A program made the translations under genes and the position numbers. A stretch of DNA of 38,280 nucleotides, taken from NCBI RefSeq assembly GCF_000337895.1, contig NZ_AOMA01000069.1, forward strand, positions 10,161 through 48,440, in the 5' to 3' direction. Source of the DNA: Halobiforma nitratireducens JCM 10879. GTDB taxonomy: Archaea > Halobacteriota > Halobacteria > Halobacteriales > Natrialbaceae. The notes under the pieces were generated by a model, which saw only the letters and a program-made list of their open reading frames with translations, was not told the origin of the DNA and searched no databases. Every line of letters starts with the position of its first letter. The stretch's first letter is position 1. Shown here one piece after another: positions 1 to 38,280 of the stretch.

Positions 1-25
1 CATCAGAGATGTGTATAAGAGACAG
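1..25. other. Residual Nextera (Tn5 mosaic end) sequencing adapter
   Basis: Bases 7-25 read AGATGTGTATAAGAGACAG, the 19-base Tn5 mosaic end used in Nextera libraries. Bases 1-6 are of unknown origin. This is a library artefact at a contig end, so genomic sequence begins at about base 26. Translated in the frame of the first gene it gives the false N-terminus MYKRQ. Confidence 0.97.
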
Positions 26-436
26 CGTGACGAGGACGGCATCGTGACGGTCGATCGCGACCGATGTATCGGCTGTCACTACTGTGCGTGGGCCTGTCCC
101 TACGGCGCGCCGACCTACGACGACGAGGGGCTGATGTCGAAGTGTAACTTCTGTCTCGGCGAAGGGCCGGGCGGCGGGCACGGACAGCCCGAACGCAAGA
201 CCCCCGAAGAGGGTGGAGCGGAGCCGGCCTGTGTCGCCGACTGCGTCGGTGACGCGATCAAGGCCGGGCCCAAAAGCGAGGTCATGTCGGAGGCGTCGGA
301 CCGTGCGGCCGAACGGTTCGAAGCCGGAGCCTACGAGGGGCGCGTCATCGTCGAACCGATGGCGGAGGACGCCGACCTCGCGGAGTCGATCCGCGAGGGT
401 GAGACCGCCGCCGGTGCCGTCACGTACGAGGGGTGA
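26..436 (+). CDS. dmsB: DMSO reductase-type iron-sulfur subunit (5'-truncated)
   Basis: C-terminal 136 residues of a 4Fe-4S electron-transfer subunit of a molybdopterin oxidoreductase (DmsB/NrfC-like). It would pass electrons from the membrane anchor to the catalytic subunit. Visible clusters are [16 protein letters not shown], then KCNFC, then a Cys pair in [11 protein letters not shown], the usual order in DmsB. The last cluster has DCVG where relatives often have ACP. The gene is cut by the contig end, and the residues before the first Arg derive from adapter. Its stop lies 5 bases before the ATG of the anchor gene, so the two are co-transcribed. The substrate (DMSO, TMAO or another) cannot be told without the catalytic subunit. 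Confidence 0.88.
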
Positions 437-441
437 TCCCG

Positions 442-1524
442 ATGAGCCCCGATCTCACCCAGGCGGCCGTCCTCGCCCCCGGGTTCGCCGAGCCCTACTG
501 GCTCCCGGCCGACTACTGGGACCTCTCGATCCCGGTCTACCTGTTCCTGGCGGTCGTCGCCGGGGGCGGGTTCCTCACCGGCGCGTCCGCCTCGCTGCTG
601 GGCTCGCGGACCGACGCGGACGCCGACGGCCTCGAGGGCGAACTCGCCCGATGGGGGTTCCTGGTTGCGGTCGTCGGCGCAGCCGGGGCGGGGCTTGCGG
701 TGCTCTCGCACCTGGCAGTGATCCACCGGGCGCTGCTGTTCCCGATCTACCTGACGAACTTCGGGTCGTGGATCACAATCGGGACGTGGATCCTCGTCCT
801 GTTGGCCGTGGTCGCCGTGCTCTCGCTGGCGTTCGAGGTGTTCGGCGAGGAGGCGGCCGACCAGGACGGCGCGAGCCTGTTCCCCCGGACGATCGTCGCC
901 AAGCTAGGGTTGCTCGAGACGATCGACAGCCTCGTCGATCGCGTGCGACCGTCCGAGACGGTTCTGACGGGACTGTACGTCGTCGGGGGCGTGCTCGCGC
1001 TGGGAACGGTGTACACCGGATTCGAACTCGCCATCGTCGAGACGGTGCCGCTGTGGAACATGCCGGTCGTGGTTCCGGCGGCGTTTCTCCTGACCGGGCT
1101 CGCCTCCGGCGTGGGACTGACCGTCGCCGTGACGGCGCTGTTCGAACGCGAGGTGGACTCCGTCCTCGGCGGCTACGCCGTCGTGACTGGTCTGTGCTCC
1201 GGAATCGGTCTGGCAGTCGTCTGGTACGGCTGGACGGGGATCGCGACAAGCGACGCACCGGCTGCGGCCGCGTCTTCGGTCGCACTCTCGGAGGGGAGCC
1301 TCGCCGTCGGTTCGTGGCTCGTCGTCGTCGGTCTCGCCGTCGGTCTGCTGGCGGGGCTCGTCGTCGGCGGCGCAGCGTTGGTCGACAGACGGGTACCGGC
1401 ACTCGAGCGCGCCGCGGTGCCGGCGCTGGTCGGCTCGTTCGGGCTGCTCGTGGTCGGCAGTCTGGCGCTGCGAATCGTACTGTTACTCGCGGCCCAGCAG
1501 GACCCGGTGGTGGTCGTCGGATGA
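442..1524 (+). CDS. dmsC: NrfD/DmsC-like membrane anchor subunit
   Basis: Integral membrane protein of 360 residues with about eight hydrophobic segments (roughly 28-53, 70-92, 110-132, 172-195, 205-230, 245-265, 285-310 and 325-350). It starts with the PYWLPADYWD-type motif seen in NrfD/polysulfide-reductase anchors. It would oxidise menaquinol and feed electrons to the iron-sulfur subunit just upstream. The start is taken as ATG at 442; an in-frame GTG at 433 overlaps the upstream stop and is the alternative. Its TGA overlaps the ATG of the following chaperone gene (ATGA). NrfD and DmsC are distant families, so the exact subfamily is inferred from context. Confidence 0.82.
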   Translation: MSPDLTQAAVLAPGFAEPYWLPADYWDLSIPVYLFLAVVAGGGFLTGASASLLGSRTDADADGLEGELARWGFLVAVVGAAGAGLAVLSHLAVIHRALLFPIYLTNFGSWITIGTWILVLLAVVAVLSLAFEVFGEEAADQDGASLFPRTIVAKLGLLETIDSLVDRVRPSETVLTGLYVVGGVLALGTVYTGFELAIVETVPLWNMPVVVPAAFLLTGLASGVGLTVAVTALFEREVDSVLGGYAVVTGLCSGIGLAVVWYGWTGIATSDAPAAAASSVALSEGSLAVGSWLVVVGLAVGLLAGLVVGGAALVDRRVPALERAAVPALVGSFGLLVVGSLALRIVLLLAAQQDPVVVVG

Positions 1525-2216
1525 CGTCCGCGACGACACCGTCGGCCGCGACGGACGGACGCGGCGAGGTCGACCAGCGACGGACGCTCTCGGAGCTGTA
1601 TGCGCTGCTCGCGACGTGTTTCGCCCACCCCGACGAGACGTTCCACCGCGCCGCCAGCAGCGGCGAGTTCGAAGCGCAAGTCCGCACTCGCCTCGAGCGA
1701 CTCGAGCGACTCGAGCCGGACACGGATACAGATGCGGATGCGGACCCGCTTCCGGCTCCGTCGCCGCCCGTCGAACCCGATCTCGACGCACACAGGAAGG
1801 CGTATCTGCGGACGTTCGAGGGATTCGACGGCCCCTCGGCTCCGCCAGTCGAGTCGGTGTACGAACCGTGGTGGGACGGACAAGAGCGGGAACTGCTGTC
1901 CGGCCCCGCGGCAGTCGACGCTGAACGGCGGTACGAAGCGATCGACGCCGATCTCCCCGACGTTTACCCGGCGGACCACCTCGCCGTCTTACTCGAGTAC
2001 GCGTCACTGGCCCTCGAGGCCGGGCGGGACGACGAGTACGCCGACTTCCACGCTCGCCACTTCGACTGGATCGACGCGTTCGCCGACCGCGTCGACGAGA
2101 CGGCCGACGCACCGTTCTACGAGTGGACGGTCGACGTACTCGAGACAGTCGTTTTGACGGCCGAGCGGCGCTATCTGACCGACAAAGCGGGGGAGGACCG
2201 TGGTGATGCTGGATGA
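1521..2216 (+). CDS. dmsD: TorD/DmsD-family molybdoenzyme chaperone
   Basis: Protein of 231 residues, the usual TorD-family length. It has an N-terminal LYALLATCFAHPDE segment, a central EPWW motif, and the late YPADHLAVLLEYASLALEAG helix typical of the family. Family members bind the catalytic subunit before cofactor insertion and export. Start ATG at 1521 overlaps the stop of the anchor gene. Residues about 53-72 hold two short expansions: a triple LER/LEP run from a 9-bp repeat, and a TDTDADAD run from a hexanucleotide repeat. Both lie where family members differ most. The stop overlaps the next ATG (ATGA), which supports one operon. Confidence 0.85.
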   Translation: MTSATTPSAATDGRGEVDQRRTLSELYALLATCFAHPDETFHRAASSGEFEAQVRTRLERLERLEPDTDTDADADPLPAPSPPVEPDLDAHRKAYLRTFEGFDGPSAPPVESVYEPWWDGQERELLSGPAAVDAERRYEAIDADLPDVYPADHLAVLLEYASLALEAGRDDEYADFHARHFDWIDAFADRVDETADAPFYEWTVDVLETVVLTAERRYLTDKAGEDRGDAG

Positions 2217-2617
2217 ACGCAGCCGCCGACGAACGCCAGTTCCGAATGACGCTGTCGTGGACGGAGCCGGGCATCGGGAACGACATTCTCGAGTGTCTGG
2301 CGACGGCGACCGACGAGGGTGCCGTCTCGGTCGACGCAGTGGTGCGAACGGACGGTGTCCGGACGGGGCCCCGACAGTTGTCGATCGACGTCGGGCCGCT
2401 GACGCGAAAACAGCTCGAGGCGGCACGACTGGCGGTCGATGCGGGGTACTACGACGCACCGCGTCGCGCTCGACTGGCTGACCTCGCGGCGGAACTGGGT
2501 ATCTCCGAGTCGGCGGTCTCCCAACGGCTGGCAAACGTCGAGCGGACGCTGATGCTGGCGCTTGCCGAGGCTGAGGCTGAAGCCGAGGCCGAGGCCGAGG
2601 ACGGTGGGACACGTTGA
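2213..2617 (+). CDS. Bacterio-opsin-activator-type HTH regulator (DmsR-like)
   Basis: A 134-residue protein whose second half is a clear HTH_10 domain: LTRKQLEAARLAVDAGYYD, then LADLAAELGISESAVSQRL. Unlike full-length Bat proteins there is no PAS or GAF sensor; about 60 N-terminal residues form a small domain rich in beta-type sequence. It ends in an Ala/Glu dipeptide run made by a hexanucleotide repeat at about 2566-2600. The gene is translationally coupled to the chaperone gene. Haloarchaeal dms clusters are known to carry a regulator of this class (DmsR), so control of this operon is a reasonable inference. It might equally respond to redox or oxygen state. Confidence 0.82.
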   Translation: MNAAADERQFRMTLSWTEPGIGNDILECLATATDEGAVSVDAVVRTDGVRTGPRQLSIDVGPLTRKQLEAARLAVDAGYYDAPRRARLADLAAELGISESAVSQRLANVERTLMLALAEAEAEAEAEAEDGGTR

Positions 2618-2663
2618 ACGGCCGGCTGCGGTCCGTCCGTCCGTCGTTCTCGTTCCGGCCCGT

Positions 2664-3092
2664 TCAGGCGTACTGTTCGATCAGTTGCTCGAGTCGTCCC
2701 TTGTTCTGTGCACCGACCAGCCGCTGGACCGGCTCCCCGTCCGCGTAGAGGACCAGCGTCGGCACGCTCTGTGCCCCGAGTTGCTGGGCCAGTTGCTGGT
2801 GGGCGTCGATATCGACTTTCGCGACTGCGGCGTCGGTTTCGGCCGCCAGCGCCTCGATCGTCGGCTCGAGCATCTGACAGGGGCCACACCAGTCGGCATA
2901 GCAGTCCACGAGCACCACGTCGTGTTCGGCTAGTACCTCGTCGAGGTGGCTCCGACCACCGATTCCGATCGGTTCCCCTGGCGTCTCGGCGGCGTCGTCA
3001 CCCACTTCCCCGCCGTTCTCGAGACGCTGTTGGAGCTCCCGTTTCTTCCGTTCTCGGATTCGCTTTCGTTCCTCGTCCGGTAACTCGCTCAT
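2664..3092 (-). CDS. trxA: Thioredoxin with basic N-terminal extension
   Basis: Protein of 142 residues. The thioredoxin fold covers about 48-142, with active site WCGPC at 68-72 and the cis-Pro loop SVPTL. It should reduce protein disulfides in the cytoplasm. The first 45 residues form an extension absent from classic thioredoxins, with a charged helix (ERKRIRERKKRELQQRLE) followed by an acidic linker, as is common in haloarchaeal paralogues. The gene converges on the dms operon with a 46-bp gap. A TATA-like element sits about 30 bp before the ATG, so the transcript is probably leaderless. Which reductase serves it cannot be seen here. Confidence 0.93.
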   Translation of the reverse strand: MSELPDEERKRIRERKKRELQQRLENGGEVGDDAAETPGEPIGIGGRSHLDEVLAEHDVVLVDCYADWCGPCQMLEPTIEALAAETDAAVAKVDIDAHQQLAQQLGAQSVPTLVLYADGEPVQRLVGAQNKGRLEQLIEQYA

Positions 3093-3499
3093 CGGGACGA
3101 CGTACGGGCTCGACGGACATAAAATTGTTCAGACATCACAATACTATACTGTGGGGCGGAACGAGTCGAGACTCGGTTGCCGAACGACGGCCGATCACCA
3201 GCTCCGGTTGGCCGATACCGTACCGGCACTCTATAGTCCCAACTGCAACGAGTTTGCACACCGAGTGCCGATCCGTCTGGCGATCAGGTGCGCACTGACT
3301 TGCAATGGCTACTATACAAAAAGGGTCGATCGGACGGCGGCGTCCGTCCTCACGGACCCGGTACTTTCCCGAACGGCCTCACGGTGACGCGTCAGAGGCG
3401 TGCGTTCCGTGAGACCGGGTGGACGTTCACGCAGGTCCGTAGTTATCGTTTCGGCCGTCACGCCGAGGGCGGCCGCTGGGGTCGCCGTATCGGGTACGG
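3093..3499. other. Intergenic region, no gene recognised
   Basis: About 400 bp lie between the thioredoxin start and the CBS gene stop. Apart from the thioredoxin TATA box I see a small dyad at 3162-3175 (CGAGT CGAG ACTCG), a second short dyad (GGACG GCGG CGTCC) near 3341, and an AT-rich patch (ACTATACAAAAAGGG) near 3312 that could be a plus-strand promoter. The open frames here show no family motif and no haloarchaeal codon bias. A small RNA is possible but not supported. Confidence 0.5.
3117..3128 (-). promoter_or_regulatory. TATA box of the thioredoxin gene
   Basis: On the minus strand the sequence reads CAATTTTATGT, centred about 30 bp before the ATG at 3092. This is the archaeal TATA position for a transcript starting at or next to the start codon. 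Confidence 0.55.
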
Positions 3500-3907
3500 T
3501 CAGCTTTCCGGGCTCGGCGACTGCAGCCGCGAGAGGTACGACGCCAGGTCAGTCGTCGTAACGATCCCGATGACGCCCTCCGTCTCGTCGACGACGGGGA
3601 CGTGTTTGAACCCGTGCTCGATCATCAGGTCCGCGACATCACGGATCGAATCCTGGGCCGACACAGTGACGACATCGGTGGTCATGTACCGCGAGACGGT
3701 CGTCTCCGCTTTCGGGTGACTCTGTGCGACGATGTTCACGAAGTCGGTCGTGGTGAGTATCCCCTCGAGGCCCCCGTCCTTGTCGACGACGATAACCGAG
3801 CCGATCTCGTTGTCGAGCATCGCCTGGCCGGCGTCCTCCACCAGGGTGTCCGGTGTGACGGTGTGCAGCGACGAGGACATGACTCGCGCCACAAAAATGT
3901 CTTCCAT
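3500..3907 (-). CDS. Tandem CBS-domain protein
   Basis: Protein of 135 residues made of two CBS motifs and nothing else: about 5-60 (VARVMSSSLHTVTPDTLVEDA to EGILTTTDFVN) and about 70-127 (VSRYMTTDVVTVSAQDSIRD to IGIVTTTDLASYL). CBS pairs bind adenine nucleotides and act as energy or ligand sensors, either alone or by docking to enzymes and channels. Nothing here identifies a partner. A TATA-like CTTAATA lies 27 bp before the ATG. The gene is divergent from the TPP-enzyme gene, so the two promoters share about 210 bp. Confidence 0.9.
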   Translation of the reverse strand: MEDIFVARVMSSSLHTVTPDTLVEDAGQAMLDNEIGSVIVVDKDGGLEGILTTTDFVNIVAQSHPKAETTVSRYMTTDVVTVSAQDSIRDVADLMIEHGFKHVPVVDETEGVIGIVTTTDLASYLSRLQSPSPES

Positions 3908-3930
3908 ACGGAAGCGTTGTCAGGTAGCGC

Positions 3931-3937
3931 TATTAAG
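3931..3937 (-). promoter_or_regulatory. TATA box of the CBS gene
   Basis: The minus strand reads CTTAATA, centred 27 bp before the ATG at 3907, fitting a leaderless archaeal transcript. Confidence 0.6.
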
Positions 3938-4088
3938 CGTTGGCGAACCGGAACGGCTACGCCCGCTGTCGTCGTCGGAACCGACAGCACAGAGAGCGGC
4001 TGTACTCGTGGCTCCCGGGCGAGATATCGTTCGACGACAGTCCCACTCGGTCACGGTCGCAGCCTCCCCGTTCGAATCACATCCTCAA

Positions 4089-4096
4089 CCTTTACG
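4089..4096 (+). promoter_or_regulatory. TATA box of the TPP-enzyme gene
   Basis: CCTTTACG is centred about 27 bp before the ATG at 4120. No Shine-Dalgarno sequence lies between, which supports a leaderless transcript and this start codon. Confidence 0.55.
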
Positions 4097-4119
4097 CTTC
4101 GCACCCAATATTGCCAGGT

Positions 4120-5778
4120 ATGCAGATCAACGAGGCCGTCATCGATCGCCTGGTGGCAAACGACATCAGCGTGCTGTTCGGAATCCCCGGCAAGCAGACG
4201 TTGCCGTTGAACGAGTCGGTCAGCGAGCGCGAGGACGTCGAGTTCGTGATGGCTCGCCACGAGACCGCAGTCTCCCATCAGGCGTGGGGATACGCCGAGA
4301 CCAGCGGCGAGATGGCCGCGACGGTCGTCATCCCCGGTCCCGGTGACATGAACGCGATGAACGGCCTGAAGAACGCGAAAAACGACTGTACACCGCTGCT
4401 TCACATCGCAGTCGAGACCGAGCCCGACATTCGCGGCGGCGACGGCATCCACGAGACCCCACCCGACACCTACGACAACGTCGTCAAGGAGAACATCACT
4501 GTCGAGACGCCCCACAGCACGGTCGCCGAACTCCAGCGTGCGATCGACATCGCCCGCACACCACCGAACGGACCGGTCCGTGTCGGTATCCCGAAGAACT
4601 TCCTCCCCATGGACGTGCCGCTTGCCACACCTGCCGACTCCGTGGCTGCGCCCCACGCAGACGACGCCGCGGACGAGGTTCCGCGCGACGAACTCGAGGC
4701 CGCCGCCGACCTCCTCGCGGACGCGACGGCTCCGATCGTCGTCGCCGGCGGCGGCGTCCGATCGGCCGAGGCGAGCGACGAACTCCGCTCGCTCGCGGAA
4801 CGGCTCGAGGCTCCGGTTATCACGACGTACAAGGGCAAAGGCGTCTTCCCGGACGATCACGATCTCGCGGCGGGGACGCTGTGTGGGGGCACCGGAACGG
4901 CAGTCAAGGAGTGTCTCGCCGAAGCCGACGCGGCGCTCGGCGTCGGCACCGACTTCGACGCGGTGACGACGAAAGCCTGGTCGATCGACGTACCCGACGA
5001 TCTCGTCCACGTTACGCTCGAGGCCGCGGACATCGGTACTGGCTACGAGCCGACGGTCGGAATCGTCGCCGACGCCGCGGCGACGCTGGCGGCCATAGAG
5101 GAGACACTCGCCGAGCGTGGGCTCGCCGCCGACGCCGGCGACGAACGCGCCCGGCGCGCTCGAGCAGGCACGCGAGCCCGCATCGAAGAGCTACGGGAGG
5201 GTGACGAGCCGCCGCTTACGTCCGTCAGTGCTCTCGATGCACTCCGCGATGCGATCCCGCGGGATGCGGTCGTTGCCGCCGACGCGGGCGGGTTCCGCCT
5301 CTGGACGCTGGTCGCGTTCGAGGCCTACGATCCTCGCGACTACGTCAACCCCGGTTCGTGGGCGACGATGGGGACCGGCGTCCCGTCGGCGATCGGCGCG
5401 GCCGCGGCGAATCCCGACCAGGACATCGTCGCGCTCACCGGTGATGGCGGCCTGATGATGTGTATCCACGAACTCCACACGATAGCCGAGGAGGGATTCG
5501 ACGTCACCGTCGTCGTTCTCAACAACGCCGACTACGCGATCATCAGCGAGGAGGCCGAGCGTAGCTACCGGATGGACGCCGGCGAGTACGGCTGGGAGGG
5601 TGTTCCGATCGACTTCACGACCGTCGCCGACGGTATGGGTCTCGAGACGATGCGGGCCGAGACGCCCGAGGAGATCGAGTCGACGGTCACGGAGGCCGTC
5701 GACAGCGATGGCCCGACGCTGGTCGAAGTACCGACCGATCCGTCCGAACCACAGGCGAGTGTCTGGATGAACGAGTAG
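4120..5778 (+). CDS. Thiamine-diphosphate enzyme, acetolactate synthase-like
   Basis: Protein of 552 residues with the three-domain TPP-enzyme fold. The N-terminal PYR domain has the activating Glu in ARHETA and a family-like GPGDMNAMNG loop. A central domain covers about 185-330. The C-terminal PP domain has the cofactor motif GDGG...NN (LTGDGGLMMC, then VVVLNNADYAI). The family includes acetolactate synthase large chains, benzoylformate decarboxylase and related 2-oxoacid lyases. No small regulatory subunit or ilvC lies nearby, so a biosynthetic IlvB role is not supported. An MFS transporter and an IclR regulator downstream suggest catabolism of a 2-oxoacid or its precursor, which is inference. 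An upstream extension of the frame lacks coding character. Confidence 0.85.
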   Translation: MQINEAVIDRLVANDISVLFGIPGKQTLPLNESVSEREDVEFVMARHETAVSHQAWGYAETSGEMAATVVIPGPGDMNAMNGLKNAKNDCTPLLHIAVETEPDIRGGDGIHETPPDTYDNVVKENITVETPHSTVAELQRAIDIARTPPNGPVRVGIPKNFLPMDVPLATPADSVAAPHADDAADEVPRDELEAAADLLADATAPIVVAGGGVRSAEASDELRSLAERLEAPVITTYKGKGVFPDDHDLAAGTLCGGTGTAVKECLAEADAALGVGTDFDAVTTKAWSIDVPDDLVHVTLEAADIGTGYEPTVGIVADAAATLAAIEETLAERGLAADAGDERARRARAGTRARIEELREGDEPPLTSVSALDALRDAIPRDAVVAADAGGFRLWTLVAFEAYDPRDYVNPGSWATMGTGVPSAIGAAAANPDQDIVALTGDGGLMMCIHELHTIAEEGFDVTVVVLNNADYAIISEEAERSYRMDAGEYGWEGVPIDFTTVADGMGLETMRAETPEEIESTVTEAVDSDGPTLVEVPTDPSEPQASVWMNE

Positions 5779-5783
5779 CGTTC

Positions 5784-5825
5784 GGCTCTCGGCCCCCAGC
5801 TCCCAGCTCCCGGCTCTCGGCTTCC
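5784..5825 (+). repeat. Six 7-bp tandem repeats (RGCTCYC type)
   Basis: Starting six bases after the TPP-enzyme stop codon, six consecutive heptads read GGCTCTC, GGCCCCC, AGCTCCC, AGCTCCC, GGCTCTC and GGCTTCC. The array is pyrimidine-rich in the transcript and could lie in the 3' untranslated region. A similar heptad array follows gltB. Confidence 0.75.
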
Positions 5826-5938
5826 GGATCGACGGCACTGCGTCCGCCTGCTCGGCCACGAAACCGTTCAATTCTGCCGGTTTCGCCCGTCTGGAGTTAG
5901 CAACCGTTATGCATGCGGCTCTCCGTCTGTCGACACAC

Positions 5939-7231
5939 ATGAGTACGGAGCAGTCGGGCGGAATGAACGACAACGATAGATCCATCACGGGGTTCGTGAT
6001 GATCTCCCACGCCGTCGTTCATACCTACGAGCTCTCGATTCCGATCTTGATGGTGATCTGGCTCGCCGAGTTCGGGGTAGGGACGGCGATTCTCGGCACC
6101 GCGGTCGCGGTCGGCTACGGCCTGTTCGGCATCGGCGCGTTGCCCGCCGGCGTCCTCGTCGACAGGTTCGGCTCCCGCGAACTCGTGTTGGTCTGTCTCG
6201 CCGGAATGGGTGGCTCGTTCCTCCTGTTGAGCATCGCACAGGGCGTCTGGTCGATCACCCTCGCGCTCTGTGTCTGGGGAATCGCGGCCAGCATCTACCA
6301 CCCCGCCGGTCTCTCGCTGATTTCGACCGGCGTCGAACAACGGGGCACCGGCTTCGCCTACCACGGGATGGCCGGTAACTTCGGCATCGCGTTCGGGCCG
6401 CTGATCACCGCCGTGTTGCTGCTGTTTTTCGACTGGCGAGTCGTCACCACTCTCCTCGTGGTGCCGTCCGTGATCGCGATCGCCTACGCGATTACCGCCA
6501 GTTTCGACGAGAAGGCAGCCGTGCGTGCTGACGGCGGCACCGATACGGACGATCCCGACCCCGACGACGGGAGCCCGACCTCCCTGTCCGGGTTCGTCGC
6601 GGATAGCCGCGCCCTGTTTACTTTCGGGTTCACGATCGCGATCCTCGTGGTGATGATGAACGGGCTGTTCTACCGTGGAACCCTGACGTTCCTGCCGGAC
6701 GTGCTGAGCGACTTCCTGCCGGATGTCGCCGACCAACTGCAACTGTTCGATCCCGATAGCCCGATGGCCGAGGAGTTCGACCCGGCCTCGTACCTCTACG
6801 CCGGGCTGTTGATGGTCGGGATGGCCGGCCAGTACGTCGGCGGCAAGCTGACCGACCGGATTCCGACCGAGACTGGACTGATCGCGATCTTCGGCTCGCT
6901 GGCCGTCGTCGCCGTCCTCTTCGTCCCGGCCGCCGAGGCCGGGATGACATCGCTGTTGCTCGTCAGCGCAGTGCTCGGATTCTTGCTGTTCTCCCTGCAG
7001 CCGATGTACCAGGCGACGATCGCCGAGTACAGCCCACCCGGCGACCGCGGTCTCTCGTATGGCTACACCTACCTGGGCACCTTCGGTATCGGCGCTGCCG
7101 GGGCGGCGATCGCCGGCTACCTCCTCGAACTCACCACGGTGATGGGGACGTTCGTCGGCCTCGCGGTGTTCCCCGCGCTGGGTGCCGTGCTGGCGGTCGT
7201 CCTCTACCGGTACGGCACGCGTCGGGTCTGA
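5939..7231 (+). CDS. Major facilitator superfamily transporter
   Basis: Membrane protein of 430 residues with two six-helix halves around a charged, Asp-rich cytoplasmic loop at about 200-220. The loop between helices 2 and 3 reads GVLVDRFGSREL, an MFS signature A variant. The segment SIYHPAGLSLIS and the following GMAGNFGIAFGP resemble the fosmidomycin-resistance-like subgroup. A substrate cannot be assigned. The start is set at ATG 5939 because a TATA-like GTTATGC lies about 30 bp upstream; ATG 5909 is in frame but its extra residues are not hydrophobic or conserved in style. The gene lies between a TPP enzyme and an IclR regulator on the same strand, suggesting a linked function. Confidence 0.85.
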   Translation: MSTEQSGGMNDNDRSITGFVMISHAVVHTYELSIPILMVIWLAEFGVGTAILGTAVAVGYGLFGIGALPAGVLVDRFGSRELVLVCLAGMGGSFLLLSIAQGVWSITLALCVWGIAASIYHPAGLSLISTGVEQRGTGFAYHGMAGNFGIAFGPLITAVLLLFFDWRVVTTLLVVPSVIAIAYAITASFDEKAAVRADGGTDTDDPDPDDGSPTSLSGFVADSRALFTFGFTIAILVVMMNGLFYRGTLTFLPDVLSDFLPDVADQLQLFDPDSPMAEEFDPASYLYAGLLMVGMAGQYVGGKLTDRIPTETGLIAIFGSLAVVAVLFVPAAEAGMTSLLLVSAVLGFLLFSLQPMYQATIAEYSPPGDRGLSYGYTYLGTFGIGAAGAAIAGYLLELTTVMGTFVGLAVFPALGAVLAVVLYRYGTRRV

Positions 7232-7500
7232 CCCACAGCGCCGAGCGGCGGTCGTCGGCGCGTTCGTCCGGCGGTCGATCGATGTGGTGTGTCGTCGTCT
7301 TCGACGGTTCGACTCCGACTTTGACTCTGACTCCCCTGCGTGCTTGCTCTTTTCTCCACTTCGACGGGATCGCCCGTCAGCTCCGGGGTTCGCCCGTGGC
7401 GAAACTGAATCCGAACGGCAACGGCGGTCCCCGCGAGTGCTGCCCCGCCGGGACTGTCCGACCATACCCCCGCGGCCGGGTGCCACGCGTTCGAAAGGCG

Positions 7501-7506
7501 TTAAAG
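7501..7506 (+). promoter_or_regulatory. TATA box of the IclR gene
   Basis: TTAAAG is centred about 27 bp before ATG 7530. It supports that start over upstream in-frame codons, whose translation (7182-7529) lacks family similarity. Confidence 0.6.
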
Positions 7507-7529
7507 GTCCTCTCCCGTTCGTTTGGCCT

Positions 7530-8297
7530 ATGGGGTCGAACAGCGACGAGGGGGCCGGAATCAAGGCGACGGAGACGACGTTTGCCATCGTCGAAACGCT
7601 CGCCGACCTCGAGCGGGCGCGGTTGACGGAGATCGCCGACGCGGTCGGTATCGCCAACAGCACGGCGTCGGACCACCTCCGGACGCTCCGTGAGCACGGC
7701 TACGTCGTCGCGGACGACGAGGGGTACCGCCTCGGGCTCGCGTTCATGGACACGGGAACGCGGGCAAAGCGGTACTACCGGGACCTCCTCGAGGCCGCGG
7801 ACCCGGTGCTCGAGCAGTTGGTCGAGGAGACCAACGAGACCGTCAACCTCGTGGCCGAGGAGAACGGGGAGGGGGTCTACGTGGATCGTCGCGTCGGCGA
7901 ACGCGGCGTCCCGACCGATTCGTGGGTCGGCAGGCGAAAGCCCCTGCACACGATTTCGGCCGGGAAAGCGATCCTGGCGGAGCTTTCCGAGCAGCGCCGC
8001 GACGACATCCTCGATCACGGGCTGGCTGCGCCGGCCGAACGGACGATCACCGACCGGGCGGAACTCGAGGCGGAGCTCGCTTCGGTCCGGGACGACGGCG
8101 TCGCGTTCAACGATCGGGAGTCCCACGGGCGGATTCGGGCCGTCGGCTCCCCCATCGTCCTCGAGGACGAGGTAGACGCCGCGGTCTCGGTCGCGGGGCC
8201 TGCAAAGCGGCTCACAGACGACTACTTCCGGGAGGAGATACCGTCCCTGCTGCAGGGTGCGGTCAACGAGATCGAACTGAAGCTCACCTACCGGTGA
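7530..8297 (+). CDS. IclR-family transcriptional regulator
   Basis: Protein of 255 residues, normal for the family. The winged HTH spans about 10-72 (TEIADAVGIANSTASDHLRTL). The C-terminal effector domain spans about 85-252, with the family-like KPLHTISAGKAILAEL, and FNDRESHGRIRAVGSPI near the ligand pocket. IclR proteins bind small organic acids or sugars and control nearby catabolic genes. The neighbours upstream are an MFS transporter and a TPP enzyme, which are the likely targets (inference). The gene has its own TATA box 27 bp before the ATG. No clear operator palindrome was seen near the transporter promoter. Confidence 0.92.
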   Translation: MGSNSDEGAGIKATETTFAIVETLADLERARLTEIADAVGIANSTASDHLRTLREHGYVVADDEGYRLGLAFMDTGTRAKRYYRDLLEAADPVLEQLVEETNETVNLVAEENGEGVYVDRRVGERGVPTDSWVGRRKPLHTISAGKAILAELSEQRRDDILDHGLAAPAERTITDRAELEAELASVRDDGVAFNDRESHGRIRAVGSPIVLEDEVDAAVSVAGPAKRLTDDYFREEIPSLLQGAVNEIELKLTYR

Positions 8298-8352
8298 CGG
8301 CGTCGGCCCGCCGCTGCTTTTGCCTCTGGTCTCACACGGCTCGCCGCCGCAT

Positions 8353-8359
8353 CTTTAAG
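8353..8359 (+). promoter_or_regulatory. TATA box of the helicase-nuclease operon
   Basis: CTTTAAG lies about 37 bp before the ATG at 8394, placing the transcript start near 8380. A GGAG at 8378-8381 sits close to that start, so use as a Shine-Dalgarno is uncertain. This is the only promoter-like site seen for the three-gene operon. Confidence 0.5.
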
Positions 8360-8393
8360 TACGGACTCGCCCCTACAGGAGACGTATCGACCG

Positions 8394-10721
8394 ATGTCAT
8401 CGCCACCCGCTCCCTCGTCTCCGTCTCCGTCCTCGGCTGCGGTCCCGCTCGAGGGCGTCTGCAAGCTTCGCCCGGTCCCCGCAAGCGACCCGCTCGAGGT
8501 CGTCGCCGACGAGTACGCGGCCCTCGCGGCGGAGCACGGGGCACGGAACGTTCTGGTGCTGAAGCGACACCCGACCAGCCTCGAGGCGGTTCGACGGCGA
8601 CTCGCGGACGCGACCGACGGCACGTCCCGTTCCGCTCGCGTCGAATCGGTACCCGAGCACGCCTCGAAGGTTCTCGAGGAGTACGACCCGACGCTGGACC
8701 GACTCGAGTACGAGGAACGGATCGAACTCATCTCGCTCGTGATCGACGGGGCCAGCCGGGACGTGCCCGACTACCTCCGGCGGGCCGCCGAACGCGAGAG
8801 CTTCGCCAGGGACGTCGGGCAACTGCTGCTCGAGGCGACGCGCCAGCGACTCCGGCTCGAGGACCTGCCGCCGGCAGACGAACGGGCCGACTCGATCGAG
8901 GACTGCCTGGCGTTCCTCTACGCGATGAACGATCGGTTCCACGACGAACTCGAGGACCGAGGCTACGTCGAGCGAGCCGACGTGATCCCGCGAGTCGTCG
9001 ACCTCCTCGAGGCCGACGCCGACGGGCTGTGCTCGCGCGTGACCGACTCCTTCGACGCGGTGTTGGCCATCGAGTTCGAGGAGTTCCGGCGACTCGACCG
9101 ACGATACCTCGGCGCGCTCACGGCCGACGCCCGGCTGGTCTGTCTCGGCGAGCGCCACGCCAGCGTCGAGCGCACCCGCGTCGAATCCGGCCGCATCGAC
9201 GCCCTCGTCGGCGACGGACTCGAGGTCGAGGTCGAACTGCTCGAAGACGGCCCCGAAGACGCGGCTGAGCCGCCCCACGCGGAGATCGTTCGGTACCTGG
9301 CGACCGGCACCAGTTCCCCTTCCGCTGTCGAGAACGCGACCGAGGACTCGAGTGCACAGCGATCGGAGAACACGAGCGAACCCGAGCCCGAGAGTCGAGC
9401 GTACCGCATCCGCGCTCGGACGCCTCGCGAGCAGGTTCGAGCGGTCGCGACCGAGATACAGTCGCTCTCGGACCGGCGTGACTGGCGTTACGACGACGTG
9501 GCGGTCGCCGTCCCCTCGATCGAGCGGGTCCCGGAAACCCGGCGTCGACTCCGCGAGGCCGGCGTCCCGACGGCGACGATCGGAACCCCGTCGCTCGCCG
9601 AGGACCCCGCAGTCAACGAGCTCTACGCGTTCGTCACGCTCCAGTGCGAACTGGACCGCGCGGATGCGACGGCCTCGGTCGACACCGTCGTCCTCGCGGA
9701 CGACGCGGACGGAGCCGCGACGCCCGGCGACGGCCGGGAAGCCGCCCTCGAGCGCCTGCGGGCCCGCGTCGATGGGTTCTCGCCGGCCCTGCTCGAGTCG
9801 TGTCGCGATCCGAGCGTCGTCCGTTCGCTGCAACTGTGGCTCCGTCGGACGGACCTCAAGGACCGCATCGCCGCCGAGGAGGAGTGGGTCGACGCCCGCG
9901 AGCAGTACGAGGGTATCCGGCGTGTCCTCGAGGTCGCGTCGTTCGTCGAGGAGACCGACCTCGTTGCACCGGACTGGGACGGGCTCCGACGGATGCTCCG
10001 CCGGACGATTCAGTACGACGCACCGTACGTCCACGCCGTCGAGACCCGCCCACTCTCCGGCGGCGTCACGGTCTGTGTGGTCGACGACCTCAAGTACGAC
10101 TCGCGGGCGGTCGTCTTCCTGCTCGATCTCGTCGACGACGTGTACCCGGGCGAACAGTTCCTCTCGCAACTGTTCCCGTCGGCGTGGCTCCGCGACGCCG
10201 CGGCCTACCCCGCCGTCACGGACCCGTCGGCCGAGACCGTCGCGGCGACGTTCGGCGCGATCGATGCCCCCGACGAGGTCGGGGACCCCTTCGAAACGTA
10301 CCACGCACAACGGGCGCGAAGAACGCTCGCTCTCGGCGCTCGCGCCGCCCGGGACCGGCTGTACTGTTGCTCTTACGAGCGCGGCTCGGGAGGGCTGCGC
10401 CGAACGTACGACGAGTCACGGTACCTGCAGGGAATCGCCGCGACGCCCGGCCTCGAACTCGTGGACGCCGACACCCGGTCGAACGCGGCCATCTATGGCG
10501 AGACCAACGCCGTCGAAGCACTGCTGGACCAGCCACGCGGGGAACTCGAGCGCGTCCTCCGGGAGGCCAGCACGGGCGGGGACGCCGACCTCGCGGCGAC
10601 TGAAGCACTGTTCGAGGAGATCGCCGTGGTGCTCGCGGAAGGCGACATCGACGAGGAGCTGGCCGAGGCCGTCCGTTCGCAGTTCGAGTTCGCGGCCGGG
10701 GAGGTGGTACGCGATGACTGA
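8394..10721 (+). CDS. AddB-like helicase-fold protein lacking Walker A
   Basis: Protein of 775 residues. The C-terminal half keeps UvrD/AddB-type landmarks: a motif V-like stretch (VVFLLDLVDDVYPGEQF, about residues 572-588) and a motif VI-like stretch (RARRTLALGARAARDRLYCC). The N-terminal half reads like helicase 1A/1B (RNVLVLKRHPTSLEAVRRRL; LDRLEYEERIELISLVID). There is no GxGKT/S loop anywhere and no clear DExx box, so it should not hydrolyse ATP. The closest parallel is the AddB/RecC type of inactivated SF1 helicase, which scans DNA. A low-complexity acidic linker lies at about 303-330. It overlaps the next gene by 8 bases. The AddB relation is by eye, not by search. Confidence 0.7.
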   Translation: MSSPPAPSSPSPSSAAVPLEGVCKLRPVPASDPLEVVADEYAALAAEHGARNVLVLKRHPTSLEAVRRRLADATDGTSRSARVESVPEHASKVLEEYDPTLDRLEYEERIELISLVIDGASRDVPDYLRRAAERESFARDVGQLLLEATRQRLRLEDLPPADERADSIEDCLAFLYAMNDRFHDELEDRGYVERADVIPRVVDLLEADADGLCSRVTDSFDAVLAIEFEEFRRLDRRYLGALTADARLVCLGERHASVERTRVESGRIDALVGDGLEVEVELLEDGPEDAAEPPHAEIVRYLATGTSSPSAVENATEDSSAQRSENTSEPEPESRAYRIRARTPREQVRAVATEIQSLSDRRDWRYDDVAVAVPSIERVPETRRRLREAGVPTATIGTPSLAEDPAVNELYAFVTLQCELDRADATASVDTVVLADDADGAATPGDGREAALERLRARVDGFSPALLESCRDPSVVRSLQLWLRRTDLKDRIAAEEEWVDAREQYEGIRRVLEVASFVEETDLVAPDWDGLRRMLRRTIQYDAPYVHAVETRPLSGGVTVCVVDDLKYDSRAVVFLLDLVDDVYPGEQFLSQLFPSAWLRDAAAYPAVTDPSAETVAATFGAIDAPDEVGDPFETYHAQRARRTLALGARAARDRLYCCSYERGSGGLRRTYDESRYLQGIAATPGLELVDADTRSNAAIYGETNAVEALLDQPRGELERVLREASTGGDADLAATEALFEEIAVVLAEGDIDEELAEAVRSQFEFAAGEVVRDD

Positions 10722-11910
10722 CGGCACGGCCGTCCCCGACGACAGGAGCGACGACGTCGGCCCGTCGTTCTCCGTCGACGGGCTTCGGACGTACCTCCGG
10801 TGTCCCCGACGGTACGAGTTCACCCACGTCCACGACCTCGAGGGAGCCGCCGACGTTGCTACCGGTTCCGGCGGGCCCGAGGCCGAGGCGACGGTCGAGC
10901 GCGTCGCACTGTTGCGGACAGCGATCTGTGACGCCCTCGAGGACGGCGCGTCGGACGCCGACGCTGACGCCCTCGCCGAGCGGGTCGCCGCGCGGTTGGC
11001 GTCGCTGTGGGCCGACCACGACGAGCGGTTCCACTCCCGTGCACAGCGACGCCACGAGCGACGGATGCTCGAGGCGACGGTCGAGGCCTACGCCGAACGG
11101 TTCGGGGCCGATCACGCGGCAGGGGTTCGGCGGCTCGAAGAGGAGTTTGCCGACGGCAGTCGCGATCACGACCGGAACGCAAACGCTCACGACAGCGAAC
11201 GCCACACGGAGACCGACGCGGGCTCGCCGTTCGTCGGTCCCGACCTCCGGCTCTCGAGTTCGGTTCGTCCCGCACGCTCCACCGAGGGCGGCCCGCGCAG
11301 CGACCTGGCCGGCAGAGAGGAGGAGCCGGCCCCCGTCGAGATCACGGCGTCGATCGACTACGTTTACGCGGACGACGCTTCGCTCGTCGCCGTGCGCTTC
11401 GTCCCGACGCTGTGGTCGCTTGGCTCCCTTCGGTATCGCTCGGACTGGGAGCGCGTCGAGGACCTGTTCGTCGACCACTTCGATCCCGAGGCCAACGCGT
11501 TCGACCCCGACCCGGCCGCGGCCCTGCTCGAGACCGCGGTCGTCCTCGACGGGCTGCGGAACTACCGCGACCGGCTCGGGCTCTCGGCTCGGACCTGTCG
11601 GTACGTCCAGATTCCGCTTGCGGACCGCTCGGACGCGTCGATCAACTGGGTCAGGGACACCGTCGAGACGACGATCGACGCCGCGGACCTCACCGACGTC
11701 TACGTCGACCACCACACGTTCGGGATGACCCACGAGCACCGCAACGAGACGGTCGACGACCGGCTCGAGTCGGTCGTCGGAGAGATTCGGTCGGGGGCGT
11801 TCGATCCGAGCGAACGATGGGACGACATCGCTTCCGACGCTTGCCCGGACTGTGCCTACCGGGTGTGCTGTGGCGACTTCCTCGAGACGGAGGTGGGATT
11901 CGATGCGTGA
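10714..11910 (+). CDS. Fe-S PD-(D/E)XK-fold protein, probably catalytically dead
   Basis: Protein of 398 residues. One Cys in TYLRCPRRYEF (residue 30) and three in CPDCAYRVCC near the end (377, 380, 386) match the C...CxxCx5C Fe-S staple of AddB and Cas4-type nucleases. The nuclease core keeps an Asp in ITASIDYVYADD, but the strand that should carry (D/E)xK reads LVAVRFVPT, so the metal-binding pair seems lost. Family knowledge says the Fe-S staple is structural and DNA-binding. Together with the upstream helicase-fold gene it looks like the second half of a split AddB. An Arg/His/Asp-rich linker at about 148-205 is probably disordered. It overlaps both neighbours (8 bases each). Confidence 0.72.
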   Translation: MTDGTAVPDDRSDDVGPSFSVDGLRTYLRCPRRYEFTHVHDLEGAADVATGSGGPEAEATVERVALLRTAICDALEDGASDADADALAERVAARLASLWADHDERFHSRAQRRHERRMLEATVEAYAERFGADHAAGVRRLEEEFADGSRDHDRNANAHDSERHTETDAGSPFVGPDLRLSSSVRPARSTEGGPRSDLAGREEEPAPVEITASIDYVYADDASLVAVRFVPTLWSLGSLRYRSDWERVEDLFVDHFDPEANAFDPDPAAALLETAVVLDGLRNYRDRLGLSARTCRYVQIPLADRSDASINWVRDTVETTIDAADLTDVYVDHHTFGMTHEHRNETVDDRLESVVGEIRSGAFDPSERWDDIASDACPDCAYRVCCGDFLETEVGFDA

Positions 11911-14900
11911 GCCCGACCGCGATGAGGACGGGAACGGGAACGGGAACGGGGACGGCGACAGCGACAGCGACGTGCCCGAGACGACCGCCGGCGCGGCCGA
12001 CCTACTGACCGGCGACGACGGCGACCTCAACCCACGGGGGAACCAGCGGGCCGTCATCGAGAGTACGGCCGCCTGCACCTCCGTCGACGCCGGCGCGGGG
12101 ACCGGGAAGACGACGACGATGCTCATGCGGATCGAGCGCGCCATCGACCGGGGTGAGGTCGACCCCGAGGACGTGCTCGTGCTCACCTTCGCCAACGAGG
12201 CCGCCGGCAGCATCCGCGAGGCCGTCGCCGAGCGACTCGACCCCGAGGCAGCCGCGGCGATCGACGTCTACACCTATCACTCGTTTTGCCATCGGCTGGT
12301 CCGGGAGTACGCCTACTACCTCGGGCTCGACCCCGAGTTCGACGTGGTCACCGACCGCAAGCGACGCCGGCTCGTCGGCCGGCTGCTCGCCGAGAACGAC
12401 TACGACTTCGCGGCCGCGACCGGCGACGGCTCCCCCGCCGAGCTCACACGCGAGGTAGACCAGTTCGTTCGGGAAATGAGCCAGGAAGACGTCACCCCCG
12501 ACGACCTTCGCGAGCGGCTCCCCACGATCGAAACTCTCGAGTTGTGCGCCGAGTTCGTCCTCTGGCTCGAGCGCAGGGCACAGGACGACCTCTCGTTCGA
12601 CGCCGACTCGCTCCGATACTTCAACGAGCCCGACCACCTCGAGACGGCGACGGCGTCGCTGATCGACTACGGGAAACTCATTCAGTACTGCCGCGAGAAG
12701 ATCGAGGAGTCGCCGGCGTTTACCGACGAGGGCGTCGTCAGCGATGTCGATCGCTATCTCGGGGTCCTGCAGGACTGTGTCACCCGAACGATCGAGACAC
12801 TCTCGCTCGAGGACTCGGAGACGAAACAGCTCCCGCGGGCGCTGTTTTGCAACGTGATCCGCCGGGACGCCACGGGGCAGCTCGAACAGAGCCCGTTCGG
12901 CCGGCTGAAACACTACGTCGAGTTCCTGCGGCTCGCACGCCACTACGCCGACGTCTACGCGGCCTACCACACCGAACTCGAGACGCGAGGCGCACTGGAC
13001 TTCGACGAACTCGTCCGGACGGCGACGGACCTACTCGCGGACGAGCAGGTCGCCGACGAGATCGCCGGACAGTGGCATCAGGTCTACTGCGACGAGTTCC
13101 AGGACACCGACGAGACCCAGTTCGAGTTGCTGACCGAGCTTACGCACGGGCCCGACCGGCCGTCGCTGTTCGCGATCGGCGACAAGGACCAGTCGATCTA
13201 CGGCTGGCGCGGGACCGACCGAAAGGGGCTGGATCGGCTCGAGAACGTCTACGACGATCACGAGACGATCGAACTCGGACTCAACTTCCGGTCGCGCCAG
13301 GAGATTCTCGAGCTCACCAACCGCTGTGAGTACGGCCACCAGTCCTCGAAGACGCTGCGGGAGGTGGATCGGGACCGAGACGAGTACGGCGCGTACGACG
13401 GGTACGAGTACGCTGGCGGGAGCGATGGCGATGGCGATGGAGACGGCGACGGCGACGGAAACGACGGGAACGACCTCGAGCCCCCCTTCGACCACGTCGT
13501 CAAGATCGAAAGCGACGAGATCGAACGCGCGACGGCCGATCAGGTCGCGACGACCGTCTCGCGGCTGCTCAACGGCGAGGCGGAGAACGTGCCCCGACGC
13601 CGCCTCGCGGACCTCGCGGTCGTCGTCCGGACGAACCGTCACGCCCAGGCAGTCGCGGACGCGCTGCAGGAACGCCGGATACCCCACGAAGTATCCGGGT
13701 CACCCGGTGGGGAGGTCTCGCCCGGGATTCGAACCGTGCTGTCGTACCTCCGGGCGCTGGTCGATCCCGCGGCCGACGCCCACCTCCGCCGGGTGTTGCT
13801 CTACCGGTACCGCGTTTCGAACGGCGACCTCCGAACCCTCCAGCGGGCCGCTCGAGGCGACGAGCGGTCGCTTCGGGACGCCGTGTTCGCGGTCGGCGAG
13901 ACCGGAGAAGGCGGCGAGGGGGAACGGGGAGCTGACGGCACGAAACGAAACGCCGAAACCGACCCGGAGCTCCCCCGAGAGCGACTGGCCCACCCCGAGC
14001 GCGTCGAACGCGCTCGCGACCACCTCGTGACGCTCGATCGCTACCGACGTATCTATCCCTTGTCGGGCTTTCTGCGACGGTTCCGAGACATCACCGACGT
14101 CGAGTGGTACCTGACCAGCGAGGAGCGAGCGGCGTTCGACCGGATCGACCGGTTCGTCGACGCCTACGACGCCGACTCGGTGTTGCGAACCCTCTCCCCG
14201 CAGTTCCTCGACGCGCTAGAGGGGGCCCTCGAGGGCAGTGGGAGCGACCGAAACCGCGGCACGCACTCGGACGACCGCGTCGACGTGATGACCGTCCACC
14301 AGGCGAAAGGCCTGGAGTTCGACACCGTGCTCGTCCCCTACCTCTCGGACGAGGAGTGGTGCGTCGAGTCGGACTACGCCGAACGCTTCCGGGAGCGGCT
14401 ACTCGCCGCCACCCTCGAGGACGACGTGGACTCGCCACTGCAGGCCGACCTCGCGGCCGAAACCGTCGGCGAGGAGTGGCGCGTGCTGCACGTCGCGCTC
14501 ACCCGGGCGGCGAACCACCTGTTCCTGTTCGGCTCCGCCTACGAGTACGACACCGACGAGAGCGGGACACTGAGCGTCTCGACGGCCGACGCCTGTCTCC
14601 CGTCCGCAATCGAGTGGTCCACCGCGGGGCGGCGGATGAACCTCTGGTCGTCGGTCACCGAGAGCTTCGCCCAGGTCCGTGAACGCTATCCCGACAGCGT
14701 CGCCGACCGAACCACGGCGCTTGCACGGTCAAGCGACGTGACGCCGGGCTCGATCACCTACTACGCCGGCTACGAGGACCGACAGGTCGAACCCCTGCGA
14801 ACGCAGGCGGCGATCGACCGGGTTCACCGGCTCGGGCGACTGTTACGGGACGGGAACCTGCTCCCGGCCGCCGACGCGGCGACTCACACGGCCGCGGACG

Positions 14901-15841
14901 GCTCCGACCGCTTTCGGGTACCCACCGAACGCAGCCTCTCGGCGCTGACAGCCGATACCGTCCGATTCCCGGTCGACACCCTCTCGGACGCGAGCGAGCT
15001 TCCGATCGCGCTGACCCACAGCTACACCGCGATGCGGACTCACGAAACCTGTCCGCGAAAGCACTACCTGGATCACGTCGTACGGGCGGTCGACGACCCG
15101 CCGACGGAACGCGGGGAGGATGGCACGTCCCCGGCATCGGTCACCAGCCGAGGGGAACGAGGGTCACGCATCGTCGGGACCGTCTTCCACGCCGTCGCCG
15201 AGGAGGCGTTCCACCGGGAGTACGACACCCGCGAGGAGTGGCGTGCAGTCGCCCGACGACAGCTCACCGCCCGTGGACTCGAGTCGTATCGGGCCGAGGT
15301 GCTCGCCTGCGTCGACCGGTTCTTCGAGGCGACGGCCGCCGACTACGATCGCCCGGTCGTCGACTGGGACCCGATCGCCGCCGAGTTGCCGTTCTCGCTC
15401 GCGTCGGTCGACGGCGTCGCGGGCGAGGTGGTCGGCTACGTGGATTCGGTCCGGCTGACTCCCGACGGTGACGTGGCCGTGCTCGACTACAAGACGACAG
15501 CGGATCGGGTATCGCCCGAAGACGCCGTCCAACTCGCGCTGTACGCCCGTGCCTGCAAAGAGCGGTTCGACGACCCTATCGGGGCCGTGGGGTACGTCTA
15601 CGTCGGCTCCGACGCCGCGTCCCGCGAGGGCCACGACTCGACGGCCACAAATGCCCCTCGCGTGGACCTCTTCGATCCGACCACCGACGAGTTGCCGGCC
15701 TGGGAGACGGTGCTCGAGACCCTCGAGTCGGTCGACGAGCCATCCTACGCGGAGACGACGCCGGGAGAGCACTGCCGTTACTGTCCACACCGCTCGCTCG
15801 GCTGTGGGCCCGACGAGTACACGCCGAGCGTCGACGAGTGA
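11903..15841 (+). CDS. UvrD/AddA-like helicase with Fe-S PD-(D/E)XK nuclease domain
   Basis: Protein of 1312 residues with a complete SF1A motor: Walker A GAGTGKT (64-70), motif II CDEFQDTDE, motif III GDKDQSIYGWRG, motif IV LNFRSRQE, motif V MTVHQAKGLEFDTV, motif VI VLHVALTRAANHL. The C-terminal nuclease has VGYVDSVR, then VAVLDYKTT with intact D and K, then QLALYAR. A Cys in ETCPRKHYL plus CRYCPHRSLGC indicates an Fe-S staple. Such enzymes resect double-strand breaks for recombination. Two low-complexity inserts, GN/GD/SD at the N-terminus (10-22) and a GD run at about 510-525, come from hexanucleotide repeats. Start ATG 11903 overlaps the upstream stop. The Fe-S nuclease sits on the active helicase here; in bacterial AddAB it is on AddB. 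Confidence 0.88.
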   Translation: MREPDRDEDGNGNGNGDGDSDSDVPETTAGAADLLTGDDGDLNPRGNQRAVIESTAACTSVDAGAGTGKTTTMLMRIERAIDRGEVDPEDVLVLTFANEAAGSIREAVAERLDPEAAAAIDVYTYHSFCHRLVREYAYYLGLDPEFDVVTDRKRRRLVGRLLAENDYDFAAATGDGSPAELTREVDQFVREMSQEDVTPDDLRERLPTIETLELCAEFVLWLERRAQDDLSFDADSLRYFNEPDHLETATASLIDYGKLIQYCREKIEESPAFTDEGVVSDVDRYLGVLQDCVTRTIETLSLEDSETKQLPRALFCNVIRRDATGQLEQSPFGRLKHYVEFLRLARHYADVYAAYHTELETRGALDFDELVRTATDLLADEQVADEIAGQWHQVYCDEFQDTDETQFELLTELTHGPDRPSLFAIGDKDQSIYGWRGTDRKGLDRLENVYDDHETIELGLNFRSRQEILELTNRCEYGHQSSKTLREVDRDRDEYGAYDGYEYAGGSDGDGDGDGDGDGNDGNDLEPPFDHVVKIESDEIERATADQVATTVSRLLNGEAENVPRRRLADLAVVVRTNRHAQAVADALQERRIPHEVSGSPGGEVSPGIRTVLSYLRALVDPAADAHLRRVLLYRYRVSNGDLRTLQRAARGDERSLRDAVFAVGETGEGGEGERGADGTKRNAETDPELPRERLAHPERVERARDHLVTLDRYRRIYPLSGFLRRFRDITDVEWYLTSEERAAFDRIDRFVDAYDADSVLRTLSPQFLDALEGALEGSGSDRNRGTHSDDRVDVMTVHQAKGLEFDTVLVPYLSDEEWCVESDYAERFRERLLAATLEDDVDSPLQADLAAETVGEEWRVLHVALTRAANHLFLFGSAYEYDTDESGTLSVSTADACLPSAIEWSTAGRRMNLWSSVTESFAQVRERYPDSVADRTTALARSSDVTPGSITYYAGYEDRQVEPLRTQAAIDRVHRLGRLLRDGNLLPAADAATHTAADGSDRFRVPTERSLSALTADTVRFPVDTLSDASELPIALTHSYTAMRTHETCPRKHYLDHVVRAVDDPPTERGEDGTSPASVTSRGERGSRIVGTVFHAVAEEAFHREYDTREEWRAVARRQLTARGLESYRAEVLACVDRFFEATAADYDRPVVDWDPIAAELPFSLASVDGVAGEVVGYVDSVRLTPDGDVAVLDYKTTADRVSPEDAVQLALYARACKERFDDPIGAVGYVYVGSDAASREGHDSTATNAPRVDLFDPTTDELPAWETVLETLESVDEPSYAETTPGEHCRYCPHRSLGCGPDEYTPSVDE
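11926..11970 (+). repeat. Hexanucleotide repeat coding for GN/GD/SD dipeptides
   Basis: GGGAAC units pass into GGCGAC and AGCGAC units, in frame at the N-terminus of the helicase-nuclease. The run codes for alternating Gly-Asn, Gly-Asp and Ser-Asp. Confidence 0.8.
13430..13473 (+). repeat. Hexanucleotide GD repeat inside the helicase
   Basis: GATGGC and GACGGC units repeat about six times, coding for Gly-Asp dipeptides between helicase motif IV and the following 2B-type region. The reading frame is kept. Confidence 0.8.
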
Positions 15842-16052
15842 GTCGGCCGCGTGTATCGTCTCGGGAGTCCTCGGAGTGCTCGATCCGTTTTGCTTCGTCC
15901 GCTCTCCACGCCCCCCGTTCAGAGTGAATCGTGGCTCCGCAGGCGTCGGTTCCGGACCAGTGAACGGTCGTCGGCTCTTATTCCCGCTCGACGGCGGCCG
16001 ATCGCCAACTCCCCGAACGCGGCGCGGAAGGTGCTGGCGACGGATACGTGCG

Positions 16053-16058
16053 CTTATG
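16053..16058 (+). promoter_or_regulatory. TATA box of the Nudix gene
   Basis: CTTATG is centred about 27 bp before ATG 16082, which selects this start over longer in-frame versions beginning at 15851. Confidence 0.55.
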
Positions 16059-16081
16059 TCGGTCGGAACGAACGATCCAGT

Positions 16082-16627
16082 ATGATCGAGGCGACGCTTT
16101 GTTTTCCGCTCCGGACGAGCCCAGGCGACGGCGAGTCGGAGTCCCAGCCGGCAGACGACGTGAGCGAGGCCGACGAGGTACTCCTGATCGAGAAACGCCG
16201 TGGACTCGGCGACGGCTGGTACAACGGTCCCGGCGGGAAACTCGAGGGCGACGAGACGCCCCGGGAGTGTGCAGTCCGAGAAACCCACGAGGAGGTCGGC
16301 CTCGAGATCGATCCCGCCGACCTCGAGAAGGCCGGCGAACTGACCTTCCTGCTGGACGGGGAGGTCCACACGTTCTGTCACGTGTTCCGGACGACCGCGT
16401 TCCGCGGCGAGCCGCGGCCATCGGAGGAAGCCCGCCCGGAGTGGGTCGGCGTCGAGGAGGTCCCGTACGATCGGATGTGGGAGGACGACCGACTCTGGCT
16501 GCCCGGCGTCCTCGAGGGACGGACGATCGCCGGGGAGTTCGCGTTCTCGGGCGGTGAACCGCTCGACGAAGCGGAGTTCGTCCGCCACGACCTCGAGTGG
16601 GACATCTCGTTTACCGACGACGGGTAA
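16082..16627 (+). CDS. Nudix hydrolase, MutT/8-oxo-dGTPase-like
   Basis: Protein of 181 residues with a Nudix box at about 52-74: G, five residues, E, seven residues, RE, T, H, EE, V, G, L. The usual aliphatic residue after RE is Thr here; the metal-binding REx2EE core is intact. The preceding segment GWYNGPGGKLE, and the later WVGVEEVPYDRMWEDDRLWLP, resemble MTH1-type 8-oxo-dGTP pyrophosphatases, so a nucleotide-pool cleaning role is likely. An acidic loop at about 15-30 (ESESQPADDVSEAD) interrupts the first beta strand region. The gene converges on the kinase gene with a 93-bp gap. Confidence 0.88.
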   Translation: MIEATLCFPLRTSPGDGESESQPADDVSEADEVLLIEKRRGLGDGWYNGPGGKLEGDETPRECAVRETHEEVGLEIDPADLEKAGELTFLLDGEVHTFCHVFRTTAFRGEPRPSEEARPEWVGVEEVPYDRMWEDDRLWLPGVLEGRTIAGEFAFSGGEPLDEAEFVRHDLEWDISFTDDG

Positions 16628-16720
16628 AGCGACGACGCTGTTCGGTCGTGTCCACGGCACGTACGGAAGAACGCATCCGAACTCACGCCGGTAGACCGCG
16701 ACGGTGTACAGCGGCCCCTC

Positions 16721-18346
16721 TCAGTCGATCGTCGGTTCGTCGTGGAGAATCGGTCGGTCGTCGATTTCGGTTTTGCTTCCCGCCTGCGGCAGTTCGACGG
16801 TCACCCGTGTGCCCTCGTCGGTCACGTCGAACGCGAGGCTGCCGTCGGCGCGTTCGACGACCCAGTTGATCAGCCAGAGACCGGTGCTGCTCGCGTGCTC
16901 GAGTGGTGTCTCTGCCTCGCTGTCGAGGGGCGCGAGTTCGTGCTCCGGAATGCCCGGCCCGTCGTCCTCGACGACGAGGCGGGCCGTCCCCTCGTCGGTA
17001 GTCGTGGCTGCAATTTCGACCGTCGGTTCCGGCCCGTCGTTGTGCCGGACTGCGTTCTCGACGAGATTGTCGACCGCGCTCCGGAAGTGCGTTCCCGCCG
17101 TGACCCGACAGTCCGACGGTACGTCGACGGCCATCGTCGCGTCGGGGTACCGTTCGCGGGCGGTCGCGACCGCGCCCTGGACGACAGTCTCGAGGTCGTG
17201 GTCGGTCAATTCGCCGCTCTCCTCGAGAATCGAGCTGATCGTGCGGGCCTTCTCGCTCGTGCGTTCGATCCGCTCGGCCGTCTCGAGGATCGCCTCCCCC
17301 ATGGAGGCGTACGGCTCCGTGAGGTCGCCGGCGATCCGTTCGGCGTATCCCGCGACGAGGGTCAGATCGTTCCGGATGTTGTGTCGGAGCACACGAGTCA
17401 GAATCTGTCTGAGAATCTCGAGTTCCCGTTCTCGCCGCTCGAGTTGTCGCTCCCGACGAATGCGGTCGGTTATATCGGAGTTGACGGAGATGTAGCCCTC
17501 GATATCGCCGTCGGCAGTGATCGGCGCGACGGTTTGATCGACGACGTATCTCGTCCCGTCTTTTCGTTCGTTGATGACCGCGCCTTTCCAGACCTCGCCC
17601 GCCGTGATCGTCTCCCAGAGGTCCGTATAGAAGGCCTCATCGTGAGCGCCGGACTTGAGAAGCCGCGGGGTCCGGCCGATCGCTTCGTCGGCGTCGTACC
17701 CCGTTACTCGCTCGAAGCTCGGGTTGACGTACTCGATCGTTCCGTTGGTGTCCGCGATCAAGATCGAGTGGCCGGTCTGTTCGACGACGCGTTTGAACCC
17801 GCGGAGTTCACGCTTCCGCTCCTCGAGGGTCGATACCCGCGTCGCGAGTTCGATCGACTGGCTCCGGCGCACGAGGTGACTCCGAAGGCGACGAAAGAGC
17901 CGCGGCGAATCGATCGGCGCGTCGATCACGTCGTCGACGATCGGCGGCCGCCCGTCGTCGCCGGTCCGGGGCCCGGCGTCCTCGAGGAGCGACGCCGAGC
18001 GCCGACGGGCACCCTCCTGCCGGACGAGAACGACGGGGAGAAAGGTCGGGTGACTCTCGTGGGTCAACTCGCGTAGTTCGCTCCGGTAGCGGGGAAACAC
18101 ACGGTCCTCGACGAGATACAGGTCGGCGCGCGGGGAGGGACCATCGCGGTCGGTCAGGACGCGATACCGCTCCGCGAGCAACTCCTCGAGAGCGTCGCGG
18201 TCCCCTTCGTTCGCGACGAGGAGGTGGACGGTTTCCGTCTCGGTAGGACCGGCTCCCGCAGCCTCCTCTCGAGTGTCCTCGCGTCCGGTCGAACCGGCCC
18301 CACGGCTGTCCGGGGGCGAAGACGCTGACTCCGGAACGTCACTCAT
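16721..18346 (-). CDS. PAS-domain sensor histidine kinase
   Basis: Protein of 541 residues. The N-terminal 150 residues look like a degraded receiver domain (VHLLVANEGDRDALEELL). One PAS domain follows at about 165-290 (ILIADTNGTIEYVNPSFERVTG), then a short coiled coil, the histidine box VLRHNIRND (His is the phosphosite), and an ATPase domain with N box DNLVENAVRHND and G1 box DDGPGIPEHE. The G2 box is reduced to STGLWLINW, as in many haloarchaeal kinases. No membrane segment is present, so sensing is cytoplasmic. Start is ATG 18346, overlapping the KaiC-like gene stop by 8 bases (ATGAGTGA); an in-frame GTG at 18355 is the alternative. No response regulator with output domain lies nearby. 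Confidence 0.9.
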   Translation of the reverse strand: MSDVPESASSPPDSRGAGSTGREDTREEAAGAGPTETETVHLLVANEGDRDALEELLAERYRVLTDRDGPSPRADLYLVEDRVFPRYRSELRELTHESHPTFLPVVLVRQEGARRRSASLLEDAGPRTGDDGRPPIVDDVIDAPIDSPRLFRRLRSHLVRRSQSIELATRVSTLEERKRELRGFKRVVEQTGHSILIADTNGTIEYVNPSFERVTGYDADEAIGRTPRLLKSGAHDEAFYTDLWETITAGEVWKGAVINERKDGTRYVVDQTVAPITADGDIEGYISVNSDITDRIRRERQLERRERELEILRQILTRVLRHNIRNDLTLVAGYAERIAGDLTEPYASMGEAILETAERIERTSEKARTISSILEESGELTDHDLETVVQGAVATARERYPDATMAVDVPSDCRVTAGTHFRSAVDNLVENAVRHNDGPEPTVEIAATTTDEGTARLVVEDDGPGIPEHELAPLDSEAETPLEHASSTGLWLINWVVERADGSLAFDVTDEGTRVTVELPQAGSKTEIDDRPILHDEPTID

Positions 18347-19979
18347 CGAGGTCACCCTGGTCGTCGACCGGCCGCGACGGGCCCGACTGTCCTCCGGTTC
18401 GACCGTCGAACACCCCCGTATAGCCCGGAACCGGATCGCCGATCCGGAGCCCGTCGGACGTGATCTCGAACCGCCGCATCGTGTGTTCGAACCCGCCCGT
18501 ACGTTTTTTCAACACGCCGATCACCTTCTCGAGCCCGCCGTCGACCTCGAGATAGCTGACGAAGACGATGTTGTCGGCGAGGTGGCTGAGATTAGCGCTC
18601 GTCGCCGTCGTTACGCCCGACAGCTGCCGAATCTCGTCGGTTATCAGCACCGTTACGCCACGATCCGTCAGGTACCTGGTCAGCGCGCGGAGTTTCCGGA
18701 CGAGCCGTTCGCGCCGTCCCTGCAACGACATCGTGTAGCCGTCGATCCCGTCGATCAGCACGACTTCGATGCCGTCGTCGACGTGATCACGGACCTGGTG
18801 TGCGAACTCTTCGGCGGATCGCGACAGCGGTTCGACCGGTTCGATCGAGAGCGTCCCGTTCCCCCGGTAGGCTTCGATCGGTACCCCGACGGAGTCCGCC
18901 CGCCGGACGAACGTCTCGACGCTCTCCTCGAAGAGGTAGAGCGCGGCGTCGCTTCCCTCCGTCGCAGCCTCTACGAGGAACTGCGTCGACAGCGTCGTCT
19001 TCCCCGCACCGGTCGGTCCGCTGACGAACGTGACGGTCCCGCGCTCGAGGCCGCCGCCGAGCAACTCGTCGAGGGCGGGGTTGCCCGATTGGAGTATTCC
19101 GGGGTCGCAGCCGACCCCGGTTTCGGTTTCGGTTTCGGTTTCGGTCTCGGCCTCGACCCCGACACCGGGTTCGTCCACAGACGACTTCCCTCGCCGTTCT
19201 CTATCGGAGACCAGCGCGGGAAAGACCTCGACGCCGCCGTCTCTGATCGCCATCCCGTGACTCCCGCGTCGCTGCCCGTACCCGCGGTGTTTGGTTACCC
19301 GGAGCCGGCGTCCCCCGTCGCCACGTCGCAGCTCGATGACGCTGTCGCTCAGCGACTGTACCTCCACGTCGTACTCGGTTCCGCCCTCCTCCGAAGATGC
19401 CGCACCGTCGTTCGAAACGGTTGCGGTCGTGAGAACGGTCGCGTTCCGTTCCTTGAGAAAGCGCATCAGCGACAGAATCCGCTTTCGGAACTGGTGGTCG
19501 TTGGGTTCGATGTATCGCAGTTGTGTGATCGGATCGATGACGACTCGGGACGGGTCGATACGGCTGATCGCCTCGTGGATGTCCTTCGTATATCGATCGT
19601 GATCGACGGTCCCCGGATCGACCAGTTCGTACGATCGATCTTCCGTAAAAAACTCCGACTCCGGCCCGAGATCGAGAAACGCGGCGTCCTCGACGTCGAT
19701 CCCGAGTCGCGAGCCGTTGGTGACGATCTCCTCGCGGGACTCCTCGCCGTGGACGAACAGAACGGTCTCTCCACGTTCGAGCCCTGCCTCGAGGAAGTGC
19801 ATCCCGAGCAGCGTTTTGCCGGTCCCGGGCGCGCCACAGACGAGATAGAGGCGACTGTTTACTAACCCGCCACGCAGCACTTCGTCGAGGCCGTCGATGC
19901 CGCTCCCGATCCGTTCGGGTGCGGCGTCGTTCGCGTCCACTTCCGATTCGTCGCGTTCCGCGTCGGTGTCAGTAGTCAT
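18339..19979 (-). CDS. Double-domain KaiC-like RecA ATPase
   Basis: Protein of 546 residues with two RecA folds. Domain 1 has Walker A GAPGTGKT, the catalytic Glu pair in HGEESREE, and Walker B RVVIDPITQL. Domain 2 has GPTGAGKT, YLFEESVE and VVLIDGIDGY. At the position of the KaiC phosphosites I read ANLSHLADNI, so the Ser is kept (465) and the Thr appears replaced by His (466); this alignment is by eye. The linker has a Glu-Thr run from a hexanucleotide repeat. In haloarchaea such proteins are thought to work in signalling rather than as a Kai clock, and no KaiB or KaiA is present. Its overlap with a kinase gene and proximity to a second kinase support that. Confidence 0.88.
   Translation of the reverse strand: MTTDTDAERDESEVDANDAAPERIGSGIDGLDEVLRGGLVNSRLYLVCGAPGTGKTLLGMHFLEAGLERGETVLFVHGEESREEIVTNGSRLGIDVEDAAFLDLGPESEFFTEDRSYELVDPGTVDHDRYTKDIHEAISRIDPSRVVIDPITQLRYIEPNDHQFRKRILSLMRFLKERNATVLTTATVSNDGAASSEEGGTEYDVEVQSLSDSVIELRRGDGGRRLRVTKHRGYGQRRGSHGMAIRDGGVEVFPALVSDRERRGKSSVDEPGVGVEAETETETETETGVGCDPGILQSGNPALDELLGGGLERGTVTFVSGPTGAGKTTLSTQFLVEAATEGSDAALYLFEESVETFVRRADSVGVPIEAYRGNGTLSIEPVEPLSRSAEEFAHQVRDHVDDGIEVVLIDGIDGYTMSLQGRRERLVRKLRALTRYLTDRGVTVLITDEIRQLSGVTTATSANLSHLADNIVFVSYLEVDGGLEKVIGVLKKRTGGFEHTMRRFEITSDGLRIGDPVPGYTGVFDGRTGGQSGPSRPVDDQGDLDE
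19117..19160 (-). repeat. Hexanucleotide repeat coding for ETETET in KaiC-like linker
   Basis: On the plus strand CGGTTT units repeat about four times, followed by CGGTCTCGGCCT. On the coding strand this gives alternating Glu-Thr, between the two RecA domains. Confidence 0.8.
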
Positions 19980-20132
19980 AGCTGTGTTCGTTCCGTGCTC
20001 CTATTCCTGGAGCAGACGTGGCTGGTGGTTCGGTGAGGCCGATCGTTCCAGCTCGTCGAGGTGGTTTCTGTTCGGTACCACCATCGGGCCCGCCGACCGC
20101 TCCCGTCCGGTGGCACGGGCCGTCCCGACCGG

Positions 20133-23100
20133 TCATGGTGACTTCCCTGCTCCCCCTTGTCCTCGCTTACTGTCCGCGATTCGGAGCGTAACGACCACGA
20201 CAGTCCCTTTCGGGTCGTTGTCCTCGAGCCACACGTTACCGCCGTACTGCTCGACGAGCGTGCTGACGAGATACAGACCGAGCCCCGTTCCGGGGCTGTC
20301 GAGGCCCTTCTCCCCTTTCCCGAAGACCTCGTCCTTTCGGTCGTCGGGAACACCGGGACCGTCGTCCGCAACTCTGAGTTCGACCCGTCCGTGCTCCGGG
20401 TCCGCGTCCGCCGACACCGTCACCCGCGGCGTCGGCCCGTCGTTGTGAACGATCGCGTTCACGAGCAGGTTTTCGACGACCGACTCGAGCATCTCGTCGG
20501 CGACCACGGCCACGTCGGGAACCGGGGTTTCGAGCTCGACCCTGGCGTCCGCGTAGCGGGACCGAACTCCCTCGAGTTCGGACCACAGTACGTCCTCGAG
20601 CGGGATCGGCTTTCGGTCCGCGTTTCGCTCGAGCATCGTTTCGGTCAGATCGCGTGCAGTCTTCGTCAGTTCGATCGCCTCGTCGGTGGCTTCGAGCATC
20701 TCCGTGAGATGCGTTTCGACGGTCGGCATATCCAGCGTCTCCCCGTCGAGTTGGTCGGCGAGCAGTTGCAGCCGGCCGCGAACGACCTGCATGTCGTTGC
20801 GGACGTCGTGGCGGACGACCTGGTTGAGCAGATCGAGCCTGTCTCGCTGTTCTTTGAGCTCCGTCACGTCGCGTGAGTACCCCAGCACGGCCGGTTCGCC
20901 GGTTCCCGCGACCTCGAAGGGAATCTTCGTCGTCTCGAGAACGAGCGTGTTCCCGTCGGCTGCAGTCAGCGTCTCTTCGGGAACGTGTTTGGGCTCTCCC
21001 GACTCGATAACCTCTCGATCGTCCGCCCGGAACGCCGACACCTCTTTTGCGGACTGGAGCAACTCGGCGTCGGTCTTTCCGACGATCTCCTCGACCGACC
21101 GCCCGTACACCGCCGCGACGGCTTCGTTCGCCAGGAGGTACTCCCCTTCCCGGTTCTTCGCGAAGAGCAGGTCCGGAACCAGATCGACGACCTGCCTGAG
21201 TTGCGTTCGCGCGAGGTCGAGTTTCCGCTCGCGTTCCTTTCGGGCCGTAATATCACGGGTCGTCACGAGTAACCCTTCGATCGTCGGATCGTCGAGCGTA
21301 TTCCTGACGTTCGATTCGACCCAGCGCCAGGACTCCTCTTCGGAAGCGGAGCCCGACTCCGGGCTGGCGGTATCGTCGGCAGCGTCGCCGCAGTTCCGAC
21401 AGCGAAAGCGATACTCGACGGTCTCGACGCCACTACCGTTCAGCACGCGCTCGAGAGCTGACTCGACGGCCGACTCGTCGTCCGGATGGACGTGCTCGAA
21501 CAGGGACCCGTCCACGAGCACGTCCGGCGAACAACTGACCACCGTCTCCACAGCGGGACTCGCGTACTCGACGGTGCCGTCCCGGTCGAGGACCGTGATC
21601 GCATCCGAGACGTTCTCGACGAACGCCTCCCGGCGCTCGAGTTCGCGTTCGCGTTCCTTTCGATCGGAAATCTCGCGACTGAGCGCGAGAAACCGCCGTT
21701 CGTCCTCCAGTTCGATACAGCTGACCCAGACTTCGACGGGGTAGATCGAGCCGTCGGCTCGTACGTGTTCACCCTCCACTTTCAGGACCGACCCGGGCTC
21801 GAGGTCCGCCCAGACCTCTCGTAACTTCGGCAGCGAGAGGCTCGCCTCGAGGTCGGCGACGTTCATCGAGAGCAACTCGTCGCGGTCGTAGCCGCTCTGC
21901 TCGAGTTGCGTGGCGTTGACCTCGAGAATCCTGCCGTCGGCGTCGTGGACGACGATCCCGTCCGGGGAGCGATCGAAGAGGACCTGCAATCGCTCCCGGC
22001 TTCGAGCGAGTTCGGCCTTGGCACGCTCGCGTTCGGTTACGTCCTGGATGATCCCGTCGACGTAGCCGGCGGTGACCTCGCCTTCCGAACCGTCGGTCGC
22101 TCGATCCGTCGCTCCGTCGAGGCCGAATTCGAACCCCCTCTCCGTAGCGTTCCCGTCTCGCCGCTCGATCGCCGACACCGACCCGTAGAACGGCTCGCCG
22201 TCGACCGTCTCGAGTTCGACGACGGCGTTTCGAACCTCGCTGCTGTCGGCGAGTTGCTCGGCGAGGTCGGCGTGTCGGTCCGGATCGCGGTAACAGTCCG
22301 GCACCGGCCGCTCGAGGAGGGCCGCCTTCGAGGGAGCGTCGAATAATTCGACCATTGCCTCGTTGACCGCCTGGAACCCACCGTCGCCGTCGGCGCTCGT
22401 CCGGAACACGCCGACGGGGACGTTCTCGATGATCTCCTCGTAGCGCTCGAGGTCGCGCTCGTAGCGTCGACGCTCGAGTTCGTGGCCGATCCACTGTGCG
22501 AGCGCTTCGATCGTCGATCGTTGCACGCGCCCGACGTACGGATCACGAGACTCCTCGTCGGCGAAACAGACAGTCCCGAAGACCTCGCCGTCGACGACGA
22601 TCTTGCCGCCGAGATAACAACTGAGACCGAACCGATCGACCGCCGGATCGTCGGCCCAGTCGGCGTCGGACTCGGCGTCGGTGACGACGACCGGGTCGTC
22701 GGCCTCGATGGTGTGTCGGCAGTAGGTCCGTTCGAGGGGATCGGTCGCCCCCTTCTCGAGGGACTCGTGATCGCCGACGGCCGCGACGATCTGCTGTGTG
22801 TCCCCGTCGATCCGAGTGACGTACCCCATGGGAAAGTCGAGCGACTCCGTGCCGATCTCGAGTAACTCCTCGAGTTTCGCCTCGAGCGGTCGATCGAGCT
22901 CGAACGCGGCGTCGTGCAGTCGCGAGAGGGTTCTCGCAGAGCGTTCGATCTCCCGTTCGAGCCGTCGGCGATCGGTCACGTCCCGCTGGACCGCGACGAA
23001 CCGCTCGACAGTGCCGTCCTCATCGACGAGAGGGGCGATCGTCTGGTGGGCGTGATAGTACTCCCCGGACTTTCGCTCGTTGACCACCTCTTCTTCCCAC

Positions 23101-23912
23101 AGTTCCCCGTTCAGGATCGCGCTCCACATCCGCTCGTAGTACTCCTGGTCCTGTTCACCCGATTTGAGAATACGTGGGTTCTTCCCGATCGCCTCTGCGG
23201 CCGAAAAGCCGGTGACCCGCTCGAACGCGTCGTTCGCGTACTCGATCGTCCCGTCGGCTCCGGTGACGAAGACGGCGTCGGGGGCGCGTTCGATTACCTC
23301 CTCGAGTCCCGGGCGGGACCCACCCTCGCTCTCTCGACAGACGGCCGCGTCGATCCGCCGTGCCAGGAGTTCGTACGAACGGTCGGAGGAAGCGTCCGTA
23401 CCGGTCGTTCCAGGGTCCTCGACAGAGGCCCCGGTCGGTCCGGCACTGGGGCCAGGGCTGGTCACGTCGGCAACACCGTTGCCGGTACAATCGGGAGCCA
23501 CCGGTCTCGCCTCGCGACGATCACGTTCCGATTCGTTTCCCTCGCTTCGGGCGTCGGGTTTCCGGACGTAGTCCGTCGCACCCGCGTCGAACGCCTCCGT
23601 GACGGGGACGTTCGCTCCCCGATCGACGAACAGGACGATCGGGAGCGACGGGTCCTGCGTCCTGACCCGCTCGAGAAAGGCGATCGAAGCCCGACCGGCG
23701 TCGACGTCGACCCCCGTGTCGGCTCCGCCCGAACCGGGCAGTGGGACACCGCAGACGAGGCAGTCCGCTTCGTCGAGTCTCGAGAGCGCGTTCTTCGGAT
23801 CGGCGTCAGTGTAAACGTCGAACTCGGCCACGTCGGTCCCGTCCTCGAGGTACCGACGGACCGGCTCGAGTCCCGGCTCCCGGTCGACGTACAGCACGCG
23901 AAGCGACGGCAT
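20133..23912 (-). CDS. Large multi-PAS/GAF sensor histidine kinase
   Basis: Protein of 1259 residues without membrane segments. In order: a receiver-like domain (1-135) where the acceptor site reads LVCGVPLPG, so the phosphorylated Asp seems missing although DYVRKP keeps the Lys; PAS (about 215-320); GAF (about 345-490, with a YCRHT motif); four further PAS domains (about 505-625, 640-755, 765-890, 905-1025); histidine box VVRHDVRND; ATPase with N box ENLLVNAIVHND, G1 DDGPGVPDD and full G2 GTGLGLYLV. Such kinases integrate several cytoplasmic cues. A Cys pair in RFRCRNCGD inside the fourth PAS is unusual and might bind metal or sense redox. It lies 153 bp upstream of the KaiC-like gene on the same strand. 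Confidence 0.9.
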   Translation of the reverse strand: MPSLRVLYVDREPGLEPVRRYLEDGTDVAEFDVYTDADPKNALSRLDEADCLVCGVPLPGSGGADTGVDVDAGRASIAFLERVRTQDPSLPIVLFVDRGANVPVTEAFDAGATDYVRKPDARSEGNESERDRREARPVAPDCTGNGVADVTSPGPSAGPTGASVEDPGTTGTDASSDRSYELLARRIDAAVCRESEGGSRPGLEEVIERAPDAVFVTGADGTIEYANDAFERVTGFSAAEAIGKNPRILKSGEQDQEYYERMWSAILNGELWEEEVVNERKSGEYYHAHQTIAPLVDEDGTVERFVAVQRDVTDRRRLEREIERSARTLSRLHDAAFELDRPLEAKLEELLEIGTESLDFPMGYVTRIDGDTQQIVAAVGDHESLEKGATDPLERTYCRHTIEADDPVVVTDAESDADWADDPAVDRFGLSCYLGGKIVVDGEVFGTVCFADEESRDPYVGRVQRSTIEALAQWIGHELERRRYERDLERYEEIIENVPVGVFRTSADGDGGFQAVNEAMVELFDAPSKAALLERPVPDCYRDPDRHADLAEQLADSSEVRNAVVELETVDGEPFYGSVSAIERRDGNATERGFEFGLDGATDRATDGSEGEVTAGYVDGIIQDVTERERAKAELARSRERLQVLFDRSPDGIVVHDADGRILEVNATQLEQSGYDRDELLSMNVADLEASLSLPKLREVWADLEPGSVLKVEGEHVRADGSIYPVEVWVSCIELEDERRFLALSREISDRKERERELERREAFVENVSDAITVLDRDGTVEYASPAVETVVSCSPDVLVDGSLFEHVHPDDESAVESALERVLNGSGVETVEYRFRCRNCGDAADDTASPESGSASEEESWRWVESNVRNTLDDPTIEGLLVTTRDITARKERERKLDLARTQLRQVVDLVPDLLFAKNREGEYLLANEAVAAVYGRSVEEIVGKTDAELLQSAKEVSAFRADDREVIESGEPKHVPEETLTAADGNTLVLETTKIPFEVAGTGEPAVLGYSRDVTELKEQRDRLDLLNQVVRHDVRNDMQVVRGRLQLLADQLDGETLDMPTVETHLTEMLEATDEAIELTKTARDLTETMLERNADRKPIPLEDVLWSELEGVRSRYADARVELETPVPDVAVVADEMLESVVENLLVNAIVHNDGPTPRVTVSADADPEHGRVELRVADDGPGVPDDRKDEVFGKGEKGLDSPGTGLGLYLVSTLVEQYGGNVWLEDNDPKGTVVVVTLRIADSKRGQGGAGKSP

Positions 23913-24128
23913 TCGTCTCTAACGGATTCGCGAACCGAACAATCAACCCGAGCGACGATTCCTATGGAACAGGAAGCAGTCTGCCGTTTATGCGTCGATC
24001 TGTATTTTTGAGCCGCATTGATAACCCATCGTCCTGAGGGTACAGAAATCGTGGCGCGGTCGGCGGGAGCGAACCCTCCTCGGAGGACCGCAGTCGGCGG
24101 GTTTCCCTTCGACCGCCCGCAGGACCTC

Positions 24129-25100
24129 TCAGGGCTTCAACACGACCTTGCCGGAACTCTTGCGGTCCTCGATGAACTGGTGGGCCTCGGCGGCATCCTC
24201 GAGCGCGAACGCCTCGCCGAGGATCACCTCGAGGTCGTCGCCGGTCAGCCCTTGTGTGAGCTCGGGAACCGCCTTCATAATCCTGCTCGAGTCGTGGTAG
24301 GCGGCCTGGCCGAGGTGGAACCCTTTGACGGTCTTGTTCTCGAAGAGAAGTCGCTGGTTCTCGGCCGAGGCGGGGACGCCGCTGGCGACGCCGAAGGTGA
24401 CCATCCGACCGAAGTGTTTCATGGCATCGAGACTACGGTCGAAGACGTCGTCGCCGACGCTCTCTAAGACGAGGTCGACGCCCTCGCCGTCGGTCTCCTC
24501 GTCGACCACCTCGCGGAAGTCCGTCTCGGTGTAGTTGATGGGATGGTCACAGCCCAGATCGGCCGCGAGTTCGAGTTTTTCGTCGGTACTCGCGGTGCCG
24601 AACACCTCCGCACCGGCGTTCGAGGCGAGCTGGACCGCTGCAGTGCCGACCCCGCCTGCGGCGGCCTGGATGAGCACGGTCTCGTCTTCCTCGAGGCCAC
24701 CCCACTCGAACAGACAGGAGTGAGCGGTGAGAAACTGGACGGGGAAGCCGGCGGCCTCCTCGAAGCTCATCCCCTCGGGGATGGGAAAGAGCATCTGGGC
24801 GTTCGCGGTGGCGTACTCGGCGTAGCCGCCGGTGTCGAGCATCGCGACGACGCGATCACCCTCGCTGAGCCCCACGTCTTCACCAGTGGCGTCGATCCGT
24901 CCGGCGGCCTCCATGCCCGGCACGTAGGGCGCGTCGGGACCGCCGGGGTAGTGGCCGCGCCGTTGCATCACGTCAGCGAAGTTGATTCCCGCGGCCTCGA
25001 CCTCGATCCGGACCTCCCCCACATCGGGTTCGGGTTTCTCGGTCTCGACTACCTCGAGACGGTCGCTGTCGCCGTACTCCGTAACTTCGATAGCTCGCAT
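24129..25100 (-). CDS. Zinc-type alcohol dehydrogenase-like NADPH:quinone oxidoreductase
   Basis: Protein of 323 residues of the medium-chain dehydrogenase/reductase superfamily, quinone-reductase branch. The GroES-like domain is at about 25-115 (INFADVMQRRGHYPG, VPGMEAAG). The nucleotide-binding domain has AAAGGVGTAAVQLA and LVLESVGDDVFDRS. The catalytic zinc ligands of alcohol dehydrogenases are absent, as expected in this branch. It probably reduces quinones or enones with NADPH. Start ATG 25100 is chosen because a strong TATA box sits about 29 bp upstream; longer in-frame starts would place that box inside the gene. Confidence 0.9.
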   Translation of the reverse strand: MRAIEVTEYGDSDRLEVVETEKPEPDVGEVRIEVEAAGINFADVMQRRGHYPGGPDAPYVPGMEAAGRIDATGEDVGLSEGDRVVAMLDTGGYAEYATANAQMLFPIPEGMSFEEAAGFPVQFLTAHSCLFEWGGLEEDETVLIQAAAGGVGTAAVQLASNAGAEVFGTASTDEKLELAADLGCDHPINYTETDFREVVDEETDGEGVDLVLESVGDDVFDRSLDAMKHFGRMVTFGVASGVPASAENQRLLFENKTVKGFHLGQAAYHDSSRIMKAVPELTQGLTGDDLEVILGEAFALEDAAEAHQFIEDRKSSGKVVLKP

Positions 25101-25124
25101 GAGATTACAATGGTAACCAAGACC

Positions 25125-25134
25125 CATAAATATG
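25125..25134 (-). promoter_or_regulatory. TATA box of the quinone oxidoreductase gene
   Basis: The minus strand reads CATATTTATG, centred about 29 bp before ATG 25100. It is one of the most AT-rich spots in the window and a convincing archaeal core promoter. Confidence 0.7.
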
Positions 25135-25365
25135 TGAGAAAAGGAAACAAATTTAGCGTCAGAGACCGCCGACATCCAGCCGGTAGAACGGAGCACTAAC
25201 CTACTCCCTACGTCCGGGACTAGTAGGTCGGCCACCGTTGTGGCTGCAAACTGCGTTGCCAATACAGGGAGCTCTATCCGCTCACGACGGCGAAGCCTTC
25301 ACATGGTCCGTCAGATCATCGGTCCCACGCCACCCTCGAGGAGCGAACCACTACCGTCGCGAGCG

Positions 25366-25395
25366 AGTAGGGTAGGGTAGGGTAAGGTAGAGTAG
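25366..25395 (+). repeat. Six 5-bp tandem repeats (GGTAG)
   Basis: Six consecutive pentamers read AGTAG, GGTAG, GGTAG, GGTAA, GGTAG and AGTAG. They lie between the divergent quinone reductase and proS promoters, about 235 bp from the proS TATA box. Confidence 0.8.
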
Positions 25396-25614
25396 TTCAC
25401 TACGGGGCCCGAGGCACTCTCCTTGCAGTCTGTACAGGCACCCAGTACCGAATACGTCGACTGCTCCCTTGGGAGTGTTGCTGGACAAGGTAAAATGAGA
25501 GTTCTCACGCAGATTCAGGGAGTCGGGAGAACGGGCGAGACGATAGTGTACCGAGAGAGAAGGACAGTCGAAACTGCACCGACGAGATTTCCTCCAGCGC
25601 CGGCCTTCGCACGA

Positions 25615-25620
25615 TTTAAG
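25615..25620 (+). promoter_or_regulatory. TATA box of proS
   Basis: TTTAAG is centred 28 bp before ATG 25646, with no Shine-Dalgarno sequence, fitting a leaderless transcript. Confidence 0.65.
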
Positions 25621-25645
25621 ACCGCGGTGACTGACTGTCGAACCA

Positions 25646-27127
25646 ATGAGCGACGAGAGTCAGGAACTCGGTATCACCGAGTCGAAATCGCACAAACCCG
25701 GCGACTGGTACGCCGAAGTCGTCCAGAAGGCCGGGCTCGCCGACTACGCGCCGATGGGCGGGTTCATCGTCACGAAACCCCGCGGCTACGCCCTCTGGGA
25801 GCGCATCCAGGACGCCCTCGACGGCTGGTTCAAAGAGACCGGCGTCGACAACGTCTACTTCCCGATGTTCATCCCCGAGTCCTTCCTCGAGCGGGAGAAA
25901 GACATCGTCGAAGGGTTCGATCCCGAGGTCGCCTGGGTGACCCAGGGTGGCCACGAGGAACTCGAGGAGCGACTCGCCGTCCGACCCACGAGCGAATCGA
26001 TCATCGCGCCTTTCATGGCCGACTGGACGCGCAGCCACCGCGACCTGCCCCTGCGACTGAACCAGTGGTGTTCCGTAGTACGGTGGGAAGCCACCGAGAC
26101 GAAGCCGTTCTTCCGGACGAAGGAGTTCATGTGGCAGGAGGGCCACACCGCCCACGCCACCGACGAGAGCGCGTGGAAGGAGGTCTGGACGCGTCTGGGC
26201 CAGTACGAACGCGTCTACGAGGACGTACTCGCCATTCCAGTCCTCCGCGGGAAGAAACCCGAACACGACAAGTTCCCCGGCGCGGACACCACGACGACCG
26301 TCGAGGCGCTGATGCCCGACGGCAAGTCCGTCCAGGGCGGCACTAGCCACCACCTCGGCCAGTCCTTTGCGGAGGCGTTCGACATCACCTACGTCGACGA
26401 AGACGAAGAAGAGAAGACCGCCTACACCACCTCGTGGGGCCTGTCCTGGCGTGCCCTCGGTGCGCTCATTATGACTCACTCGGACGACCAGGGCCTCGTG
26501 CTTCCGCCGACCATCGCGCCCACGCAGGTCGTCGTCGTCCCCATCTGGCAGGAGGATACCAAAGACGACGTTCTCGAGTACTCCGAGAACATCGCCGAGG
26601 ACCTCGAGGACGCCGGCTTCCGCGTCGAACTCGACGACCGCGACGAGCGCAATCCCGGCTTCAAGTTCAACGAACACGAACTCAACGGCGTCCCGCTCCG
26701 ACTCGAGATCGGCCCCAACGAGGTCGAGGACGAGGAAGTCACGCTGGTCCACCGGCCCGACAACGAACAGTCCGTCGCGGACCGCGAGGGGCTGGTCGAG
26801 ACCGTCGACGCCCACCTCGAGGAAATCTACGACAAACTCTACGAGACGGCCGAAGAGAACCTGGAAGAGAACGTCCGGGAAGCCCACAGCCCCGAGGACA
26901 TCATGGGAACGATCGGCAAACACGGCGGCTACGTGAAGACCCCGTGGTGTGGCGACGAGGCCTGCGAGGAAGCGATCAAGGAGAAAGTCGCCGCCGAGAT
27001 CGTCATGCAGCCCCTCGAGGACCAGGGTGGCGAGAGCGGAGCCGAGGTGCCCGAGCCCGACCACGACGAGTGTGGCGTCTGTGGCGACCCGGCCGACGAG
27101 ATCGCCTACTTCGCGAAGAGCTACTGA
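25646..27127 (+). CDS. proS: Prolyl-tRNA synthetase (archaeal type)
   Basis: Protein of 493 residues, the normal length for archaeal/eukaryotic-type ProRS. It charges tRNA-Pro. Class II motifs are visible: VRPTSESIIAPFM, the motif 2 region VVRWEATETKPFFRTKEFMW, and later GTSHHLGQSF with AYTTSWGLSWRALGALIMTH. An anticodon-binding domain follows (APTQVVVVPIWQ). The C-terminal zinc domain has Cys in PWCGDEACEEA and ECGVCGD, and the chain ends in Tyr, as is typical of this type. There is no bacterial editing insert. The gene appears monocistronic. Confidence 0.97.
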   Translation: MSDESQELGITESKSHKPGDWYAEVVQKAGLADYAPMGGFIVTKPRGYALWERIQDALDGWFKETGVDNVYFPMFIPESFLEREKDIVEGFDPEVAWVTQGGHEELEERLAVRPTSESIIAPFMADWTRSHRDLPLRLNQWCSVVRWEATETKPFFRTKEFMWQEGHTAHATDESAWKEVWTRLGQYERVYEDVLAIPVLRGKKPEHDKFPGADTTTTVEALMPDGKSVQGGTSHHLGQSFAEAFDITYVDEDEEEKTAYTTSWGLSWRALGALIMTHSDDQGLVLPPTIAPTQVVVVPIWQEDTKDDVLEYSENIAEDLEDAGFRVELDDRDERNPGFKFNEHELNGVPLRLEIGPNEVEDEEVTLVHRPDNEQSVADREGLVETVDAHLEEIYDKLYETAEENLEENVREAHSPEDIMGTIGKHGGYVKTPWCGDEACEEAIKEKVAAEIVMQPLEDQGGESGAEVPEPDHDECGVCGDPADEIAYFAKSY

Positions 27128-27285
27128 GCCGTCGCCGGGAGGTACCGAGGGAGGCGACGTTCGTCCCGACGCGTGGCACGACGGGCTCGTCGCTCGCGTT
27201 CGCCGAAGACCGTCCCCCGGTTTCGTAGCCGGGATCGCCGATGTCTTCGACCGTTCGGAGCGGCCGGTTAGTTCTGTTATAGGGC

Positions 27286-27331
27286 CTAAGAAGTCGGTAT
27301 TGCGAGTGGCTGAATCCGACAGTTATCTTAG
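27286..27331 (+). other. Nested inverted repeat, possible RNA hairpin
   Basis: CTAAGA (27286-27291) pairs with TCTTAG (27326-27331), and inside it GTCGG (27293-27297) pairs with CCGAC (27316-27320). The bulge sizes differ on the two sides (1 and 5 bases). It could be a hairpin in a small RNA, the proS terminator region, or chance. Confidence 0.35.
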
Positions 27332-27386
27332 CGCCTAACTGTTTAACCCAAGGTTGCTTACCAATGGGGGGAGAACTGCCGATGTG

Positions 27387-27410
27387 GTGTTCACTCCGGT
27401 GGGTGAACAC
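27387..27410. promoter_or_regulatory. Perfect 8-bp inverted repeat, operator candidate
   Basis: GTGTTCAC and GTGAACAC are separated by 8 bases (TCCGGTGG). The dyad lies about 150 bp before the gltB start and about 90 bp before the AT-rich patch near 27478. The half-site and spacing suit a dimeric regulator. No regulator is identified. Confidence 0.45.
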
Positions 27411-27510
27411 TACGTGCCTCTGACATTTCCTTCCAGCGCGATCACGTCCAAGAGACGGGCAACCGCGCCTCCTTACACCTTATATATCCTTGCATGTGTC
27501 TAGAATACAC

Positions 27511-27528
27511 TTAGCCATTATGGGCTAA
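27511..27528. promoter_or_regulatory. Dyad beside the gltB promoter
   Basis: TTAGCC, six bases, GGCTAA, ending four bases before the gltB TATA box. It covers the TFB-recognition (BRE) position, so a bound regulator would affect initiation directly. Confidence 0.5.
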
Positions 27529-27531
27529 CCT

Positions 27532-27537
27532 CTTATA
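27532..27537 (+). promoter_or_regulatory. TATA box of gltB
   Basis: CTTATA is centred about 26 bp before ATG 27560. No Shine-Dalgarno sequence is present, so the transcript is probably leaderless. Confidence 0.65.
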
Positions 27538-27559
27538 CTGATTCCCGCTATTCGGTCGT

Positions 27560-30500
27560 ATGTCACAGCCACACAGAGCGGCATCCACCAGCCGCTCTCG
27601 GGGTCTCGCGGACCCCGAGGACGCTCGGTCGAACTGCGGCGTCGGCGTCGTCATGGACCTCACGGGCGAGGGCGGTCGCGATGTCGTCGCCGACGGACTC
27701 GAACTACTCGTCAACCTGGAACACCGCGGCACTACCGGCGCGGAGGAAGATACCGGCGACGGTGCCGGCATCATGCTCCAGACGCCCGATGCTTTCTTCG
27801 CCGACGTTCTCGAGACCGACCTTCCCGATCGGTACGCCGTCGGCTCCATCTTTTTCCCGCAACGCGAGGACACCCGGGAGCAACTCCAGTCACTCGCCGA
27901 GGACGTGTTCGCCGAGTACGGGCTCGAGACTCTCGAGTGGCGGTCTGTCCCCACGGACAACGAGGAACTCGGGCGGACGGCTGTCGAGTCTGAACCGGAC
28001 GTCTGGCAGGTTGCAGTCGCTCCCGACACGGAGGGGAGACTTACCGACGATGCGTTCGACCGCCGTCTCTACGTCGCACGCCGCGCCCTCGAGAACGAAG
28101 TGGAGGCGACCGACCTCGAGGGAGTCGAACGCTTCTACGTCTGTTCGCTGGATTCGGATATCGTCGTCTACAAGGGGCTGCTCAAAGGCGAGCAGTTACC
28201 GACCTACTACTCCGATCTGACCGACGACCGACTCGAGTCGACGTTCGTCATGGTCCACGAACGGTTCTCGACGAACACGCTCGGGGCCTGGCACCTCGCC
28301 CATCCCCATCGACGGATCATCCACAACGGCGAGTTCAACACCATCCAGGGGAACGTCAACTGGATGCGCGCCCGTGAGACGGACGTCGAAAGCGAGACGA
28401 TTCCCGATCTCGAGGCGGTCAAGCCGATCATCGACGATCCCGACCAGTCGGACACCGCAAGCGTCGACAACGCGCTCGAGCTTCTGATGCAGGACGGACG
28501 CAGTCTCGAACACGCCCTGCGGATGCTCGTCCCCGAAGCCTGGCGAGGGGACGACGCGATGGACGAGGATCGCAAGGACTGGTACGACTTCCACGCGTCG
28601 CTGGTCGAGCCGTGGGACGGGCCCGCGCTGGTCGCCGCGACCGACGGCGAGCGCGTCGGTGCGGTCCTCGATCGCAACGGACTCCGCCCCTGCCGGTACG
28701 AGGTGACCAGCGACGACCGGCTGATCGTCGCCAGCGAGAGTGGCGCGCTCGAGACCGATCCGGAAGAGATCGAGGAGCAAGGACGGCTCCAGCCGGGACA
28801 ACTGTTCCTCGCCGACCCCGAGGAAGGACGGGTCATCCCGGACGAGGAAGTGTTCGCGGAGCTGACCGACGAGCGATACGGCGAGTGGGTCGACAGCGAG
28901 CAAGTCCATCTCGACGACGTGTTGTCGACGACCGATAGCAGCCCACGAGCGGACGTTTCGGGGCTTCGTGCCCACCAGACGGCGTTTGGCTACACCCACG
29001 ACGAACTCGAGAACCTGATCGAGCCGATGACCAAGAAGGGGAAAGACCCCGTCGGCTCGATGGGGGACGACACGCCGCTGTCCGTGCTGACGGAGTTCAA
29101 TCGGCCACTGTTCTCCTACTTCAAGCAGCTGTTCGCCCAGGTCACGAACCCGCCGCTCGATTACATCCGCGAGGAACTCGTCACGTCGATGGAGTCACGG
29201 CTTGGCTTCCAGCGGAACCTGCTCGAGGAGTCGCCGGCCCACGCTCGCCAGCTCGTGCTCGACTCGCCCGTTCTGACGGACGCCGAACTCGAGGCGGTCC
29301 GTGACTGCGAGGCGAGCGACATCACGGCCGCGACGGTCGACATCACCTACGAGCCCGAACGCGACGACGGGCTGGACCTCGAAGCGGCGATCGAACGCGT
29401 TCGGGAAGACGCCGTCGAGGCCATCGAGGCGGGCCACGATGTCTTGGTCCTCTCCGACCGGAACGTCTCCGCGGACCGGGTCGCGATTCCGAGCCTGCTC
29501 GCGACCGGCGCGGTCCATCACCGGCTCGTCCGGAACGGCCTGCGAAACCACGTCGGGCTCGTCGTCGAGTCCGCCGAGCCGCGAACGGTCCATCACTTCG
29601 CGACCCTGATCGGGTATGGCGCGGGCGCGGTAAATCCGTACCTCGCGTACGAGACCATCGCGGACCTCACTGCCGGCCCCGACGGGGCCGATACCGAGGC
29701 GGCGATCGACGCCTACGTGGGCGCGATCGAGGACGGCCTTCTGAAGACGATGGCCAAGATGGGTATTTCGACCGTCGAGAGCTACCAGGGAGCCCAGATA
29801 TTCGAGGCCGTCGGGCTCGACTCGGACCTGGTCGCCGACTACTTCGAAGGGACCGAGAACCGCACCGAAGGGATCGGCCTCGCCGAGATCGAGGCCGACC
29901 TCCGTGAACGGCACGCGACCGCCTTCGGCGACGACGAGACGGACCTCGAGCGCCACGGCGAGTTCGAGCACCGTTCCGACGGCGTCCACCACCAGTGGAA
30001 CCCCGAAACCGTCGGCACGCTCCAGCAGGCCGTCCGCTCGAACGATTACGACCGCTACCAGGAGTTCGCAGAGCTGATCAACGACCAGAACGAGGAGCTG
30101 CAGACCCTGCGGGGCTTGCTCGAGTTCGATTCGGACCGCGAGCCGATCCCGATCGAGGAGGTCGAACCGATCGAAGACATCGTCGAGCGGTTCTCGACCG
30201 CCGCGATGAGCCTCGGATCGCTCTCGCCGGAGGCCCACGAGAACAACTCGATCGCGATGAACCGCATCGGTGGCAAGTCCAACTCGGGTGAGGGCGGCGA
30301 GCCGCCCGAACGGTTCGGTACCGAGAAGGAGTGCAACGTCAAACAGGTGGCCTCGGGGCGGTTCGGCGTCACGTCGACGTACCTCTCCTCGGCGGACGAG
30401 CTCCAGATCAAGATGGCCCAGGGGTCGAAGCCGGGCGAGGGCGGCCACCTCCCCGGCGAGAAGGTAAACGAGATGATCGCTCACGTTCGCAAGTCGACTC

Positions 30501-32113
30501 CCGGGGTCGGCCTGATCTCGCCGCCGCCGCTGCACGACATCTACTCCATCGAGGACCTCAAGCAGCTGATATTCGATCTCAAGGCGGCGAACGAGGGGGC
30601 GGACATCAACGTCAAGCTCGTCAGCGAGGCCGGCATCGGTACCGTCGCCGCCGGCGTCGCGAAAGCCAACGCCGACGTGGTCCACATCTCGGGGCACTCC
30701 GGCGGCACGGGTGCGTCGCCACGCACCTCGATCAAGAACGCGGGGCTCCCCTGGGAGCTCGGTCTCGCCGAAGCGAACCAGATGCTCCGCGAAACGGGAC
30801 TGCGCGACCGCATCCGCGTTTCGGCCGACGGCGGCATGAAGACCGGCCGCGACGTCGCCGTCGCCGCCCTGCTCGGAGCCGAGGAGTACGTCTTCGGGAC
30901 CGCCTCGCTCGTCACCTCCGGCTGCGTGATGGCCCGACAGTGTCACAAGAACACCTGCCCCGTCGGCGTCGCCACCCAGCGGGAAGACCTGCGCAAGCGG
31001 TTCCCCGGCGAGCCCGAGCACGTCATCAACTACATGAGCTTCATCGCGCAGGAACTGCGCGAGATCATGGCCGATCTCGGGTTCGAGACCGTCGACGAGA
31101 TGGTCGGCCGCGTGAATACCCTCGAACAACGAGACGACGTCGACCATCCGAAGGCCCGCACCGTCGATCTCTCGGCGGTACTCGCCGAGCCCGCAGGCGA
31201 CGTGCGCCGGAAGGTCCGCGAGCAGGATCACGGTCTCGAGGACCACCTCGACCGCGACCTCGTAGAGGCGGCCGACGCCGCCGTCGAGCGACGGGAGCCG
31301 GTCGCGCTCACGACCGAGGTAACCAACGTCGACCGTGCGGTCGGCGCGATGCTCTCGAATCGCATCACCGACCGCTACGGCGAATCCGGCCTGCCGGACG
31401 ACACTCTCACCGTCGATCTCGAGGGGACGGCCGGCCAGAGCTTCGGCGCGTTCCTGGCAAACGGCGTCTCGATGCACCTCGAGGGACGGGCCAACGACCA
31501 CGTCGGCAAGGGGCTCTCGGGTGGCAAGCTCACGGTGCGGACGCCCGACGATGCTGGCTACGAGCCGACCGAGAACGTCGCCATCGGGAACGTCGCGCTC
31601 TACGGCGCGACCGGCGGTCAGCTGTACGTCAACGGCGTCGCGGGAGAGCGCTTTGCCGTCCGCAACTCCGGTGCGAAAGCCGTCGTCGAAGGCGTCGGCG
31701 ACCACGGCTGTGAGTACATGACCGGCGGCGTCGTCGCCGTCCTCGGTAAGACGGGCAAGAACTTCGCGGCAGGAATGAGCGGCGGCGTCGCCTACGTCTA
31801 CGATCCCGACGGCGAGTTCGCCGACCGGGCCAACACCGGCATGGTCTCGCTACACGACGACCTCGAGGACGCGGACGAGCGGATGCTGCGGCGTCTGGTC
31901 GAGAACCACGTCGCCTACACGGGCTCCGAGCGTGGCGAGCGCCTGCTCGAGAACTGGGAGCGCACGCTCGAGTGCGTCGTGAAGGTGATGCCCGACGCCT
32001 ACCACGAGGCGATCACCGAACAGGGATCGGACGACGTTCGCAACGAACTCCCGGAGACGCCCGAGACGCCGGTCGAGGCCGACGCGACGGAGTTTGCAGC
32101 GAGCGACGACTAA
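27560..32113 (+). CDS. gltB: Glutamate synthase, large subunit
   Basis: Protein of 1517 residues with the complete GltB layout. A type 2 glutaminase domain has its catalytic Cys at 26 (SNCGVG), implying removal of a 25-residue propeptide. The central domain follows, then the FMN domain (about 880-1230; MSLGSLSPEAHE, NRIGGKSNSGEGG, HISGHSGGTGASP). The 3Fe-4S ligands are C, C, C in CVMARQCHKNTC (about 1121-1132). The C-terminal beta-helix has GLSGGKLTVR and YMTGGVVAVLG. It makes two glutamates from glutamine and 2-oxoglutarate. No small subunit (gltD) lies next to it, so ferredoxin may be the electron donor (inference). The leader region suggests nitrogen-related control. Confidence 0.97.
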   Translation: MSQPHRAASTSRSRGLADPEDARSNCGVGVVMDLTGEGGRDVVADGLELLVNLEHRGTTGAEEDTGDGAGIMLQTPDAFFADVLETDLPDRYAVGSIFFPQREDTREQLQSLAEDVFAEYGLETLEWRSVPTDNEELGRTAVESEPDVWQVAVAPDTEGRLTDDAFDRRLYVARRALENEVEATDLEGVERFYVCSLDSDIVVYKGLLKGEQLPTYYSDLTDDRLESTFVMVHERFSTNTLGAWHLAHPHRRIIHNGEFNTIQGNVNWMRARETDVESETIPDLEAVKPIIDDPDQSDTASVDNALELLMQDGRSLEHALRMLVPEAWRGDDAMDEDRKDWYDFHASLVEPWDGPALVAATDGERVGAVLDRNGLRPCRYEVTSDDRLIVASESGALETDPEEIEEQGRLQPGQLFLADPEEGRVIPDEEVFAELTDERYGEWVDSEQVHLDDVLSTTDSSPRADVSGLRAHQTAFGYTHDELENLIEPMTKKGKDPVGSMGDDTPLSVLTEFNRPLFSYFKQLFAQVTNPPLDYIREELVTSMESRLGFQRNLLEESPAHARQLVLDSPVLTDAELEAVRDCEASDITAATVDITYEPERDDGLDLEAAIERVREDAVEAIEAGHDVLVLSDRNVSADRVAIPSLLATGAVHHRLVRNGLRNHVGLVVESAEPRTVHHFATLIGYGAGAVNPYLAYETIADLTAGPDGADTEAAIDAYVGAIEDGLLKTMAKMGISTVESYQGAQIFEAVGLDSDLVADYFEGTENRTEGIGLAEIEADLRERHATAFGDDETDLERHGEFEHRSDGVHHQWNPETVGTLQQAVRSNDYDRYQEFAELINDQNEELQTLRGLLEFDSDREPIPIEEVEPIEDIVERFSTAAMSLGSLSPEAHENNSIAMNRIGGKSNSGEGGEPPERFGTEKECNVKQVASGRFGVTSTYLSSADELQIKMAQGSKPGEGGHLPGEKVNEMIAHVRKSTPGVGLISPPPLHDIYSIEDLKQLIFDLKAANEGADINVKLVSEAGIGTVAAGVAKANADVVHISGHSGGTGASPRTSIKNAGLPWELGLAEANQMLRETGLRDRIRVSADGGMKTGRDVAVAALLGAEEYVFGTASLVTSGCVMARQCHKNTCPVGVATQREDLRKRFPGEPEHVINYMSFIAQELREIMADLGFETVDEMVGRVNTLEQRDDVDHPKARTVDLSAVLAEPAGDVRRKVREQDHGLEDHLDRDLVEAADAAVERREPVALTTEVTNVDRAVGAMLSNRITDRYGESGLPDDTLTVDLEGTAGQSFGAFLANGVSMHLEGRANDHVGKGLSGGKLTVRTPDDAGYEPTENVAIGNVALYGATGGQLYVNGVAGERFAVRNSGAKAVVEGVGDHGCEYMTGGVVAVLGKTGKNFAAGMSGGVAYVYDPDGEFADRANTGMVSLHDDLEDADERMLRRLVENHVAYTGSERGERLLENWERTLECVVKVMPDAYHEAITEQGSDDVRNELPETPETPVEADATEFAASDD

Positions 32114-32149
32114 CGTCGACCAACGTCGACTCGATCGCTCGAGTTGGCT

Positions 32150-32177
32150 TCTCTACTCTCTACTCTCTACTCCCTAC
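32150..32177 (+). repeat. Four 7-bp tandem repeats (TCTCTAC)
   Basis: Three perfect TCTCTAC heptads are followed by one TCCCTAC. The array starts 37 bases after the gltB stop and runs into the stop codon of the convergent membrane-protein gene. Read as TACTCTC it resembles the heptads after the TPP-enzyme gene (five of seven positions). Confidence 0.8.
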
Positions 32178-32644
32178 TCCTCGCGGTTGATAGACGAGAC
32201 TCCGTAGACGACTAGCGCGGCGTTGAGCGCGATCACGGCGACGGCCAGCAGTCGGGGCGCGTTCCTGATGTCGTCGACGGCCGTCACGACGACTACGAGG
32301 GCACCGATACCAACGACGACCAGTCCGACCGCCAGCAGTCGGTCGAGCCACGCATCGTACTCGAGCGAGACTGCCTCGCGCAACCGGTTTGCTTGCTGGC
32401 GACGGCGCTCCCGGTACCGCGTTGCGTCCGGATCGTCGTCTGACACCGAACGAAGGCCAAACGTCAGGAAGGCGTCGATGTCGACTCGCGCCTTCGCGAT
32501 CGTTCCGCAGGTGGACGCGACGAACAGCAGGACAACGACTGCGATCATGGACTCGAGTGCGGCGGCCGGCACCAGCGCCAGCGCCGCGAGGACGGCGACG
32601 ACGGCTGCGAGCCGTTCCAGCCGCGTCGGAACGCTGTCGTGCAC
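32174..32644 (-). CDS. Small integral membrane protein, function unknown
   Basis: Protein of 156 residues with four predicted membrane helices: about 11-31, 32-50, 103-123 and 130-150. Helices 2 and 3 are separated by a charged cytoplasmic segment (DDDPDATRYRERRRQQANRLRE). No family is recognised; similar small proteins of unknown role are frequent in haloarchaea. The start is a GTG at 32644, ten bases after the stop of the AhpD-like gene, so translation may be coupled. The next Met is too far inside to be the start. A role linked to oxidative stress by neighbourhood is only a guess. Confidence 0.65.
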   Translation of the reverse strand: MHDSVPTRLERLAAVVAVLAALALVPAAALESMIAVVVLLFVASTCGTIAKARVDIDAFLTFGLRSVSDDDPDATRYRERRRQQANRLREAVSLEYDAWLDRLLAVGLVVVGIGALVVVVTAVDDIRNAPRLLAVAVIALNAALVVYGVSSINREE

Positions 32645-32653
32645 GTATATCCG

Positions 32654-33298
32654 TTACCGTCCCAGCGTGTGGAACTCGTCGTTCGGCCGCATATCCGCGA
32701 ACATCGCCATCCGATTGCTCAGATTGAAAAAGGCCGTAACGGCCGCGATGTCCCAGATCGCTTCCTCGCTGAAGCCGGCCTCGCGCAGCGCCTCGAGGTC
32801 GTCCTCTTCGATGTCGGTCGGGCGTTCGGTGAGTGTCACCGCAACGTCGAGCATCGTTCGGTGGGCGTCGTCGATATCCGCGGTCCGGTAGTTCGCGACC
32901 AACTGGTCTGCCAGCTGTGGATCGTCGGCGTAGATTCGTGCGAGCGCGCCGTGAGCCACGTTACAGTAGTAGCAGTGGTTGACCCCCGACACCGCGACGA
33001 CGATCATCTCGATTTCCTCTCGCTCGAGAGCCGAGTCCTCGACCAGCGCGTCGTGGTACTGGAAGAACGCTCGGAAGTGGGAGGGCTTGTACGCGAACGC
33101 GGAGAAGACGTTCGGGGTGAATCCGGCGTCTTCGGTCTCCGCGGCGATTCGGTCCCGGAGGTCGTCCGGCAGTTCCCCGTAGTCGGGCACCGGAAACCGG
33201 ATCATCGCGTCGTCGGAGAGTTCGGGCTGAACGGGCGGTTCGTCGGCGTCGGAATCGGAGTCGAGGTCGGAATCGGGGTCCGCGTCTGCATTGCCCAT
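32654..33298 (-). CDS. AhpD-like peroxidase-related protein (carboxymuconolactone decarboxylase family)
   Basis: Protein of 214 residues. The AhpD-type core has EREEIEMIVVAVSGVNHCYY, with Cys 109 and 112 in a CxxC (CYYC) followed by His 116, the redox site of the family. Such proteins reduce peroxides or act as thiol-disulfide partners; the peroxidase-related subgroup also carries the C-terminal FNLSNRMAMFADMRPN motif seen here. The first 20 residues are an Asp/Ser-rich tail from a hexanucleotide repeat, and ATG 33298 is the start. A TATA-like GATTAGTA lies about 27 bp upstream. The substrate is unknown. Confidence 0.85.
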   Translation of the reverse strand: MGNADADPDSDLDSDSDADEPPVQPELSDDAMIRFPVPDYGELPDDLRDRIAAETEDAGFTPNVFSAFAYKPSHFRAFFQYHDALVEDSALEREEIEMIVVAVSGVNHCYYCNVAHGALARIYADDPQLADQLVANYRTADIDDAHRTMLDVAVTLTERPTDIEEDDLEALREAGFSEEAIWDIAAVTAFFNLSNRMAMFADMRPNDEFHTLGR

Positions 33299-33364
33299 AC
33301 CACACGTTTGTCGCTCGCTGTACTAATCGACGGTGGAACACACTTCCACTCACACTTACACACC

Positions 33365-33394
33365 CGCACTCGAGCGCACTCGAGCGCACTCGAG
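33365..33394. repeat. Three perfect 10-bp tandem repeats with XhoI-type palindromes
   Basis: CGCACTCGAG occurs three times in a row without mismatch between the AhpD-like and DUF123 genes. Each unit contains the palindrome CTCGAG. Confidence 0.85.
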
Positions 33395-33408
33395 GACGGC
33401 CGTACAAC

Positions 33409-33828
33409 TCAGCCGGCATCGAAGGAGCCGCCGGCCGCTCGCAGCGTTTCGAGCACCGGTTCCGTCTCGCCATCCGGGGCCGAGAGCAGGTGTGCCGGGC
33501 AGTCACAGTCCGAAGCGCCGAACGCCTCGACCGGTTCGCCGGGCAGTCGGGCGGCCAGTTCACACTCCCGATCCTGCTCGGGGAAGCGGGCGACGGTCTC
33601 GATGGTGGTCGCCGGATTCCCGAGCAGGTAGTCGACGTGCCAGTGGCGGGCGTCGCGTTCCCCGCGGGCGAGTTCTCCGTGGCGCTCGACCCGGGAGAAC
33701 CCACCCGGGCCGAACGCGCTGCCAACGTAGGCGTATGCGCCGGCAGCGAAGGAGAGTTCGCCGAGCGCGCCGACTTCGATCGTCGTTTCCCGGTCTACCT
33801 CGAGGACGAGGACGTACGTACCGCCCAT
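33409..33828 (-). CDS. DUF123 (GIY-YIG-like) protein
   Basis: Protein of 139 residues covering a whole DUF123 domain. The GIY-YIG-like start reads GTYVLVLEV, with GAYAYVGSAFGPGG at 29-42. The family hallmarks RHWHVDYLL, ECELAARLP and FGASDCDCPAHLL follow. DUF123 is also found fused to endonuclease III in some archaea, which hints at DNA repair, but no activity is established. The conserved Cys/His residues could bind metal. It follows the RG-rich gene by 93 bp on the same strand. Confidence 0.88.
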   Translation of the reverse strand: MGGTYVLVLEVDRETTIEVGALGELSFAAGAYAYVGSAFGPGGFSRVERHGELARGERDARHWHVDYLLGNPATTIETVARFPEQDRECELAARLPGEPVEAFGASDCDCPAHLLSAPDGETEPVLETLRAAGGSFDAG

Positions 33829-33921
33829 ACCCGAGGCTACCGGGAGCGGACAGAAAGCGCCGGTGATTTCGGACGACGGAGCGGCTGGGTCGGTGAGTGC
33901 GAGCAGGTAGGCGGGGGTATT

Positions 33922-35595
33922 TCAGTCCCGGTCTCGGTCTCGATCCCCGTCCCGGTCGTGATCCCGGCCGTCGCCCTCTCTGCTTCGTTGCTCCTGTGTG
34001 TCGTCGACCCGTGGTTGATCGTGGACGTGCCGACGATCGCTCGGGTCTTCCTCGCCGCCCCGACGACCGGTCTCGGTCCCCCGTTCGGTGCGGTCGCGTT
34101 CGTCGGAACTCGGCTCCGAGTCGGTCCAATGGCCGCTCTCGTCCCGGTGACCTCGCTGCCGGTAACGGAGCCCGCCGCCGGACTGGGGTCGATCGCCGTG
34201 GCTTCCCTCGGGACGCTCGGACTCGAAGCGGTTGGTCCTGCCGCGGTCGTACTCCCCGCCGCGGTCGCGGCTCTCGCCGGATCGGTGGTCGCTTCGCTCG
34301 CGGTTCCCACCGCGGTCGCCCCGACCGCCGCGCTCGTGTCGGGTCCCTCGCTCGTCGTGACCACGATCCCCGCCGCGACGCATCGGCCCCTCGCTACGGC
34401 CGCCGCGATCCGACGATCCGCCACGGCCGCGATCCTGCATTCGACCGCGATCGGGTTCAGGTTCTTGCTCTCGGCCCCGGTCGTACCGTCTCCCGGCCGG
34501 TTCCCCGCCGAACTGCGCGCCGCCGCGGTGTTCCGTCTGCCGGTCGGACATGCCGTGGCTTCGCTGGTGACGGCCGCCCTGTGACTGTCCCTGTCCCTGT
34601 CCCTGCCCCTGTCTTTGTCTCTGTCCCTGTCCCTGTCCCTGTCGCGGTCGATCCTGGCGTTGCTCTCGCCGATCGCGTCGGCCACCCCGGCCGCGTTGCT
34701 CGACGTCACCGCGGGGCTGGCGCTGTTGGACGCCCCGTCGCCCGCCTTCTTCGCGGCCGCGGTACTCACCCCCTTCGTCGGGGGATGATCGGCCTCGAGG
34801 TCGACCGCCGCGATCGGACTGCTCCCCTCGCGGTTGTCCTGGGGCCTGCGCGTGGCGGTTGCGGCCGCTTTGGCCCCGATCCCGGCCACGATCGCTCCGG
34901 ATACCCTCGTCTCGGTGGTCCGAACGTCGGCCGCCGCGGTCGCTCTCGTCCCGTGTTCGACCGCGATCCGGCCCCCGATCCTGTCCTTCCATCCGACCGC
35001 GGACCTGGTCGCGACTCCGCATCTGGCCCCGGCCTTCTCCACGGTCCCGCATCTCGCCACGATCACTGCCTCGACGATCACTGCCTTGAGGACCGGACTG
35101 GGACCCCGACTGCCGGTCCATTCGACGACCGCGCCGGGACTCGTCCCGGTCGTCGTGTCGCGCTTCGCCGCCGTACTCGAGTGTGCCCTCCCTGCGAGCG
35201 TTCGTCTCGAACCCGCTTCTGTCGCTGTCCTGGCGATCGCCTCGGTCGTCGCGGCTACGCTGACCTTGTTCCTGTCGCTGTCCCTGTCCTTGTCCCTGTC
35301 TCTGTCTCCGATCAGCTTCGGACCGGCGGCGACCGCGCTCCTGGCGGCCCTCACCTCGCCGCTCTTCCGGGCCGCCGCGGCCGGAACCGCGTTCGTCGCG
35401 GCCCTCGGCTCTGCGGGGCGAGTCCTGCATCGAGTCGCGGAACTCCTCTCCACCGCGGTTGTCGCCACGGGGGCGATCCGAACCGCCGAGATCGCGATGG
35501 CCCGTGCGGTACTCGTCGCGTCGGTCTCGATCCCGATCGTCCGTGCGGTGCTCCCGTTCTCGCTCGTCTCGCCGGTCGTAGTTTCTGTCGCTCAT
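33922..35595 (-). CDS. Arg/Gly/Asp/Gln-rich low-complexity protein, unknown function
   Basis: Protein of 557 residues with almost no hydrophobic residues, so it should be disordered. It is built from RDR, RGG, DRG, RGE and two QG/RQ runs (about 95-112 and 320-345, each from hexanucleotide repeats). No domain is recognised. This frame is chosen over two other long open frames because it starts at a clear ATG and its non-repeat codons show strong G/C at third positions (AGC GAC, AAC TAC GAC, CGC ACG GAC). Arg-rich proteins are odd in a haloarchaeon, though Asp/Glu partly balance the charge. RG-rich proteins elsewhere bind RNA or form condensates; that is analogy only. Confidence 0.6.
   Translation of the reverse strand: MSDRNYDRRDEREREHRTDDRDRDRRDEYRTGHRDLGGSDRPRGDNRGGEEFRDSMQDSPRRAEGRDERGSGRGGPEERRGEGRQERGRRRSEADRRQRQGQGQGQRQEQGQRSRDDRGDRQDSDRSGFETNARREGTLEYGGEARHDDRDESRRGRRMDRQSGSQSGPQGSDRRGSDRGEMRDRGEGRGQMRSRDQVRGRMEGQDRGPDRGRTRDESDRGGRRSDHRDEGIRSDRGRDRGQSGRNRHAQAPGQPRGEQSDRGGRPRGRSSPDEGGEYRGREEGGRRGVQQRQPRGDVEQRGRGGRRDRREQRQDRPRQGQGQGQRQRQGQGQGQGQSQGGRHQRSHGMSDRQTEHRGGAQFGGEPAGRRYDRGREQEPEPDRGRMQDRGRGGSSDRGGRSEGPMRRGGDRGHDERGTRHERGGRGDRGGNRERSDHRSGESRDRGGEYDRGRTNRFESERPEGSHGDRPQSGGGLRYRQRGHRDESGHWTDSEPSSDERDRTERGTETGRRGGEEDPSDRRHVHDQPRVDDTQEQRSREGDGRDHDRDGDRDRDRD
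34578..34640 (-). repeat. Hexanucleotide CAGGGA repeat in the RG-rich gene
   Basis: On the plus strand TGTCCC units (with TGTCTC, TGTCTT and TGCCCC variants) repeat about ten times. On the coding strand they give Gln-Gly and Gln-Arg dipeptides. A shorter related array lies at about 35263-35312. Confidence 0.85.
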
Positions 35596-35668
35596 AAGTA
35601 TCTGGACGTAAGCGCAACGCTCGACGCTGCTGGTGGCGCTCAGCGCTGGACGCTACCCCGAGCGGAGG

Positions 35669-35675
35669 CTTAAAG
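35669..35675 (+). promoter_or_regulatory. TATA-like element upstream of the epimerase gene
   Basis: CTTAAAG lies about 77 bp before ATG 35749, implying a leader of about 50 bases, unlike the leaderless genes elsewhere in the window. The only in-frame earlier start (35683) would precede the expected transcript start. Confidence 0.4.
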
Positions 35676-35748
35676 CCGGACCGTGGGTTTGCCTGCAACC
35701 TGCGTCACGGTCCGTCGTCTTTTTCAGCCGAAGCGACGACCTCCGAGC

Positions 35749-36837
35749 ATGGACGACACGGGCTCGGAAACGGACGCTTCTACACACACGACGACTGCGA
35801 GCAGGGACCTCGAGGACGCGCTCGTCATCGGCGGCACGCGGTTCATCGGCCGCCACCTCGTCGACGAACTGCTCAGACACGACTACGACGTGACGCTTTT
35901 CAATCGCGGTACCCGGGAGAACCCCTTCGCCGACGACGACCGCGTCGACCACCTCGAAGGGGACCGGACGGACGACGACGCGCTCGAGGCGGCCGCGGCC
36001 GAGGTCGATCCCGACGCCGTCTTCGATTGCGTCGCGTACTACCCCGCGGACGTCCGGACCGCGACCCGCGTCTTCGCCGACTGCAAGGCGTACGTCTACG
36101 TCTCGAGCGGCGCGGCCTACGGCCGTGAGGACGTTCCCAAACGCGAAGGGGAGACGCCGCTTGCAGCGTGCACCGCGGAGCAGGCGACCGACGACTCCCA
36201 CGACACCTATGGGAACCGGAAAGCCGAGGGAGACCGCGCGGTCTTCGAGGCCGCCGCCGACGGCGTGAACGCGATGTCGCTTCGCCCACCCATCGTCTAC
36301 GGGCCACACGACTACACCGAACGGCTCGACTTCTGGATCGACCGTGTGAACCGCTTCGACCGGGTGATCGTCCCCGGCGACGGGACGAACATCTGGCACC
36401 GTGTCTACGTCGAGGACGTAGCAAGCGCCCTGCGACTCGTCGCCGAGCGCGGCGAACCCGGCGAGGCGTACAACACCGGGGACCGACGGCTCGTCACGCT
36501 CGAGGAGATGGTCGAGTTGATCGCCGAGCAACTGGCTCGCGTCGGAAGCGGCGACGAGGAGCCCGCGGCCGACGACGGGATCGAACTCGTCCACGCCGGG
36601 CCCCGGGAACTCGCCGCGGGCGGGATCGAACTCGAGGACTACCCGCTCTACCGGTCCCATCCCCACGTCATGGCGACGAACAAGCTCGCGGCCCTGGGCT
36701 GGGAGTCGACGCCACCGGCGGAGGCGATGGCCCGTGCGGTCGAGGACCACCTCGAGAGCGACCGCGACGGTCGCGATCAAGGGCCGGACCGTGAGGACGA
36801 GAAGCGGGTACTGGGTGTGCTCGAGACGCTTCAGTGA
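35749..36837 (+). CDS. NAD-dependent epimerase/dehydratase family protein
   Basis: Protein of 362 residues of the extended short-chain dehydrogenase family. The nucleotide-binding loop is VIGGTRFIGRHLVDE (about 26-40). The catalytic pair is Tyr and Lys in TYGNRKAE, with Ser in VYVSSGAAYG upstream. The later segments RPPIVYGPHDYTERLDFW, HRVYVEDVASAL and NTGDRRLVTLEEM match nucleotide-sugar epimerase-like enzymes. The GGTRFIG start is typical of a subgroup related to chloroplast CSP41/isoflavone-reductase-like proteins, so a sugar-nucleotide substrate is not certain. The first 20 residues are a Thr/Asp-rich tail. It stands alone, convergent with the broken MFS gene. Confidence 0.87.
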   Translation: MDDTGSETDASTHTTTASRDLEDALVIGGTRFIGRHLVDELLRHDYDVTLFNRGTRENPFADDDRVDHLEGDRTDDDALEAAAAEVDPDAVFDCVAYYPADVRTATRVFADCKAYVYVSSGAAYGREDVPKREGETPLAACTAEQATDDSHDTYGNRKAEGDRAVFEAAADGVNAMSLRPPIVYGPHDYTERLDFWIDRVNRFDRVIVPGDGTNIWHRVYVEDVASALRLVAERGEPGEAYNTGDRRLVTLEEMVELIAEQLARVGSGDEEPAADDGIELVHAGPRELAAGGIELEDYPLYRSHPHVMATNKLAALGWESTPPAEAMARAVEDHLESDRDGRDQGPDREDEKRVLGVLETLQ

Positions 36838-36843
36838 CATCTC

Positions 36844-36863
36844 CCGCGCCGTAAACGGCGCGG
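36844..36863. terminator. Strong GC hairpin between convergent genes
   Basis: CCGCGCCG (36844-36851), loop TAAA, CGGCGCGG (36856-36863): an 8-bp perfect stem six bases after the epimerase stop. It may end transcription from both sides. The surrounding ACATCTCCC before it and CTTCCCTG after it resemble, from memory, hairpins at the ends of TnpB-type IS200/IS605 elements in haloarchaea, so it could instead be a relic of such an element. Confidence 0.5.
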
Positions 36864-36885
36864 CTTCCCTGCATGGGAATTCCGG

Positions 36886-38107
36886 CTAACTACCGGCAGT
36901 GGGTTCCGACCCGACCCCGCCGTCGCTGGTTCCTTCGTCGGCGAACAGCGCCATGCTCGCCGGTTCACGGAAGGCGTCGGCGACGCCGAGCAGGCCGCTC
37001 AGCGCGAGCAACGGAAGGAAGCCGGGACCGAGCGCGGCGACGGTTTCCACGGCTATAGACGCGGAATCGGGAGCGACGGCGGCGACGGTCGAAATCGCCG
37101 TTGGAACGGCGAGCGTCTCGCCGATCCGGGGCGACAGTGGGACGAGAAAAGCGATCAGACCGTACGCGCCGCCGCCCGCGAAGACGAAATCGCGCGGCCG
37201 AACCGATCCGACAGCCGCCCTGTATAGGGCTGGAAGAGCATGTTCGTCGTTCGCTCGGCGGTGACGACGAGACTGACGGCAACCGCGCCGTACGCGGGCC
37301 CGCCGGTCGCCGCGGCGGCCCCGGCGTAGATCGGTACCCAGGCCCGGACGACCTCGACGGAGAAGGCGTACTGCGCGCGAAACGTCGTAAGCGTCAGTAT
37401 TCGACGATTGAACGCCAGGTCCGAGAACGGAACGCCGCCGATCCGGGTCGGATCGCTATCGACGAAGAGGGTAACGGCGCAAACGGCTGCAAACATGAGC
37501 GCCACGACGACCGCGTAGACTGCCGAGAAGCCGGCGAACTCGACAGTTGACCGGCCGCGAGCGCGCCGACGATCCCCGCCGCGAGCCGCCAGGCGTTGGC
37601 CTTGCCGATCGCGTTCGCGCGTTGATCGACCGGGGCGAGTTGTCCGACGAGGGCAGTGCTCAGCAGCCCCGTCGCGACGAGGGTGACACCCTGGAACGCT
37701 CGCACCGTGATGAACCCCAGACTCGAGGCCACGAACGCGAAGGCCGCGTAGACGGCAACGCCGAGACCGATCCCGAACAGCAGGACCTGGCGTTTGTCGT
37801 AGCGATCGCCCGCCCACGCAAGCGGGACGATCGCGCCGGTCTTGGCGACCGTCACCGCGCTGACGAACAGCCCGAGCACGAGTCTGGACGGCTCGAACTC
37901 GTTGATGTACGTCGGCAGCAACGTGACGAGAGTCATCAGTCCGAACCCCGCGGCGAACCGGGTGAGATACAACGCGTACAGCTGTCGGTGCAGGTTCTCG
38001 GGCCCAGTCACGGTCTCCCCATCGGCCGAGTTGCTCGAGTCGCCTTCTCCCCTCTCACTTTCCGATGTCGCCGCTCCTCCGTCGCTCGAGCCCGTCACGG
38101 CCCTCAC
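36886..38107 (-). pseudogene. MFS transporter with two apparent frameshifts
   Basis: Three successive minus-strand frames join into one MFS protein of about 400 residues. The first, from GTG 38107 (or GTG 38098), runs to about 37551 with signature-A-like WAGDRYDKRQ. The second continues from STVEFAGFSAVYAVV to the second signature GRLSDRFGR at about 37200. The third continues as DFVFAGGGAYGLIAFLVPLS to the TAG at 36886. Each junction fits a missing single base: one G in the GG at 37551, one C near 37195. This may be real decay or assembly error. An insertion element begins just upstream of the 5' end, which would also cut off its promoter. The substrate is unknown. Confidence 0.8.
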
Positions 38108-38113
38108 TCTCGT

Positions 38114-38280
38114 GCTCTGTTGAAGAGCGATCTAATCAGCTGATATCACGGGTTAGAAGGGTGAAGTCGAGGAAATCGAGGTTGGTATGGGAATCGACAT
38201 CCTCGACTTCGTTGAGCAGTGTCGAGACCTAGCTAAACAAGCGTTGGGGAAGCACGCGGGCGAGCCCGTCAGCGGCGGGT
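38114..38280 (+). mobile_element. Left end of an IS5-family insertion sequence (truncated by window)
   Basis: The transposase start at 38187 is preceded by an AT-richer segment with short dyads (GCTCT/AGAGC at 38114-38128; palindrome ATCAGCTGAT at 38135-38144), as expected for an IS end. The exact left boundary is not determined; the terminal repeat probably begins between 38108 and 38118. The right end and target duplication lie outside the window. Confidence 0.6.
38187..38280 (+). CDS. IS5-family transposase, N-terminal fragment
   Basis: Only 31 residues are in the window. They begin MGIDILDFVEQCRDLAKQAL and continue GKHAGEPVSGG. This start is familiar from haloarchaeal IS5-family transposases, in which the DDE catalytic domain follows. 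The gene runs off the window end, so intactness cannot be judged. Confidence 0.75.
   Translation, partial: MGIDILDFVEQCRDLAKQALGKHAGEPVSGG

Follow-up and report, generated by a model that had tools for sequence, protein, structure and literature searches.

How is an AddAB-type helicase-nuclease built in an archaeon in which the AddB half appears to be carried by two genes, one of them disarmed? The question is raised by a 38,280-nucleotide stretch of the Halobiforma nitratireducens genome (the window), in which three consecutive genes, each overlapping the next by 8 bases, form an AddAB-like operon. Both the gene boundaries and the overlaps agree with those of the original prediction, which had read the locus as an AddAB-like enzyme with a split and inactivated second subunit. 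The features discussed below are collected in Table 1.

Table 1. Features of the AddAB-like operon; positions are those of the window.
Feature	Positions	Strand	Observation
Candidate TATA-like element ahead of gene 1 (possible promoter)	8354..8361	+	Single copy in the window, 0.04 expected; weak evidence, because the pattern was picked after the sequence was seen
Gene 1	8394..10721	+	775 aa, helicase fold of AddB type, lacking ATPase motifs
Motif VI-like region of gene 1 (residues 641-661)	10314..10376	+	Weak alignment to the same region of UvrD1
Gene 1/gene 2 overlap	10714..10721	+	8 bases, the start of gene 2 overlying the stop of gene 1
Gene 2	10714..11910	+	398 aa, PD-(D/E)XK fold, four Cys kept, D/K/Q/Y gone
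Cys30 of gene 2, first candidate Fe-S ligand	10801..10803	+	Cys in 79/79 scored rows
R228-F229-V230 of gene 2, at D-Y-K of the sister lineage	11395..11403	+	D and K in 27/27 sister-lineage rows, 0/52 rows of the window's lineage
E273 of gene 2, at Q of QxxxY	11530..11532	+	Q in 27/27 sister-lineage rows, 0/52 rows of the window's lineage
Cys377, Cys380, Cys386 of gene 2, other candidate Fe-S ligands	11842..11871	+	Cys in 79/79 scored rows
Gene 2/gene 3 overlap	11903..11910	+	8 bases, the start of gene 3 overlying the stop of gene 2
Gene 3	11903..15841	+	1312 aa, UvrD-type motor and intact four-Cys RecB/Cas4-type nuclease
Walker A of gene 3 (residues 63-70)	12089..12112	+	G66, G68, K69, T70 in 60/60 rows
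Cys1050 of gene 3, fourth Cys	15050-15052	+	Part of the four-Cys set
DYK of gene 3 nuclease (1195-1197)	15485..15493	+	59/60 rows; exception is the shortened L056
Cys1291, Cys1294, Cys1301 of gene 3	15773..15805	+	59/60 rows; exception is the shortened L056

Conservation of the operon

A survey of haloarchaeal genomes, as proposed with the original prediction, revealed a conserved order: the three genes lie on the same strand, in the order 1-2-3 and with overlapping stop and start codons, in 59 of the 60 loci read, more often than expected by chance. Of the 74 genomes that gave a match, 55 contributed these loci (the remaining 19 include the window's own genome), and in none of the loci did genes 1 and 2 occur in the absence of gene 3. 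The genome-wide search scored the best few candidates of a first look only, its match counts being lower bounds, and of 90 relatives the 80 best were kept as related loci. The exact length of an overlap depends on how starts were assigned (the first in-frame ATG, GTG or TTG, at most 20 bases before the preceding stop); under this rule, genes 1 and 2 overlap by 8 bases in 34 of 59 loci and by 4 bases in the other 25, and genes 2 and 3 overlap by 1 to 17 bases in all 59 loci with the three genes. All 79 named loci show the overlap of genes 1 and 2. Gene 3 is in view in 78 of them (L124 ends inside gene 2), and 77 of these show the overlap of genes 2 and 3, the exception being L161, where gene 3 is broken. 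Gene 3 is shortened in L056, and L084 holds a remnant of gene 1 with no gene 2 or gene 3 match.

A motorless helicase fold and a motor-nuclease

Gene 1 has neither a nuclease match in Pfam nor a Walker A motif, and the Walker A and DExxD patterns are absent from all 80 rows of its alignment (79 named loci and the window). Searched against PDB sequences, a gene 1 profile of 25 rows gave AddB as its first match (E 2.1e-9). The AlphaFold model (pLDDT 81) matches the folds of PcrA, UvrD and AddB; of the 50 matches listed, AddB chains have the top query TM-score (0.59). Within the motif VI-like region, R642, R643 and L645 are invariant in 25 rows. Gene 1 is thus a helicase fold without a working motor, as in the N-terminal part of AddB, and this is how it had been described from the window alone. 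A conserved AddB ionic latch was considered as a sign of Chi control and dropped, as the position of gene 1 aligned to the latch residue E129 is unconserved (E in just 30 of 80 rows).

Gene 3 matches the Pfam families UvrD-helicase (2.4e-55), UvrD_C (2.2e-23) and PDDEXK_1 (1.7e-26), and its motor residues, DYK and four cysteines are complete in 75 of 79 rows; the sequences of the remaining four are incomplete. These domains and motifs support the proposed fusion of a UvrD motor to an intact four-Cys nuclease. Judged on motifs and domains, gene 3 follows the AddA pattern of an SF1A motor with a C-terminal RecB-type nuclease. It is the only predicted ATP motor of the operon and, in the window's lineage (see below), the only nuclease predicted to have its catalytic residues.

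Loss of catalytic residues from gene 2 in one lineage

Pfam PDDEXK_1 also matches gene 2 (E 1.3e-9). Fold comparison was needed because the gene 2 profile gave only chance-level matches to PDB sequences, and a phmmer search with the gene 3 nuclease alone gave no match; among the top fold matches of the gene 2 model (pLDDT 85), a Cas4-family protein comes first and then AddB. Together with the replacement of D-Y-K by R-F-V, this agrees with the suggestion that gene 2 is a PD-(D/E)XK fold that has a Cys set and lacks DxK.

The operon splits into two lineages, a sister lineage in which gene 2 is catalytic (27 rows) and the window's lineage, in which it is disarmed (52 rows). In the latter, D, K, Q and Y are lost in 52 of 52 rows and the four cysteines are retained in 52 of 52, and the residues standing in for D and K vary. 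This loss maps to one branch of the tree, with support of 99. A decaying pseudogene was ruled out by dN/dS values of 0.11-0.38 for 13 pairs of the window's lineage (rough Nei-Gojobori estimates from close pairs, some sharing rows); since 5 pairs of the intact lineage gave 0.06-0.13, some relaxation is possible. Gene 2 of the window's lineage has lost its predicted catalytic residues, yet by these rates is maintained under purifying selection. The architecture with a single working nuclease that had been proposed for archaea therefore holds within the window's lineage (catalytic residues in 0 of 52 rows), but, being limited to one lineage, is not a general haloarchaeal architecture.

Distribution and genomic context of the two lineages

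The window's lineage tracks genus lines and is nearly confined to the Natrialbaceae, in which gene 1 is present in at least 46 of 50 genomes. Operons of both lineages co-occur in five genomes among those read. The sister-lineage operon looks to have been moved horizontally, and it lies among defence-type genes: of 45 distinct loci, 12 include Argonaute and 21 a PLD protein, and Mrr and further defence-type genes also neighbour it. Seven defence-type queries gave zero matches in 74 distinct loci of the window's lineage, a result biased by the choice of queries, which were drawn from flanks of the sister lineage.

The comparison was repeated with PADLOC (E up to 1e-8) on nearest neighbours picked by one rule in both lineages, the gene calling in the flanks being crude and missing genes. 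The sample comprised 54 proteins from 25 of 27 loci of the intact lineage, and 64 proteins from 27 loci of the window's lineage, drawn randomly from 50 usable ones. Argonaute accounted for 6 of the 54 neighbours in the intact lineage and for 0 of 64 in the window's lineage. Among the 25 of 42 families listed, the intact lineage also gave PDC-S27 (5), PDC-S01 (5), PDC-S02 (3) and PDC-S11 (1); the 64 proteins of the window's lineage gave PDC-S07 (5), subtilase (2), mad3 (1), mad8 (1) and two RT-Protease_XI models (1 each). Flanks in the window's lineage are mostly of housekeeping type, the nearest neighbours including CBS (15 of 64), NUDIX (5) and pterin-binding (4) proteins. They are not entirely without defence-type matches, as mad3 and mad8 (1/64 each) illustrate, and this was counted against the explanation preferred below.

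NurA was found in 192 of 194 genomes; of the two NurA-less genomes, gene 1 is matched in G024 but not in G162. Replacement of HerA-NurA by the operon was ruled out by this count, and with NurA near-universal the operon is therefore an addition.

Origin of genes 1 and 2, and alternative explanations

In five non-haloarchaeal loci of the same phylum, an AddB-like gene encoding a single chain precedes an AddA-like gene; in the four pairs scanned, the best NCBIfam models are AddB-type and AddA, scoring under the curated cut-offs. Given such single-chain genes ahead of AddA elsewhere in the phylum, an AddB divided between two proteins appears to be the better reading of genes 1 and 2, and the AddB-type resemblance of gene 1 and the AddB-like fold of gene 2 bear out the division that the original prediction had proposed. 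Genes 1 and 2 might instead derive from a solo UvrD-nuclease (a UvrD-Cas4 fusion) whose duplicate decayed, split in two and became an AddB analogue independently. The 13 solo proteins of the phylum (L201-L211, L213, L217) have no separate gene 1-type neighbour within the 18 kb read, and most share the same Cys set, 12 bearing the C-terminal three-Cys pattern and 11 adding an upstream Cys. In profile-profile comparison, gene 2 scores better with the solos (89) than with AddB (78), and the gene 1 HMM gives 49-84 bits on 12 of the 13 solos (21 on L217) versus 27-39 on five AddB-like proteins; with the solos mostly ahead of AddB, both comparisons count against descent from AddB. Against such a duplicate, the gene 1 profile scores best with archaeal AddB (168, versus 154 for the solos, 93 for gene 3 and 91 for AddA) despite an AddB alignment of only 5 rows, the order of the genes matches AddB then AddA, and the tree groups gene 3 with AddA and the solos and sets genes 1 and 2 next to AddB, although this tree joins long branches, of which the program warns. 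We consider descent from a solo duplicate rather unlikely and retain AddB in two genes. The further proposal that the working Fe-S nuclease had moved to the motor subunit is not supported, because both nucleases bear the cysteines: the sister lineage has DxK and four Cys in both, and the solo proteins already carry the C-terminal pattern. This pattern is missing from four of five archaeal AddA-like proteins; the Cys set of gene 3, not known from bacterial AddA, was counted against the preferred explanation.

Two other readings concern function. Gene 2 of the window's lineage would still be a nuclease if its catalytic residues had migrated, as is known in this superfamily (PMC1185551): H134 and D215 are kept in 52 of 52 rows, the E393 position is acidic in 52 of 52 and the R68 position is basic in 51 of 52. 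However, D, K, Q and Y were lost jointly, the substitutes for D and K vary, the lost lineage has no invariant Lys and no invariant acidic residue other than D215 and E393, and E393 lies past the last Cys and is also E in 23 of 27 intact rows; a migrated active site thus seems very improbable. It is also unlikely that the operon of the window retains a defence role, degrading invading linear DNA without adjoining defence genes. Such a role would suit the Argonaute, PLD, Mrr and other defence-type genes beside the sister lineage, and UvrD-Cas4 fusions have been linked to defence (PMC5704561, section 8), whereas the empty result of the sister-derived queries, the CBS, NUDIX and pterin-binding neighbours, and a tree that follows genus labels, with gene 1 in nearly the whole family, argue against it.

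A proposed role in DNA-end processing

The explanation that we prefer, and regard as probable, is a haloarchaeal AddAB-type helicase-nuclease with AddB as two proteins, a disarmed gene 2 and a role in DNA-end processing. The overlapping genes would probably couple the translation of genes 1-3, and their products probably form one complex, in which gene 1 would be a helicase body without a motor and gene 2 a nuclease-fold body. By analogy with the dead nuclease domain of RecC in RecBCD, the disarmed gene 2 is most likely structural and DNA-holding; the gene 3 nuclease would cut while gene 2 holds DNA, and the four cysteines of each may be occupied by Fe-S clusters. The likeliest role would be DNA-end processing in chromosome maintenance, alongside NurA-type machinery, with the sister lineage and its two intact nucleases probably representing a mobile, defence-linked version. 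Counted against this explanation is that, by the logic of AddAB, loss of an AddB-type nuclease should spare the 5'-ended strand, contrary to what resection requires.

As a tentative history, a mobile, Argonaute-linked enzyme with two nucleases may have been fixed in the Natrialbaceae ancestor and then made a chromosomal repair enzyme by disarming its AddB-type nuclease, the Fe-S body being kept to hold DNA; the RecC solution would then have been reached a second time, independently. The reverse direction, from repair to defence, fits the tree equally, except that intact catalysis must predate its loss. The step from two catalytic nucleases to one falls on one branch of the tree, and related archaea in both states survive; these living relatives make the purpose of the second nuclease directly testable.

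Comparison with known systems

The operon resembles AddAB in its UvrD-type motor with a C-terminal nuclease, its motorless helicase-fold partner, its AddB-then-AddA order and its nuclease body with Fe-S type cysteines, the four Cys of the AddB-type nuclease being present in 79 of 79 scored rows as candidate ligands. It differs in that the AddB helicase fold and nuclease lie in separate genes (59 of 60 loci read) and in that the AddB-type catalytic residues are found in 0 of 52 rows of the window's lineage, compared with 27 of 27 sister-lineage rows. The AddA nuclease of bacterial AddAB is not known to have an Fe-S Cys set, whereas the nuclease of the motor subunit here is also four-Cys.

As in RecBCD, a dead helicase fold and a dead nuclease fold accompany one motor-nuclease; RecC, however, is one chain rather than two genes, and the Cys set is kept here. 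In PMC1185551, the RecC nuclease domain is described as dead, beside a dead helicase fold, and interpreted as the product of evolution via an AddAB-like stage. Gene 3 is like the UvrD-Cas4 fusions (PMC5704561, section 8) in joining a UvrD motor to a PF12705 nuclease with a Cys cluster, but it has genes 1 and 2 beside it wherever the haloarchaeal locus read was complete. The gene 1 profile weakly resembles AdnA (1.3e-4) and that of gene 3 strongly resembles AdnB (6.2e-67); AdnA and AdnB are each a motor and nuclease in one chain (PMC13309787), and gene 1 is neither.

Some operons of the haloarchaeal Argonaute-PLD system (APAP) have an adjacent helicase gene, and helper helicases are suspected for this defence (PMC11442185, the main text of which uses 'AddAB' 0 times). 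The window has no Argonaute or PLD match by tblastn; the sister-lineage operon often lies directly downstream of Argonaute and PLD genes, and an AddAB-type enzyme is now tied to Argonaute-PLD defence in haloarchaea.

An AddAB-like operon with conserved gene order

The operon comprises a gene for a helicase fold lacking Walker A (gene 1), a gene for a four-cysteine PD-(D/E)XK fold whose cysteines are candidate Fe-S ligands (gene 2), and a gene for a UvrD motor fused to a nuclease (gene 3). As originally noted, 8 bases are shared at both junctions (10714-10721 and 11903-11910).

Features of the operon and its surroundings in the window
Feature	Position	Strand	Length	Remark
CBS-type protein	3500-3907			relatives flank the operon in 33/52 lost-lineage rows
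Gene 1	8394-10721	+	775 aa	
Gene 2	10714-11910	+	398 aa	
Gene 2, H134	11113-11115			nuclease-fold residue
Gene 2, D215	11356-11358			nuclease-fold residue
Gene 3	11903-15841	+	1312 aa	
NUDIX-type protein	15851-16627			relatives flank the operon in 15/52 lost-lineage rows
Gene for a histidine-kinase-like protein, overlapping one for a two-domain KaiC-like ATPase	16721-19979	-		named by sequence reading alone

In a sample of 194 genomes of the haloarchaeal class, for which match counts are lower bounds, gene 1 was matched in at least 74 (46/50 from the window's family and 28/144 others), gene 2 in at least 58 (threshold 0.001) and gene 3 in at least 58 (threshold 1e-60). For 55 of these 74 genomes we retrieved the operon region, 60 loci in all. 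The order 1-2-3 on one strand, each stop overlapping the next start, for which a haloarchaeal survey had been proposed, was kept in 59 of the 60; genes 1 and 2 overlap by 8 bases in 34 loci and by 4 in 25, and genes 2 and 3 by 1 to 17 bases in the 59 loci. A scan of named genomes retained 79 loci, drawn from the best 80 of 90 relatives. Among these, Halobiforma haloterrestris is closest to the window (78% for gene 1), which probably places the window in Natrialbaceae. Genes 1 and 2 overlap in all 79, and genes 2 and 3 in 77, the exceptions being L124, which stops inside gene 2, and L161, in which gene 3 is broken. Degraded operon copies were also seen: L161 (11031-15381) lacks the start of gene 3, L084 contains a remnant of gene 1, and L056 has a gene 3 shortened to 529 aa.

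Relationship of genes 1 and 2 to AddB

Gene 3 matched UvrD-helicase, UvrD_C and PF12705, and gene 2 matched PF12705 (1.3e-9); the gene 1 sequence by itself matched nothing in Pfam, NCBIfam, PADLOC or PDB sequences. When 25 homologues of gene 1 were combined into a profile, its top PDB match was AddB (3u44_B, 2.1e-9), followed by UvrD1 (8.7e-9) and AdnA (1.3e-4). Scanned one by one, 11 of the 25 members weakly matched the NCBIfam AddB model (best 9e-5) and 11 weakly matched UvrD_C (best 3.8e-5). Structure prediction, a check suggested with the original prediction, bore out both folds, loosely for gene 2. For gene 1, the AlphaFold model (pLDDT 81, pTM 0.82) ranked PcrA first (1.3e-20) and also matched AddB (7e-20), which had the highest query TM-score among the 50 matches listed (0.59); the model for gene 2 (pLDDT 85, pTM 0.87) matched the Argonaute-associated Cas4 protein ACE1 (4.2e-4) and AddB (5.2e-4, 8.7e-4) in loose superpositions (rmsd 10 to 13).

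Across the phylum, gene 1 was matched in at least 54 genomes, of which 23 lie outside the class's order; regions were fetched from 18 of these 23. Five, all non-haloarchaeal (L212, L214, L215, L216, L218), encode a single-chain AddB-like protein (open frames spanning 1043-1150 aa), without Walker A and with DYKTG and, as read off the sequence, a C-terminal Cys set. In all five an AddA-like gene with Walker A follows and overlaps or abuts the AddB-like gene; the AddA-like gene of L215 had no match to the nuclease motif DxK. In the four pairs scanned, AddB-type models were best for the first gene (10-102 bits, far below curated cut-offs) and the second matched AddA (317-379 bits, likewise under the cut-off). 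The remaining 13 regions encode solo UvrD-nuclease fusions, that is, fusions without a separate gene 1-type neighbour in the 18 kb retrieved.

These single-chain pairs, together with profile-profile scores and a tree, make an AddB carried as two genes, as had been proposed, the better reading of genes 1 and 2. Gene 1 scored 168 with AddB, 154 with solo proteins, 93 with gene 3 and 91 with AddA, and a 43-protein tree, to which a long-branch warning applies, placed genes 1 and 2 beside AddB and grouped gene 3 with AddA and the solo proteins. However, gene 2 scored higher with solo proteins (89) than with AddB (78) or gene 3 (73), and genes 1 and 2 could alternatively have originated from a solo fusion. 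Among the open-licence papers listed, no title or abstract opening concerned a split or archaeal AddB, which is weak evidence of absence.

Two lineages of gene 2

We scored 79 rows (78 named loci and the window; L124, being cut, was left out). The D and K of DxK in gene 2 are kept in 27 and absent in 52, a split that corresponds to one change on the gene 1 tree (FastTree support 99). All 27 intact rows keep the D, K, Q and Y of DxK and QxxxY, and none of the 52 lost rows keeps any of the four. The originally noted combination of Fe-S cysteines with no (D/E)xK describes the window's lineage (the lost one), but not the intact lineage. The four cysteines are kept in all 79 rows, as are H134 and D215 despite the loss in 52. 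Since DYK is present in the AddB-like comparators, the loss appears to be derived, under an inferred rooting. Lost-lineage copies of gene 2 evolve under constraint, with a dN/dS of 0.11-0.38 (13 pairs); the intact lineage gave 0.06-0.13 (5 pairs).

Both operon lineages occur within single genomes (L045/L066, L044/L067, L041/L082, L087/L080, L048/L070, and a second, partly identical set, L132/L165, L134/L155, L125/L157, L148/L170), so they are probably not redundant.

Inheritance and genomic neighbourhood

Family labels in the intact lineage are scattered like shuffled ones (14 changes versus a shuffled mean of 13.7; 150/200 shuffles as low), and one copy lies on a plasmid record (L166). Natrialbaceae contribute 48 of the 51 named loci of the lost lineage, whose genus labels are clustered (10 changes versus 23.8; 0/200 shuffles as low). 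Vertical inheritance and the occurrence of the operon in nearly all genomes of the family favour a putative role in chromosome maintenance.

Among 45 distinct intact-lineage loci, Argonaute (identified by PADLOC and Pfam Piwi) lies near 12 and the PLD protein, a PLD-like nuclease, near 21, while 34 have a nearby match to at least one of seven defence-type queries; the same queries, which are biased in having been taken from the intact lineage's flanks, matched none of 74 distinct lost-lineage loci. Six loci have the order Argonaute, PLD, 1, 2, 3, with 5 bases from the PLD stop to gene 1. Such a run on one strand, seen at L145 (2079-13370) and at L153, L156, L157, L165 and L167, is possibly a five-gene haloarchaeal defence operon. 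Published work describes Argonaute-PLD systems with a helicase gene beside some operons (PMC11442185) and Argonaute neighbours that include a UvrD-helicase group (PMC6299218).

Among the eight called genes closest to the operon on each side, named by sequence reading with Pfam support for some members, lost-lineage rows also share an oxidoreductase (18 rows) and a UvrA-like protein (16, e.g., upstream in L094); the latter may mark a repair neighbourhood.

Proposed function and comparison with known systems

We propose that, in the window's lineage, translation of the three genes would be coupled, that genes 1 and 2 would form a two-piece, non-catalytic AddB/RecC-like body, and that gene 3 would supply the sole motor and sole nuclease of the trio. 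Relevant publications deal with RecC, with its dead nuclease and AddAB as an intermediate (PMC1185551), with the AddB helicase-like domain, latch and strand paths (PMC4824097, PMC4027173), and with AdnAB (PMC13309787), archaeal resection (PMC7776575, PMC9960219) and UvrD-Cas4 fusions (PMC5704561). The AddA nuclease of AddAB acts on the 3'-ended strand (PMC4027173). In the lost lineage, therefore, either gene 3 would cut both strands, like RecB, or no 3' overhangs would be made.
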